From Chthonomonadales bacterium (lineage in GTDB: Bacteria > Armatimonadota > Chthonomonadetes > Chthonomonadales > CAJBBX01): a stretch of 64,000 nucleotides of DNA. Positions 1 to 64,000 of the stretch are shown here, in pieces. The stretch lies in assembly GCA_027459625.1 (NCBI GenBank), contig DAIDHP010000002.1, positions 124,001-188,000 of the forward strand. The letters run 5' to 3'. The notes beneath the pieces are model-generated. The model saw only the letters and a program-made list of their open reading frames with translations. It was not told the DNA's origin and ran no database searches. Each line of letters begins with the position of its first letter. Positions within the stretch are counted from its first letter, which is position 1. The position numbers and the translations under genes were made by a program.

Positions 1-2
1 AG

Positions 3-149
3 GAATGGAAAGCGGGGGTTTCCGGTCCCGTGAAAAATGCAAACGGAATGAAATTCACCAAACTTTTCACCGAGAAGGAGCGGGAATACATTTTAGAAAA
101 GATAAAACAGGTTCAGTTGGAGGAAATCCCGAGGTTCGCGAAGAGATGA
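3..149 (+). CDS. C-terminal end of an unidentified protein (partial)
   Basis: The third frame is open from the window edge to a TGA at 147-149 and encodes 48 residues ending EIPRFAKR. The segment is rich in Lys, Glu, Phe and Ile, with an amphipathic helical look (FTEKEREYILEKIKQ). That fits a real protein C-terminus better than the overlapping Arg/Cys-rich frame from base 5. The family cannot be told from so short a piece. It ends about 60 bases before the pyr promoter, so it is probably the last gene of a preceding unit. Confidence 0.45.
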   Translation, partial: EWKAGVSGPVKNANGMKFTKLFTEKEREYILEKIKQVQLEEIPRFAKR

Positions 150-210
150 GGGACTGCAGCGTAGCTTACCGCCCAGCCCTTGAACAGGAGCCATTTCGTC
201 ATCCTTTCTA

Positions 211-239
211 TTGACAATCACGCACTTCGATGATATAAT
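211..239 (+). promoter_or_regulatory. sigma-70 promoter of the pyr operon
   Basis: A perfect TTGACA (211-216) and a perfect TATAAT (234-239) are separated by 17 bp. Transcription should start near 246, giving a leader of about 155 nt before pyrR that holds the PyrR site and terminator. Confidence 0.9.
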
Positions 240-252
240 AACTCAAATTTGA

Positions 253-939
<687 letters not shown>

Positions 940-975
940 CTCTGTCGTTTGATGAAACCTATTGGGAGCGCCAAA

Positions 976-2007
976 ATGCGCGATTTAACGGGATTGGAAC
1001 ATACGGATGCGGAGGACATCCGCGGAATTCTCCGTACCGCTCATTCCTTCAAGGATATTCTTTCTCGTCCGGTCAAAAAGGTCCCAGCACTTCGGGGCAA
1101 GTCCGTCATTCTTCTGTTTTATGAAGCCTCCACCCGCACACGAACCAGTTTCGAAACCGCAGCGAAGATATTGAGCGCGGATGCAATGAATATCTCCGTG
1201 GCGCAATCCTCCGTTGTGAAGGGGGAATCGCTAAAGGACACCCTTCTCACTCTTCAGTCCCTCGCCGCCGATTGCATCGTGATGCGTCACTCCTCCTCGG
1301 GGGCGGCGGAATTCGCGGCCAAGGTGGTGGATATTCCCATCGTCAACGCGGGGGACGGCAGGCACGAACACCCCACTCAAGGATTGCTGGACTTATACAC
1401 CATTTGGGAAAAGAGGCTTAAGGCATCTGAACTCACGGAGCCAACTGATACCGGCGCTGCGGGTAATGTCGCATCCCCCCGATTTGACTTTTCCGGAGTA
1501 ACCGTCAGTATCGTGGGGGATTTGGCGCACAGCCGTGTGGCGCGCTCGGATGTGTGGGGGATGGTGAAACTTGGCGCGAAGGTGCGATGGGTTGGTCCTA
1601 AAACCCTGCTGCCAGTCGAGGCTGAAAGGCTGCCGATCGAGGTTCACACGGATTTGCATGAAGGGCTGAAAAACGCGGATGTGGTGATCGTTTTGAGATT
1701 GCAAACCGAACGGCAGGAGAAGGGGTTGTTGCCCAGTTTGCGGGAATACTCGCGTGTTTGGGGAATCAATGAGAATAGTCTGCGCGATGCGAAGTCCGGG
1801 GTTTTAGTGATGCATCCCGGACCCATGAACCGAGGCGTGGAGATATCCTCTCGCGTGGCGGATGGTGTTCCCGGCGCGGAGACGGTGATCGAACGGCAAG
1901 TGACGAATGGAGTAGCAGTACGGATGGCGGTTCTATACAAGTTGATAGGGGATAACCCCGTCGATCAGCTTAGTTCCGAAGTCGATGACAAAAGGATCGG
2001 GGAGTGA
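976..2007 (+). CDS. pyrB: Aspartate carbamoyltransferase catalytic subunit
   Basis: PyrB joins carbamoyl phosphate and aspartate to form N-carbamoylaspartate. Visible motifs are STRTRTSFE (residues 52-60, carbamoyl-phosphate binding), MRHSSSG (103-109), HPTQGLLDL (132-140) and HPGPMNRGVE near the C-terminus. The 343-residue length exceeds the usual 305-310 mainly because of an inserted Pro/Gly-rich loop at about residues 148-171, before FSGVTVSIVGD. ATG 976 is preceded by GGGAGC (964-969); an in-frame ATG at 952 has no ribosome binding site. No pyrI regulatory subunit is present here. pyrC starts 7 bases after the stop. Confidence 0.94.
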   Translation: MRDLTGLEHTDAEDIRGILRTAHSFKDILSRPVKKVPALRGKSVILLFYEASTRTRTSFETAAKILSADAMNISVAQSSVVKGESLKDTLLTLQSLAADCIVMRHSSSGAAEFAAKVVDIPIVNAGDGRHEHPTQGLLDLYTIWEKRLKASELTEPTDTGAAGNVASPRFDFSGVTVSIVGDLAHSRVARSDVWGMVKLGAKVRWVGPKTLLPVEAERLPIEVHTDLHEGLKNADVVIVLRLQTERQEKGLLPSLREYSRVWGINENSLRDAKSGVLVMHPGPMNRGVEISSRVADGVPGAETVIERQVTNGVAVRMAVLYKLIGDNPVDQLSSEVDDKRIGE

Positions 2008-2014
2008 AACATCC

Positions 2015-3295
2015 ATGAAAATCGTTTTGCAGGGCGGACGAATTGCGGACCCGTCTCAGGGGTTGGAACAGGTCGGCGATCTTGTGGTGGAGGATGGCGT
2101 TATCTCAGGCGTTTCAGCCTATCGGGGCGCCTCCGGAGACGAGGTTATCAATGTGGAAGGGTGCGTCGTCTGTCCCGGGCTTATCGATATGCACGTTCAT
2201 TTGCGCGAACCCGGATATGAATACAAGGAGGATATTGAGAGCGGCGCTCTCGCGGCGGCGGCGGGCGGTTTTACCGCCGTTTGCTGCATGCCAAACACGA
2301 ATCCCCCGATTGATAACCCGTCCGTGGTGGAATACATCCTACGTCGTGCCAAGGAAAAAGCCTATGCAAATGTTCTCCCCATCGTCTCTCTCACGAAGGG
2401 GATGGGGCAGGATCAATTGAGCGACATTGCCGAGTTGAAAGCCGCAGGAGCCGTGGCTGTTTCCGATGACGCCTACCCAATACAAAACGCCGAGACCATG
2501 CGCAGAGGCATGGAATACTGTTCTCAATTCGATCTTCCCCTGTTAACGCATAACGAAGACAAGACGCTTACGCAAGGGGGGGCGATGAACGAGGGGTTTG
2601 TCGCCACGGTAATGGGGGCTCCCGGAATCCCTGCGATTTCGGAGGATATCGCCGCATGGCGCAACATCCTCCTCTCCGGCTTGACTGGGTGTCGATTGCA
2701 TCTGCTCCACATCTCCACGGCGGGAACCGTCGAAGCCTTGAGATATGCGAAATCCCGAAACCTCCCTGTGTCCGGCGAGACAGCCCCTCACTACTGGACT
2801 TTGACAGACAAAGCGTGCGAGGGATACGAAACCAACGCGAAGATGAATCCCCCGCTCCGCACCCGAAAAGACATCGAGGCGATCAAGGCGGGATTGAAGG
2901 ATGGCTCCATCGACGCCATCGCGACCGATCACGCTCCGCACGCCATTAACGAGAAGGAGTGTGAGTTTGACAAGGCGATGTTTGGAATTATCGGATTGGA
3001 GACCTCCCTTGCGCTTGCCAACACCCACCTGGTGCGGGAGGGGATCTTATCGATCAGCGATATGATTATGCGGATGTCCACCGCTCCCGCTCGAATTCTG
3101 GGGCTTCGAAGTGGGTCGCTTCGGGAAGGATTTCCTGCGAATGTGACGGTGTTTGATCCAGACGAACGCTGGATTGTGAACCCTGCTGAATTGCATTCCA
3201 AGTCGAAAAACACCCCCTTCGCCGGCAAGGAGCTTTACGGGAAAACTCGTTTCACTTTATTGGAAGGCAAACTGATTGATTTGCGTAGAGGGTAA
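2015..3295 (+). CDS. pyrC: Dihydroorotase (class I)
   Basis: A zinc amidohydrolase that cyclises carbamoylaspartate to dihydroorotate. The metal motif HVHLREPG is at residues 60-67, and ATDHAPHA lies in the last third, both typical of class I (PyrC/AllB-like) enzymes. It has 426 residues, the normal length, so it looks catalytically competent. ATG 2015 follows GGGGAG (1999-2004). The stop of pyrB lies just upstream, so the two are cotranscribed. Confidence 0.94.
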   Translation: MKIVLQGGRIADPSQGLEQVGDLVVEDGVISGVSAYRGASGDEVINVEGCVVCPGLIDMHVHLREPGYEYKEDIESGALAAAAGGFTAVCCMPNTNPPIDNPSVVEYILRRAKEKAYANVLPIVSLTKGMGQDQLSDIAELKAAGAVAVSDDAYPIQNAETMRRGMEYCSQFDLPLLTHNEDKTLTQGGAMNEGFVATVMGAPGIPAISEDIAAWRNILLSGLTGCRLHLLHISTAGTVEALRYAKSRNLPVSGETAPHYWTLTDKACEGYETNAKMNPPLRTRKDIEAIKAGLKDGSIDAIATDHAPHAINEKECEFDKAMFGIIGLETSLALANTHLVREGILSISDMIMRMSTAPARILGLRSGSLREGFPANVTVFDPDERWIVNPAELHSKSKNTPFAGKELYGKTRFTLLEGKLIDLRRG

Positions 3296-3333
3296 AAAAT
3301 ACGCAAGAAACGGGATATAGATAAGGATAGGAA

Positions 3334-4419
3334 ATGGTTAAAAAGGCGATACTGGCATTGGAGGATGGAACCATATACGAAGGATTATCCTTCGGCGCGG
3401 ACGCTCCGGCGTATGGCGAAGTGGTTTTTAATACGGGGATGACGGGGTACCAGGAGATTCTTACGGATCCGTCCTACGCCGGACAAATTGTCTGCCTGAC
3501 CTATCCGATGATAGGTAACTACGGGATCAACCCTGATGATTTCGAGTCCGGAAAGGTTCAGGTGGAGGGATTCATAGTACATGAGTGTGCGGAGGTTGCC
3601 AGCAACTGGCGGAGCAAAATGACGATGGACTTTTTTCTCAAGGAAAGAAACATTTCCGGCATATCTGGCATAGACACCCGCTCCCTCACTCGCAGGCTGC
3701 GGGCGCACGGGGTGATGATGGGGGCGATATCCACAACCGAATCACCGGAAGAGATATTGACGCGAATTAAAAATTCCCCATCGTACGCCGGAGTCGATTT
3801 CGTTCGCAAAGTGTCAACCGAGAAGCCGTATGTTTGGCCATTTGAGGGGACTCCGGAGCGCCAAATTGCGTTGTTGGATTGCGGTGTGAAATACAACATC
3901 ATGCGCAATTTGGCTAAAGAGGGATGCCAAACGACCGTGTATCCATGCACCGCAGCCGCGGAGGAGATTTTGGAGCGAAATCCTGATGGGATCATGCTGT
4001 CTCCGGGACCGGGAGATCCATCTCTGCTTGGGTATGTCGTGGATACGGTCAGGAAACTGGCGGGCAAAAAGCCGATCATGGGGGTTTGCCTTGGAAACCA
4101 GCTATTAGGATGCGCATTTGGAAGCCGCACTTTCAAATTAAAATTCGGACACAGAGGGAGCAACCATCCCGTAAAGGATTTGAATAACGATCGCGTCTAT
4201 ATCACCAGCCAAAACCACGGTTATGCGATTGACCCTGATGAATTAAAGGATGGCATGGAGGTCGCCCATATCAATTTAAACGACGGGACGGTGGAGGGAC
4301 TGAGGCACAGGGAGCTGCCCATTTTCTCCATTCAGTATCATCCGGAAGCCTCCCCGGGTCCGATGGATAGTGTGTATTACTTCAGTCAGTTTGTGCGGAT
4401 GATAGAGGAGTCGAAGTGA
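3334..4419 (+). CDS. carA: Carbamoyl-phosphate synthase small (glutaminase) subunit
   Basis: Releases ammonia from glutamine for the CarB subunit. The N-terminal CarA domain (TGMTGYQEILTDPSYAGQIV region) is followed by a class I amidotransferase with nucleophile Cys252 in GVCLGNQLLG and the His336/Glu338 pair in YHPEAS. The position after the cysteine is CLGNQ where most relatives have CLGHQ. Length (361 residues) is normal. The start has an AGGA-type binding site and the gene follows pyrC after 38 bases. Confidence 0.93.
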   Translation: MVKKAILALEDGTIYEGLSFGADAPAYGEVVFNTGMTGYQEILTDPSYAGQIVCLTYPMIGNYGINPDDFESGKVQVEGFIVHECAEVASNWRSKMTMDFFLKERNISGISGIDTRSLTRRLRAHGVMMGAISTTESPEEILTRIKNSPSYAGVDFVRKVSTEKPYVWPFEGTPERQIALLDCGVKYNIMRNLAKEGCQTTVYPCTAAAEEILERNPDGIMLSPGPGDPSLLGYVVDTVRKLAGKKPIMGVCLGNQLLGCAFGSRTFKLKFGHRGSNHPVKDLNNDRVYITSQNHGYAIDPDELKDGMEVAHINLNDGTVEGLRHRELPIFSIQYHPEASPGPMDSVYYFSQFVRMIEESK

Positions 4420-4487
4420 GTTCGACTTGTATCCCTGGGGAGCTATTCCTTGCATGCCTTGATTTGACAACTTCGTAATGGAAATGG

Positions 4488-6239
4488 TTGACTTTGCCTA
4501 AATCGAAAGCATATAAGTTGGCGGTCATCGTTTTAGTGGCGTTGATGATCGTGTTGCGCGTTGTTGCGTTGAGATCGGATTCATTTGTTCGGCTGGATTG
4601 GAGCGCCGGACAGATGACGGATGAAGGTTTCTATATGCATAACGCGAGGAATGTGGTGTTGTTCGGGCATGCGAGAACGGATAGTTTCAACAGCATGTTG
4701 CTCTCTCCAGCTCTCAATTACTTGCAAATAGCCGTTTTTCGCATGTTCGGCGTGGGAAGCTTGCAGGATAGAATGATCTCTGTTGTCTGCAGCCTGCTTT
4801 CGCTTCTATTTTTTTGGCTGGCGATGAGAAGATTGTTTGATGCAAGGATCACATGGACCGCTGTGATTTTCCTAGGGCTGGATCACGTCAGCTTGCTGTT
4901 TAATAGAATGGCGTTGATGGATACTCCCGCCACCTTGCCTGCTGTGCTGGCTTTCTACCTGTTTGTACGGGTGATGGATATGCCGGCGAAGTCCATCGCA
5001 GCCAAAACGCAACTTTTTTTCTGCGGCTTCAGTCTCGGGTTTGTGATGATGATCCGGTCCATGTGCGCCTGGTTGCTACCCGCTCCTCTCATCGCCATTT
5101 TTTTCAAGAAGGAGATGAGAAAAAACACTCTGATAGGTTTGCTCGGGTTCTTTCTGGTAATGGCGGTCTGGGCGGTGTTTTGGTATTGGCCAAACCATGT
5201 GGTGATGGATCACATGATGCAGTATTATCGCAGCAATCAGCTTCAGCCTCATACGTGGAAACGTTTCGGCGCCAATTTATGGGTTGGTTTTTTCGGGGAT
5301 TTTCGAGGTATCACGCCTTATGTTTTCCGGCACACGCCCGTGATACTCACGCTTTCGTTGTTGGGGATTCTATTCTGGAAGCGAATCCTTGCGAATTTGA
5401 CGGGTAGGTTCAATCAGGAGGAGAATCACCGCGTAATTCTGATCTATTTCATCTCCTGGATCATAGGCGGGTGGGCGGTTTTTGTCATTGTTTGCTACTC
5501 TCCCGCAAGGTATTACATCCCGATATATCCCGCAATGGCGGGGCTGTCTTCCATAACGCTGTGGAATCTTGAGGCGGTGAAAAAAGCCGCTTTTAAACGC
5601 AATAGGGGTATGGCGGTATTGCGAGCGTCGGTGATGTGGTTTCTTGGTTACCATGTCATGGAGGCGCTGGTCCATCATGATAAGGTGCTGCCGCATTTGC
5701 CGACAATGCTGTTGCTTTACGGCATCCCGTCGTTGTTATCGATTTTAGGTTGGGTGGCTCCATTACCCGTCTCGGATTGGTTCGGTCGCTTGGATCCCAT
5801 GCGCCTTGCCAAATTCGGCTTCATCGTGTGGTTCTTGTTCAATGGGTACTGGCTGGGAGCCTGGGTGACGCATATTGGTTTTACGCAATATCACGCCAGT
5901 CGCTGGCTTGCCTCCCATTTGCCTCCCAACAGCGTACTGATAGGAGACATCGCACCGGGGATGTGCATGGATAATGATTTTCGCTGCGTACATGTGCAGG
6001 ACGGCTTGTGCAACTATCATTTTCCGGTCGAGCGATTCGCGGGGAACCCGCGTTTCATTGTGATCCTCGATGGGAGATGGAAGGAGAGATGGTGGGTGGA
6101 TAACTATCCCCATCTTGTCGACGCCGCGCATCTTTACAAAATGTTGCATGTGATGAAATGGAAAGTTGGAATCTACAGGGTTCCGAACAACTACATATCC
6201 GCAAAATACAAAAAAATGGTTGAATCAGCCAGTCAATAA
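4488..6239 (+). CDS. Membrane glycosyltransferase, ArnT/PMT-like (GT-C fold)
   Basis: A 583-residue polytopic membrane protein with roughly ten hydrophobic segments. An early periplasmic loop carries an acidic site (MTDEGFYMHNARN), as in ArnT/PMT-type transferases that use polyprenyl-phosphate sugar donors, where an Asp/Glu in the first loop is catalytic. A soluble C-terminal part follows the last membrane segment. The substrate cannot be told. It starts at TTG 4488, because the nearby ATG frames close at once, and it ends 15 bases before carB. It therefore sits inside the pyrimidine operon, where it has no obvious enzymatic role. Confidence 0.75.
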   Translation: MTLPKSKAYKLAVIVLVALMIVLRVVALRSDSFVRLDWSAGQMTDEGFYMHNARNVVLFGHARTDSFNSMLLSPALNYLQIAVFRMFGVGSLQDRMISVVCSLLSLLFFWLAMRRLFDARITWTAVIFLGLDHVSLLFNRMALMDTPATLPAVLAFYLFVRVMDMPAKSIAAKTQLFFCGFSLGFVMMIRSMCAWLLPAPLIAIFFKKEMRKNTLIGLLGFFLVMAVWAVFWYWPNHVVMDHMMQYYRSNQLQPHTWKRFGANLWVGFFGDFRGITPYVFRHTPVILTLSLLGILFWKRILANLTGRFNQEENHRVILIYFISWIIGGWAVFVIVCYSPARYYIPIYPAMAGLSSITLWNLEAVKKAAFKRNRGMAVLRASVMWFLGYHVMEALVHHDKVLPHLPTMLLLYGIPSLLSILGWVAPLPVSDWFGRLDPMRLAKFGFIVWFLFNGYWLGAWVTHIGFTQYHASRWLASHLPPNSVLIGDIAPGMCMDNDFRCVHVQDGLCNYHFPVERFAGNPRFIVILDGRWKERWWVDNYPHLVDAAHLYKMLHVMKWKVGIYRVPNNYISAKYKKMVESASQ

Positions 6240-6254
6240 AGCTTGGAGAACGAA

Positions 6255-7937
6255 GTGCCTAAAGATCCGAATATTAGGAAAGTGATGGTCATCGGTTCCG
6301 GACCGATTATAATAGGTCAGGCGGCTGAGTTCGATTACGCAGGAACTCAAGCGTGCACATCCCTCAGGGAGGAGGGGGTGCGGGTGGTGTTAATTAACTC
6401 CAATCCCGCCACGATCATGACGGATACGGAGATCGCCGATCGAGTGTACATAGAGCCGTTGAATGTGGAATTCGCCTCAAGGGTGATCGAGAGGGAAATG
6501 CCGGACGGTTTGCTCGCCACGTTGGGCGGACAGACCGGGTTGAATCTCGCCACCCAGTTGGCGGCGGAGGGTGTTCTGGAGAGATACAATGTGCGTTTGC
6601 TGGGAACGCCGTTAAAATCCATTCAGATGGCCGAGGATAGAGAGGAGTTCCGCTCTTTGATGCGTCGTATCGGCGAACCCGTGCCGGAAAGTTGGATTGT
6701 GCAGTCTGAAAACGAGTTGGCGGAGGTGTGCCACCAGACCATCTGGCCGCTCATCGTGCGCCCCGCATACACGCTGGGCGGCACAGGCGGCGGTATCGCC
6801 CAAAATCCCGCGGAGTTGATGGAGATTGGCAAGCGGGGTTTGAAACTCTCCATGCGCCATCAGGTGATGGTCGAGCGCTCCCTTCTTGGTTGGAAGGAGA
6901 TCGAATACGAGGTGATGCGTGATGCGAACAACACATGTATCACCGTGTGCAATATGGAGAACTTGGACCCCATGGGTGTGCACACCGGGGATTCCATTGT
7001 CGTGGCGCCCTCGCAAACTCTATCGGATAAGGAGTATCAGATGCTCCGTTCCGCCTCCCTCAATATCATTCGCAGTCTGGGAATCGAAGGGGGATGCAAC
7101 GTTCAGTTGGCGCTTGACCCCAATAGCTTCGATTACTTCGTCATTGAAGTCAATCCAAGGGTGTCCCGATCCTCCGCGTTAGCCTCGAAGGCGACGGGGT
7201 ATCCAATTGCGCGTGTCGCGAGCAAAATCGCCATTGGGATGCGTTTGGATGAGATACAAAACGCAGTAACGAAGAAAACATTGGCGTGTTTCGAGCCATC
7301 TTTGGACTACTGCGTGGTGAAAATTCCCAGATGGCCCTTCGATAAGTTCACCTTGGCGGATAGACGCATCACAACTCAGATGAAAGCGACGGGCGAAGTC
7401 ATGTCCATCGATAGAGCGTTCGAGCCGGCGTTAATGAAGGCGATTCGAAGTTTGGAAGTGAAAGCGTACGGTCTCTCCGCCAAAAAGGTCAACACCTATT
7501 CGGATGTGCAACTCGAAGAGGGAATCTCCACGCCAAATGATGAGCGGTTATTCGTCATAGCCGAAGCCTTTCGCAGGGGAATGATGGTGGAGGAGGTGCA
7601 TGCGCTCTCGAATATCGATCGCTGGTTCCTCGATAAGATACTTCGCCTGGTGCAGATGGAGACTCGATTGAAGGTTCATGGACGTGCGATCGCCTCGTTA
7701 GCCGAGACACTTGACGTGGACGCCCCTGAGGCTCAACTCCTCTCGGATGCCAAAAAACTGGGATTTTCGGATCGTCAGATCGCGGATTTCGTGGGGTTGC
7801 CGGAAAGGACAATCCGTTCTCTGCGCAAGGCGTTTCAAATCGTGCCCACCTATAAGTTGGTGGACACGTGCGCGGCTGAATTTGAGGCGGAGACCCCCTA
7901 TTACTACTCCTGCTATGACAAGGAGGATGAGAGGTGA
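6255..7937 (+). CDS. carB: Carbamoyl-phosphate synthase large subunit, N-terminal half
   Basis: Contains the first ATP-grasp (carboxyphosphate-forming) module and the oligomerisation domain of CarB. It opens with the usual [22 protein letters not shown] and stops after [12 protein letters not shown], which corresponds to the linker where one-piece CarB continues into the second ATP-grasp half. It has 560 residues. GTG 6255 (MPKDPNIRK) is preferred over TTG 6243 because GGAG (6245-6248) lies six bases upstream and the resulting N-terminus matches the family. The second half is a separate gene at 8791, with a methyltransferase in between. Split CarB proteins are known in some archaea and Aquifex. 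Confidence 0.93.
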
Positions 7938-7944
7938 TTCAATC

Positions 7945-8760
7945 GTGATTGGGGACAGTTCCAAATACGTTCTGGCAACGGGCGCAGAGGCGGTTCACCG
8001 GCTCAAAGTGGTCAACGACGTGCACGGAAACGATTCCCGCGCTCTCCTGCAAAAAGCGGGGTTAAGGCCCGGCATGAAGGTGGCGGATATCGGGTGCGGA
8101 ACCGGCAATCTCACTCTATGGATGGCTGAATGGATATCCCCAATGGGGAGCGTCGATGGGGTGGACATAAGCGAAGGTCAAATCCAACAGGCACGTGAAA
8201 ACGCGATTGGTCTGGGATTGAGAAATGCCTCCTTCTCCGTAGCCTCGGCATACGATACGGGGTTGTTGAAAGGAAGTTACGATCTGGTATACAGCCGTTT
8301 TTTATTGATGCATCTCGATAATCCATTTCGTGCGCTGCGGGAGATGAGCGCATTGGTCAAGCCTGGAGGAGTGTTGGTGTGCGAGGATGGGGATTTCGAA
8401 TCCCCCTTCAGCATTCCCGAAATCCGGGATTACGAAAGATGCTTTGAACTATATTGCCTGGCGGGGGAGTCCGAACACGCGCATTTTCAGGTCGGCTTGG
8501 AGTTGTATCGCATGTTCCTTGATCTCGGTTACGCGAACCCGAACGTGGCGTTTGTACAACCGGTGATCTCCGAGGGGGAAGCCAAACGGCTTCCGGAATG
8601 GACACTTGAGGAGTGCTCTCCGCTTCTGATCAACCGGGGACTTGCGGAGAAAGAGGAGATTGATGCTCTCTTGTCGCGTCTGAGTAAACTGGCTCAGGAC
8701 CGCACCGTGCTTTTCGCAATGGCGCGAATGACACAGGTATGGGCGGAGAAGCAAGCGTAG
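7945..8760 (+). CDS. Class I SAM-dependent methyltransferase
   Basis: A Rossmann-type methyltransferase of about 271 residues with the SAM motif VADIGCGTGNLTLWMAEW, then VDGVDISEGQIQQAR (motif II) and SRFLLMHLDNPFRALREMSALVKPGGVL (motifs IV-V). It resembles UbiE/arsenite-type methyltransferases; the substrate is unknown. It lies exactly between the two carB halves. The start is uncertain: GTG 7945 has GAGAGG upstream, while ATG 7927 sits directly on AGGAGG and would overlap carB by 11 bases. Confidence 0.85.
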   Translation: MIGDSSKYVLATGAEAVHRLKVVNDVHGNDSRALLQKAGLRPGMKVADIGCGTGNLTLWMAEWISPMGSVDGVDISEGQIQQARENAIGLGLRNASFSVASAYDTGLLKGSYDLVYSRFLLMHLDNPFRALREMSALVKPGGVLVCEDGDFESPFSIPEIRDYERCFELYCLAGESEHAHFQVGLELYRMFLDLGYANPNVAFVQPVISEGEAKRLPEWTLEECSPLLINRGLAEKEEIDALLSRLSKLAQDRTVLFAMARMTQVWAEKQA

Positions 8761-8790
8761 ATTACATCGGCGCCGTATGGAAGGATGGAG

Positions 8791-10389
8791 ATGAATAATA
8801 CGGATTGTAAAAAGAAGATTGTCGTCATCGGGTCGGGACCGATTCGCATAGGACAAGGAATTGAGTTTGATTACTGTTCGGTTCATTGCGTGATCGCGTT
8901 GAGAGAGTCGGGTTATGAAGCTCTCATCATAAACAATAATCCGGAAACCGTAAGCACTGATTTCGATACATCCGACAGGCTTTACTTTGAGCCTTTAACC
9001 GCCGAGGATGTTCTGAACATTTTGGATCGGGAGCAACCCGACGGGGTTATCGTTCAGTTCGGCGGTCAGACGGCTATTAATTTGGCTCGCCCGCTTCATG
9101 AGGCAGGGATACGTATTTTCGGGTCTAGTTTCGATTCCATAGATCTCGCCGAGGACAGGGATAGATTCGAAAAGGTGTTAAGGGAACTGAATATCCCCAA
9201 ACCGGCTGGAAGAGCTGTGGTGAGCGTGAACGCTGCGCTGGAGGTTGCGGCGGAGATAGGATATCCGGTGCTGGTACGCCCGTCCTACGTTCTAGGCGGG
9301 AGAGCAATGGAGATCGTTTACAATCCCGATGAACTCTTAAGCTACATGAATTATGCGGTGGATGTATCCCCCAAGGCTCCCATTCTGGTCGATAAGTATG
9401 TGCTTGGCAAAGAGGTGGAGGTGGATGTCATCAGCGATGGGGTGGATTGTCTGCTTCCGGGCATTATGGAGCACATTGAACGCGCCGGCGTTCATTCGGG
9501 TGACTCCATGGCTGTGTATCCTCCTCAGCATCTCAGCGATGAGGTGATCAACCAAATCGTTCGCACCGCCACCTTGTTGGCGCGCAGGTTGGAAGTTCGG
9601 GGGCTGATGAACATCCAATATGTTGTTGAGGGCGAGGTGGCTCAGGTGATCGAAGTGAACCCACGAGCGAGCCGCACCGTTCCCTACCTTTCCAAGATAA
9701 CCGGCATCCCGATGGTGAAGGTTGCCACCGAGGTCATGCTTGGCAAGACTCTCAAGGAGATGGGATATTCCGGCGGACTGCATCCCAACTCCCCGCTTGT
9801 AGCGGTAAAGGCCCCGGTATTCAGTTTTCCAAAACTGACCGGCGTGGATGTAGGGCTTGGACCGGAGATGAAATCAACCGGTGAAATAATGGGTATCGAC
9901 GTGGAATACGACCGAGCTCTTTACAAGGCGATGGTGGCTGCAAGCCTGGATGTCCCGCTTCAGGGCAAATTGATCGCCACGATTGCCGATCACGACAAGG
10001 AGGAGGCAATCGCAATCATTTCCGAATTCTCAAAATTGGGCTATGATATCTACGCCACACATGGTACTGCGAGCTATTTGGAACAGAACGGGATCCACTC
10101 AACTCCCGTAATAAAGATTCACCAAGGCGAACCGAACGTTCTGGGATTAATCCGAAGTGGAGAGATCGATCTGCTCATCAACACCCTTTCCACGGACAAG
10201 CGGACGGAAAGGGAGGCGCTGCAGATAAGACGCGCATCCGTGGAGACGGGAATTCCATGTCTAACCTCATTGGATACATCCCGCGCCTTGCTGCTTGCAT
10301 TGAAGGCGCGTAAGCGCGGTGAGAATTTCGCCTGCTTCACTGTGGATGAGTATCTCAAGGGTTCCGGCACGCTGAACGCAATCAAATGA
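8791..10389 (+). CDS. carB: Carbamoyl-phosphate synthase large subunit, C-terminal half
   Basis: Starts at the second ATP-grasp module (IVVIGSGPIRIGQGIEFDYCSVH), which makes carbamoyl phosphate from carbamate. It continues through the ATP-binding motifs VRPSYVLGGRAMEIV and VIEVNPRASRTVPYLSK and ends in an MGS-like allosteric domain (IATIADHDKEEAIAIISEFSKLGYDIYATHGTA region) that usually binds UMP. It has 532 residues; with the N-half the total is close to one-piece CarB. ATG 8791 has AAGGA just upstream; ATG 8785 is possible. Its last four bases overlap the start of the Smr gene. Confidence 0.93.
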   Translation: MNNTDCKKKIVVIGSGPIRIGQGIEFDYCSVHCVIALRESGYEALIINNNPETVSTDFDTSDRLYFEPLTAEDVLNILDREQPDGVIVQFGGQTAINLARPLHEAGIRIFGSSFDSIDLAEDRDRFEKVLRELNIPKPAGRAVVSVNAALEVAAEIGYPVLVRPSYVLGGRAMEIVYNPDELLSYMNYAVDVSPKAPILVDKYVLGKEVEVDVISDGVDCLLPGIMEHIERAGVHSGDSMAVYPPQHLSDEVINQIVRTATLLARRLEVRGLMNIQYVVEGEVAQVIEVNPRASRTVPYLSKITGIPMVKVATEVMLGKTLKEMGYSGGLHPNSPLVAVKAPVFSFPKLTGVDVGLGPEMKSTGEIMGIDVEYDRALYKAMVAASLDVPLQGKLIATIADHDKEEAIAIISEFSKLGYDIYATHGTASYLEQNGIHSTPVIKIHQGEPNVLGLIRSGEIDLLINTLSTDKRTEREALQIRRASVETGIPCLTSLDTSRALLLALKARKRGENFACFTVDEYLKGSGTLNAIK

Positions 10390-10835
10390 AAACGGCACTT
10401 GAAATAGATTTGCACGGATACACATCCAACGAGACCATAGATTTGCTGGACTCGAAATGGGCGTCTCATCAATGGGATGGGTATCGCAGGATCATTATTA
10501 TACATGGGAATGGCAATGTGCTTTGGAGGACCGTACGGGACTGGGCGGATAGGAATGGCATCCAGTGGGTTCCTCACATGAATCCGGGCGTCACCATCCT
10601 GCACCCCTCCATACGCACCTCAGTCAGTCAACCTTTCGCCAAAACGCAAAAAATACGTCATATTCCTGATTCATTCCAGCAGTTGAAAAATGTCTCATGT
10701 CCCGCTCCATCCTCAAAGCCTCCCCCGAATTCGGATCGCAATGATAATAAAAAAGAGATTGAACAGATGGAGGAAGCGTTCGAAAAACTCGTCGGCATGC
10801 AAATCGAGGAGATGAAGCGAAGAAAGTACCGTTGA
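10386..10835 (+). CDS. Smr-domain protein
   Basis: The first 80 residues form a small MutS-related domain: LDLHG-like IDLHGYTSNETIDLL near the start and IIIIHGNGNVLWRTVRDW, corresponding to the HGxGxGxLR nucleic-acid motif. Stand-alone Smr proteins act as endonucleases on DNA or mRNA. The remaining 70 residues are Lys/Gln-rich, low complexity and probably disordered until a final charged helix. The ATG overlaps the carB stop (ATGA), so it is translationally coupled to the pyrimidine operon. Confidence 0.8.
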   Translation: MKTALEIDLHGYTSNETIDLLDSKWASHQWDGYRRIIIIHGNGNVLWRTVRDWADRNGIQWVPHMNPGVTILHPSIRTSVSQPFAKTQKIRHIPDSFQQLKNVSCPAPSSKPPPNSDRNDNKKEIEQMEEAFEKLVGMQIEEMKRRKYR

Positions 10836-10981
10836 AGCATTCGCTCATCCCGCCCCGTTCTTCTCTTTATAAAAGTTTCTTAACTGAACCATTATCTATT
10901 ATTTAATCAGCAACCTTGCACGATAAGCTCTCGTATATAAAATAAGGCTTTTTATGCAATAATTCCACAGCATAGAGGTAT

Positions 10982-11054
10982 TTGCAAGAATCAATCTATT
11001 GCATGGAAGGGATTGAAACATCCTCAAGCGAAGCCAATGGATTGATTCTTGCAA
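10982..11054 (+). promoter_or_regulatory. Long hairpin in the korA leader (20-bp stem, 33-nt loop)
   Basis: Bases 10982-11001 and 11035-11054 are inverted repeats pairing over 20 bp with a single G-U. The loop contains a small GGAT/ATCC stem. The hairpin ends 20 bases before the korA ribosome binding site (GGAGG near 11075) and has no T-run after it. It may be a structured 5' leader controlling korAB or a tiny mobile element with 20-bp inverted ends. No flanking duplication is visible. Confidence 0.6.
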
Positions 11055-11085
11055 GGGCCGGTACTAACAACAACGGAGGAATTCT

Positions 11086-12876
11086 ATGAGCGCTGGGACT
11101 GCCACCGCCACAACGGATGTGGTGCTTAGACTAGTGGGCGAGTCTGGAGAAGGCACGGTAAGTTTAGGGGATCTGTTGGTAAAGATGTTTGGCTCCATGG
11201 GGTTGGATATCTACACGTTTCAGACTTTTCCCGCTGAGATCAAAGGTGGTACTGTCATGTACCAAATCAGAGCCAAATCAGGCACGACACTCTCCTTTGG
11301 AGACGCCGTGGATGTGCTGGTGGCGCTGAATGACGAAGGTTTTGACCTGTTTGGCAAGGGATTGCGAGAGGATGGCATTCTTCTCTACAATTCCGATGTT
11401 TTCACGCCTTCCCCGTCGCCGGGAAGAACCGATTATGCGTTGCCTGTAACGACATTGGCGAGAGCGGAAAAAGAGGCGATCCGACATCTTATTACCGGAG
11501 AGGCTTTAAAACGACTTCCTCCGCCTGTGAACATCATCGGTTTGGGGGCGTTGTTACGATTGGTGAGCGCTCCGTTGGAGCCCGCCGAAAGATACATTCA
11601 CGATCTGTTCGATCGTAAAGGTGATGAGATCGTGCGCATGAATATTAGCGCATTGCATTCCGGGGCGAATTACATCGAAGAGAAGATTGGAAACAAACGC
11701 ACTCCTCATGTCTCCCCGATGAAGCGGGATCATGATATTATCACTGTCACGGGCAATCAAATGATCGCTTACGGCGCGCTTGCGGCGGGATTGAAATTCT
11801 ACGCCGGCTATCCAATCACTCCCGCTACGGAGGTCATGGAGTTTATCGCAAAGGATATTCCAGCTTTCGGCGGTGAAGTGGTTCAAGCCGAGGATGAGAT
11901 CGCTGCGATAGGAATGGTGGTTGGAGCCAGCTACTCCGGTAAGAAATCCATGACGGCGTCTTCCGGGCCCGGAATCAGCCTAATGGTTGAGACCATCAAT
12001 TTAGCCGCTCAAGCGGAGATACCCATTGTTGTTGTGGATGTGCAAAGAGCCGGCGCGAGTACCGGCATGCCCACAAAGACCAGCCAGGCTGACTTGAATC
12101 TCGCCATTTTCGGGGTCCATAACGAATCGCCTCGAATTGTAATGGCTGTGGCAAGCGTGGAGGACTGTTTCTGGACAATGACGCAGGCTTTCAACCTTGC
12201 GGAAAAGTATCAATGTCCCGTTATTGTTCTGTCCGACCAATCCCTCGCCACCCGCAAATCCACAATACCTCCTCCCGATATGTCAAAAGTTCATCAGGAA
12301 ACTCGTCTTTTAGCATCCCCCGATGAGCGTGCAGGAGGGTTTCAGAGATACAAGGACACCGAAACAGGTGTATCCCCAATGGCGATTCCAGGCATGGCGA
12401 TGGGTATATACACGAGCACTGGCATTGAACACGATGAGCACGGGGATCCGGGATACACGCCGGAATTAGCCTCCAAGATGAAAGACAAGAGGTTCCGCAA
12501 GCTGGAAACCTTGCAAATGACCGAAGCGGATCGTTACCTGAAAATTTGGGGCGATGAAGGAAAAGTGGATGTGGGAATCATTGCGTTCGGATCCACCGAA
12601 GGCGTCATTCGAGAGGCTACCCAAAGAGCGCAAGCGGATGGAGTCAAGGTGGCGCATATGCATCTGCGCTTGTTGAATCCTCTCCCGATCAACGCCATTA
12701 AGGAGTTTGCCGCGAGATGCGACAATATTATCGTTCCCGAGTTGAATTACACGGGGCAGTTGGCGAATTGGCTGAAGATAAACACGGATATTGAAATGAT
12801 CCCATTCCATAAGGATGAGGGGATTCCATTCATTCCGAACGACATCTATCAGATGATCACCAGTATATCTGCGTAA
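11086..12876 (+). CDS. korA: 2-oxoacid:ferredoxin oxidoreductase, fused gamma-alpha subunit (KorA type)
   Basis: With KorB it oxidatively decarboxylates a 2-oxoacid, probably 2-oxoglutarate, to the acyl-CoA while reducing ferredoxin. The first 190 residues are the gamma domain (GESGEGTVSLGDLLVK...PAEIKGG). The alpha (pyrimidine-binding) domain then begins at ITVTGNQMIAYGALAAGLKFYAGYPITPATEVMEF. The C-terminus carries the transketolase-like domain with GIIAFGSTEGVIREA. The 596-residue length is typical of the fused form. GGAGG lies seven bases before the ATG. korB follows after 49 bases. Confidence 0.9.
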   Translation: MSAGTATATTDVVLRLVGESGEGTVSLGDLLVKMFGSMGLDIYTFQTFPAEIKGGTVMYQIRAKSGTTLSFGDAVDVLVALNDEGFDLFGKGLREDGILLYNSDVFTPSPSPGRTDYALPVTTLARAEKEAIRHLITGEALKRLPPPVNIIGLGALLRLVSAPLEPAERYIHDLFDRKGDEIVRMNISALHSGANYIEEKIGNKRTPHVSPMKRDHDIITVTGNQMIAYGALAAGLKFYAGYPITPATEVMEFIAKDIPAFGGEVVQAEDEIAAIGMVVGASYSGKKSMTASSGPGISLMVETINLAAQAEIPIVVVDVQRAGASTGMPTKTSQADLNLAIFGVHNESPRIVMAVASVEDCFWTMTQAFNLAEKYQCPVIVLSDQSLATRKSTIPPPDMSKVHQETRLLASPDERAGGFQRYKDTETGVSPMAIPGMAMGIYTSTGIEHDEHGDPGYTPELASKMKDKRFRKLETLQMTEADRYLKIWGDEGKVDVGIIAFGSTEGVIREATQRAQADGVKVAHMHLRLLNPLPINAIKEFAARCDNIIVPELNYTGQLANWLKINTDIEMIPFHKDEGIPFIPNDIYQMITSISA

Positions 12877-12925
12877 CACTGTAACTGTGAAAATACATAA
12901 TCATTAATATAATTTGGAGAAGACA

Positions 12926-13837
12926 ATGGCTGTGGCTACGGAAACGCTGCACGCACCGAAGGATTACAAGAGCGAATTGAAACCCGTATGGTGCCCAGGG
13001 TGCGGGGATTACGGGGTGTTGAGTGCATTATACAAAGCGATGAGCATGTGTAATTTGGATCCGGAGAAGACAGTGGTTGTGTCCGGAATCGGTTGCTCGT
13101 CTCGATTGCCTGGCTTCGTTCAGACCTACGGTTTTCACGGCGTTCACGGAAGAGCGTTGCCAGTGGCGACCGGCATTAAAATGGCGCGCCCGGATTTGAA
13201 CGTTATTGTAGTGGGCGGCGATGGTGACGGATATTCCATTGGCGGCGGGCATTTGCCGCACTGCGCCAGAAGAAATCCGGACATCACGTATGTGGTGATG
13301 AACAATAACATCTACGGACTTACGAAGGGGCAGGTGTCTCCCACCTCCATGGTTCCATTGGCGTCACTGAACGCGAAGATCGATCCAAAGCGCTGGAAGA
13401 CCACTCCTTTCGGTATGACCGAGGACGCATTAAATCCCATAGCGTTGGCGATTGCGATGGATGTGTCATTTGTCGCAAGGGGCTTTTCATATCGTCCAAA
13501 TCAGTTGTCGGATATAATCGCGGAGGGAATTAATCATAAAGGTTTCGCGCTGATCGACACATTTTCGCCATGCCCGACATTCAACCAAGATCAAACGGAC
13601 GATTTCTACAAGGATCACACATACGACATTCCTGAGGATCATGATCCCACCGATAAGATAAAGGCGTTTGCTCTGGCGTTGGCGACCGAGAACTACCCTG
13701 TAGGTGTTATCTATCGCAATGATAACAAGCACAGCGTATTGGATGAACAGGCGTATCTAAGAGATAGATATCATGACAATGTGGATATGGATCAGATATT
13801 CGCCAGAAATCTATCCTACACCGTCGATACGAAGTAG
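12926..13837 (+). CDS. korB: 2-oxoacid:ferredoxin oxidoreductase, beta subunit
   Basis: Binds thiamine pyrophosphate and one 4Fe-4S cluster. WCPGCGDYGVL and SGIGCSSRLPGF near the N-terminus and the later CPTFN supply four cluster cysteines. The TPP motif runs from GGDGDGYSIGG to MNNNIYGLTKGQ. It has 303 residues, usual for KorB. ATG 12926 is preceded by GGAG (12916-12919). It ends just before a strong terminator, so korAB is a two-gene unit. Confidence 0.92.
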   Translation: MAVATETLHAPKDYKSELKPVWCPGCGDYGVLSALYKAMSMCNLDPEKTVVVSGIGCSSRLPGFVQTYGFHGVHGRALPVATGIKMARPDLNVIVVGGDGDGYSIGGGHLPHCARRNPDITYVVMNNNIYGLTKGQVSPTSMVPLASLNAKIDPKRWKTTPFGMTEDALNPIALAIAMDVSFVARGFSYRPNQLSDIIAEGINHKGFALIDTFSPCPTFNQDQTDDFYKDHTYDIPEDHDPTDKIKAFALALATENYPVGVIYRNDNKHSVLDEQAYLRDRYHDNVDMDQIFARNLSYTVDTK

Positions 13838-13852
13838 AGTGAACATAGATTG

Positions 13853-13884
13853 AGAAGACGGTCCTTCAGGACCGTCTTCTTTTT
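13853..13884. terminator. Terminator between convergent korB and pilC
   Basis: A perfect 12-bp stem (13853-13864 with 13869-13880), TTCA loop, then TTTT on the plus strand. It ends korAB and, with the A-rich left side, probably also stops pilBC transcription from the other strand. Confidence 0.92.
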
Positions 13885-13917
13885 GGTGAGTGGGGACGAA
13901 TAAGTTTCAGATAAGGT

Positions 13918-15132
13918 TTACCTGTGAAGCACTTTGGACAAGTTGAAGATAGGCATATACAACGCCAGAAGAATGAATCCCACAACGGCTCCTAACACCA
14001 CGGTCATTAGCGGTTCCATCATTCTTGTAAGTTTTTGCACCGCAAACTCAATGTCACGATCGTAGAAAGCGGTAATCTGTCGAAGCATCTCATCAAGATT
14101 TCCCGATTCCTCCCCTGCGGAGATCATGCGGGTGACCATTGACGGGAACTGCCCGGATTGCTCCAACGGTTCGGAGAGCTTAATCCCTTCGTTTACCTTT
14201 TGACAAGCGTCCGCAACCACCTCCATGAATATCGTGTTACCCGTGACCTTGGCGCTGGTCTGAAGCCCGGATAATATTGGCACTCCTGCGGAAACCATTG
14301 CGCCAAAGGTGCGGGTGAGGCGGGCGATGGCGATTTTCCGATTCAAAGGGCCGAGCAGCGGCATCTTCATCTTCCAAAGATCGCATGTACGCTTGCCTTT
14401 ATCCGTTGCATGCCACTTTTTATACATCCTGTATGCCAGATATCCTGCGGCGATGACTATGTACCAGAAGTTGTGAATTATCATGCTCAGGCTGATCAGC
14501 ATCTGCGTGGGTGGGGGCAGCGGAGCGTGAAATTGATTGTAAACCTTTGCGAACACAGGCACCACGAATGTAAGGAGAAATGACACCACGCCCGTAGCGG
14601 TGACAAGAACCGCTATCGGGTAGACAAAGGCTGACTTCACCTTCTCCTTTAACTCTTGCTCCTTGTCCAATTGTTCCGCTGCGGTTTGGAGGGTTTCATC
14701 GAGCGCCCCTGCGATCTCACCGGCTTTTGCGAGGGATTGATAAAGATCGGAGAAAATCTTCGGGTGCTTCGCGAGTGAGTCACTGAAAGTGCCTCCAGCC
14801 AGAACGTCGCTGCGGATCTCCATCAGTGCGGCTTTGAGCATTGGGTTTTGAGTCTGTCCAATCAGTGAAAAGAGGGATTCAACCAATGGCAAGCCGGCGC
14901 CCACCAGGGTGGCGAGTTGTCTGCTCATCACCACCATATCCCCCAAGGGGACGCTCTTTTTAGTGATCCATCCAAAAGCTTGCGTTGACGCCTGTTTTTT
15001 CGGAGCGATATTGGTGACGAAAAGCTCCTTGCGTCTCAGTTGTTCTCTCACGGATTGTTCATCCGCACCTGCGAGATTTCCCTGTATTAATTTCCCCGAG
15101 CGATCTCTCGCCAGGTATTCGAAAGTCGGCAT
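13918..15132 (-). CDS. pilC: Type IV pilus / type II secretion inner-membrane platform protein (PilC/GspF)
   Basis: A 404-residue GspF-family protein with two copies of the GspF domain and three membrane segments, the last near the C-terminus (VLGAVVGFILLALYMPIF). The pattern PLVESLFSLIGQT...GEIAGALDETLQTAAEQL...GEESGNLDEMLRQITAFYDRDIE is typical. It anchors the assembly ATPase at the inner membrane. ATG 15132 is chosen because AAGGGAG lies nine bases upstream; GTG 15138 is too close. It follows pilB by about 105 bases. Confidence 0.9.
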   Translation of the reverse strand: MPTFEYLARDRSGKLIQGNLAGADEQSVREQLRRKELFVTNIAPKKQASTQAFGWITKKSVPLGDMVVMSRQLATLVGAGLPLVESLFSLIGQTQNPMLKAALMEIRSDVLAGGTFSDSLAKHPKIFSDLYQSLAKAGEIAGALDETLQTAAEQLDKEQELKEKVKSAFVYPIAVLVTATGVVSFLLTFVVPVFAKVYNQFHAPLPPPTQMLISLSMIIHNFWYIVIAAGYLAYRMYKKWHATDKGKRTCDLWKMKMPLLGPLNRKIAIARLTRTFGAMVSAGVPILSGLQTSAKVTGNTIFMEVVADACQKVNEGIKLSEPLEQSGQFPSMVTRMISAGEESGNLDEMLRQITAFYDRDIEFAVQKLTRMMEPLMTVVLGAVVGFILLALYMPIFNLSKVLHR

Positions 15133-15180
15133 GGTCACGTACTCCCTTCATGTGACACAATCAATGAGGCGTTAATGGAA

Positions 15181-15201
15181 CGGTGAATCGTTAATTCACC
15201 G
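15181..15201 (-). other. Short hairpin between pilB and pilC
   Basis: CGGTGAAT (15181-15188) and ATTCACCG (15194-15201) form a perfect 8-bp stem with a 5-nt loop. There is no T-run, so it is more likely an mRNA processing or stability element than a terminator. Confidence 0.4.
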
Positions 15202-15237
15202 TTAGTTGTGTTTGCCTAATCGGTACTATGAAATATG

Positions 15238-16980
15238 TCATGCTGCGATTCGGATATCATGCATATCGTCTCTTTCCTCTTCGCTCAGGAGAACGCGGCA
15301 GACCTCCTCCAATCGCGTCTCCCCTTCCAACACCTTTCGTATGCCGGATTGTCGCATGGTGATCATTCCTTCAGATATCGCTATCTCCTTCAATGCGGAA
15401 CCGCCGATGTTTTTCAGCACTCCCTCTCTTATACGCTCACTCAACTTCATCACTTCATAAGCGGCGGTTCGTCCTTTATAGCCTCTACCCGCGCATTTCG
15501 GGCATCCGTGGCCCTTGAGGAATGAAGCGTGCTGTATCTGTTCCTGTGTAATGCCCATGGACCTAAGCAGTGCGGGATCGGGAATGTCATCCTCAAGGCA
15601 GTGCACGCAATTCTTTCTAAGCAGACGCTGTCCCACCACGCCGATGACCGCGGATGTGATTAGAAAGGGTTCCACTCCCATGTTCTGCAGCCGCACCAAA
15701 GCCCCCGGCGCGTCGTTGGTGTGCAGTGTGCTGAGCACGAGGTGACCCGTGAGCGCCGCTTGGATGGATATCTCCGCTGTTTCGGTGTCTCTTATCTCTC
15801 CGACCATGATCACGTCCGGATCCTGACGGACGATGGTGCGCAATCCTGCGGCGAATGTAAGTCCGATTTTGGAATTCGCTTGCATCTGATTGATTCCCGC
15901 GAGATTATATTCCACAGGGTCTTCGACTGTGATGATATTCATCGACACATCGTTGATCTTATTCAACGAGGCGTATAGGGTCGTGGATTTCCCCGATCCG
16001 GTTGGACCCGTTACGAGTAACATTCCATGAGGGCGATGTATGAAACCATCATATATTTTCTGTTGTTCGGCGAAAAACCCAAGGTTTTCGAGAGGAACGG
16101 ATATTCCCGCTTTGTCAAGAATGCGCATTACGATTTTCTCGCCGTAAATCGTGGGCATTGTCGACACACGCAGATCGTAACTGGTTCCATCCGACGAGAA
16201 GACGATCCTGCCGTCCTGCGGACGACGCCGTTCCGCGATATTTAATCTCGACATGATTTTAATTCTAGAGCAGACGGCTGGGTGATGGTGAAGAGGGATC
16301 AGCATCTGTTCATACAGAATGCCATCCATTCGATATCTTACTCGAACCTCTTTTTCCTGAGGCTCGATATGAATGTCGCTTGCGTTCGTGGCGATCCCGC
16401 CTGCGATAACGGAGTTCACGAGACGGATGATAGGAGCATCCTCCGCCAAGTCCATGAGTTGATCCACGGAGAAATCCGGCTCGGGGATATCCAATTGCGC
16501 GTCCTCAATCTCCTTTAAAACCGTCTCCGCCGCATTTTTCGCGCTGTATATGCGATTGAACGAGTCTTGGATTTCAATGTTCATCGCCAGCAGAGGGTTG
16601 ACTTTCAATCCCGTCATAAGGTGAAGATCATCGATAACCATCACATTCAAGGGGTCAATCATGGCGACATGCATCGTTCTTCCCTCTATCTTGAAGGGAA
16701 GAATGCGGTGTCTTCTTTGGTAATGTTCGGAAACCAGGTTGAATGCCTGGGGATCGATTTCTGTTTCGGATAATTCAACGTAAGGGATGCCGATGGATTC
16801 TTCCAGCACCTTCCCAATAATACGGGAGGGTACGAAGCCCATCTCTATCAGCACATCCCCTAGGAATCCGCCTGTAACGCGCTTTCTTTCAAGCGCAGTC
16901 TCCAGTTGCGACTCCGAGATCGCTCCTGTCGTAAGCAGAATATGCCCTATTTTGCCCATCATAGAGGATGCAGATGCCAT
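15238..16980 (-). CDS. pilB: Type IV pilus / type II secretion assembly ATPase (PilB/GspE)
   Basis: A 580-residue AAA-type secretion ATPase. The N-terminal MshEN-like domain (LLTTGAISESQLETAL...GIPYVELSETEIDPQAF) is followed by the RecA-like core with Walker A GPTGSGKSTTL, the Asp box IITVEDPVEY, Walker B VIMVGEIRDTETAEI and the His box TGHLVLSTLHTNDA. A C-terminal tetracysteine zinc site (CVHC, CPKC) follows. It powers pilin assembly with PilC. No pilT or pilM lies nearby. AGGAA is present about nine bases before the ATG. Confidence 0.93.
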   Translation of the reverse strand: MASASSMMGKIGHILLTTGAISESQLETALERKRVTGGFLGDVLIEMGFVPSRIIGKVLEESIGIPYVELSETEIDPQAFNLVSEHYQRRHRILPFKIEGRTMHVAMIDPLNVMVIDDLHLMTGLKVNPLLAMNIEIQDSFNRIYSAKNAAETVLKEIEDAQLDIPEPDFSVDQLMDLAEDAPIIRLVNSVIAGGIATNASDIHIEPQEKEVRVRYRMDGILYEQMLIPLHHHPAVCSRIKIMSRLNIAERRRPQDGRIVFSSDGTSYDLRVSTMPTIYGEKIVMRILDKAGISVPLENLGFFAEQQKIYDGFIHRPHGMLLVTGPTGSGKSTTLYASLNKINDVSMNIITVEDPVEYNLAGINQMQANSKIGLTFAAGLRTIVRQDPDVIMVGEIRDTETAEISIQAALTGHLVLSTLHTNDAPGALVRLQNMGVEPFLITSAVIGVVGQRLLRKNCVHCLEDDIPDPALLRSMGITQEQIQHASFLKGHGCPKCAGRGYKGRTAAYEVMKLSERIREGVLKNIGGSALKEIAISEGMITMRQSGIRKVLEGETRLEEVCRVLLSEEERDDMHDIRIAA

Positions 16981-17158
16981 TTAAGTATTTTCCTGTATGC
17001 AATGGAATGCCCGCCTTCTCAAATATCTGTTAGGCTTGACTGATTATTCCGTATTTCGGAAAAGTTTTAAGATGGTATTTGCCGTTTGTTTCGATGATAA
17101 TCCTTGGGGCAGATGGGGGATGGAGGATGTACTGTTACAATCATGCTAAGAATCATAT

Positions 17159-17193
17159 GAAAACGCCCGGAACCAATCGGCATCCGGGCGTTT
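17159..17193 (-). terminator. Terminator after the iscA-type gene
   Basis: AAACGCCCGG (17161-17170) and CCGGGCGTTT (17184-17193) form a perfect 10-bp stem. Read on the minus strand it ends in TTTTCAT. It lies about 105 bases beyond the stop of the minus-strand gene at 17297-17689. Confidence 0.7.
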
Positions 17194-17296
17194 GATAACC
17201 AATGAGAGACGCATTGAACACAGGGGCAGGAGATATACTGCATTCTCTCTCAACCCATAGAAACGAGATTCAAGCAGCTTCTATTTGAAGGTTATA

Positions 17297-17689
17297 CTAA
17301 TGACAACCACAGGAGTCGCATCCTCCGCCCTCTTCGTCGGTGGAGAAGGAGGAACCGCATCCGCAGGAGTGAACTGCATTCGGGTTATCGATTTTGAACC
17401 CCCCGCCCATCTCATCCTCTATGAAATCAATGGTCGATCCCTCAAGATATTGTTGGCTGATCTGATCAATTATGATTTTCACGTCGTGCTGCGTTAATTC
17501 CGTATCTCCTTCTTCAGTCTCCTGAGAAATCGCCATGCCATATTGTAAACCGGAGCATCCGCCGCCCGATACGAAAACTCGCAAAGCCGCGTCGGTCATC
17601 CCCTGGCTCTGAAAAAGGTTTTTGATCTCCGTGGCAGCTTTCTCGGTTAAAGTGACGATCTGGACGGCATCCGTCGTAGTTGTGCTCAT
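17297..17689 (-). CDS. Fe-S cluster insertion / A-type carrier protein (IscA/ErpA/HesB family)
   Basis: A 130-residue HesB-like protein. It has the three conserved cysteines, one in VSGGGCSGLQYGM and two in HSCGCGSSF, that carry Fe-S clusters or iron to apoproteins. LTEKAATEIKNLF at the start is also typical. After the normal end it has an extra acidic Gly-rich tail finishing CDSCGCH, giving three further cysteines and a histidine. The start MSTTTTDA (17689) has GGAG eight bases upstream. The gene stands alone on the minus strand. Confidence 0.88.
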   Translation of the reverse strand: MSTTTTDAVQIVTLTEKAATEIKNLFQSQGMTDAALRVFVSGGGCSGLQYGMAISQETEEGDTELTQHDVKIIIDQISQQYLEGSTIDFIEDEMGGGFKIDNPNAVHSCGCGSSFSTDEEGGGCDSCGCH

Positions 17690-17714
17690 TTCCATGTCTC
17701 CGTTATGAAAGAAA

Positions 17715-17734
17715 TTTACAGATATAACTGTAAA
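17715..17734 (-). promoter_or_regulatory. Palindromic candidate operator before the iscA-type gene
   Basis: TTTACAG (17715-17721) and CTGTAAA (17728-17734) are perfect inverted repeats around ATATAA, 26 bases before the start codon of the Fe-S carrier gene. The size suits a dimeric repressor, for example an iron or Fe-S sensor. That is an inference from position only. Confidence 0.45.
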
Positions 17735-17957
17735 AGTTGTCCCCAAAGAGAGAATCTTGCATTTTTCTCTTTGTAATGGTGTTATATGCTAATACTCTAT
17801 GTAGAGTCTCTCAGTTCCACGATGCGGGATATTTCAGGAAATCAAACATCACAGTATAATGTAACTGATACATTGTACCCACTTCCTTTAATCTTTGAAC
17901 AACGTTGAGTCGTACGGATTTACAATCACGTTAATGTGACTTGCAGAAAGGTTTGCC

Positions 17958-18929
17958 ATGCCATACCAACAATTTGATAGAACACGGATTCACGTCGAAC
18001 CTTTGGAGAATCGGGAGAATGATCTCTCCGTTAAGGATATCCTGCCATTGGATTCCGTATCGGATGGGTGGGATCATCCATCTCTACCGATATTGGCGGA
18101 GCGCATTGTACAGGCTCGACGGAGCGGAGCGGCGGTTATTCTAATGATGGGGGCGCATGTCATCAGAAAAGGGGTGGGGCTGTTTCTGATTGATTTGATG
18201 GAAAGGGGTTATATCAGTCACATAGGGCTGAACGGAGCGGGTTGCATACATGATTACGAGTTCGCCTTAATTGGCGCCACCACGGAGAGTGTTGCGAAAT
18301 ACATACGAATCGGTCAGTTCGGCATATGGCGGGAGACTGGCGGGATAAATGATATCGCGGTTCAAGCCTGCAAGGATGGAGTCGGTCTTGGGGAGGCAGT
18401 CGGTAAAACGATACAGGAGGGTGATTTTCCTCACAAAAATGTGAGCATCCTCGCCGCCGGATATCGGCTTCATATTCCTGTGACAGTGCATGTCGCCATT
18501 GGGCAGGATATCATCCATGAACTGCCGAACTGCGATGGAGCCGCTTTGGGCGAAAGCTCGTATCGTGACTTTCTCGTCTTCACCCAATCGATTACGGGGC
18601 TCGAAAACGGAGTATACATGAGCGCCGGATCCGCCGTCATGGGTCCTGAAGTCTACCTCAAAGCACTCTCGATGGCACGGAACGTATCCGCGCAGGAGGG
18701 ACGTAAAATCGCCCATTTCACTTCCGCGGTTTTCGATCTCATCGATTTGGGGGATGATTGGTCGTCGGAGGCGTCCAAGAGCGATCCGCGATACTACTAC
18801 AGACCCTATAAGACCATTCTAGTTCGGACAGTGGCGGATGGAGGGGAAAGCTATTATATTCGAGGGGATCATCGTCAGACCATCCCCGCCCTGTACCGTC
18901 ACATTCAATCAAGCGCACGAAAGAGCTAA
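17958..18929 (+). CDS. Deoxyhypusine-synthase-like protein of unknown function
   Basis: A 323-residue soluble protein. MMGAHVIRKGVGLFLIDLM, HIGLNGAGCIHDYEFALIGAT and the later GSAVMGPEVYLKALSMARN resemble bacterial proteins with the deoxyhypusine synthase NAD-binding fold. The segment VTVHVAIGQDIIHELPNCDGAALGE is strongly patterned and probably forms the active site. The true substrate of these bacterial relatives is not known to me, and bacteria lack eIF5A. The phosphopantetheinyl transferase gene begins 5 bases after its stop, so they form an operon. AGAAAGG precedes the ATG. Confidence 0.6.
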   Translation: MPYQQFDRTRIHVEPLENRENDLSVKDILPLDSVSDGWDHPSLPILAERIVQARRSGAAVILMMGAHVIRKGVGLFLIDLMERGYISHIGLNGAGCIHDYEFALIGATTESVAKYIRIGQFGIWRETGGINDIAVQACKDGVGLGEAVGKTIQEGDFPHKNVSILAAGYRLHIPVTVHVAIGQDIIHELPNCDGAALGESSYRDFLVFTQSITGLENGVYMSAGSAVMGPEVYLKALSMARNVSAQEGRKIAHFTSAVFDLIDLGDDWSSEASKSDPRYYYRPYKTILVRTVADGGESYYIRGDHRQTIPALYRHIQSSARKS

Positions 18930-18934
18930 TCCAA

Positions 18935-19708
18935 GTGAACACCGTACTCTCCTCGTTTATCCATGTTAAACGGATGAAATCAGATAATGGATTTTCGGAT
19001 ATACCCCATGCCATCGCGTTTCATGCTTACGGTTCCAAGCAGAACACGGAAATTGAGCGTAGAGAATTGATGCGAGCGGTTTATCGGAAGCTTTATCACG
19101 CTCACGGATATTCGATGGAGATGTTGGAAGCGAAGACTCTTACGCACTCTCCGCTCGGTCAACCTTTAATTAGTGATCGCGTTAATGGCGTTGAGGCGAA
19201 TTCTTCGGATCACCACATATCGTTCAGTCATGATGGCGAGTTTCATATCGCTTTGGGGGCGGTCCACAGTGATTTGGCGGGGGTTGGGGTTGATCTCGTG
19301 CATCTTCGTCGCTTATATCGACTATCTTCTCCCATGTCCTCGAATGCGGAGCATCGACGTTACCTGCTGAAATTGGCGGAGAGAGTGCTCACGAACTCCG
19401 AATGGTGTGAGTTTGCAAACCAATCCACATCTATGGATATTCACGAGTTGGTGGTTCAATTCGCCTCGTTTTTCTCCATGAAAGAGGCGGTTTCGAAGGC
19501 CCTTGGAGTAGGTCTAAAGCTTGGTTTGGGGATAGGAAAGGAGCAATCAATCTCCTTGCAGTCCATAATCATCGACGATGGAGGGACGTCCATTTCCCTT
19601 CTCTCCGAAGGCGAGAGGCGCATGAAGGAGTTAGGCGGTGGCGAAATTTCAGGGGAATGGACCCTTCTATCCGGGTATGTTATCAGCCGTGCTTTTGTCA
19701 TGAGGTAA
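18935..19708 (+). CDS. 4'-phosphopantetheinyl transferase superfamily protein
   Basis: A 257-residue protein of the Sfp/AcpS superfamily. GVGVDLVHLRRL carries the metal-binding Asp, and FFSMKEAVSKALGVGLKLGLG is the characteristic (W/F)xxKEAxxKA motif. HHISFSHDGEFHIALGAV matches the upstream ISxSHx region. It should load phosphopantetheine onto a carrier protein. Length suggests a two-lobe enzyme. The GTG start at 18935 has only a weak binding site, consistent with coupling to the preceding gene. Confidence 0.82.
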   Translation: MNTVLSSFIHVKRMKSDNGFSDIPHAIAFHAYGSKQNTEIERRELMRAVYRKLYHAHGYSMEMLEAKTLTHSPLGQPLISDRVNGVEANSSDHHISFSHDGEFHIALGAVHSDLAGVGVDLVHLRRLYRLSSPMSSNAEHRRYLLKLAERVLTNSEWCEFANQSTSMDIHELVVQFASFFSMKEAVSKALGVGLKLGLGIGKEQSISLQSIIIDDGGTSISLLSEGERRMKELGGGEISGEWTLLSGYVISRAFVMR

Positions 19709-19799
19709 TATAATCGTAGTTCCAAATTGAAACCAGATGAGTTTTCCCTCCGTAATTTTAAGTAGAGCCAGGGGGAAAAGAAGGACGATTGCACGTAAC

Positions 19800-20354
19800 A
19801 TGGAATGTCCTGATGATGTGTTGATAGCTAAAACCCTGGATGGCGATATCAGTTGTTTTAACCAGTTAATCAAAAGATATCAACGATCCGTTTATAACAT
19901 TGCCTATAAAACGCTGGGGAATGCCGAGGATGCACAGGATGTAACTCAGGAGGCGTTTATAAAAGCCTTCAGGAGTTTGGACACTTATCGGAAGGGGGCG
20001 GTTTTCGCTGCATGGATATACCGTATCACTTCGAACCTGTGCATTGACTATTTTCGGGCGCGAAAGCCTACGGTTTCGTTGGATACCGCCGTGAATCCGG
20101 AAAGAAGCTCGATGCAGGATAGCGCGAATAATCCTGAAACGCTAGTTTTGCGGAAATCCCATGCAGAGTATATCCGCGAGGCAATCATGGATCTTCCGGA
20201 GAATTATCGAAACGTGATCATATTGAGGCACTTTCAGGGGATGAGCGTCGAGGAGATATCTCAGCTTCTGGATATACCGCAGGGTACCGTGAAGACCCAT
20301 CTTTACCGAGGCCGAGAGCGCCTGAGACTACGTCTGGCGCCGTTAATTGGATAG
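19800..20354 (+). CDS. ECF RNA polymerase sigma factor
   Basis: Region 2 (LIKRYQRSVYNIAYKTLGNAEDAQDVTQEAFIKAF...AWIYRITSNLCIDYFR) and region 4 (MSVEEISQLLDIPQGTVKTHLYRGRERLR) are complete. From ATG 19800 it has 184 residues, normal for an ECF factor. The frame is open to ATG 19737 but that start has no ribosome binding site and would add a basic extension. The anti-sigma gene follows within 10 bases. Confidence 0.92.
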   Translation: MECPDDVLIAKTLDGDISCFNQLIKRYQRSVYNIAYKTLGNAEDAQDVTQEAFIKAFRSLDTYRKGAVFAAWIYRITSNLCIDYFRARKPTVSLDTAVNPERSSMQDSANNPETLVLRKSHAEYIREAIMDLPENYRNVIILRHFQGMSVEEISQLLDIPQGTVKTHLYRGRERLRLRLAPLIG

Positions 20355-20361
20355 GAAGAAG

Positions 20362-20682
20362 ATGGAAGAAAAAGAGTTTTATCAATTCAAAGGTTCATAT
20401 CAACCCACTGAAATATCGCCGGTTTGCGCGAATATTCAAAATCAGCTACCGGATATGATGGAGGGATGCCTGGACAAGGTGTCCGAGGAGATCGTCCAGG
20501 CGCATCTATCGGTATGCTACCTTTGCGAAAAGGTATGGATAGAGATGCAAAAAACCGTGGCTTTGATCGAATCCTTGCCGACAGCGGATATGATTCAGGA
20601 TTTAACCCCGAAAATTCTCTCGGAATTGGAAAAGGAGATAGAAAGAACCATACCAATTCCTTGGTGGAAAAAGTATTTCTAA
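20362..20682 (+). CDS. Zinc-finger anti-sigma factor (ZAS type)
   Basis: A 106-residue protein with an early Cys (PVCANIQ) and HLSVCYLCEKVW, the HxxxCxxC signature of zinc-associated anti-sigma domains. It should hold the adjacent ECF sigma factor inactive. It has no membrane segment after the ZAS domain, so it is cytoplasmic and its signal must be intracellular. ATG 20362 follows AGGAAG; TTG 20347 would overlap the sigma gene. Confidence 0.8.
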   Translation: MEEKEFYQFKGSYQPTEISPVCANIQNQLPDMMEGCLDKVSEEIVQAHLSVCYLCEKVWIEMQKTVALIESLPTADMIQDLTPKILSELEKEIERTIPIPWWKKYF

Positions 20683-20701
20683 CGGGCGGCGAAGACATCC
20701 C

Positions 20702-23617
20702 TCAATCTCCGTCATTTTCCAAATCCTTAGGTCTGAAGCAATAACCCGCGATGCTCTTGTCGTTGCCGATGATGACAAAATCGGCATCCAAATCCACTTT
20801 CGGTGCGCGAAGTACGAGTGTGTGAATCCCTTTGGAAAGCGCCACTCTTCCCGCTCTCAGGGTCTGTATTACCTTTGAAGGACTTATTGCATCCGAAGAT
20901 CGCAATGTAACCCCGTCCACAATTATTTCCGCGGGTGCAAGGACGTTGTCGTGCAACGCGCGATAGTATATCTCATAATTCCCGGGAAGATCGCAGTCAA
21001 TCCTCGTGAGTATCTGATTTCCCGCTTTGACAAGCACATGAGTCATCCCCATGCCCGGGCTGTACGCCGATCCTCCGTATGTCTTCTGTCCGTTCAGGTT
21101 TGTAAATTTTTCGCATTCGAAAAGCAACTCCTGAATGGGAGAGGTTAGAGGCGCCCAGAGCAGAGAGTGAGGGTCAATCCTGAAATGGATTGAAACCGGG
21201 GCGGCTCCTGGACTCACTCCATCGCCCACTATTGCCGGGGACGTGATGCCGCGTATTAAGGTTTGGTCGGTGGGATTGAAGCAGAAAAGATGATCCGGGT
21301 AGAGTGAGATGTACAAACCGTCTCGCAGGTCCGGAAGAATCGGTTCATTCTTTTCGTTCTGCAAGAGAGAGCCCAAGTTCGCGAGGACGTATCTCACCAC
21401 AAGGATGTATTTCAACAGGTCACCTTTGGCGCCGGGGAAATAGATGGTCCAGCCATTTCCGTCCGATCGCATCCATCGAGTTTTCAAAAGTGAAATATCG
21501 CGGAGAGAGAGCTGATCCGCCGGTGCGTTTAAATCGGGCTGATATTCGGGCATGTCCTCCGCATTTCCAAAGAGTTGATTGAAATAGGAGGCGTCGCCGT
21601 TAACCGTGAGAATCTTCCCGAAGTTGTATGAGATTAGTATTCCGCCTTTGCTAACCCAATCCGCTATCCGTTGGTACGCGGCGGAGGGAATACGGGTGCC
21701 TCCCCATAGAATAAGAACATGATATCGTGAAAGCGCATCCGCATCAATCAATCTTTCATCAATCACATCAAACCTTAAGGATGGCAGCAGTGCATGGCAT
21801 CCTTGCTCCAAGGGTAGTATGACGGAATTCCCGAACATCTTATGGCTGGCGGAGGGGTAAAACATCGCCACGTCCGTTGTGGGAAGAGTGGTTTTCATGT
21901 ATTTTGAGTATTTGAAATACACATCAGGAAGCGCCAAGGCGTTGGAAGCGGTATCGGTGAACCCTTTGCATCCCAATGATTCCGCCAGCCAAAAACGTTT
22001 CATCTCCTCCGATGCATTTACGGCTCCCATGTTTTCCCACCAAATCGGAACTCCGTAGAAATGGCATGCCGTGGAAGCACGCTCGAAAGCCAATTCATCG
22101 TCCAAAGAAAGATGGGAATTTGACGAAGGCTGATATCGGATATCGGCATGGTATCTTGCGGCGACCGAAGCAAGCAAGGATTGATCCATAACTCGGTTTG
22201 TTGGAAGCGCCAATTCCGCATCGTGCCATTTGCGTCGGAATATCTTCGCCTGCATGTCGTATATTCCGCATAGACCGTGCTGGTACCATTGGGCGAAATC
22301 CAGCATCCATTTATCCGATATCGAATCCCCTTCGGGATATGTGATATCCGATGTCGATGCGAAATCAGTCCCCCAGCTATGATTTAGGTTATCCAGAGTT
22401 CCGTATTTCGTTATCATATCCGCTTGGAATCGTTGCCTGGCGACGGAATCCGCACACCAATATCCTGGGTAGTGCGCCAGGTCCGGTAGGGGACGCAATT
22501 CGATTAAACTCGGGGGTGTTTTTTGAAATTGTTTGGTGATATTATCCAACAATGGTGTGGAGAATTGCGCAGCGTGAAGGTCCCATGGCGAGAACGCTTG
22601 AAAAACGAGAGGGGGCTGAACACACTGGATGCGGCTGAACGGAAAGCTCTTGGCGTACCAATCAGGAGGGAATGCCAACTGCAGAGATGCGCCCCAAAGG
22701 TTGCCCCACGACCTTGCGGAGTCGCTGGTGGTGAGGAGTTGATCATAATTCCACACCCCTTGTGACTTTTCGAAAGGGTTGAACGCCGTGTTCGTCTCTT
22801 CGAAAAGCGTGAACCCTTCCGAAGAGAGCAGAGGTGTTTGCGCGGGGCTGAAATCCGTGACGGAGAAAATCATCTGTTCTCCGGAAGGACGCGAGCCTGC
22901 GAGAATGGCGTGGGGATTCGACGGATTGGGGTTCCATTTCCATATCCTTGCGAGCTTGCCGGAATCCCATTGTGGCTTGGCGAGGTTATCCGCTTTCGGG
23001 GGATCGGAGGAGGCGGTGAAAACCGCAACGGACCGAACGGATAACAAGAGCGGATCGGAAACGGAGATCGCGCGCCCCCATGCGGAATCGCTGAATTTAA
23101 GCGTGTTCCATCCTGTGTGGAATCGGTGGCTGGTGAGCGTATTGTTGTCGGATGTGAGCAGGCGAGTGTGGCCATCGGTAAGTTTCGCACTTAAATCAAA
23201 CCATAACTCCCCTTGCGGGGCGCTGTTCTTGCATTCGATCGCCAGGATATTATCGTTTGGGCGGAGCATGTGTGTGCAGTAGATTGGTCCGATAACGCTT
23301 TTGAATTCATGCGAGGAGCCATTTTTTGCGGACAAGCTAATGCGTATTCTTTCGCCGTTCAGCCACATATTCACGTCTGAGTTGCTTCTTAAATAGAGCA
23401 TCCCGACCGTGGGCTGACCGGTCAAATTGAACTTCCGGCGGAAATAGACTGTTTCAGGAAGTGAAGCTTTGTATCCCGACCAGATCACTTCGCGTGTTTG
23501 AGGCGCTGAAACGGTTAAATGCTTTATGCCGTCCATGGAAGTGTTTGCGGCGAAAACGGACGCCCCGAAGAGCGTCAGGATGATGATGGATGCAATTTGT
23601 CGAAAGAATCCAGACAT
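20702..23617 (-). CDS. Secreted glycoside hydrolase, GH42 (beta-galactosidase)-like
   Basis: A 971-residue exported protein with a signal peptide (IASIIILTLFGASVFAAN). An N-terminal jelly-roll domain (YFRRKFNLTGQPTVGMLYLRS) is followed by a TIM-barrel part with a GH42-type segment, FQADMITKYGTLDNLNHSWGTDF. A trimerisation-like domain comes next (DVAMFYPSASHKMFG and LLPSLRFDVIDERLIDADALSRYHVLILWGG). A C-terminal beta domain reads GNYEIYYRALHDNVLAPAEIIVDG. The sugar substrate cannot be told, and I could not fix the catalytic glutamates with confidence. It converges on the anti-sigma gene with only 20 bases between. Confidence 0.72.
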   Translation of the reverse strand: MSGFFRQIASIIILTLFGASVFAANTSMDGIKHLTVSAPQTREVIWSGYKASLPETVYFRRKFNLTGQPTVGMLYLRSNSDVNMWLNGERIRISLSAKNGSSHEFKSVIGPIYCTHMLRPNDNILAIECKNSAPQGELWFDLSAKLTDGHTRLLTSDNNTLTSHRFHTGWNTLKFSDSAWGRAISVSDPLLLSVRSVAVFTASSDPPKADNLAKPQWDSGKLARIWKWNPNPSNPHAILAGSRPSGEQMIFSVTDFSPAQTPLLSSEGFTLFEETNTAFNPFEKSQGVWNYDQLLTTSDSARSWGNLWGASLQLAFPPDWYAKSFPFSRIQCVQPPLVFQAFSPWDLHAAQFSTPLLDNITKQFQKTPPSLIELRPLPDLAHYPGYWCADSVARQRFQADMITKYGTLDNLNHSWGTDFASTSDITYPEGDSISDKWMLDFAQWYQHGLCGIYDMQAKIFRRKWHDAELALPTNRVMDQSLLASVAARYHADIRYQPSSNSHLSLDDELAFERASTACHFYGVPIWWENMGAVNASEEMKRFWLAESLGCKGFTDTASNALALPDVYFKYSKYMKTTLPTTDVAMFYPSASHKMFGNSVILPLEQGCHALLPSLRFDVIDERLIDADALSRYHVLILWGGTRIPSAAYQRIADWVSKGGILISYNFGKILTVNGDASYFNQLFGNAEDMPEYQPDLNAPADQLSLRDISLLKTRWMRSDGNGWTIYFPGAKGDLLKYILVVRYVLANLGSLLQNEKNEPILPDLRDGLYISLYPDHLFCFNPTDQTLIRGITSPAIVGDGVSPGAAPVSIHFRIDPHSLLWAPLTSPIQELLFECEKFTNLNGQKTYGGSAYSPGMGMTHVLVKAGNQILTRIDCDLPGNYEIYYRALHDNVLAPAEIIVDGVTLRSSDAISPSKVIQTLRAGRVALSKGIHTLVLRAPKVDLDADFVIIGNDKSIAGYCFRPKDLENDGD

Positions 23618-23893
23618 GGCAGGCTCCGTGACGTTTCCCGAATATGGGGTGACTGTTTCGTATTATCCAACCCCTTGGAAACGTTAAGTATGTCTTCAAA
23701 TAGGATGCCGAGGGTGTGTTATTGCGATTACCTCTGTAGATATTGTATCCCGCATACGCCATAAATCCACATTACTATACGGTGTTAAAGTCGCTCTTTT
23801 TGCTTTCAACCCTATTAATTGATAACTGAAATGGGAGCAAGTGCGTAAAAAAATATAGCGTAAGTTCAAAAAAAGTTAAAAAGGAGAAAAAGG

Positions 23894-24862
23894 GTGCAAT
23901 ACACTCAACTAGGACGGACTGGTCTGAAGGTGAGCCGTTTGTGTCTTGGTACAATGAATTTCGGACCTCAGACCACGGAAAGCGACAGCTTCCAGATCAT
24001 GGATAACGCATTGGACAACGGGATTAATTTCTTTGATAGCGCTAACGTCTACGGATGGAAGAAGGGCGAAGGGGTAACGGAGAAAATAGTCGGTAGGTGG
24101 TTTGCCCAGGGCGGAGGCCGCAGAGAGAAGGTTGTGCTTGCTACCAAGCTTTACGGTTCCATGGGTGACTGGCCGAATGAGGAAAGGCTCTCGGCGCTGA
24201 ATATTCGAAGAGCATGCGACGCAAGCCTCAAACGTCTTCAAACGGACTATATAGACCTTTATCAAATGCATCACATCGCGCGTGAAGCCCCTTGGGATGA
24301 GATATGGCAGGCCATGGAGGTATTGGTGCAACAGGGTAAAATCCTCTACGTTGGCTCCTCGAACTTCGCTGCATGGCACATTGTGAAAGCCAACGAAGCC
24401 GCCAAGACGCGACACTTCCTCGGTTTGGTTTCAGAACAGAGCCTGTATAGCCTTCTCGACAGAAAAATCGAGTTGGAGGTGATACCCGCCTGCATCGATT
24501 ACGGGGTCGCCATTCTGCCTTGGAGCCCCCTCTCCGGCGGGCTATTGGGAGGAATATTGGAAAAAACCGAGGCGGGAAGACGCAACTCGGAGCACATCCA
24601 AAAGCGCGTGGAGCAACTTCGCCCCACTCTGGAAGCCTATGAGAACCTGTGCAAGGAGATAGGGGAGAAGCCGGGAGAGGTGGCGATAGCTTGGATGCTT
24701 CACAAGCAAGGCATCACTTCACCCATCGTCGGTCCGAGAACCATGGAGCAGTTGCAAGGGAACCTCCACGCTCTCGACATCAAGCTATCCGAGGATGTCA
24801 TGAAGAAGCTGGACGAGATATTCCCCGGGCATAAGACCGCCCCCGAGGATTACGCCTGGTAA
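23894..24862 (+). CDS. Aldo/keto reductase
   Basis: A 322-residue NADPH-dependent oxidoreductase. The start MQYTQLGRTGLKVSRLCLGTMNFG is typical, the catalytic set includes Asp and Tyr in NFFDSANVYGWKKGEG and Lys in KVVLATKLYG, and the cofactor region includes VSEQSLYSLLDR and SPIVGPRTMEQLQGNL. It resembles YajO/YhdN-type reductases. It starts at GTG with AGGAGAAAAAGG upstream. It is not obviously cotranscribed with its neighbours. Confidence 0.9.
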   Translation: MQYTQLGRTGLKVSRLCLGTMNFGPQTTESDSFQIMDNALDNGINFFDSANVYGWKKGEGVTEKIVGRWFAQGGGRREKVVLATKLYGSMGDWPNEERLSALNIRRACDASLKRLQTDYIDLYQMHHIAREAPWDEIWQAMEVLVQQGKILYVGSSNFAAWHIVKANEAAKTRHFLGLVSEQSLYSLLDRKIELEVIPACIDYGVAILPWSPLSGGLLGGILEKTEAGRRNSEHIQKRVEQLRPTLEAYENLCKEIGEKPGEVAIAWMLHKQGITSPIVGPRTMEQLQGNLHALDIKLSEDVMKKLDEIFPGHKTAPEDYAW

Positions 24863-24874
24863 ATGGAGACCTTA

Positions 24875-24903
24875 GTAGAGACGTCCGATTTGGGCGTCTC
24901 TAC
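24875..24903 (+). terminator. Hairpin after the aldo/keto reductase gene
   Basis: GTAGAGACG (24875-24883) and CGTCTCTAC (24895-24903) form a perfect 9-bp stem just after the stop codon. No T-run follows, so termination is probable by position only. Confidence 0.5.
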
Positions 24904-25138
24904 ATGTTCGCGGGTGATGTAATCCCATCCGGAAGCTAATAATGTTCTAAACCTCTCTCGATTTGTGTGAAACCTCAATCCCTAATTCATCGTTATTAAT
25001 ATAGCAGGTACACTATATTCCGAAAAACCCTATCCTCCTTTTGTTCGTCGTGCTGTCATTCGAATTGGCTTCTCCATAACGCTCAGAAAGCGGAGGATGT
25101 TACCTGTCGAGTTTTGAAACATTGGAAAGGTTAAAATA

Positions 25139-25888
25139 TTGAAACGACGAGACGGTTTTACCCTCATCGAATTGCTGGTTGTCATCGCGGTGATAGCGAT
25201 ACTCGCGGCGATTCTTTTTCCCGTTTTCGCCAAGGCGCGAGAGGCAGCTCAAAAGTCGGTCTGCATCTCAAATCTGAAACAGATTGGGAACGCGTTTCTT
25301 CTATACACTTCGGATTACGATGACTGTTATCCGAATACCGGCGACCCGTATCTGTGGGTGGGGGAACGCTGGCGCTGGCCGGTGATGAGCTATCTCGGTA
25401 TCGGTCAGAAGGAGAATCCGGATTACTCCAGCAAGAACGGTGTGCCGGAGATTCTCTTATGTCCGGCGGATTACATTTCAGCGGGAACCTATGATGGCAC
25501 CTCTTACGCCTACTCCGCATGCTTTTATCATGCCTCCACCCAGATCAACCAGATGCATTTGATCAACACGCTTCCTCCGGTGAACGATCCGGGATTTCCC
25601 TGTGTTACTCAAAGCGAGGCTGCGGTGGCGTATCCGTCGCAAAAGGCGCTTGTGTCGGAATGGTACACCAACCACGAGCATCCGAATGGACCACCGGTGG
25701 GATTCTGGGGCACGCTAACCAACACCCTGGCTCCTGGACCGGATCGCTGGACGGGTGCGAGAGTCTATGTGTTCGCGGACGGGCACGCCAAATTCCTGCA
25801 GGCGGCCCAAATACTTCCCTCGGCGGACGATTGCCCCGATATCAATCTCACCTCCAACGGCTTGAGCGGGTATGATGTAAGGGAATAA
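25139..25888 (+). CDS. Prepilin-like protein with N-terminal methylation motif (DUF1559-type)
   Basis: The N-terminus [18 protein letters not shown] is a class III prepilin signal: cleavage after Gly, then a 20-residue hydrophobic helix. [33 protein letters not shown] follows, the form I know from the expanded pseudopilin families of Armatimonadota and Planctomycetes. Near the end [12 protein letters not shown] is the usual H-X9-DG-like motif region. It should be processed by PilD and assembled by the PilBC machinery at 13.9-17 kb. Start is TTG 25139, since no ATG fits the leader. Confidence 0.85.
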
Positions 25889-25894
25889 TACGAA

Positions 25895-25984
25895 CAGGCG
25901 ATTGCAAAATCCGACACTTCGCCCGGCGCTTGAGATGGAAACGCGTCATTTGCACTGCGGAGAGGTTGATTTTGCAACGGTCTC
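25895..25984 (+). repeat. Diverged copy of the palindromic miniature element
   Basis: Left end CAGGCGATTGCAAAATCC and right end GATTTTGCAACGGTCTC resemble the termini of the better copies, and the length (90 bp) agrees. It fills the gap between the prepilin stop and the ribosome binding site of the next gene, which begins at the first base after it. Confidence 0.6.
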
Positions 25985-25995
25985 AGGAGAATGGA

Positions 25996-26445
25996 ATGCC
26001 CGTTATCGAATTGAAACTGCATGTGAACGCACCGGCGAAGAGCGTATACGATGTCGCAAGGAATGTGGAGGCTTTCCCGGATTTCATGGAGGACCTTCAA
26101 TCCATCACAGTATTGGAGCGGAGCGAGGACGGAAATCGTACGATTACCGAGTGGGTGGGGTTGATTCGCGAGTTCAAGATGACCATTAAATGGAGTCAGG
26201 AGGACGTTTGGGATCCCGACAAGCTTCGTGATGACTTCAAGCTCGTAAAAGGCGATATGGACACCATGTCCGGCTATTGGGAGTTTGTTCCGGACGGGGA
26301 GGGCTCTACATTCGTGTCGATTCTGGACTACGAATACAATGTACCGCTGGTTGGGCCGATGATCAAGAACCTCATTCGCAAGAAGATGGAGGGGAACTTG
26401 GACGCCCAGATGCGCGCCATTGCAGCGAAAGCGGAGGGGCGGTGA
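25996..26445 (+). CDS. SRPBCC-family protein (polyketide cyclase / coenzyme Q-binding-like)
   Basis: A 149-residue START-like protein: IELKLHVNAPAKSVYDVARNVEAFPDFMEDLQSITVLER is the typical first strand and helix pair, and FVSILDYEYNVPLVGPMIKNLIRKKMEGNLDAQMRAIAAKAE is the long C-terminal helix lining the pocket. It would bind a hydrophobic ligand; which one is unknown. ATG 25996 has AGGAG six bases upstream, right where the repeat element ends. Confidence 0.82.
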   Translation: MPVIELKLHVNAPAKSVYDVARNVEAFPDFMEDLQSITVLERSEDGNRTITEWVGLIREFKMTIKWSQEDVWDPDKLRDDFKLVKGDMDTMSGYWEFVPDGEGSTFVSILDYEYNVPLVGPMIKNLIRKKMEGNLDAQMRAIAAKAEGR

Positions 26446-26591
26446 GAGTCTGACCGGGCTGTCGGGCTTGTGTTTTATCGAGTATTTATCACCTATTATG
26501 TGTTTTTCCATTCACTCAAGCACCGGTGATTCATATTGAATGTTTGAGCATAATTAAGATATTGAGTGATATCTATTAAGGGAGGATGACA

Positions 26592-27047
26592 ATGAAACTT
26601 GCGGAAGCCCTTATTTTGAGAGCCAACGCCCAGAAGCGAATGGAGCAGCTCAAGCAGCGTATACTCCGGAATGCTAAAGTGCAGGAGGGGGATACCCCAG
26701 GCGAGGATCCTGCGGAATTGCTTCAGGAATATGAATCCACGGCGAGCGAACTGACCGATCTTATGCAGCGGATCAATCGCACCAATTCAAAGACTCCCTT
26801 CCAGGATTCGTCCCTTAGCGACGCTCTCGCCAAGAGGGATGTTTTACGGATGCGAATCTCGTTGTATCAAGACCTGGCCCAAGCCGCATCCATCACGGGC
26901 AGCCGCTATAGCCGTTCGGAGGTGAAATTCAGCAGCGCCGTGTCGGTTGTGCGGATTCAAAAAGAGGCGGATATCTTGGCGAAGGAGCATCGGGAGTTGG
27001 ACGCCCGCATTCAGGAGGCGAACTGGCAGGTGGAGCTTTCCGATTAG
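26592..27047 (+). CDS. DIP1984-family conserved protein
   Basis: A 151-residue mostly helical protein. LAEALILRANAQKRMEQLKQRILRNAKVQEGD near the start and VRIQKEADILAKEHRELDARIQEANW at the end match the DIP1984 family as I recall it. No catalytic function is established for these proteins. A strong GGGAGG lies six bases before ATG 26592. It is followed by an unexplained non-coding stretch. Confidence 0.75.
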   Translation: MKLAEALILRANAQKRMEQLKQRILRNAKVQEGDTPGEDPAELLQEYESTASELTDLMQRINRTNSKTPFQDSSLSDALAKRDVLRMRISLYQDLAQAASITGSRYSRSEVKFSSAVSVVRIQKEADILAKEHRELDARIQEANWQVELSD

Positions 27048-27387
27048 GCTGAAGTTGGTAGTTTCTCGGATGGAAGCGAGCATAAATTCTCACCTTTGCT
27101 TAACGCAGGTGCATGCGAAATCCGCATATCCGCGCCAAGGGACGGCGCAACCCTTCATGGCGTAGTCCCAGTAGGCTTACAAGCGCACAGGGTAAGATGC
27201 AAGTCGCACTACCGTATGCTGGTCCGTCATGAGAAACGAGGGCGGGATAGGGGTCTTCAGCCATCGGAGAGCTTTCTCCGTTTGTGACAGGCGAACTAAA
27301 GAGCGTCGATATTTACCGATAACGACAAATAGGCAGGAATGACACCCGTTCTTCGCGCTATTGCCATGCACGGTTTGCTGGTAAATA
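27048..27387 (+). other. Non-coding stretch after the DIP1984 gene, content unidentified
   Basis: About 340 bases between the convergent DIP1984 and NRAMP-like genes. Short frames here show no recognisable family, and I find no tRNA arms, no clear terminator and no palindromic element copy. The stretch is more G+C-rich than most gaps in the window and has several small complementary pieces, for example AAGGGACGGCGCAACCCTT near 27133-27151. It could be a gene remnant or a structured RNA. Confidence 0.35.
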
Positions 27388-28587
27388 TTAAATCAGGTAC
27401 GCCAGACTCAAAAGACCTGTGCCGAAAATTAAAACCAGGAACGCCCAGTAGATCGCCTTGTTCGCACCTTTGAGAGCATGTTCTCCCATCACTTTTTTTT
27501 GCGACGCCATGAGCCCAAGCATGATCGCAGGACCCACCAGCACGACAATTTGCAAAACCATGAGGTTCAGCGCGAGATTGATCAGATTTAGCGTCACGAT
27601 GGGGATGATCAACGCCGGAATCGATTCCACCAAGTACACTTTGAACCAGTTTTTGCGCCCCCATCCAAGTGCCTCCGTGACGCCCCAGGAGCTTCCCAGC
27701 GAGATAACGATGAGTGCGATGAAGGAGGCGGCGATTAAACCCACGGCGAAAACAGCGGGAGCTGCATTTCCAGCCACTTGAGTAAGCCCATGAGACAGAG
27801 CTTGCGGCGCGTTGAATTTCATCGCGTTGTGGCCCACTCCGATCGCCGCGACGGCGATGGCGACCATAATCACTTCCGAGACCACCGCGCCCACGCCTGT
27901 CTCCCAGCGTATCGCCCAGAGGTTAGCGGCGGTGGTTCCCTTTTCGGCGGTGGCGGATGCCTGGTAAAAGAGCATGAACGGCATGATGACCGCACCCACA
28001 TTCGCAGCAAGCAGGTAGAGGAACGCAGGGGAACTGGAGAAGTAAAAAGGAGTAATCTCCACACCGTGACGGGCCGTTAAAAACGCGGATATCAACCAGG
28101 AGATCACGAACAGGATCGATACGAAGAGCAATGGCTTTTCCGCCTCGGCGTATCTTTTCTTATAAACGATTAAGACGTGCGCGATGAAGACGATGGGAAC
28201 GGATATCATGGGGGGGACGCCGAGTATTCGAAAACCGATCGCTGCGCCCGTGTATTCCACGACATAGCTAATGATATCCACGATCGCCATCGGGATTGAA
28301 GCTATCATCGCGGTTTTCCGGTTGTAATTCTCTCGGATAAGCTCCCCGAGTCCTTTGTTGGTCACCGCTCCGATTCTGCCGGCGACCTCTTGAAGCACGA
28401 ATAACGGAACCGCAAGTAAAAGAATGAACCAGATCAGCTTGGTACCGTAAACCGCACCGCTTTCAGCGGCGGTGATAACGCTTGCCGCATCCACATCCGC
28501 GATCATAACAAGCCAAGCGGGCCCCCAGACTTTGAGCAGACTCAGAAACCTTGATCGGGTTGTGTGTTTACCCAGTGCGTTTTCCAT
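27388..28587 (-). CDS. NRAMP-like divalent metal transporter, divergent subgroup
   Basis: A 399-residue membrane protein with about eleven helices and NRAMP-like order. The helix-1 metal site, DPGN in classic MntH, is replaced by DVDAAS (residues 31-36). The helix-6 motif MPHN is replaced by MPFM (AVIMPFMLFYQAS). The first Asp and the helix-6 Met are kept, so metal transport is plausible but the ion may not be manganese. A Fur-family gene lies just upstream on the same strand, and a TTGCAA-N5-TTGCAA operator overlaps its likely -35 box. Confidence 0.8.
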   Translation of the reverse strand: MENALGKHTTRSRFLSLLKVWGPAWLVMIADVDAASVITAAESGAVYGTKLIWFILLLAVPLFVLQEVAGRIGAVTNKGLGELIRENYNRKTAMIASIPMAIVDIISYVVEYTGAAIGFRILGVPPMISVPIVFIAHVLIVYKKRYAEAEKPLLFVSILFVISWLISAFLTARHGVEITPFYFSSSPAFLYLLAANVGAVIMPFMLFYQASATAEKGTTAANLWAIRWETGVGAVVSEVIMVAIAVAAIGVGHNAMKFNAPQALSHGLTQVAGNAAPAVFAVGLIAASFIALIVISLGSSWGVTEALGWGRKNWFKVYLVESIPALIIPIVTLNLINLALNLMVLQIVVLVGPAIMLGLMASQKKVMGEHALKGANKAIYWAFLVLIFGTGLLSLAYLI

Positions 28588-28713
28588 ATTATGTTAAAAA
28601 CATATCCTTCCTGTTCATTGTGAATTAGAGAAAAACATGAACCATACTGAATTGTCAATCCGCTCGAAACGTCTAGCGTATAGTGGCGATTAGCATGGTT
28701 ATATATTTAATGT

Positions 28714-28759
28714 AGGCACACTATCATCATTAACGGTCTTAGTTGCAACTTTGTTGCAA
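28714..28759 (-). promoter_or_regulatory. Promoter with Nur-like operator before the NRAMP-like gene
   Basis: The operator TTGCAA-CTTTG-TTGCAA occupies 28743-28759. On the minus strand its downstream half also serves as a -35 box (TTGCAA), with GATAGT as the -10 after 17 bp. A bound dimer would block polymerase. The 6-5-6 layout equals the published Nur box of Streptomyces (tTGCaa-N5-ttGCAA). Confidence 0.72.
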
Positions 28760-28796
28760 CAAGCGCGAAAAAAACAACGATGGATATTGCCATCGT

Positions 28797-29258
28797 TTAC
28801 TCTTTTCCGTTTTCCACCTGACAGTTGCGGCAAATCGCCGCTACCTCAATGCGCATCGATAGCACATCGTAACCTGTCTCTTTTCTTATTTCCGATTCCA
28901 ATTTCTCAAGCAGGCGGGAACGAAACTCGAGTATCTTACCGCATCTGACGCATCCCAAATGAATATGCCTTCTGTTTTTATCTCTGAGTTCATAGTAGTG
29001 CTCGTGTCCGCTCAGATGCAGAAGGTCCAACTCCTCGATCAACCCCATCTCCTTGAGCATGCTCAGGGTGCGGTAGACGGTGGTGCGATCCATCTTTTCG
29101 CCCCTCTGTTGCGCAAGGTTCAGGATGTCGCTCGGGTGGAGGTGAGTCTGCGAAGATTCGATCAAATCGATCAGGAAACGCCTCTGCTTTGTAAGGCGCA
29201 CTCCCATCTCGCCGATTTTATTCGCGAGGGTTGATTGTCGGGTAAGAGTGGATATCAA
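28797..29258 (-). CDS. Fur-family metalloregulator
   Basis: A winged-helix Fur protein of about 153 residues: LTKQRRFLIDLIESSQTHLHPSDILNLAQQRGEKMDRTTVYRTLSMLKEMGLIEE is the DNA-binding domain, with the recognition helix at RTTVYRTL. HEHYYELRDKNRRHIHLGCVRCGKILEF and the final ICRNCQV supply the structural CxxC pairs and the His-rich regulatory site. The frame is open to 29285, but that TTG lies within the operator and about at the predicted transcription start. A TTG at 29258 behind AAGAAGGAG is more likely; ATG 29207 is also possible. Confidence 0.88.
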   Translation of the reverse strand: MISTLTRQSTLANKIGEMGVRLTKQRRFLIDLIESSQTHLHPSDILNLAQQRGEKMDRTTVYRTLSMLKEMGLIEELDLLHLSGHEHYYELRDKNRRHIHLGCVRCGKILEFRSRLLEKLESEIRKETGYDVLSMRIEVAAICRNCQVENGKE

Positions 29259-29268
29259 AGGCTCCTTC

Positions 29269-29285
29269 TTGCAACATGATTGCAA
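29269..29285 (-). promoter_or_regulatory. Nur-like operator before the Fur-family gene
   Basis: TTGCAA (29269-29274), CATGA, TTGCAA (29280-29285): the same 6-5-6 arrangement as at 28743. It lies at about +1 to +18 of the fur transcript, pointing to autorepression. Confidence 0.72.
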
Positions 29286-29293
29286 CTGACAAT

Positions 29294-29322
29294 ACTATAT
29301 CACAAAAAATAGGTTTTGTCAA
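29294..29322 (-). promoter_or_regulatory. sigma-70 promoter of the Fur-family gene
   Basis: On the minus strand TTGACA (29322-29317) and TATAGT (29299-29294) are separated by 17 bp, placing the transcript start near 29287. Confidence 0.8.
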
Positions 29323-29455
29323 GCGAACGATTGCGGGATGCGAATCAAATCGAAACAAACGCTTGATTGTAAACTGCCGGATGGAAGCTAACGAATTATC
29401 GGATAACCCTCAACCGATAATTCATCCCTCTTTCATGTTGCTTTGATATCATGCA

Positions 29456-29484
29456 TTGACGTACTTTCTTGTTTGCGGTATAAT
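29456..29484 (+). promoter_or_regulatory. sigma-70 promoter of sat
   Basis: TTGACG (29456-29461) and TATAAT (29479-29484) with a 17-bp spacer, 54 bases before the sat ATG. No transcription factor site is evident. Confidence 0.78.
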
Positions 29485-29537
29485 ATTTCTCATACTTGAC
29501 TAATTAAATCAATCAAATAAAATATGAGGTTAAAATT

Positions 29538-30695
29538 ATGGTCACCAATATTCCTCCCCATGGGGGAACGCTCATCAACAGATGGGCTTCGACTGAGGAG
29601 AGAGATCGACTGACACAATCCACTGAAAACTATCCCGTGATTACCCTGAACGCCAAGGAGGTTACGGACCTGGAATTGATCGCCGACGGCGCCGTTAGCC
29701 CTTTGACAGGGTTTATGTGCCGGAAAGATTACGAGTGCGTTGTTGAATCGATGCGTCTCGCCAACGGACTGCCTTGGAGCGTTCCGATCACTCTCTCCAT
29801 CGAGCGCAAGTTATTGTCGTTACTTGAGAAAGTCGGTCAGGCGGTTTTAACGGATGTTAACGGCTCTCGCCTGGCAATATTGAAGATAGAGGATATCTAT
29901 CCCTATGACAAATCCGCCGAGGCGCAAAATGTGTATCGCACCGATGATAAGGCTCATCCCGGAGTTGCTGATCTTTATCGCCAGGGAGAGTTGCTGGTTG
30001 GGGGCGAGGTGACAATTCTGAACCTGCCGGGGCACGGTGAATTCGAGGAGTATTACCTCAAGCCCGCCCAAACGCGAACTGTTTTTCGGGAGAGGGGATG
30101 GAGTACAATTGTGGGGTTTCAGACTAGGAACCCCATTCATCGCGCCCATGAATACCTTCAAAAATGCGCTTTGGAGATAACGGATGGACTGTTAGTGCAT
30201 CCTTTGGTGGGTGAGACAAAATCGGATGACATTCCCGCAAACGTGCGTATGCGGTGCTATGAAGTCCTTTTGCGTAACTACTATCCGTTGGATAGAACGC
30301 TTCTGGCGGTCAATCCTGCGTCAATGCGCTACGCCGGGCCGCGAGAAGCGATATTCCACGCAATTATACGTAAAAACTACGGGTGCACCCATTTTATCGT
30401 TGGCAGGGATCACGCCGGGGTTGGCAAATATTACGGGACCTACGACGCCCAGAAGATTTTCGATGAGTTCAATCCGGATGAATTGGGTATCGTCCCATTG
30501 AAATTCGAACATAGCTTCTGGTGTAAAAAATGCGAAGGCATGGCGTCAGCCAAAACCTGCCCGCACGATGCGGAATCGCACGTTGCTCTTTCCGGAACCA
30601 AGGTGAGAGAGATGCTCCGCAACGGCGAGACACCCCCAATGGAGTTCACTCGTCCGGAGGTGGCTCAAATTCTTATCGAAGCGATGCGAGGGTAG
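29538..30695 (+). CDS. sat: Sulfate adenylyltransferase (ATP sulfurylase, single-subunit Sat/Met3 type)
   Basis: Makes adenylyl sulfate (APS) from ATP and sulfate, the first step of sulfate assimilation. It has 385 residues with the substrate motif [14 protein letters not shown], the second nucleotide motif [12 protein letters not shown] and the third segment [17 protein letters not shown], which carries zinc-type cysteines seen in many bacterial Sat enzymes. No APS kinase or reductase gene is adjacent. It is transcribed from its own promoter and followed by a terminator hairpin. Confidence 0.94.
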
Positions 30696-30858
30696 GAATA
30701 ACGCAGCACGAAAGCCCGGTGCATGCTTCCATGTGATAGCTTGTTTCGTCTTCGCTTCGGGGTTGTCCTATCGGAGATTGTCATGTGGAATGGATTCACT
30801 CTGAAGGTCATTGAACCTTTATTTTAAACATAAGTCGTGTCAATCATAAACTTACGTT

Positions 30859-30899
30859 CGGGAGACGCTCATTGAAAAGAGAACGTCTCCCCGTTTATT
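30859..30899 (+). terminator. Terminator after sat
   Basis: CGGGAGACG (30859-30867) pairs with CGTCTCCCCG (30884-30893), one C bulged, followed by T-rich TTTATTTTA. Confidence 0.65.
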
Positions 30900-31031
30900 T
30901 TATGCTATCGTAATAAGGATAATTGTAATGCGAACTTACGGGTGTTTTCTCCGGAACTTGCACCCTTGACGGCAGCCAGGAAGCGAAACATGAAGGACTA
31001 TATGAATGAGCATCCGGAATGGAGTTTTATC

Positions 31032-31967
31032 ATGACCACGGAAGAAAAATCGAATGAAGCCGCGCCTCCCGAGGCGTTGAAACATTCGGTGAAATTTACA
31101 TCATTGAATTATCCCTACCTGCCCTCCCATCCCCTGTGCACAGGGAGTGGCACACCGTATTTGACTTGTCCGGGGGTGCATCTCATCTCCAAGCCTTCCA
31201 CGGATTTGGAGAGTCTCCGCGACTTCCTCGCGGGTTATGGCGAAGGTCTTCATTTCTTGCAATATCTTGACGATGAAAATATCAATGACGCCACCCAGCT
31301 TTGCAAGTTGGCTGGGCAGCTCTGTTACATGAGCTTCGCGCCTCGTCGCACGAAGAACAGCGAAGCGGGTCGATATTTTGAAAATATAAAGCAATCAGGG
31401 CACGGGTCCGTTCTGGAACACGCCAATTTCTCCTTTCTGTTCTACGGCGTCTCCCGCAGCTTGACTCATGAGCTAGTGAGACATAGAGCCGGTTTCGCCT
31501 TTAGCCAGGTGAGCCAGAGATACTGCTCCGGCAAGGTGGTGCGTTTCGTGGAGCGTCCCGAGTATTCACACGATCCCGAATTGCACTCCCTGTTCCTTCA
31601 GCGAATAGATCGGTCGGCTAAGGAGTATGATGAATTGGCGGAGAATCTACTTCGTAAACAAAAATCCGGTTCCGATATCCTTTCCGCGGAGGCGAAAACC
31701 GATTTGCGGAAAAAGGTGCAACAGGCGGCGCGCTCCGTATTGCCGAATGAGACGGAGGCTCCCATCGTAGTGACCGCCAATGCGAGAGCGTGGAGGCATT
31801 TCATAGAGATGAGGGCGAACCAGCACGCCGAAACAGAGATCAGGGAGCTTGCGTTCAGGGTTTATTTGTGCCTCAATGCAACGGAGCCAATCCTTTTCGA
31901 GGACTACAAGACAGTATGTCTGCCGGACGGGACGTATGCGGTGGACACTCCGTACAGCAAGGTGTGA
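31032..31967 (+). CDS. thyX: Flavin-dependent thymidylate synthase
   Basis: Methylates dUMP with methylene-tetrahydrofolate and FAD. The segment LVRHRAGFAFSQVSQRYCSG (from residue 149) is the ThyX signature; eight residues separate RHR from the motif serine, where most ThyX proteins have seven. HGSVLEHANFSF upstream and ARAWRHFIEMRANQHAETEIREL downstream are also diagnostic. From ATG 31032, with GGAG seven bases ahead, it has 311 residues, longer than the usual 220-260 because of an N-terminal extension of roughly 80 residues. The frame is open to 30942 without a binding site. Confidence 0.9.
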   Translation: MTTEEKSNEAAPPEALKHSVKFTSLNYPYLPSHPLCTGSGTPYLTCPGVHLISKPSTDLESLRDFLAGYGEGLHFLQYLDDENINDATQLCKLAGQLCYMSFAPRRTKNSEAGRYFENIKQSGHGSVLEHANFSFLFYGVSRSLTHELVRHRAGFAFSQVSQRYCSGKVVRFVERPEYSHDPELHSLFLQRIDRSAKEYDELAENLLRKQKSGSDILSAEAKTDLRKKVQQAARSVLPNETEAPIVVTANARAWRHFIEMRANQHAETEIRELAFRVYLCLNATEPILFEDYKTVCLPDGTYAVDTPYSKV

Positions 31968-32030
31968 GCGGTGGTGGCTTACCTTTTGATGACGAGATAT
32001 TCAAAAGAATGACGCGCTAAAACGATAGCG

Positions 32031-33302
32031 ATGAAAGTAAAATATAAAACGCCTTATTTTACTTTGGAGCGCGAATTGGACATTAGGGATTTTAAGGCGG
32101 GCGCTTATAGAAACGGTTACCAGTACCGCTATTATATGCCCAAAAAAATCAACCATCCCTTTACGTGGAACGACGACACCATCAACGCTCTTTTAGAAAA
32201 GGCGTCATTGAAGCTTGGTGAATTGAACGCATATGCTCGTCTGGTGCCTGATACGGATATGTTCATTCAGATGCATACAATGAACGAGGCGGTATTATCG
32301 AGCCGTATAGAGGGAACTCAAACCGACATCGAACAGGCTATGGCACAGGAAAACGTAATTGATCCTGAAAAACGTGACGATTGGCATGAAGTGCGGAATT
32401 ATGTAATCGCTATGAATCAAGCAATTGAAGGTTTGAAAAGCCTTCCCCTATGCAATCGATTAATTCGACAAACTCATCAAACATTGCTTTCAAGTACACG
32501 TGGCGAACATAAAAATCCAGGAGAATTCAGGAAATCCCAAAATTGGTTGGGTGGCGCATCCCTTGCTGATGCGATGTTTATACCGCCCATTCATACGGAA
32601 TTACCGGACTTGTTGTCTGATTTGGAAAAGTTTCTCAATAACTTCGAAATACGAATCCCTCATTTGGTGCGCATCGCCATAGCACATTATCAGTTCGAAA
32701 CGATTCACCCTTTTCTGGACGGAAACGGTAGAATTGGACGGTTGATGATTACTTTGTATCTCGTTGCTAACGGCGTTCTTGACAAACCATTACTATATCT
32801 ATTAGATTTTTTTGAAAAACATAAAACGCTGTATTATCAGGTAATTGCAAAATTCGCTTTTCAGGTATTTCGCCGAGCATGAAATGAGCGATATTAGCCT
32901 CATTTTCTGAATTTTGCAATTACCTCTTATGATAACCTGACATTTGTCAGAACGAAAAATGATCTCGGGCAGTGGGTCAAGTTTTTTCTGATTGGGGTGT
33001 TTGAGACCGGGGACAAAGCATCTTCCACACTGCAAAAGATAATTGAGTTGAAGGAGCGTCAGGAAAGGGAGATCATAATCCCAATGGGTAGGCGTTCCCG
33101 GCAGGCTCTCGCGCTGTACCATGAGCTTTTCAAATCTCCGGTTATGACTAGCAAGGAAGTTCAAGCCGTGACCGTCCTCTCCCCTAAGGCAGTGAATGAT
33201 CTCATCAATGTATTCCTGGAAAAGGGAATTTTGCGGGAAAGCACGGGGTATCAGCGAAACCGCATATTCGTTTTCAACGAGTATGTAAAGCTATTCCTAT
33301 GA
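32031..33302 (+). pseudogene. Fic-family AMPylation protein, split by a 93-bp insertion
   Basis: Residues 1-269 carry an intact Fic core: inhibitory-helix motif SSRIEG (90-95) and catalytic HPFLDGNGR (226-234). After LYY the frame enters the palindromic element at 32838 and stops at TGA 32880-32882, leaving a foreign QVIAKFAFQVFRRA tail. From 32931 the same frame resumes with DNLTFVRTKNDLGQW and runs to 33302, ending in a winged helix-turn-helix (TSKEVQAVTVLSPKAVNDLINVFLEKGILRE). Deleting 93 bp restores a 392-residue protein, the usual length. The truncated N-part might still be an active enzyme without its C-terminal domain. Confidence 0.9.
32838..32926 (-). mobile_element. Palindromic miniature element copy 1 (inside fic)
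   Basis: An 89-bp element with inverted ends of about 17 bp (AGGTAATTGCAAAATTC and its complement), flanked by TTAT at 32834-32837 and 32927-32930, which looks like a 4-bp target duplication. Read on the minus strand it differs from copy 2 at 47349 by one base. It encodes nothing, so it would need a transposase from elsewhere. Confidence 0.92.
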
Positions 33303-33428
33303 AGCTTGGGTTTGTAAATTCAGAACCGTTTCTCAATCTCTCTCTTCCACAGATAAGTATCGCTGAAATGCTGGTAAACCTTGGGAAGAGTTAGATAAAG
33401 GCTCTATATTATCGAAGTCGATTATCAT

Positions 33429-33457
33429 CCCGCCGACTTTCTCGTTATCCCGGCGGG
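33429..33457 (+). terminator. Hairpin after the fic gene, possible terminator
   Basis: CCCGCCG (33429-33435) and CGGCGGG (33451-33457) pair perfectly around a 15-nt loop. A short T-stretch (CACATTTTCT) follows at a distance, just ahead of the guaB promoter. Confidence 0.5.
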
Positions 33458-33469
33458 CGCCACATTTTC

Positions 33470-33499
33470 TTGACTATTTTGAGGGCGGCTCGGTATAAT
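33470..33499 (+). promoter_or_regulatory. sigma-70 promoter of guaB
   Basis: TTGACT (33470-33475) and TATAAT (33494-33499) with an 18-bp spacer, 35 bases before the guaB ATG. Confidence 0.78.
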
Positions 33500-33534
33500 A
33501 AAAGCTTACAGGTATTTTAAGATTGGGGGTAATT

Positions 33535-35028
33535 ATGCCGGAAACGGAGTTAGTCTGGAAAGAGGGGTTGAGCTTCGATGACGTTCTATTAGCGCCATTA
33601 GGAACCGATGTGACGCCCAAGGAAGTGGATACCAGAACCATCATCGCGCGAGACATAGAACTTTACATTCCCATACTCTCCTCTCCTATGGACAGAGTGA
33701 CGGAGTCTCGGATGGCGATCGCATTGGCGCGAGAGGGTGGGATCGGCGTCATTCACCGCAATATGTCCGTGCAGCGACAGGTAGCCGAGGTGGACAAAGT
33801 GAAAAGGTCCGAACATGGCATTATCGTGGACCCAATTTCGCTCTCCCCGGATAAGACGATCCAGGACGCCTTGAAATTAATGGAGCGCTATCATATCTCC
33901 GGGGTGCCCATAACCGATGAGGAAAACCACCTTGTCGGAATCCTCACAAACCGCGACATCCGTTTTGAAACCAATCTCCAACGCAGCGTATCCGAATTGA
34001 TGACTCCCAAGCCAAAGCTAATCACCACGTCGATGGGCGCCACTTTGGAACAAGCCCAGGATATCCTTCAGGAGCATCGCATAGAGAAACTTCCCATTGT
34101 CGACAACGATTTCAAATTGCTAGGTCTCATCACCATCAAGGATATTCAGAAAGTCAGGGAGTATCCAAACGCAACCAAGGACAGCAGGGGACGGTTGAGA
34201 GTTGGTGCGGCGATAGGTCCTTTGCGCGATCCGGTGGGTAGAGTGGCGGCTTTAGCGGAGGCTGGAGCGGACCTGATTGTGGTTGACGCCGCGCACGGGC
34301 AGGCCAAGGGAGTGATAGAGGCGGTAAAAGCCGTGAAGCAAGCTTTTCCCGAGATGCCGGTGATAGCCGGAAATGTGGCGACGGAGGACGGCGCCATCGC
34401 ACTCGCGGAGGCTGGCGCGGATGCCATCAGGGTTGGATTGGGCGCGGGCAGTATCTGCACCACTCGGATCGTATCCGGAGTGGGTGTGCCTCAGCTAACC
34501 GCCGTTGCGGACTGCTCCAGGGCGGCTAAAAAATACGGACTGCCGGTCATCGCCGATGGCGGCATTCGTTTTTCCGGAGACGCCACCAAGGCGCTGGCGG
34601 CTGGCGCGGCGGCGATTATGGTGGGGAACATGCTTGCGGGTACCGAGGAGGCGCCCGGCGAGGTGATTCTCTATCAAGGCCGCTCCTACAAGGACTATCG
34701 AGGCATGGGGTCCGAAGCGGCTATGAAAGAGGGTTCCAGTGATCGTTACGGTCAGGATCCAAATGCTCGTTTCGTTCCGGAGGGGATCGAGGGCAGAGTG
34801 CCATACAAGGGCGCCCTCGCGGATACGATTCACCAATTGGTTGGAGGTATCCGATCCGGAATGGGATACTTAGGAGCGCATACCATGGAGGAGTTGCGTC
34901 AAAAGGCGAAGTTTATCCGCATAACCGGCGCAAGCTTGAAGGAAAGCCATGTGCACGATGTGTGGATCACCAAAGAGCCGCCGAACTATTCCTATGAGTA
35001 CCCCAACGGCGAGCGAAGCATGGATTAA
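33535..35028 (+). CDS. guaB: Inosine-5'-monophosphate dehydrogenase
   Basis: Oxidises IMP to XMP, the committed step to GMP. The 497 residues comprise the TIM barrel with catalytic Cys in [18 protein letters not shown] and the flap segment [16 protein letters not shown] pair of CBS domains is inserted at about residues 95-200 ([34 protein letters not shown] and [19 protein letters not shown]). ATG 33535 has GGGGG upstream; the frame is open to a TTG at 33523. It has its own promoter. Confidence 0.95.
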
Positions 35029-35058
35029 ACTGGGATAATCGCTTGGTACCATTCAAGC

Positions 35059-35136
35059 GAGGATATTGCAAAATTCGGAACATGAAAAGGTGGATGCGCA
35101 TTTGAATGTCTGAAACACGGATTTTACAATCGCCTG
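35059..35136 (+). repeat. Diverged, shortened copy of the palindromic element
   Basis: GAGGATATTGCAAAATTCGG at the left and CGGATTTTACAATCGCCTG at the right match the termini of the well-preserved copies. The length is 78 bp, so about 11 bp are lost inside. It lies between guaB and the DinB gene. Confidence 0.72.
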
Positions 35137-35274
35137 CAAAGATAAATGGACGTTTGCAACCTTAAATGCCGTATTTCGCCATAGAAGGAATAAATCATCG
35201 GAAGGGCGAGGACGGTGCGATATTTTTCTCTCTCGGGACGAGTCTAATATCAAGGAAGTGGGAGGAGCATTGGA

Positions 35275-35745
35275 ATGGTTCAAGTGAATGAAATCGCAAG
35301 AGCTTTAACACTGGAAGCGGCAAACACGTTAATCAGGACCTTGAAGGCAATGCCTCAGGAGAAGATTGAATGGAAACCGCAGGAGCATGGCAGGTGCGCC
35401 TTGGAGCAGATTGTGGAGTGCGGCAGAACGAATATGCTTGTAGCCCAAATCCTCAACGAGCATGGAATGCCTCCGCTGGATCCGGAGGACATACGCCAGG
35501 CGCATATGCGTTACGATTCGCTCCCCAAGGCGATCACGGCGTTGAAGGATGGCACGCAATCGCTATTGGATGCTATTGAATCGTTCTCCGACAGGTATTT
35601 GAATGACGAGGTGACGATGCCCTTCGGAGGGGGAACCACCAAGAAATACTACGAGATCATGTTTATGCCCTACTGGAATATGACCTACCACCTTGGACAA
35701 ATCAATTATATTCAGACCCTTTACGGCGACAAAGAGATGCACTGA
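35275..35745 (+). CDS. DinB-family protein
   Basis: A 156-residue four-helix protein of the DinB/YfiT type: LKAMPQEKIEWKPQEHGRCALEQIVECGRTN in the first half and PYWNMTYHLGQINYIQTLYGD at the end, where the HxxQ(I)NY histidine is a usual metal ligand. The normal first His of the metal triad is not obvious, since the position after the WKP segment reads HGRCA. The biochemical role of such bacterial DinB proteins is mostly unknown; some are thiol transferases. GGGAGGAGC lies upstream. Confidence 0.78.
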   Translation: MVQVNEIARALTLEAANTLIRTLKAMPQEKIEWKPQEHGRCALEQIVECGRTNMLVAQILNEHGMPPLDPEDIRQAHMRYDSLPKAITALKDGTQSLLDAIESFSDRYLNDEVTMPFGGGTTKKYYEIMFMPYWNMTYHLGQINYIQTLYGDKEMH

Positions 35746-35808
35746 ATGCGTATTGGAGGATTGAATCTTATTTCTTATGGATATATCGCACGGAGAGAGG
35801 GGTGTGAA

Positions 35809-36411
35809 GTGTATTCCCGAATAGGTCTAATCGCTCTTGTTTTTTTGTCAACGCTCCTGTGTATGCCGAAAATCGGCATGACCGCAGATCAACCTGACGC
35901 CGTAGCGAATGGAATTTGCATGCGCGCTTTGAATATGATCTATGAACAAACGGATGCTCATTTCCACAAAGGGGAATACAACCATATAATCAATCTTTGT
36001 CGGATAGATGTACAAGGGGATCCCCACAATCTTGACTCCTATGCTAACTCATCCTGGCTTCTTTGGTCTATGGACAGGGACAAGGAGGCCGTGGAGTTTC
36101 TGCTCCAAGGGGTGAAAGCGAATCCGAACACCTACTACATGTATGACGAACTTGGGAGCTATTATTACTTCCGTCGCAAGGATTACGCCAAATCCATTAG
36201 CTATTACGAACAGGCTTCCGCGTGCAAGGATTGCCCCGCATTAACGCTGCATATGCTTGCTCATGCGTTCCAGAAAAACGGACAGCTTCAAGAAGCGAAG
36301 AGCACGTGGGAGCGAGTGCTTGCCATGAAGAACGATCCCAACCACGACATCGCCAAGCACAATCTCCAGGAGGTTGAGCAGTTGCTGGCGAAACAAAACC
36401 GTGTGAACTAA
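35809..36411 (+). CDS. Exported TPR-repeat protein
   Basis: From GTG 35809 (GGAGAGAGGGG six bases upstream) the protein begins with a signal peptide (MYSRIGLIALVFLSTLLCMPKIGMTA). It then has about three tetratricopeptide-like helix pairs, for example NHIINLCRIDVQGDPHNLDSYANSSWLLWSMDRDKEAVEFL and YAKSISYYEQASACKDCPALTLHMLAHAFQKNGQLQEAKSTWERVLAM. It has 200 residues. The frame is open to 35746, but that start would bury the signal peptide. TPR proteins are scaffolds; the partner is unknown. Confidence 0.7.
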   Translation: MYSRIGLIALVFLSTLLCMPKIGMTADQPDAVANGICMRALNMIYEQTDAHFHKGEYNHIINLCRIDVQGDPHNLDSYANSSWLLWSMDRDKEAVEFLLQGVKANPNTYYMYDELGSYYYFRRKDYAKSISYYEQASACKDCPALTLHMLAHAFQKNGQLQEAKSTWERVLAMKNDPNHDIAKHNLQEVEQLLAKQNRVN

Positions 36412-36479
36412 GCGATTCGGCGATCTCCTATAAAATAGGAATATGAAATAGGAAAAAGAATAAAAACGAGGATGAGAAT

Positions 36480-36773
36480 TTGTTAGCTTTGCTCCAGCTT
36501 TTCAACATATTTTTAACTGTCTTAACATATTTTATTATGGTGGAGGTGATTATTTCATGGGCGATGATGTTTGGGGCAAGAGGGCTTAATTATTCTCATC
36601 CCATCGTCCGCTTCGTGCATTCCATTACGGACCCAGTTTTGGCCCCTTTTCGCATGATCCTTCCGCCATCACGACTTAACGGATTGGATATCTCTCCAAT
36701 TCTTGCCTTTATATGCATCTGGCTCCTGCAAGGATTTATTTCTCAGATGGTGCAAAACGCGATGTTTCATTGA
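36480..36773 (+). CDS. YggT-family membrane protein
   Basis: A 97-residue protein with two hydrophobic segments and the family patterns VEVIISWAMMF and HSITDPVLAPFRMILPPSRLNGLDISPILAFICIWLLQ. YggT proteins are linked to osmotic shock survival and, in other phyla, to cell division or respiratory complex assembly. It starts at TTG with GAGGATGAG upstream. A YggU gene lies 1.5 kb further in the same direction, a pairing often seen. Confidence 0.86.
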   Translation: MLALLQLFNIFLTVLTYFIMVEVIISWAMMFGARGLNYSHPIVRFVHSITDPVLAPFRMILPPSRLNGLDISPILAFICIWLLQGFISQMVQNAMFH

Positions 36774-36797
36774 AAATCTCTCTCTTAGGTTCCTCAA

Positions 36798-38255
36798 GTG
36801 CTTGATGAAACCACCCACAATTTCAGCCCAAAAAATGGTTCGCTTGGATGGCAAGGAATCATTGTGGCATTACTGGTATTGCTGTTGATAATATCCACGT
36901 ATGCCTCTATGCGCCGTCAAACGGTTAAAAAGGCGGACGCCCAATCCAAGTTGCTTTTGAAAAGCATCATCGTGAGTAAACAGGCTTTTTTCTTCTCCAT
37001 GCTGATCCCGAAATCCATTTCCGTGCAGCAAAAGACCACCGTTGCTCATGATGCATTCAAGACACTCAAAACGTTCGCGCAGAATACCGGAGATCCTGAA
37101 AAATGGCTGGAGCTCTCTTTGCTGCAATACTATTTGAGAGATTCCGGTTGGAAAGCCTCCTTGAGTAATATCGGGGAGTCCCCATCCATGCGTGGATTGA
37201 ACGCAACCGCCTGGCAAGGTATTCTTCAGAATAAGAAGCTACCCGCAGGGCTTACGTTGAGCGCCTCCGTCGGAATCGTACAAGGGATGAAACTGGGTTG
37301 GTACAGGCATTTGGCGTTGTCGGCCATTTACAATGCCGGGTCGGAGCCCGTCAATGCGCGCGATGAGATGAAGGCGGCGATGGTTTCGGTGATACTTATG
37401 ATCGGAATCATATTTCTCGCGTATGGAGGCGGCTTTATTGGTTTCGCTCTATTGGTGGCGTTAATCATATCGATCCACTTGCACAAGCAGAATCCCGACA
37501 AGCCGCTCCCCTCCATTCTGACGCCTTATCCGCCGGAACCCTTGGACCGCAAAAAGGGAGACCTGCTGTATTCGATCTTCATCATATATCTGCTCTCTTT
37601 TCTTTTACTGAAATATGTCGGGGAGTTGTTGGTTCTCAAACTTCCTGCCGCCGATCGGGTGATATCCAATCCCATTGATCTTACACTTGCTTTGACGCTC
37701 ACCTTGCTCTCCGGATTGATTCCCGTCTTTTTCCTTGTCATTTTTGGAAGAAGGGTGGGATTGAAAGCTTCCGACCTTGGATATCGCAGAGGACGGTTAG
37801 GCATGGACATACTATGGGGCGTCGGCGGGTATTTGATGTCTTTGCCTCTTGTCCTGTTTGTTTCACTGATTTCCGCCGCTATTTTCAGACATGTAAGCAC
37901 CCCGAGCAATCCCGCCATCCTTGCATTCACCGATTCCACGTCATCCTTTCTGAAGGTTTTTATGTTCCTGGAGGCTGCGCTGATAGCTCCGTTCGCAGAG
38001 GAGACAATGTTTCGCGCCGTCTTTTTCCGAGGGCTCTCCTCTCGCATGAAAGTGTTGCCGGCGATGCTGTTTGCATGCCTGGTCTTTGCGATCTTGCATC
38101 CGCAACTGCCGCTCGGGTTCGCCGCCATATTTGTGATAGGGTTCACGCTTAACGCCCTGTTTTATTTCCGCGGCTCCATCGCAGCAGATATTACAGCGCA
38201 CGCACTGAATAACAGCTTCATTCTCATGTTTCTCTTCCTTTTACTTGGGAGATAG
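36798..38255 (+). CDS. CPBP-family intramembrane glutamic endopeptidase (Abi)
   Basis: A 485-residue membrane protein. The C-terminal half holds the Abi/CPBP protease core: APFAEETMFRAVFFRGL (motif 1, EExxxR), ILHPQLPLGFAAIFVIGFTLNALFY (motif with His) and DITAHALNNSFILMF (His/Asn motif). The N-terminal 180 residues contain one membrane segment and a soluble part of unknown fold. These enzymes resemble Rce1 and cleave peptides within the membrane; the substrate is unknown. GTG 36798 is used, with weak TAGG upstream. Confidence 0.85.
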   Translation: MLDETTHNFSPKNGSLGWQGIIVALLVLLLIISTYASMRRQTVKKADAQSKLLLKSIIVSKQAFFFSMLIPKSISVQQKTTVAHDAFKTLKTFAQNTGDPEKWLELSLLQYYLRDSGWKASLSNIGESPSMRGLNATAWQGILQNKKLPAGLTLSASVGIVQGMKLGWYRHLALSAIYNAGSEPVNARDEMKAAMVSVILMIGIIFLAYGGGFIGFALLVALIISIHLHKQNPDKPLPSILTPYPPEPLDRKKGDLLYSIFIIYLLSFLLLKYVGELLVLKLPAADRVISNPIDLTLALTLTLLSGLIPVFFLVIFGRRVGLKASDLGYRRGRLGMDILWGVGGYLMSLPLVLFVSLISAAIFRHVSTPSNPAILAFTDSTSSFLKVFMFLEAALIAPFAEETMFRAVFFRGLSSRMKVLPAMLFACLVFAILHPQLPLGFAAIFVIGFTLNALFYFRGSIAADITAHALNNSFILMFLFLLLGR

Positions 38256-38258
38256 ATT

Positions 38259-38540
38259 ATGAGCGTCTCTTTGATTGTTCATCTGAATCCCCGGTCGTCC
38301 GCCAATCGTATCAAGGCGTGGGAAAACGGGCGGTTATTGGTGAGCGTCACCGCTCCACCCGTGGACGGCGCCGCGAACAAGGCGCTTGCGGAATTTCTCT
38401 CCTCCTCGTTGGGCTTCAGAAAATCGGATTTGCGCATTCTCAGCGGTGAAACTAGCCGTACGAAGAGAATTTCGATTGATAATGTCGAGGAGGCGGATGT
38501 TATGAATCGTATTAAAGAAGCTATTGAGAGATCCAGATGA
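38259..38540 (+). CDS. YggU-family protein (DUF167)
   Basis: A 93-residue protein with LIVHLNPRSSANRI, LLVSVTAPPVDGAANKALAEFLSSSLG and LRILSGETSRTKRISID, which define DUF167. The function is unsettled. It begins three bases after the CPBP protease stop and overlaps the next gene by four bases (ATGA), so all three are cotranscribed. Confidence 0.88.
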   Translation: MSVSLIVHLNPRSSANRIKAWENGRLLVSVTAPPVDGAANKALAEFLSSSLGFRKSDLRILSGETSRTKRISIDNVEEADVMNRIKEAIERSR

Positions 38541-38893
38541 TTTCTATTTCGTTCAATTCCTTCGCTTTGCTCGGCCCTAATATCATTGTGCTGTTGGCGC
38601 TGGCGATTGCGATACTTTTTTTCGCTCCGGGATTGCTTGGACCGATAGGGCGAATCCTCGGATTGACGATTGGATTCTCGCTCCGGAAAAAAGGATTATT
38701 ATGCGGGAACGCGAAAAAGCCTGCGGAGCGGGCGAAGGATAACATCAAGGGATTGGACCAACCCGGAAAACAGCGTGCGATACCGAAAGATGCGCCATCT
38801 CTTGGGAGAATGGGTGTTCCTGCATGGGGTATCATTCTGCTTGCCGTCGGGGTGGTAACTATGCTATTATGGTACTTAATGCATTCCAATTAA
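38537..38893 (+). CDS. Small membrane protein of unknown function
   Basis: A 118-residue protein with a hydrophobic N-terminus (IIVLLALAIAILFFAPGLLGPIGRILG), a basic Lys/Arg-rich middle and a second membrane helix (AWGIILLAVGVVTMLLWYLM). FFAPGLLGPIGR slightly recalls the FGPKKLPELGR of TatA, but the second helix and basic linker do not fit. I do not recognise a family. Overlap with YggU makes translation coupled. Confidence 0.62.
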   Translation: MISISFNSFALLGPNIIVLLALAIAILFFAPGLLGPIGRILGLTIGFSLRKKGLLCGNAKKPAERAKDNIKGLDQPGKQRAIPKDAPSLGRMGVPAWGIILLAVGVVTMLLWYLMHSN

Positions 38894-38961
38894 GAAGACA
38901 ATTACCGGGGCGATTTGGAAGATATTGTCTTTGCGCCCTTGATAGATAGGAGTTTTGCAGC

Positions 38962-39201
38962 ATGCCTCAGGTGAAAGTATACGTCACATTGAAACCAACC
39001 CTTTTGGATGCCCAGGGCAGAGTGGTGCAAAAGGCGCTAAATTCCCTGGGTTATTCCAATGTGGAGCAAGTGCGTATTGGGAAGTACTTGGAACTGGATT
39101 TATCCGAGGATGGCGATGTATCCGAGCAGATCAAGGAGATGTGCGATAAGCTTCTCGCCAATCCCATAATCGAAAACTATCGCTACGAGGTGATTAAGTG
39201 A
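38962..39201 (+). CDS. purS: Phosphoribosylformylglycinamidine synthase subunit PurS
   Basis: A 79-residue Pur[29 protein letters not shown] is the diagnostic start and [23 protein letters not shown] the end. PurS bridges PurQ and PurL in the three-part FGAM synthase. It overlaps purQ by four bases. A clear AGGAG precedes it. Confidence 0.92.
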
Positions 39202-39893
39202 AATTCGGAGTTGTGCGTTTTCCCGGGTCGAATTGCGATCAGGACGCCTATTACGTGTTACGCGATGTTTTCGGGAAACAGGTGGACTATATCTGGCATC
39301 AGGAAAGAGATGTGAAAGGGTATGACTGCATCGTTCTGCCCGGCGGTTTTTCCTATGGGGATTACTTGCGCACGGGCGCCATTGCGCGTTTCTCGCCTGT
39401 GATGGAGGCGGTGATCGCTCACGCGCAAAAGGGAAAGTTTCTAATAGGCATATGCAACGGTTTCCAAGTTCTCTGCGAATCGCACCTGCTTCCAGGGGCG
39501 CTGGTTAGAAACACAGGGCTGAAGTTTGTCTGCAGGCACGTGTATTTGAGAGTGGAGAACGCTTCCACTCCATGGACCAATTCCGCCAAAGTGGGGCAAG
39601 TGTTGCGAATACCTGTGGCTCATGGAGAGGGTAGATACGTCGCGGAACCTGAAACGCTTCAAAAATTAAATGAAACCGGACGGATACTATTTAGGTATTG
39701 TGATGATAAAGGAAATATTTCCGAGGCTGGCAACCCCAACGGTTCCATGGAGGGCATCGCGGGAATCGCGAATGAGTCCTTCAACGTGCTTGGAATGATG
39801 CCGCATCCGGAACGCGCCTCGGAAAAGATGCTGCAATCCGCCGACGGCAAAGTAATTTTCGACAGCATAATCAAGACTCTCTTATTGCAATAA
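39198..39893 (+). CDS. purQ: Phosphoribosylformylglycinamidine synthase glutaminase subunit PurQ
   Basis: A class I amidotransferase of 231 residues: [14 protein letters not shown] at the start, [21 protein letters not shown], nucleophile Cys in [12 protein letters not shown], and His/Glu in [10 protein letters not shown]. It feeds ammonia to PurL. No purL follows; the next gene is NfeD, so the large subunit must lie outside the window. Confidence 0.93.
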
Positions 39894-39928
39894 CTCTTTA
39901 ATCTCACACTGGGGAGGTGCAGCCTCTC

Positions 39929-41236
39929 ATGGTTAATCGCAAGATACTGTTGTTGCCGCTCCTTATATCCTTGATGTTTTTCCACGCAAGGGTGACTCAC
40001 GCCCAATCCCCATCAAGCGAGGTTTATGTCGCTACGCTTGCCAATCAGCCGATTATGCCTCCCACGAAGGATTATCTCATTGGCGCGTTGCATCGAGCCG
40101 AGGCGAATAACGCCCAGTGCTTCATAGTGCAAATGGACACGCCCGGAGGGGATGGGGAGTCCATGAGGGATATCGCCCAGACTTTTCTGCTTTCCACCAT
40201 CCCCGTGGTGGTCTATGTGACCCCCGAAGGCGCGAGAGCGGCGTCCGCGGGAGCCATCATCGCGCTTTCCGCCAATCTCATCGCCATGACCCCGGGCACC
40301 AATATCGGCGCCTCTCATCCTGTGATGGAGGGGGGCGGCAATTTGCCCAGCGACATCAGAAAAAAGGTGACCAACGATATGGCCGCCTTCGTGCGGAACC
40401 TCGCGGAAAAACGAGGCAAGAACCCGAAACTGTCCGAAGAGTTTGTTATTAAAAGCATCTCTCTCACTGCGAATGAAGCTTATCAACGCAAGCTGGCGGA
40501 TATTCTTTCGCCAACCCTTTCGGACTTATTGAGGCAACTCAACGGGAGGAAGGTGGATACGTACTCCGGGGAAAAGACAATGCAAACCCTGAACGCCAAG
40601 GTGGTGAATATCCCTCTGTCTCCGTGGCAGGAGGCATTGCTGTTTCTTTTCAATCCCAACGTTGCATTGATTTTAGGTGCAATCGCCTTTTACGGAATTA
40701 TCACCGAAATCTCTCATCCGGGTGCGATCTTTCCCGGAGTTGCCGGCGTAATCGCCTTGGTTCTTTCTCTGTACGCATTGGCTGCTCTCAACGCCAATAT
40801 CGCCGGCGTGGTGTTGCTGATCCTCGCCGCCGTGTTATTTGTGATCGATGTCTATGCGGTGACCCATGGCGTTTTGACCATTGGGGGGATCATATGCTTC
40901 GTAGCGGGTTCGCTGATGCTCTTTAACGGCTCTCCCGAGGGGGTGAGCCCTTCCCTATCCGTTATCATCACGCTTGCGTTGGTTTCGGCGTTATTCTCCG
41001 TGGTCGTACTTGGTTCCGCACTCAGGTTGAGGAGAAGACCGGCTGGAAGTGGACCGGAAACCCTTATTGGCAAGTTCACGGACGCCCGCACGGATATCAA
41101 TCCCAAAGGGAAAGTCTTCCTGGACGGATCCTACTGGAGCGCGGAGAATGCGGGGGAGGAACCCATAAAACCCGGTGATCGGGTGAAAGTGGTTTCGCGA
41201 GAGGGATTGACGTTAAGAGTCGTCAAGAGCCCATGA
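39929..41236 (+). CDS. NfeD-family membrane protein with ClpP-class serine protease domain (NfeD1b)
   Basis: A 435-residue protein: signal peptide (KILLLPLLISLMFFHARVTHAQ), then a ClpP/crotonase-fold protease domain. FIVQMDTPGGDGESMRDIAQTFL and YVTPEGARAASAGAIIALSAN carry the catalytic Ser region, and a Lys follows in DIRKKVTNDMAAF. Four or more membrane helices come next, then a C-terminal OB-fold NfeD domain (GKFTDARTDINPKGKVFLDGSYWSAEN...VKVVSREGLTLRV). Such proteins usually pair with stomatin-type SPFH proteins, but none is adjacent here. ATG 39929 lies 11 bases after GGGGAGG. Confidence 0.9.
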   Translation: MVNRKILLLPLLISLMFFHARVTHAQSPSSEVYVATLANQPIMPPTKDYLIGALHRAEANNAQCFIVQMDTPGGDGESMRDIAQTFLLSTIPVVVYVTPEGARAASAGAIIALSANLIAMTPGTNIGASHPVMEGGGNLPSDIRKKVTNDMAAFVRNLAEKRGKNPKLSEEFVIKSISLTANEAYQRKLADILSPTLSDLLRQLNGRKVDTYSGEKTMQTLNAKVVNIPLSPWQEALLFLFNPNVALILGAIAFYGIITEISHPGAIFPGVAGVIALVLSLYALAALNANIAGVVLLILAAVLFVIDVYAVTHGVLTIGGIICFVAGSLMLFNGSPEGVSPSLSVIITLALVSALFSVVVLGSALRLRRRPAGSGPETLIGKFTDARTDINPKGKVFLDGSYWSAENAGEEPIKPGDRVKVVSREGLTLRVVKSP

Positions 41237-41330
41237 TACGGAGCGAAATCTCCGCGGGCATTATCCGTTTTTTCCATTAAATGACCTATTACTACTGGTT
41301 ATCTCCTGTCATGGGAGAGAGGAGGCCGAT

Positions 41331-42191
41331 ATGAAATATTCGTTCATGATCGAACCCGGTCATACCGTAAAGCTCAAGGATTACGATCCGGATTTTAATG
41401 CAGGCTTGAAAAAGGAGGAGGTTGCCGCCAAACTGGAGAAGCTGGGTGAAGAGCTTAGTGAGCTTCAGTACCTTATGTACGCCGCTGCGGACACATCGCT
41501 GCTGATTGTGCTGCAAGGCAGGGATACAAGCGGAAAGGACGGTACGATTCGACACCTGACATCGCACATGAATGCGCAGAGTTGCAGGGTGGCGTCCTTC
41601 AAGCAGCCCACCTCCGAGGAGTTAGGGCACGATTTCCTGTGGCGTATTCACAAGGAGACTCCGATTAAAGGTTCCATCACTATATTCAACAGATCCCATT
41701 ACGAGGATGTCCTTGTGGTCAAAGTGCACAAACTGGCTCCCGAAAAGATCATTGAGAGAAGATATGACCATATCAACAACTTTGAAGAGACGTTGATAGA
41801 CGCCGGAACATGCATCATCAAGTTCAATCTTCACATATCCAAGGATGAGCAGAAGGCGAGATTACTGGATCGTGAAAAGGAATCGGTCAAATCTTGGAAG
41901 CTGTCGGTGGCGGACTGGAAGGAGCGCGAGCTATGGGACCAATACACGGAGGCTTATGAAAAAGCCTTGGAGAAATGCAGCACTAAGAACGCCCTATGGT
42001 ATGTGATTCCTGCAAATCACAAATGGTTCCGCGACTTGGCGATCACCGAGGTGGTGGTGGAGCGGCTTCGTCCGTATCGGGATAGATGGCAGGAGGATCT
42101 TAAAAAGAGGGGCGTTATCGCGCTCAAGGAGTTGCAGGCCTACAGGGATTCCCTGAAAGCCGGAGGAAAGTCCACTTCCGGAGAGGCTTGA
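41331..42191 (+). CDS. ppk2: Polyphosphate kinase 2 family protein
   Basis: A 286-residue PPK2: Walker A GRDTSGKDGTIRHL, lid and Walker B FNRSHYEDVLVVKVH, and DHINNFEETLIDAGTCIIKFNLHISKDEQKARL. These enzymes phosphorylate nucleoside mono- or diphosphates with polyphosphate. Which class it belongs to (AMP, NDP or both) would depend on lid residues I cannot assign safely. It stands between NfeD and an MBL hydrolase, followed by a hairpin. Confidence 0.9.
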   Translation: MKYSFMIEPGHTVKLKDYDPDFNAGLKKEEVAAKLEKLGEELSELQYLMYAAADTSLLIVLQGRDTSGKDGTIRHLTSHMNAQSCRVASFKQPTSEELGHDFLWRIHKETPIKGSITIFNRSHYEDVLVVKVHKLAPEKIIERRYDHINNFEETLIDAGTCIIKFNLHISKDEQKARLLDREKESVKSWKLSVADWKERELWDQYTEAYEKALEKCSTKNALWYVIPANHKWFRDLAITEVVVERLRPYRDRWQEDLKKRGVIALKELQAYRDSLKAGGKSTSGEA

Positions 42192-42263
42192 ACCCCGTCC
42201 CCCTGACTAATCAGCGTGTGAATAGGATGAATCTTTTCCTCATCCTTCCCCAGACGGGGCGAC

Positions 42264-42321
42264 ATCCGATAAGCTTGATAAGAGAGTAAAACGGTGGTGT
42301 TCGATGAATAGCTTATCGGAT
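42264..42321 (+). terminator. Long-loop inverted repeat after ppk2, possible terminator
   Basis: ATCCGATAAGC (42264-42274) and GCTTATCGGAT (42311-42321) are perfect 11-bp inverted repeats with a 36-nt loop, followed by ATCTTCTTT. The loop is long for a classic terminator. Confidence 0.45.
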
Positions 42322-42424
42322 ATCTTCTTTAAATTGAAATAATACGGAATCGGTGTTGCTTGGAATTCAGTTGATGTCATGATCCGTTGGTTTTTTGTCC
42401 CTGCTTCAAGGTACAATAGTTTGC

Positions 42425-43183
42425 ATGCAGGTAATTGTTCTCGGTTCGGGGACGTCGCACGGCGTGCCAATGATCGGGTGTGCTTGCGCCGTTTGCACAT
42501 CCGCCGACCCGCATAATAAGCGAACTCGTCCCTCCATAGCTGTCAGAGACGGCGAACATGTGTATGTCGTGGACACCGCACCGGAGTTTCGTTTGCAGTG
42601 TCTTGCCGTGGGGTTGAACCGCGTGGATGCGGTTTTCATCACCCATACGCATGCGGACCACATCTTCGGCATGGATGATATCCGACGGTTTAATGATATG
42701 ACGGATTCCGAGATACCCGTTTATGGTTCGAAAGAAACGCTCAGGGATATCAAACGCATTTTCCGATATATCTTCACCCCAACGCCGTTGGGGGGCGGGA
42801 AGCCGAGGATTTCCCTTCACGAAGCGGGTGCGAAGTCGGCGATTAACGGCATGACATTCCGCGCGGTACCTGTCATGCATGGCGAACTGCCGATCCTCGG
42901 ATACCGTTTTAATGATTTCGCCTACGTGACGGATGTAAGCTCCATTCCGCGGGAATCGATGGAACAACTCAAGGGATTGGACACCCTGATTATGGATGCG
43001 GTGCGTTATCGTCCGCACGCAACCCATTTCGGTCTGTATCAGACTTTGGATGTGATTGAGAGTCTCAAACCTCGGCAGGCGTTCATAACACACATCTCGC
43101 ATCGCTTGGAGCACGGGATTGTCAACCGTCTGCTCCCCTCAAACGTGAAACTCGCCTATGACGGGATGCGCGTGGATTTATAA
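42425..43183 (+). CDS. MBL-fold metal-dependent hydrolase, PhnP-like
   Basis: A 252-residue metallo-beta-lactamase-fold protein. VIVLGSGTSHGVPMIGCACAVCTS includes the cysteine cluster typical of PhnP-like phosphodiesterases, and FITHTHADHIFGMDD is the HxHxDH metal motif. HGELPILGYRF and THISHRLEH give further ligands. It may act on cyclic nucleotides or phosphate diesters; the exact substrate is unknown. The frame is open to 42395, but ATG 42425 matches the family start. Confidence 0.87.
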   Translation: MQVIVLGSGTSHGVPMIGCACAVCTSADPHNKRTRPSIAVRDGEHVYVVDTAPEFRLQCLAVGLNRVDAVFITHTHADHIFGMDDIRRFNDMTDSEIPVYGSKETLRDIKRIFRYIFTPTPLGGGKPRISLHEAGAKSAINGMTFRAVPVMHGELPILGYRFNDFAYVTDVSSIPRESMEQLKGLDTLIMDAVRYRPHATHFGLYQTLDVIESLKPRQAFITHISHRLEHGIVNRLLPSNVKLAYDGMRVDL

Positions 43184-43294
43184 TAAATCATGGCTCGCCG
43201 TAAAAATCGTGCAGGAATCGCCGATTCATTTCTCTAATGATACTGATACTATGTGATCGGATTTATTAAATTCAAATGACCAGGAGGCTGTAAG

Positions 43295-44458
43295 ATGGCT
43301 AAGAAGCCGCTGAACATTGCATTGATCGGATGCCAATTCATGGGGAAGGCGCATAGCAACGCCTATCGCCAGGCTCCGCGTTTTTTCGATCTTCCGGTGG
43401 ACCCCGTGATGAAAGTGGTATGCGGAATCACCAAGGAAGAGGCTGAGGGCGCCGCAGCGAAGTACGGCTGGCAGGACACTTCAGGGGACTGGGAGGAGGT
43501 TGTCAACCGTCCCGATATCGACATTGTGGATATCGCCACGCCAAACAACACCCACGCGATGATCGCTATCGCCGCAGCGAAGGCGGGGAAGCATATCTTA
43601 TGTGAAAAGCCTCTCTCCACGAACATGAGGGACGCCAAGGCGATGATGGATGCGGTCGAGAAGGCGGGAGTCAAAAACGCCGTTAGCTTCTGCTATCGTC
43701 GCGCCCCCGCTGCGACGCTTGCCAAGCAACTCATAGAAGAGGGGAAGATCGGGAGAATTTATCATTTCCGAGGGCAGTATCTTCAGGATTGGATCGTGGA
43801 TCCCAAGTTCCCCTTGGTATGGAGACTGCAGAAGGAGGTTGCGGGGTCCGGAGCCCATGGCGACCTCGCGGCGCACACCATCGATTTCGCCCGCTACCTT
43901 GTGGGGGAGATCGCGGATGTAACCGGTGTCATGGAGACCTTTATCAAGCAGCGACCCAAGCTCGCCAAAAGTGACGATCGACTAGGAGGAGTGGCGTCGG
44001 ACGAGATGGGGGATGTCACGGTGGACGACGCCAGCATGTTCCTCGCACGGTTTGAAAACGGTGCGCTGGGGACCATCGAATCCTCCCGATTTTGCCTCGG
44101 ACGCAAGAACTGCAACCGCTGGGAGATCAACGGCAGCAAGGGGAGCATCTCCTTCGACGTGGAGCGCATGAACGAGCTTGAGGTCTACTTCCAGGACGAC
44201 CCGCCGAACCTGCGCGGCTTCCGCACCGTTCAAGTCACGGACGGTTGCCATCCCTACACGGGGAACTACTGGCCCGCTGCCCATATCATCGGCTACGAGC
44301 ACACTTTCATTAATCAGGCGAAGGATTTTCTGGAAGCCATCGCCAACGATACGCCCTATTCGCCAAGTTTCCGAGACGGCGTTAAAAACCAGGCGGTGTT
44401 GGAGGCGGTGGAGCGATCGTCCGAAACCGGAGCCTGGGTGAAACCCGAGGCGATATAA
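43295..44458 (+). CDS. Gfo/Idh/MocA-family oxidoreductase
   Basis: A 387-residue NAD(P)-dependent sugar or inositol dehydrogenase. The Rossmann start LNIALIGCQFMGKAHSNAYRQ, ATPNNTHAMIAIAAAKAGKHILCEKPLS with the conserved EKP, and GSGAHGDLAAHTIDFARYLVG with the His that assists catalysis are all present. The substrate is not identifiable from sequence. AGGAGG lies ahead of the ATG, and a strong terminator follows. Confidence 0.9.
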   Translation: MAKKPLNIALIGCQFMGKAHSNAYRQAPRFFDLPVDPVMKVVCGITKEEAEGAAAKYGWQDTSGDWEEVVNRPDIDIVDIATPNNTHAMIAIAAAKAGKHILCEKPLSTNMRDAKAMMDAVEKAGVKNAVSFCYRRAPAATLAKQLIEEGKIGRIYHFRGQYLQDWIVDPKFPLVWRLQKEVAGSGAHGDLAAHTIDFARYLVGEIADVTGVMETFIKQRPKLAKSDDRLGGVASDEMGDVTVDDASMFLARFENGALGTIESSRFCLGRKNCNRWEINGSKGSISFDVERMNELEVYFQDDPPNLRGFRTVQVTDGCHPYTGNYWPAAHIIGYEHTFINQAKDFLEAIANDTPYSPSFRDGVKNQAVLEAVERSSETGAWVKPEAI

Positions 44459-44500
44459 GCTCAATCATACGCGGCATGCCGCTATGTGAAGTCCGTGTAA

Positions 44501-44542
44501 AGCATCGGGGGCGTCCGAAAAGGGACGCCCCCGATGCTTTTT
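44501..44542. terminator. Strong terminator between convergent oxidoreductase and PEP-CTERM genes
   Basis: A perfect 16-bp stem (44501-44516 with 44523-44538) with a 6-nt loop, then a run of five T (44538-44542, the first belonging to the stem). It is placed to end the plus-strand gene and may also serve the minus-strand one. Confidence 0.94.
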
Positions 44543-44569
44543 GAGTCGCATCATCATTGATGCCGTGGA

Positions 44570-45226
44570 TTACGCTTTGCGGAGCCTTCGCAGGAACATC
44601 CCGCCTCCAGCCATTCCCATGCTCATCAGGGTTGCGAGAACCCCTGGCTCCGGAGTGTTTTGTGACTGAATCTGGGAGCCATTGATAGCGAATGCGCCTT
44701 GTACATAATAATTATATGTGGTCCATGTATTATTTGAATATACTGAAACTCCCGTTTTGTTAGTGTTATCTGTTTCTCCCCATAGACCCCAAATCGATGA
44801 TGTACCAGGATCTACTACAATCCAATAATTTTGATTAGCATTTAAATTGGCATTAAAATTGATTGATTGAAATTCTATTGCACTTTGTGAACTATAATAA
44901 ATGGTACTTGATGCCAGGGAAGTGGCACTTGGCGATGTCGGTTGTCCATCAAATAATGATACATTTACATTTCCACTGCCAGTATTTACACCTAATGCGA
45001 TTTGTAGGTTTGTCATAGCGGCTGAAGTGGTTAATGAAAAAGATTCACCTAAAGCTTGATAGCTGTAATCTGAATTTCCTCCCATGAAAGTTTGTGCGAT
45101 AGCAGTATTAAAGGAGGTAGTGTAATTCGAAAAGAGTGTACTGGCATTGGCATGTGACACTAAACCAAGCATCAATACTGTGAGACTAAATCCAAATAAC
45201 AGCAGGTGACGTTTTAAAATCCTCAT
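44570..45226 (-). CDS. PEP-CTERM sorting-signal protein
   Basis: A 218-residue secreted protein: signal peptide (LLLFGFSLTVLMLGLVSHANA), a beta-rich Ser/Thr/Asn-rich middle of choice-of-anchor type, and a C-terminal tripartite PEP-CTERM signal (TPEPGVLATLMSMGMAGGGMFLRRLRKA): motif, hydrophobic helix, basic tail. Exosortase would cut it and place the protein at the surface or in exopolysaccharide. The gene is clearly more A+T-rich than its neighbours. AAAGGAGAA precedes the ATG. No exosortase gene is in the window. Confidence 0.88.
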   Translation of the reverse strand: MRILKRHLLLFGFSLTVLMLGLVSHANASTLFSNYTTSFNTAIAQTFMGGNSDYSYQALGESFSLTTSAAMTNLQIALGVNTGSGNVNVSLFDGQPTSPSATSLASSTIYYSSQSAIEFQSINFNANLNANQNYWIVVDPGTSSIWGLWGETDNTNKTGVSVYSNNTWTTYNYYVQGAFAINGSQIQSQNTPEPGVLATLMSMGMAGGGMFLRRLRKA

Positions 45227-45358
45227 TTCATTTCTCCTTTGTTCATCTAAAGTTTTGGTTGGTTTTGATCGATTCGATTTTCGGAGACTTCATTATCAAT
45301 ATCTGCAAAAATCAAGCCATTAACAGCAAATATACTTAATTTAGATATAATCTGGTAT

Positions 45359-45373
45359 AAATACCGGGTATTT
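45359..45373. promoter_or_regulatory. Palindrome in the gap between PEP-CTERM and GlmL-like genes
   Basis: AAATACC-G-GGTATTT is a perfect 7-1-7 inverted repeat within an A+T-rich gap between divergent genes. It overlaps a second palindrome, GGTATAAATACC. It could be an operator for either gene; no regulator is implied by neighbours. Confidence 0.35.
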
Positions 45374-45473
45374 AAGAAGGGCTCGACTGGCATTTGCGGA
45401 ACCTGTCACGCATGCATTTACACGCTTGCGTCCCTTGTGCTACACTGATTCCGATCAACCACAAGGAACGCCT

Positions 45474-47267
45474 ATGACGGAGATTCGGACCATTCTCGCA
45501 ACCGATTGCGGGAGCACGACCACCAAAGCCATTTTGATTGAAAAGGAGCCTGAGGGTTTCCGCCTTAAAGTGCGGGGGGAGGCTCCGACCACTGTGGAAT
45601 CCCCTTTCGACGACGTCACCGTCGGAGTTCTCAACGCCGTCCGCGAAGTCGAGGAGCTTTCAGGGAAAAAAATCCTCTCCTCCGATAACCTCATCATCAC
45701 CCCTGTGAATGAACAGGGCGAAGGGGTGGACCTCTATCTCTCCACCTCAAGCGCAGGCGGCGGCTTGCAAATGACCGTCGCCGGAGTCGTCAAATCCATG
45801 AGCGCGGAGAGCGCGGAGCGCGCCGCGCTCGGAGCGGGCGCGATTATCATGGACGTGATCGCGGTGGATGACGGACGAAAGGATTTTCAAAAGGTTGAGC
45901 GCATCCGTCAACTTAGACCGGATATGATCCTGATGTCCGGAGGCACGGATGGCGGAACCGTGAACCATTTGATCGAAATCGCCGAGATGCTTGTTGCCGC
46001 CGACCCCAAGCCAAGGCTCGGACAGGGGGCTTCATTGCCCGTGATATACGCGGGCAACAAGGAAGCCTTCCCGGGGGTCAAGGGATTGCTTGAGGGCAGA
46101 GTCTCCCTCCGCCAGGTGGAGAACCTGCGTCCCTCCCTGGAGCGCGAAAACCTAACGCCCGCAAGGGAGGCGATACACGAGTTATTCCTGGAGCATGTGA
46201 TGCAGCAGGCCCCGGGGTACGGCAAACTCTCCGGATGGGTCAGCTCCGGCATTATGTCCACGCCCAACGCGGTGGGGCGCATCATGCAGACAATCGCCGA
46301 GCAAAGGAACATTACGGTTCTTGGAGTGGATATCGGCGGCGCGACCACCGATGTCTTTTCAGTTTTCCGCGACACCAACGGGAATTCCATATTCAACCGC
46401 ACCGTCTCCGCGAATCTCGGCATGAGTTATTCCATATGCAATGTCCTCACGGAAACGGGCGAGGAGAACATCCTTCGTTGGCTGCCTCGCGACGTGTCAA
46501 CGGCGGATCTTCGGAATCAACTGAGAAACAAAATGATCCGCCCAACCACCATTCCTCAGCGGCGCGAGGATCTTCAGTTGGAGCAGGCCGTGGCAAGGGA
46601 GGCGCTGCGTTTGGCGTTCGCCCATCACAAATCCCTCGCCCGGGGGCTTACGGGAATACAGCAGCAGCGCACCATAGGGGACGTGCTTAATCAGAACGCC
46701 ACTGGCGCCACACTAGTGAACATGATGACTCTGGATATGATCGTTGGCAGCGGCGGAGTGTTATCGCACGCGCCTAGGCGATCGCAATCAGCCCTCATGA
46801 TGATGGACGCCTACGAACCCGAAGGGGTGACTCTTTTGACAGTCGATTCCATTTTCATGATGCCTCAGCTTGGCATCCTCTCGACCATCCTTCCCGAAGC
46901 CGCCACGGAGGTTTTCGAAAGGGATTGTTTGGTGTATCTCGGATCCTGCATCGCACCCGTGGGAGCGGCGAAGGAGGGCGATACCTGTATTTCCATCACA
47001 TTGGATGGCAGGACGGAGGACATCCCCTTCGGCAGGATCAAGGTGTTTCCGCTTGCAAAGGGGGAGCAACGCTCCTGCGTGATGCAGCCCGCGAAGGGCT
47101 TTGATGTGGGAGCCGGCAGGGGGAAGCCTGTCACCGCCACTGTGTCCGGCGGAGAGGTGGGGATCATTGTGGACACCAGAGGACGCCCCTTGAAAATCCA
47201 AACGGACAAAGCTGAAAAAATACAGAAACAAAAAGAGTGGCTGGAGGCGATGGGGATTCCCTTTTAA
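45474..47267 (+). CDS. GlmL/MutL-like ASKHA-fold accessory ATPase
   Basis: A 597-residue member of the family named after methylaspartate mutase accessory protein GlmL. ILATDCGSTTTKAILIEK and VLGVDIGGATTDVFSVF are the two phosphate motifs of an actin-like ATPase domain, and MSGGTDGGTVNHLIEIAEML lies between. The family is thought to reactivate or chaperone radical or cobalamin enzymes. No mutase genes are present here, so its client is unknown. ATG 45474 follows AAGGAA by six bases; the frame is open further upstream without a binding site. Confidence 0.85.
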   Translation: MTEIRTILATDCGSTTTKAILIEKEPEGFRLKVRGEAPTTVESPFDDVTVGVLNAVREVEELSGKKILSSDNLIITPVNEQGEGVDLYLSTSSAGGGLQMTVAGVVKSMSAESAERAALGAGAIIMDVIAVDDGRKDFQKVERIRQLRPDMILMSGGTDGGTVNHLIEIAEMLVAADPKPRLGQGASLPVIYAGNKEAFPGVKGLLEGRVSLRQVENLRPSLERENLTPAREAIHELFLEHVMQQAPGYGKLSGWVSSGIMSTPNAVGRIMQTIAEQRNITVLGVDIGGATTDVFSVFRDTNGNSIFNRTVSANLGMSYSICNVLTETGEENILRWLPRDVSTADLRNQLRNKMIRPTTIPQRREDLQLEQAVAREALRLAFAHHKSLARGLTGIQQQRTIGDVLNQNATGATLVNMMTLDMIVGSGGVLSHAPRRSQSALMMMDAYEPEGVTLLTVDSIFMMPQLGILSTILPEAATEVFERDCLVYLGSCIAPVGAAKEGDTCISITLDGRTEDIPFGRIKVFPLAKGEQRSCVMQPAKGFDVGAGRGKPVTATVSGGEVGIIVDTRGRPLKIQTDKAEKIQKQKEWLEAMGIPF

Positions 47268-47348
47268 CCCTTATCGTCCCTTTTTCAGGTTGATGCCTAT
47301 TTGATTTCACGAGAGACGATGCGTTCCATTGAACTATGTGACACCGGA

Positions 47349-47437
47349 GAGGTAATTGCAAAATTCAGAAAATGAGGCTAATATCGCTCATTTCATGCTC
47401 GGCGAAATACCTGAAACGCGAATTTTGCAATTACCTG
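47349..47437 (+). mobile_element. Palindromic miniature element copy 2
   Basis: An 89-bp element, GAGGTAATTGCAAAATTC to GAATTTTGCAATTACCTG, between the GlmL-like and methyltransferase genes. It differs from the reverse of copy 1 by one base. Flanks are CGGA and CGAA, an imperfect 4-bp duplication. Confidence 0.93.
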
Positions 47438-47477
47438 CGAATTAAGAATTATTGCATCAGCCTAAATGGAGAGAATA

Positions 47478-48353
47478 ATGCGAGAAGAGCTAATTGATAT
47501 GCTGTGTTGCCCGGAGGGTTGCGAGGAGGAACTGAGATATCATGATGTCACCTTTGCAGACGGGGAGATTGTGACGGGGGAGATCCATTGCCCATCCTGT
47601 GGCAGATACTATCCGATTCGCGAGGGGATAGCGCAACTGATGCCAAGCGATTTGACCGAGGGAGATGAACGCACTGAAGACCGTGTCGTCTCCGCCAAGC
47701 TCTCGGAAATGAGTGCGAGGGATGATCAAGTTGAAGCGTATGATAAGATGTGGTATCTAAGCCTGTATGGCTTGGCGGAGATTCCTATGACGCTTTCCAT
47801 GCTTTCAGTGGCTTCGGATCATACGTTGCTGGAAGGCGGATGCGGAACGGGCAGGATGACGCACATTTTCGCGCACAGATGCCACAGGGTGGTATCCGTG
47901 GATTTTTCATGGGAATCGCTTCGCGTGAACCGAGAGAAATTGAAGAGAAAGGGTGTCCGTAACGTGGATTTGCTCCAGGCGGATCTTTGCCGTCTTCCCA
48001 TTAAAACCGAATCCGTGGACCGTGTGGTAAGTTGCGGCGTTTTGGAGCATATTCCAACACATGCAACTCGTGTGAATGCTTTAAAGGGTATGTCTCGCGT
48101 GCTTCGTGTTGGGGGGAATACGGCTATATCGGCGTATAACCACTCGTTGCTGATGCGTCTTATTGGTGAAAGGGAGGGGGAGCACGCCGGGGGGATTTAC
48201 TTCATAAGGTTCACCCGCAAGGAGTTGCATGACCTTCTCTCCGAAGCGTTCTCGGTCGAGCATATTTCAAGTTCGCTCGTTTATTACCACCATGCCAGGT
48301 GTCGGAAAATAAAGTCTTACGTACCGATGGAAAAGGAAGCGATCGTCATTTGA
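47478..48353 (+). CDS. SAM-dependent methyltransferase with Trm112-like zinc N-terminus
   Basis: About 291 residues. The first 55 residues form a Trm112-like region (MLCCPEGCEEELRYHD...IHCPSCGRYYPIREGIAQLMP) with two Cys pairs. A class I methyltransferase domain follows: LLEGGCGTGRMTHIFA (SAM motif), VVSVDFSWESLRVNREKL and CGVLEHIPTHATRVNALKGMSRVLRVGG. The substrate is unknown. GGAGAG lies just before ATG 47478, and ATG 47466 is also possible. Confidence 0.85.
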   Translation: MREELIDMLCCPEGCEEELRYHDVTFADGEIVTGEIHCPSCGRYYPIREGIAQLMPSDLTEGDERTEDRVVSAKLSEMSARDDQVEAYDKMWYLSLYGLAEIPMTLSMLSVASDHTLLEGGCGTGRMTHIFAHRCHRVVSVDFSWESLRVNREKLKRKGVRNVDLLQADLCRLPIKTESVDRVVSCGVLEHIPTHATRVNALKGMSRVLRVGGNTAISAYNHSLLMRLIGEREGEHAGGIYFIRFTRKELHDLLSEAFSVEHISSSLVYYHHARCRKIKSYVPMEKEAIVI

Positions 48354-48430
48354 AATTGAACGAAAATGATTCCAATTCGCCTAGGCAAAAACGCTCCACA
48401 TGGCGCATCGGACTGAAGGAGCGCATGAGG

Positions 48431-49009
48431 ATGCAACAGACGGTTATCGTGATTATCTGTTTCCTCCTCTATCTGGCTTTGAAGCCGGTTGTGATGGGCA
48501 TGATTCAAAATCGCAACTTTCAAGTTTGCCAGAACAATGTGCGAAAAATCGCTCAAGGCATTAAAAACTACGCCGGGGATTGGGATGATACCCTGCCAAA
48601 CGCCAATGACTGGCAGGATGCGGCTGAGAGCGATATCACCGCAACCACGGGTACGGGTTTCTCCGTTGAAACTTATTTCCATTGCCCTTTGGATCATACT
48701 CACGATAAATGCAGCTACGCTTACAACTCCATGCTCGGCGGGCTCTCCATGAACGTTCGCCCGGGGGATTTAGGAAGGCGGAAACGATTGGAAGAGATTG
48801 GAAGGCTTAGTGATGCGCCGCTGGTGATCGAGAAATACGGTGGTGGATATAATCAAAGCGTCAATCTCAAAAACTGGGATGATGTGACGAAAAATCTGAC
48901 AAAAATGCACAAAGTCCCCGAACCCACGGGAAGTGTGATTATGGGTGATCTTAAGGCTACCTATCGGAATGAAGATGAATTAACCGATCTTGAGAGAAGA
49001 CGCTTTTAG
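48431..49009 (+). CDS. Pseudopilin-like membrane-anchored protein lacking a clear prepilin cleavage site
   Basis: One N-terminal helix (TVIVIICFLLYLALKPVVMGM) is followed by NFQVCQNNVRKIAQGIKNYAGDWDDTLPNAND. This closely parallels the segment after the helix in the prepilin at 25139 ([25 protein letters not shown]), and HCPLDHTHDKCSYAYNSML parallels the paired-Cys region. No GFTLIE motif precedes the helix. Start is uncertain: ATG 48431 has AAGGAG nine bases upstream, while a GTG at 48299 would add a charged 44-residue extension and overlap the methyltransferase gene by 55 bases. Confidence 0.65.
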   Translation: MQQTVIVIICFLLYLALKPVVMGMIQNRNFQVCQNNVRKIAQGIKNYAGDWDDTLPNANDWQDAAESDITATTGTGFSVETYFHCPLDHTHDKCSYAYNSMLGGLSMNVRPGDLGRRKRLEEIGRLSDAPLVIEKYGGGYNQSVNLKNWDDVTKNLTKMHKVPEPTGSVIMGDLKATYRNEDELTDLERRRF

Positions 49010-49085
49010 AGACAACAAATGCGTTCTATAGCGACAACATAAATGGAGAGATATTCAATTATCTGTTATGTGATGAGGTGATGGG

Positions 49086-50237
49086 ATGGGAACCGCCTAT
49101 ACGCCGGGATTAAAGGTCAGTGAATACACGCGAATTGATAAGGTGCGCCGCCTGCCTCTGAAAGGTGAAGTGCTGGTTAAAGTCGGAGATCGGGTGAATC
49201 CGAGCACGGTCGTGGCGAAAACCGATCTTCCCGGAATTATGCAAACGATCAAATTGGCAGAGTTGCTTGGGGTGGAGCCCGCTGATGTCTCCTCCGCATT
49301 GCAAGTCAAGGTGGGGGATCGTATCCGGAAGGGAGATATGCTCGCAAAGTCCAAAGGGTTGTTCGGTCTTTTTAAGAGCGAGGTGAAATCCACTGTTGAT
49401 GGGATCCTGGAAGTTATCTCCCCCCAAACAGGACATCTTCAGATTCGTCAACCCCCCACCCCTATAGAAAGAGACGCCTATGTTGAGGGGACCATCACCC
49501 AGGTGATAGAGAGCGAAGGGGTCACAGTGGAGTGTTACGGGGCGTTAGTGCAGGGCATCTTCGGGGTTGGAGGGGAGAGGCGCGGAGCTATCGTGATACC
49601 CCATTCCGATAAGGAGAGGGAGATCCAGGGGGATGATATCGGCTCCGAACACAAAGGATGTCTGCTCGTGGGCGGTAGCTCGGTGACTGGGGAAGCCCTT
49701 GAAAAGGCGGTGGAAATGGGGGTGGCGGGATTAATCGTGGGGGCGATTGTGGACAAGGATCTCATCGCTTTTATGAGGAAATATCTGAATGATCCCAATT
49801 ACGACATAGGCGTGGCGATAATGGGTCACGAGCCGATTCCATTTTCACTCATACTCACCGAAGGGTTTGGAACCATCTCCATGGCGAAAAGGACCTTTGA
49901 ATTGTTACGCTCTTTGGAGGGAAAAGAGTGCTCTTTCAACGGAGCCACTCAGATAAGAGCCGGAGTGATACGTCCGGAGGTGATTACTCCTCTTTCCACA
50001 TCTCCCCGTTTGGATTCCTCGGATGGAAAAAACGATGGGGGTGCGCTGGATATAGGATCATATATTCGTATTATCAGGGAACCGAATTTCGGCGGTTTGG
50101 GACGTGTGATCGAATTGCCTGCCGAATTGCAGACCGTGGAATCAGAGACGAAGGTTCGCGTATTAAAAGCGCGTCTCGATGATGGCTCGGAGGTGCTTGT
50201 GCCTCGCGCAAATGTCGAACTCATTGTTACCAATTGA
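49086..50237 (+). CDS. Barrel-sandwich (lipoyl-like) protein with KOW-like end, function unknown
   Basis: A 383-residue soluble protein. The N-terminal third has two hammerhead-like segments: RLPLKGEVLVKVGDRVNPSTVVAKTDLPG, then ALQVKVGDRIRKGDMLAKSKG...STVDGILEVISPQTGHLQIRQPP. These resemble the barrel-sandwich domains of RnfC and lipoyl carriers, but no modified lysine site is obvious. The middle (GCLLVGGSSVTGEALEKAVEMGVAGLIVGAIVDKDLI) is alpha/beta, and the end (LDDGSEVLVPRANVELIVTN) looks KOW-like. It sits 1.8 kb from the GlmL-like gene on the same strand. I do not know a function. Confidence 0.65.
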   Translation: MGTAYTPGLKVSEYTRIDKVRRLPLKGEVLVKVGDRVNPSTVVAKTDLPGIMQTIKLAELLGVEPADVSSALQVKVGDRIRKGDMLAKSKGLFGLFKSEVKSTVDGILEVISPQTGHLQIRQPPTPIERDAYVEGTITQVIESEGVTVECYGALVQGIFGVGGERRGAIVIPHSDKEREIQGDDIGSEHKGCLLVGGSSVTGEALEKAVEMGVAGLIVGAIVDKDLIAFMRKYLNDPNYDIGVAIMGHEPIPFSLILTEGFGTISMAKRTFELLRSLEGKECSFNGATQIRAGVIRPEVITPLSTSPRLDSSDGKNDGGALDIGSYIRIIREPNFGGLGRVIELPAELQTVESETKVRVLKARLDDGSEVLVPRANVELIVTN

Positions 50238-50284
50238 CGCCGGGGGAACCCTCTCTTCCGCCGACGCACATGAAGGAGGATGAT

Positions 50285-51028
50285 ATGAAAATCGGTGTGG
50301 CTGATTTCGGACTGAATGTATACGAAGGCGGACTGTTTGATTTGGAGGGCCGTCTGCTGAAGCTTAAGGAGATCGGATATGACGGCATCGAACGCCTTGA
50401 GGCGGACAGTCCCTCTCAAGCTCTCGAGCGCGCAGCCATCTTCACCCGATTGGGCATGGATTATGGCACGGTTCGAGCTACGAGCTTCGGTTCATCCTTG
50501 CAATGGACTGCGGGATTCCGCAAAGAGTACATCTGGACCGCTGCAAGCGCACGGGATATGGACGCTTTTTGCAGGCAAGTGAACTTTCAGTGCCAGGCGA
50601 CGGCTAAAATGAACGTTCGCACGGTATTGCACAACCACTTAGGAACGGTGGTGGAAACTCAGGAGCAATTGGATCATTTCATGGCCGCTTGCCCGGAGTG
50701 CGGGCTTTTGTTGGACACCGCTCATCTCGCCGCTGCAGGGGGCGACCCTGTAGGCACGGCGAAAAAGTACGCTCAGCGCATTATCGCGGTTCACGTTAAG
50801 GATTGGTTCGCCTACGAGCCTGAAGAGACGATAAAGGAGTGGCATCGCAAGGGTAGATTTTGCGAATTAGGCGCTGGAAATATCGGGCTGGATAATCACG
50901 CTGTTTTGGATGTGCTTAAGAGCTCTGGCTACGATGGCTGGATTTTTGTGGAGCAGGACACTCACTTGAGAAACCCTTACGGGGATCTTGCCGTCAGCAG
51001 GCGGTATCTTCGCGATTCCGGGATATAA
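50285..51028 (+). CDS. Sugar phosphate isomerase/epimerase (TIM barrel)
   Basis: A 247-residue xylose-isomerase-like TIM barrel: IGVADFGLNVYEG start, LKEIGYDGIERLE, CGLLLDTAHLAAAGGDPVGTAKKYAQRIIAVHVKDW and GYDGWIFVEQDTHL supply the metal ligands Glu, Asp/His, His and Glu. It resembles IolE/IolH-like enzymes that process inositol or keto sugars, which would suit the Gfo/Idh/MocA genes in the window, although they are not adjacent. AGGAGGATGAT precedes the ATG at 50285. Confidence 0.86.
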   Translation: MKIGVADFGLNVYEGGLFDLEGRLLKLKEIGYDGIERLEADSPSQALERAAIFTRLGMDYGTVRATSFGSSLQWTAGFRKEYIWTAASARDMDAFCRQVNFQCQATAKMNVRTVLHNHLGTVVETQEQLDHFMAACPECGLLLDTAHLAAAGGDPVGTAKKYAQRIIAVHVKDWFAYEPEETIKEWHRKGRFCELGAGNIGLDNHAVLDVLKSSGYDGWIFVEQDTHLRNPYGDLAVSRRYLRDSGI

Positions 51029-51034
51029 AACAAC

Positions 51035-51072
51035 AAAGTCCTCCGCACTAAAACCATTTTACGGAGGACTTT
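51035..51072. terminator. Terminator between convergent isomerase and flotillin genes
   Basis: AAAGTCCTCCG (51035-51045) and CGGAGGACTTT (51062-51072) form a perfect 11-bp stem with a 16-nt loop. The stem ends in T on one strand and A on the other, so it can act in both directions. Confidence 0.82.
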
Positions 51073-51081
51073 GCATCATAT

Positions 51082-52677
51082 CTACGCTTTCGTCTCTTGT
51101 TTCTCTACGGTTTCGCTTGGCGTCGCATTGGTTTTTTGACTTAAGCCAGGGATGTTCTTCATAAGATCCTCCAGCTTTATTCCCGTCATCGCCTCCATGA
51201 TGGGTGGTATCTGAGTGATCATTTTTGTGACCTCGCCTGTCAACTTGCTCGCCCCGATTCCATCCGTTCCTCCGCTGTTAATCATGACAATGCGATCCAC
51301 TTTCGCGAGCGGGGCGGACACCGCCTGAGCGATATCCGGGAGCTTATCGATGAACATCTGCGCGACGGCGGCTTCGTTATAGGTGCGGAACGCTTCCGCT
51401 CTGCGCGACATGGCCGCTGCTTCCGCAAGTCCCTGAGCCTCAATGGATTCTCCCATCGCCTTGCCTTTCGCGGCGATCCCATCCGCTTCGGCGATCGCGC
51501 GTGCGCGAGCAACTTCGGCATCCGCGAGTCCCTTCACTTTGTTCGACTCCGCCTCCGCTTCACCGGTGCGTTGCACGACGTCCGCTTGAGCGAAACCCGT
51601 GGTTTTTGCCGCTTCCGCCTGTCCTTGCGCCGTAACCTTAAGACGGTATTGTTCCGCCTCGGCGATGGTTTGGATGCGATTCCGCTCCGCTTCGGCCGGG
51701 CGTTGCACGGTTGCGATCAGTTCCTTTTCCTTTCGAGAGATCTCTTTCTCCTCGAGTTCAGCCTGCTTGATCTTTTCCACGATTTGAACCTGAACGGACT
51801 GCTCCTTGACCGCCTGTTCGGTTTTGTATCGTTGCAGATCATACGCCAAATCCGCTTCGGCTTTTTTCTGATTGACAGATCCATTGTAGTCCTGGAGCTT
51901 AAGTTTGTAATCCCTGTCGGCTTCTGCGATTTTGGTGTCCGCCATGTATTTGGCTATTGAGGCTTCCTGATTTGCCTGGGCGGCGCGAATGGTGGCATCG
52001 CGATTAGCCTCGGCCTCTCCGATCTGAGCATCACGCTTCACCTGAGCGATTCGAGTCTTTCCTATCGCTTCCAGATAACCGCGGCTATCCGTGATCTCCC
52101 TGATCGTGAAGGAGATGATCTCCAGCCCCATATTGGAAAGATCGCCTGCGGAAACCTCCGCCACTTTTTGGGCGAAAGTTTCGTGGGAAGCGTAGACTTC
52201 TTCCACAGTCAAAGTTCCGAGGATGGCGCGAAGGTGCCCCGCCACCGTTTCATAAGCGATGTTCTTGATTTCGTCACGGCTCTTGTTTAAAAACTGCTCC
52301 GCCGCCGTTCGTATTGATATGTCATCGCCTTTCACTTTGATCTGGGCAACGCCATCCACCTTGATAGGGACTCCCATCTTGGTTAAAAACTCAGGAGTTA
52401 CGAGATCCAATGTGATCAATTCCAAGGAAATTATTTCCACTCGTTCCGTGAGAGGGTTCACCAAGGAGCCCCCGCCTTTCACGATTCGGAACCCAATTCG
52501 ATGCTTTTCACCGTTCACGTCGGTGACCACCTCCCCCTTCCCGCCTGAGATTACAAGCACTTCGTTAGGTCCAACTTTCTTATAGAGCGACCGATAGATG
52601 GAAATGAGAATCAGGAAGAAAACAACAACCGCGACAACAATTACGAATGTCATGGTGATGACGTTCATATCTGGCAT
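51082..52677 (-). CDS. Flotillin-family protein (SPFH domain)
   Basis: A 531-residue flotillin: one N-terminal membrane helix (VIVVAVVVFFLILISIY), the SPFH domain (GPNEVLVISGGKGEVV...LEIISFTIREITDSRGYLEAIG), then a long coiled coil of Ala/Glu repeats (AEAEANRD, EAEQYRLKVTAQGQAEA, ADAEVARARAIAEADG) and a final segment VDRIVMINSGGTDGIG. Flotillins organise membrane microdomains. AGGAGG lies eight bases before the ATG. The NfeD-like gene lies upstream on the same strand, the usual pairing. Confidence 0.93.
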   Translation of the reverse strand: MPDMNVITMTFVIVVAVVVFFLILISIYRSLYKKVGPNEVLVISGGKGEVVTDVNGEKHRIGFRIVKGGGSLVNPLTERVEIISLELITLDLVTPEFLTKMGVPIKVDGVAQIKVKGDDISIRTAAEQFLNKSRDEIKNIAYETVAGHLRAILGTLTVEEVYASHETFAQKVAEVSAGDLSNMGLEIISFTIREITDSRGYLEAIGKTRIAQVKRDAQIGEAEANRDATIRAAQANQEASIAKYMADTKIAEADRDYKLKLQDYNGSVNQKKAEADLAYDLQRYKTEQAVKEQSVQVQIVEKIKQAELEEKEISRKEKELIATVQRPAEAERNRIQTIAEAEQYRLKVTAQGQAEAAKTTGFAQADVVQRTGEAEAESNKVKGLADAEVARARAIAEADGIAAKGKAMGESIEAQGLAEAAAMSRRAEAFRTYNEAAVAQMFIDKLPDIAQAVSAPLAKVDRIVMINSGGTDGIGASKLTGEVTKMITQIPPIMEAMTGIKLEDLMKNIPGLSQKTNATPSETVEKQETKA

Positions 52678-52815
52678 GAAAACATCCTCCTTTCTTCAAC
52701 TGACTTTGGGATTTTCTTCCGCAGCCTACATGGTCAGTGCGGAATTCGTGCACTTATGGGAATATCTTATCCAATTATCGAACTGCCGTTACGCATTTCA
52801 CATTCGCATGGTTTA

Positions 52816-53520
52816 TTAATGGATTCTCATGACACGGGCTATGTTGTTATCCAGTCGATGAATCCTGACATCCGCGCCGGGTGGAATTACTCCCTCCTCT
52901 TCGTTTATCGCCCGTATCGTTTGCCTGGATCCGGCAACGACATAGCAAATCATTCCTGGATGATCCTGGGAGATCGGGGCGGTCACTAGCGCATTAAGAC
53001 CTATCAGATCCTCCAAGACGTTATGACTGGAGGTGCTCGCCGCGCCAAAAACTCGATTGATCAAAACCCATGCACCGGTCCACATCGCTCCTCCGGCGGC
53101 TATCGCGGTGAGCAATCCATATATCATCGCCGCATGCAATGCTTGAGATAATAATCCCGCCCCGCCAAATCCAATAAGAAACCCCGAAACGGACATGGGG
53201 TCGATATAGTGCAAAATATTCAGATGCGTGGTCTGATCGTCATTCGAGCCGTTTCCGTTTTGCGAAGCATTATGCTCCGCCGGGTGAACGATATCTTGAT
53301 GCCCTATATGCGTGTGTCCAATGTGGATATGCCCTGAATGCGCTCCTTCAGCGGCGTTTCCGCCCACTGTGTGAACATGACCGTTTACAGGATGGGCGAT
53401 ATGGCTTCCAAGATGATGCACTTGCGCCGAGTGAGATAATCCGCCAATCAGAAATGAGATAACCGCATAGGTAATTCCCAAGGCGAAGCAAGCCAAATAT
53501 ATTATTACTAATCCATTCAT
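52816..53520 (-). CDS. NfeD-like (YuaF/YqiJ-type) membrane protein with His-rich loop
   Basis: A 234-residue protein upstream of the flotillin gene. One N-terminal helix (IYLACFALGITYAVISFLI) is followed by a loop of about 60 residues with some fifteen histidines (HVH, HIHIGHTHIGHQ). Two membrane helices follow (VSGFLIGFGGAGLLSQAL and MIYGLLTAIAAGGAMWTGAWVLI), then an OB-fold NfeD domain (LEDLIGLNALVTAPISQDHPGMICYVVAGSRQTIRAINEEEGVIPPGADVRI). The OB domain normally supports flotillin assembly. The His loop is not a standard part of this family and suggests metal binding. Confidence 0.8.
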   Translation of the reverse strand: MNGLVIIYLACFALGITYAVISFLIGGLSHSAQVHHLGSHIAHPVNGHVHTVGGNAAEGAHSGHIHIGHTHIGHQDIVHPAEHNASQNGNGSNDDQTTHLNILHYIDPMSVSGFLIGFGGAGLLSQALHAAMIYGLLTAIAAGGAMWTGAWVLINRVFGAASTSSHNVLEDLIGLNALVTAPISQDHPGMICYVVAGSRQTIRAINEEEGVIPPGADVRIHRLDNNIARVMRIH

Positions 53521-53864
53521 ATGCCTACCATCCGGTTACAGTTTAAGAGAGGGCAAAAGTGAAAGGGAGCCTATGATCCCATCCTCAATGATTGCAAAAC
53601 CGCCATTGCCTGAATATATTGTACGCCTATTTTCATGATAAATCATATATTATTTCACTGATGTTGATCGCCCTTTAGCGATTAATTGCCATCTTTCCAC
53701 ATATAGGATACGGTGATCCAAAGGCGAGGAAGCCAATTTCACTTCTCTGAATTGATTAACGGGATTCCAGTGGATTAGGTTTCATTGAAGTGCAGGTTTT
53801 TTTATGCATCCCCGGCTTCTTTGGGTAACATAATAAGCATGAACCTTTTGATAGGAGTGAATGC
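53521..53864. other. A+T-rich gap between divergent genes
   Basis: 344 bases between the NfeD-like gene (minus) and the ROK gene (plus). No coding frame looks real. The sequence is A+T-rich in the middle (CATGATAAATCATATATTATT near 53634). A faint GATTGCAAAACC at 53593 might be a remnant of the palindromic element, but the rest does not align. Both promoters must lie here; I could not pick convincing -35/-10 pairs. Confidence 0.5.

Positions 53865-64000: not shown

Follow-up and report, generated by a model that had tools for sequence, protein, structure and literature searches.

We propose that two neighboring genes in the 64,000-nucleotide stretch of DNA analyzed here (the window), a Fur-family regulator and an NRAMP-fold metal transporter, form an iron-uptake cassette in which the Fur-family protein would serve as the cell's iron sensor. 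The regulator likely acts through a Nur-like operator to repress, in response to iron, both its own gene and an NRAMP that stands in for FeoB; iron is deduced as the metal mainly from the linkage of box and fur to FeoB and ferritin in relatives. The protein would work like an iron Fur, uses a Nur-like operator, and lacks the nickel-site residues of Nur; it is best filed as a Fur variant.

Architecture of the fur-NRAMP locus

A preliminary description of this DNA reported perfect 6-5-6 repeats ahead of an NRAMP-like gene and a Fur gene, and both are exact copies of TTGCAA-N5-TTGCAA (Table 1). The 17-mer at 28743 reads TTGCAACTTTGTTGCAA and that at 29269 reads TTGCAACATGATTGCAA. On the minus strand, box 1 is TTGCAACAAAGTTGCAA and matches the clade consensus, TTGCRACNNNGTYGCAA, perfectly; box 2 agrees with it at 13 of 14 positions. 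The likeness to Streptomyces Nur boxes drawn in the same description is also borne out, as both boxes fit the published consensus tTGCaa-N5-ttGCAA (PMC3919588).

Table 1. Features of the fur-NRAMP locus, in window coordinates.
Feature	Position	Strand	Basis
NRAMP-fold divalent metal transporter, 399 aa	27388..28587	-	PF01566, 1.5e-53
Box 1, NRAMP operator (putative)	28743..28759	-	exact TTGCAA-N5-TTGCAA; upstream of NRAMP gene
Terminator-like hairpin and T run between fur and box 1	28776..28797	-
Fur-family regulator, 153 aa, TTG start	28797..29258	-	PF01475, 1.5e-27
Box 2, fur gene operator (putative)	29269..29285	-	exact; just 3' of fur -10
fur promoter, TTGACA, 17 nt, TATAGT	29294..29322	-	-10 and -35 sequence match

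The repeats had also been placed on the core promoters of both genes, a placement borne out so far for fur. Its -35 (29322-29317) and -10 (29299-29294) elements match 11 of 12 consensus positions, and a gap of 8 nt separates the -10 from the box; no sigma-70 match was found at box 1, so core-promoter placement is established for the fur box alone. Since the fur promoter ends at 29294 and the box lies 8 bases on, a bound protein would cover the transcription start. Fur translation most likely begins at the TTG at 29258, behind an AAGGAG, rather than at the TTG at 29285 inside box 2. Box 1 lies 155 bp ahead of the NRAMP start codon; because a hairpin follows fur and the box sits behind it, the NRAMP gene is probably its own transcription unit, separate from fur. 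Divergent from fur is an ATP sulfurylase gene (PF01747; 29538-30695, plus strand).

An i.i.d. model predicts 0.26 exact sites per genome, and the 4.55 Mb genome contains four, including the window pair. Calculated from the residual rate of sites, two exact copies would fall within one 700-bp stretch by chance with a probability of about 5e-8. With up to two mismatches allowed, the window holds 7 sites against 3.8 expected; such relaxed matches are at chance level, and thus only the exact pair is special and carries weight. The genome scan suggested in the preliminary description did return two further exact sites, but one is inside an ORF (C13) and the other between rplI and dnaB (C22). Our regulon scan consisted of pattern searches: 17 one-mismatch sites and these two exact ones were placed, nearly all within ORFs, and no further iron gene with a convincing box was found among them. 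No exact or near-exact (12/14) box was found near the genome's other three NRAMP paralogs. An intergenic ATGCAA-N5-TTGCAA lies 5' of a TIM-barrel, xylose-isomerase-like gene (G000:C3:32527, L091:2028; G001:C38, L086). Its arms are unchanged and its spacer altered in G001, yet it is a weak lead only, as the whole surrounding region is well conserved.

Conservation of the operator

The order fur then NRAMP is kept in G001, a member of the same genus (Fur 91%), and in G012, from another family (Fur 61%, NRAMP 76%). Both boxes are exact in both genomes, with differing spacers. The intergenic sequence of G012 is mostly diverged, but the box arms are unchanged; the fur -10 is kept there and the -35 in part. 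The pattern TTGCAA-N5-TTGCAA, taken from the window alone, also occurs exactly in one acidobacterial MAG.

The operator accompanies the regulator across genera. Boxes at orthologous fur genes give the consensus TTGCRAC-N3-GTYGCAA, drifting to TGCGAC-N3-GTCGCA in relatives. When the 140-165 bp upstream of 16 orthologous fur genes were scored against the clade consensus, every one held a box agreeing at no fewer than 11 of the 14 positions, and 14 of the 16 held one agreeing at 12 or more. Some 194 kb of other sequence yielded only two sites at 12/14 or better, both of them the FeoB boxes of G006, a contrast that is partly built in because the consensus was derived from these same fur sites. Sites with at most one mismatch number 1-6 per genome in the ten genomes searched. 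Autoregulation by the Fur-family protein and its control of the neighboring NRAMP-like transporter via the two boxes, as first suggested for this DNA, are very probable.

Operator and regulator may also vary together. The residue before the TVYRT motif (position 59) is Thr or Val with TGCAAC boxes and Ala with mainly TGCGAC boxes; it is a possible operator specificity switch, judged from few independent events. Each of four genomes (G231-G234; L147-L150, L153-L158, L161-L166) encodes this Fur type as two or three paralogs. TTGCRAC boxes are not recognizable at most of these paralogs, whose operators may have changed again. Literature searches on TTGCAA-N5-TTGCAA-type motifs returned nothing relevant.

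Linkage to FeoB and ferritin in relatives

In three species of one sister genus (G007, G009, G011), FeoB adjoins fur with the box between them, and sites with at most one mismatch flank fur and this next gene. The FeoB assignment is based on Pfam: all three genomes match FeoB_C, and the G011 copy matches FeoB_N at 1e-53. Another sister genus (G006) shows the order ferritin, two boxes, FeoB (two ORFs), box, fur, with the ferritin identified at 1.5e-24 (PF00210). Control of iron uptake genes is thus indicated, in relatives, by operator and linkage only. In genomes lacking this Fur, no boxes were found around the FeoB_C stretch, where loci often stop short of the FeoB promoter.

Other genes lie near the box elsewhere. 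A one-mismatch box (G009:C82:36935-36951; L182:2436) precedes the gene of a hybrid-cluster (prismane) protein by about 175 bp. A methyltransferase-domain protein (MPGHWVLA...) follows a TGCGAC-N3-GTCGCA box in G006 and G005 (L024:8750-9640, L180:2675-3679) and is a possible further regulon member. In Acidobacteria and G240, the gene after the fur-adjacent box encodes an outer-membrane-like protein (FVTYDHHLEEPGNLE) that is conserved (L062-L066 around 5500-6410; L159:5348-6442, minus strand); the G240 protein contains a heavy-metal-binding domain (PF19335). This box-linked gene indicates no clear metal and counts against the iron reading.

FeoB is absent where the cassette occurs. The window's genome and its 30 nearest relatives include 24 good assemblies; FeoB_C is present in 21 of these and was not found in exactly three, the window's genome (G000), G001, and G012, which are draft MAGs of 92-97% completeness. 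The same three are the only carriers of this NRAMP among the 24. Their FeoB_N matches are weak (about 1e-12) and fall in GTPase reading frames some 450 aa long, several of which hold a second match, as other GTPases would give. The simple chance of this pattern is 5e-4, a figure that makes the evidence look stronger than it is, since the lineages are related or have the cassette in common. With the cassette shared by two families, FeoB may have been lost only once.

The Fur-family regulator

The regulator, the only Fur-family gene product of the genome, belongs to the Fur superfamily (PF01475 at 96.6 bits, cut-off 23.1). Its three-His, two-Glu site is intact: H39, E90, H98, H100, and E111, all invariant in the core clade, align with H48, E98, H105, H107, and E118 of Campylobacter jejuni Fur. 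The closest solved relatives include Nur (3eyy), which scores about the same as Campylobacter Fur. The Nur nickel site, which we take to be H70, H72, and H126 (the histidines themselves are confirmed in the 3eyy sequence), is replaced by E76, D78, and R136, and Nur H86 is likewise not conserved. The PerR aspartates are also missing, with E111 at the D104 position and D85 aligning with H87 or the E90 region. A loop common to the clade, HLxGxxHYYE, in which H81 is invariant and so is H87 within the core set, is missing from the aligned Fur, Nur, and PerR sequences.

The classical Fur box is a TGATAAT-type inverted repeat. The operators here are instead TGCRAC-N3-GTYGCA, which lowers the case for an ordinary Fur but not for a protein that works like Fur.

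The transporter and its paralogs

NRAMP superfamily membership is supported by the Pfam match, and the nearest solved structure is EleNRMT (7qia, 6e-37); in the tree, its branch lies next to the magnesium-type NRMTs. It is not a canonical MntH: TM1 reads DAAS rather than DPGN, TM6 reads MPF rather than MPH, and the NCBIfam MntH model gives 89 bits, below its cut-off of 430. NRMTs are defined by replacement of the binding-site Met by Ala, together with Asn-to-Gly and Ala-to-Thr changes, and the Met disfavors alkaline-earth ions (PMC8806188). In their TM6 metal site the transporter and its two orthologs retain both Ala and Met, and at the TM1 Asn position they have Ser. The other relatives compared have NRMT-type sites, except the canonical paralog and DraNramp.

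The genome encodes four NRAMP-fold genes. One is a canonical MntH-type (DPGN/MPH) NRAMP without a box. Another is an NRMT-type paralog downstream of an M-box (Mg2+) riboswitch (G000:C61, L008:3125-3299, minus strand; 114.5 bits). An NRMT-like paralog (G000:C40, L007:1381-2682, plus strand) has Thr at the binding-site Met position (GTTITPWG). The genome's NRAMP paralogs thus appear to run under different metal switches. As the canonical NRAMP would cover Mn and the M-box NRMT would cover Mg, we infer Fe2+ to be the cargo left over for the boxed transporter.

Proposed mechanism and alternative readings

Under iron sufficiency, Fe2+ would occupy the three-His, two-Glu site, and the Fur dimer would bind TTGCRAC-N3-GTYGCAA. 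The fur box is predicted to span the transcription start (roughly +1 to +20), where binding would repress fur; binding at box 1 would silence the NRAMP gene. A drop in iron would derepress both genes, and the NRAMP would then import Fe2+, taking the role that FeoB, preceded by a box of this type, has in sister genera.

Mn2+ is a common NRAMP cargo and can also occupy Fur-type sites. The regulator could be a Mn-responsive, Mur-like Fur controlling the NRAMP as a Mn2+ importer, much as rhizobial Mur, a Fur-family repressor, regulates mntH of Rhizobium leguminosarum in response to Mn2+ (PMC5575495). We regard this as unlikely: in sister genera the same type of regulator and operator accompanies FeoB and lies next to ferritin, the separate canonical NRAMP lacks a box, and precisely the cassette genomes lack FeoB among the good assemblies.

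The preliminary description favored a nickel- or related-metal-responsive Fur protein. Agreement of the boxes with the Nur consensus (PMC3919588) and the closeness of 3eyy would suit a Nur-type regulator outside Actinobacteria controlling a nickel-transporting NRAMP. This is improbable given the replaced nickel-site histidines, the linkage of the same operator type to FeoB and once to ferritin in close relatives, and the drift of the operator to TGCGAC. A Sod_Ni search found nothing but carries no weight, its controls being negative as well. What stands of the earlier claim on the metal is the related metal, if read as iron from the FeoB/ferritin linkage in relatives.

Very improbable is that the transporter is an NRMT importing Mg2+, with the Fur-type protein reporting another signal; EleNRMT as best structural relative and the tree position speak for it, but the transporter does not have the Met-to-Ala change characteristic of NRMTs and the same genome already has an M-box-controlled NRMT. 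That the boxes are chance repeats agrees with the background level of relaxed matches, yet it is already excluded by conservation, as an exact pair so rare per genome recurs in three genomes with diverged spacers and boxes also stand at orthologs.

Returning to the iron-responsive Fur variant, a wider proposal can be advanced, tentatively and a little short of probable: a separate Fur subclade, spanning the window's phylum and Acidobacteria, that has shifted to a TGCRAC-N3-GTYGCA operator with residue 59 setting the fourth base of the half-site, and an NRAMP branch between NRAMPs and NRMTs that takes FeoB's place as a dedicated Fe2+ importer. The phylum may be Armatimonadota-like, judging by numerous DUF1559 pilin-type genes and by the relatives. 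Fur-family regulators and their metals are often named from operators; a Nur-type box with an iron-type gene set, as here, means that the box is no safe label for the metal. The NRAMP branch, beside the NRMTs, keeps the transition-metal Met and apparently replaces FeoB. As a small, defined cassette, the pair makes metal selectivity and operator co-evolution testable.

Comparison with known systems

Control of an NRAMP gene by a Fur-family protein is already known. In the Mur-mntH system of R. leguminosarum, a Fur-family repressor likewise acts on an NRAMP gene (PMC5575495), but Mur responds to Mn2+, whereas FeoB/ferritin linkage points to iron here. E. coli mntH is under dual Fur/MntR control, as cited in a passage of PMC5575495. 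With C. jejuni Fur (4ets/6d57) the regulator shares the fold, two CxxC pairs, and the H/E/H/H/E ligands of the regulatory site; H104, D106, and H142 of the additional site in C. jejuni are R97, I99, and M135 here. Like iron-responsive Fur, this type is linked to FeoB, here seen in relatives, but it differs in its TGCRAC-N3-GTYGCA operator and clade-specific HLxGxxHYYE loop. Nur of Streptomyces coelicolor (3eyy) has a similar sequence score and the same operator consensus (PMC3919588), but the window Fur is without the nickel-site histidines and has iron-type gene linkage.

Among transporters, EleNRMT, an NRAMP-related magnesium transporter, is the closest solved relative and sits on a neighboring branch, but the window transporter has the TM6 Met and Ala of transition-metal NRAMPs and a TM1 Ser rather than Gly or Asn. 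DraNramp, a canonical NRAMP/MntH, has the same metal-site Ala and Met in TM6 and the same TM1 Asp, and differs in having DPGN and MPH where the window transporter has DAAS and MPF, with a lower sequence score.

Follow-up and report, generated by a model that had tools for sequence, protein, structure and literature searches.

The 89-bp repeats found in the window, i.e., the whole 64,000-nucleotide stretch of DNA that was analysed, very probably represent a MITE family of a single Armatimonadota genus that, as judged from sequence comparisons, was moved in trans by an IS1182/IS5-like DDE transposase through a shared 16-bp end, with 4-bp target duplications and in several waves. The family is a new member of a well-known kind of element, and not a new kind of element or mechanism, and its spread, which is recent, has reached scores of sites in a single uncultured Armatimonadota lineage. 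The element is shorter than approximately 300 bp and without protein-coding capacity, which corresponds to the definition of a MITE. The copies and target duplications detected in the window are as follows:

47349..47437, + strand: MITE copy 1, 89 bp; the start codon (47466) of a methyltransferase lies 28 bp downstream; empty site at G001:C169
47345..47348, unstranded: left target duplication of copy 1, CGGA; the empty site in G001 reads CACCGG-ATTATGAATT
47438..47441, unstranded: right target duplication of copy 1, CGAA, a single-base change from CGGA
32838..32926, - strand: MITE copy 2, 89 bp, in the 3' part of a Fic-domain gene (start 32031), which is truncated
32834..32837, unstranded: left target duplication of copy 2, TTAT, read with a one-base overlap
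32927..32930, unstranded: right target duplication of copy 2, TTAT
57506..57594, + strand: MITE copy 3, 89 bp, of an older subfamily, 80% identical to copy 1; empty site at G001:C122
57502..57505, unstranded: left target duplication of copy 3, TTAT, compared with the G001 empty site
57595..57598, unstranded: right target duplication of copy 3, TTAT, compared with the G001 empty site
35059..35136, + strand: old and decayed copy of 78 bp, also present in G001 at the orthologous position
~56025..56113, - strand: probable old decayed copy with a weak profile score (18 bits)

The three 89-bp copies with inverted ends of about 17 bp described in the initial annotation were all located exactly, and the ends were found to measure 17 bp. 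In copies 1 and 2, 17 consecutive paired bases (AGGTAATTGCAAAATTC) are positioned at the ends, inside a mismatched outermost base, and the inverted repeat of copy 3 features two mismatches. Copies 1 and 2 indeed differ by one base (88/89 positions identical); for copy 3, the reported length of 89 bp was reproduced, and the identity to copy 1, previously given as about three quarters, is slightly higher (71/89 positions). With up to three mismatches allowed, the end motif occurs 11 times in the window, compared with 0.32 ± 0.58 times in shuffled sequences. The gene carrying copy 2 was identified by matches to the Fic_N and Fic domains, and its frame runs on across the rejoined flanks when one TTAT is retained (LYY followed, across the junction, by DNLTFVRTKNDLGQW), indicating that the Fic gene was truncated by the insertion of copy 2. 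Single decayed end motifs were also noticed at positions 62276-62293, 10975-10992, and 25895-25912; the first of these (AAGGGAATAGCAAAATTC) continues into TATCGCTCATC, like the interior of the element, and therefore probably represents half of an old copy. A further observation in the window concerns positions 54885-55886 (- strand), where a 333-codon frame spans seven imperfect 45-bp tandem repeats and probably encodes a low-complexity repeat protein.

In the 4.55-Mb genome (G000), a 91-bp query recovered 40 copies at BLAST level; the identity was 93-100% for 27 of these, and a tail of decayed copies of the 89-bp element extends beyond the 40. The end motif, at up to three mismatches, was counted 241 times genome-wide versus three times for a reversed-pattern control. 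An iterated profile detected 88 places in the 1.54 Mb examined closely, 75 of them scoring at least 25 bits. As this detailed census covered approximately 1.54 Mb of 4.55 Mb, the total of about 200-260 copies of all ages estimated for the genome is an extrapolation, in which the weakest copies are uncertain. The distance from end to end features a sharp peak at 89 bp (31 end pairs). For the evaluation of target duplications, the bases to the left and right of the 89-bp unit were compared, and expected values were derived from shuffled pairings. Exact 4-bp duplications were present in 17/26 young copies (1.9 expected), 9/20 intermediate copies (0.8 expected), and 3/48 old copies (0.5 expected), and in some other young copies the duplication was off by one base. 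None of the duplication lengths 2, 3, and 5-8 was enriched among the copies in 1.54 Mb. The target sites are AT-rich, with ATAA/TTAT and AATA/TATT being the commonest.

Occupied and empty sites were compared with G001, the sole congener included, whose DNA is approximately 92% identical. The initial annotation had named a pattern that would speak against mobility, namely copies residing only at orthologous positions and no empty sites; this pattern did not hold, since empty sites were detected in G001. The site of copy 1 is represented there by a single CGGA, the right repeat of the window copy having changed later by one base, and at the site of copy 3 the flanks are joined with a single exact TTAT. 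Together with the 4-bp target duplications, these two empty sites corroborate the recent movement proposed previously. Likewise, the intermediate copy C11:74099 is absent from G001, where a single ATTA was found. Decayed copies at C11:63221, C4:28871, C4:33114, and window position 35059 are common to both species. Taken together, the empty sites and the shared decayed copies indicate that insertion proceeded in waves, some older and some younger than the species split. The Fic locus of copy 2 is absent from G001, and for this copy as well as for the young copies C2:190474 and C13:1965 no informative counterpart was available in G001, the surrounding DNA being missing or rearranged.

Insertions specific to G001 were also observed. 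At G001:C182, in the counterpart of C4:32300 (L208/L209), a 119-bp insertion with the ends GAGTGTGTTGCATAAA.../...TTTGTGCAACACACTC is bordered by TAAT on each side, with one TAAT in G000, and represents a second family of MITEs, which has a related end pattern (GAGNNNNTTGCA) and likewise duplicates 4 bp. On the same contig, the counterpart of C4:36182 (L210) contains an AT-rich insertion of approximately 90 bp with the ends ATTAATTCGGCAATTAAAT / ATTTAATTGCCGATTTAAT, which is probably a third miniature family.

The placement of the copies could suggest that they are conserved structured RNAs or regulatory DNA held by selection and not mobile at all. The stem is stable (z = -5.3 for the DNA fold of the 89-bp element), and only 7/75 classified copies are situated mostly inside predicted frames (3/12 young, 1/28 intermediate, and 3/35 old), compared with 90% for random places. 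Selection against gene disruption, combined with an AT-rich target, is enough to account for this intergenic bias. Moreover, no Rfam match was obtained in the window, empty sites and target duplications are clean, one copy interrupts the Fic gene, and the divergence of the old copies common to G000 and G001 is roughly equal to, or greater than, that of their flanks. As the sole explanation, selection on an immobile element is thus refuted and has a negligible probability; single copies could have acquired a role, and no evidence of a function of the 89-bp element was seen in the placement analysis.

Regarding the mobilising enzyme, 16-bp ends are common to the 89-bp MITE and to insertion sequences of approximately 1.4 kb in both species:

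G000:C7:66966-68392: insertion sequence with MITE ends, 1427 bp, ends GAGGTAATTGCAAAATTCC and GAGGTAATTGCAAAATAAA
G000:C27:53168-54152: internally deleted insertion sequence with MITE ends
G001:C211:38-1435: insertion sequence with MITE ends, 1398 bp

The protein encoded by these insertion sequences features DUF772 and DDE_Tnp_1 domains, and the transposases of G000 and G001 are 83% identical over the first 203 residues. The transposase that moved the 89-bp pieces is probably the one encoded by such a longer insertion sequence, which ends in the same bases. According to the mechanism proposed, this DDE transposase would recognise the 16-bp MITE end ([G/C]AGGTAATTGCAAAAT) in trans and then mobilise the MITE, integrating it into AT-rich sites cut with a 4-bp stagger, which would give rise to the 4-bp target duplication; there would have been several waves of movement, the latest one later than the split of the two congeneric species. 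The sequences themselves show the ends, the target duplications, the empty sites, and the sharing of the ends with the insertion sequence; the action of the DUF772-DDE enzyme in trans, the details of its chemistry, and its present-day activity are deduced. At the full-size copies, a clear exact 4-bp duplication was not found (TTAA/TTAT at C7 and none clear at G001:C211). By eye, no similarity between the MITE interior and the insertion sequence was visible outside the ends; with the likeness confined to the ends, the analysis does not support that the MITE arose from the sequenced insertion-sequence copies by simple internal deletion. Further candidates for the helper were dismissed: a second DUF772 gene at G000:C19:9106 (L197; a 234-codon fragment) possesses no matching ends, and paired ends of this kind were not found for the PF01609 genes of G001 at C119 and C214.

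The DDE insertion sequence with the same ends agrees with the earlier proposal that the protein-less element depends on a transposase supplied in trans, an action that we infer. Of the two types then considered, IS and REP-associated tyrosine transposase (RAYT), the second did not stand. Movement of REP/BIME-like palindromes by a RAYT (HUH) transposase would fit small, palindromic, protein-less, and mostly intergenic repeats in many copies. HUH single-strand transposition (IS200/IS605, RAYT) produces no target duplication and relies on asymmetric ends. Both ends of the MITE are formed symmetrically by the same 17 bp, and the 4-bp duplication, being single in the empty site, refutes this reading; with a DDE insertion sequence carrying the same ends in the genome as well, it is extremely improbable.

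The family may also be as described but depend at present on another, unassembled insertion sequence, of which the broken DUF772-DDE copies would be mere bystanders or relatives. All the helper transposases detected in G000 and G001 are disrupted, either by frame breaks or by deletion, and no DDE_Tnp_1 match was obtained in the G000 assembly at E ≤ 0.001, although the young MITE copies are near-identical. The two assemblies are drafts of 114 and about 250 contigs, respectively, and intact multi-copy insertion sequences are often lost from drafts. Nevertheless, the MITE and the DUF772-DDE insertion sequences agree in 16 bp at their ends, and the 1.54 Mb examined closely contained no further full-size element ending in this way, making a different helper unlikely. 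For the DUF772-DDE transposase favoured here, an intact copy presumably exists or recently existed.

Intact homologues of the helper were identified in a Capsulimonadaceae MAG (365 codons) and a Nitrospirae MAG (407 codons). Their best NCBIfam match is IS1182, with IS5 models close behind. They achieved 89.9 and 66.6 bits for the IS1182 model NF033551, which is below the cut-off of 270 bits, and the transposase fragment of the studied genome reached 34.2 bits for the same model. The best IS5 scores were likewise below the cut-offs (64 of 140 for NF033581 and 60.6 of 110 for NF033580), and membership of the helper in IS1182 or IS5 is therefore not claimed. IS1182 members also differ from the homologues in length, the model comprising 488 positions versus 365-407 codons.

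Among 61 genomes, the 89-bp family was detected only in G000 and G001; two weak matches, in G023 and G026, are confined to one end and one half of another element, which is 99 bp long. The exact 15-bp end was present in 8/291 genomes of the phylum Armatimonadota and abundant only in G000 (40), G001 (65), and G017 (84), all three of which possess the transposase. The same end, accompanied by exact 4-bp duplications, delimits elements of other lengths in G017 (178 bp), G025 (120 bp), G026 (99 bp), and G244 (192 bp). A related end, GAGGTAATTGCAAAAGTG, is located 96 bp upstream of the transposase at G017:C213, another one (GAGCTAATTACAAAAGTC) accompanies the transposase of G040, and in Nitrospirae (L188) the ends GAGGCTCTTGCAAAAGT / AGGTTCTTGCAAAAGTC flank the intact 407-codon frame. 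This distribution indicates that the end sequence is tied to the transposase group across genera and phyla. The 84 exact GAGGTAATTGCAAAA ends of G017, a Chthonomonadaceae MAG, are situated on elements of approximately 180-265 bp (for example, C22:28447-28710 and C43:15127-15385) and represent a separate expansion with the same end. No plasmid or phage match of the 89-bp element was obtained by blastn, and the exact end was not found in viral contigs. The literature search yielded no paper that links miniature elements to Armatimonadetes, and a text search for the end sequence returned no relevant description.

Comparable systems have been described. The MITEs of ISMac2 (IS1182 family) in Methanosarcina acetivorans, one set of which comprises 14 copies of 160 bp with 26-bp ends and a DR of 4 (PMC3852290), resemble the 89-bp family, by description, in being protein-less, in the 4-bp repeats of that one set, and in having inverted ends that have been traced to an insertion sequence of the IS1182 family, but they are longer (160-169 bp), have longer ends, and reside in an archaeal host. 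ISPse1, also of the IS1182 family (1653 bp, IR 16/16, DR 4; PMC3281130), shares the 16-bp ends and the 4-bp duplication, which is clear here for the MITE and not at the full-size copies. The RUP element of Streptococcus pneumoniae, an intergenic element of approximately 100 bp in about 100 copies, has ends matching the resident IS630-Spn1, its proposed trans mover (PMC2229807); it is similarly short and intergenic with the ends of a resident insertion sequence, whereas it uses the TA target of IS630 and a different helper family.

Tentatively, and at somewhat less than even probability, the helper may constitute an undescribed group between IS1182 and IS5 (DUF772 and DDE_Tnp_1, ends GAGGNNNTTGCAAAA, 4-bp duplications), of which 89-bp derivatives underwent a post-divergence burst in one genus while all autonomous copies decayed. 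In that case, the miniature element would have survived its helper or be in the course of doing so. The family provides a clean case of a MITE transposition burst in an uncultured lineage, for which occupied as well as empty sites, a rule for the target, and a likely helper are available. Furthermore, its definite end signature, comprising GAGGNNNTTGCAAAA and the 4-bp duplication, offers a way to find, in other phyla, an insertion-sequence group missed by curated models, together with its miniature derivatives.
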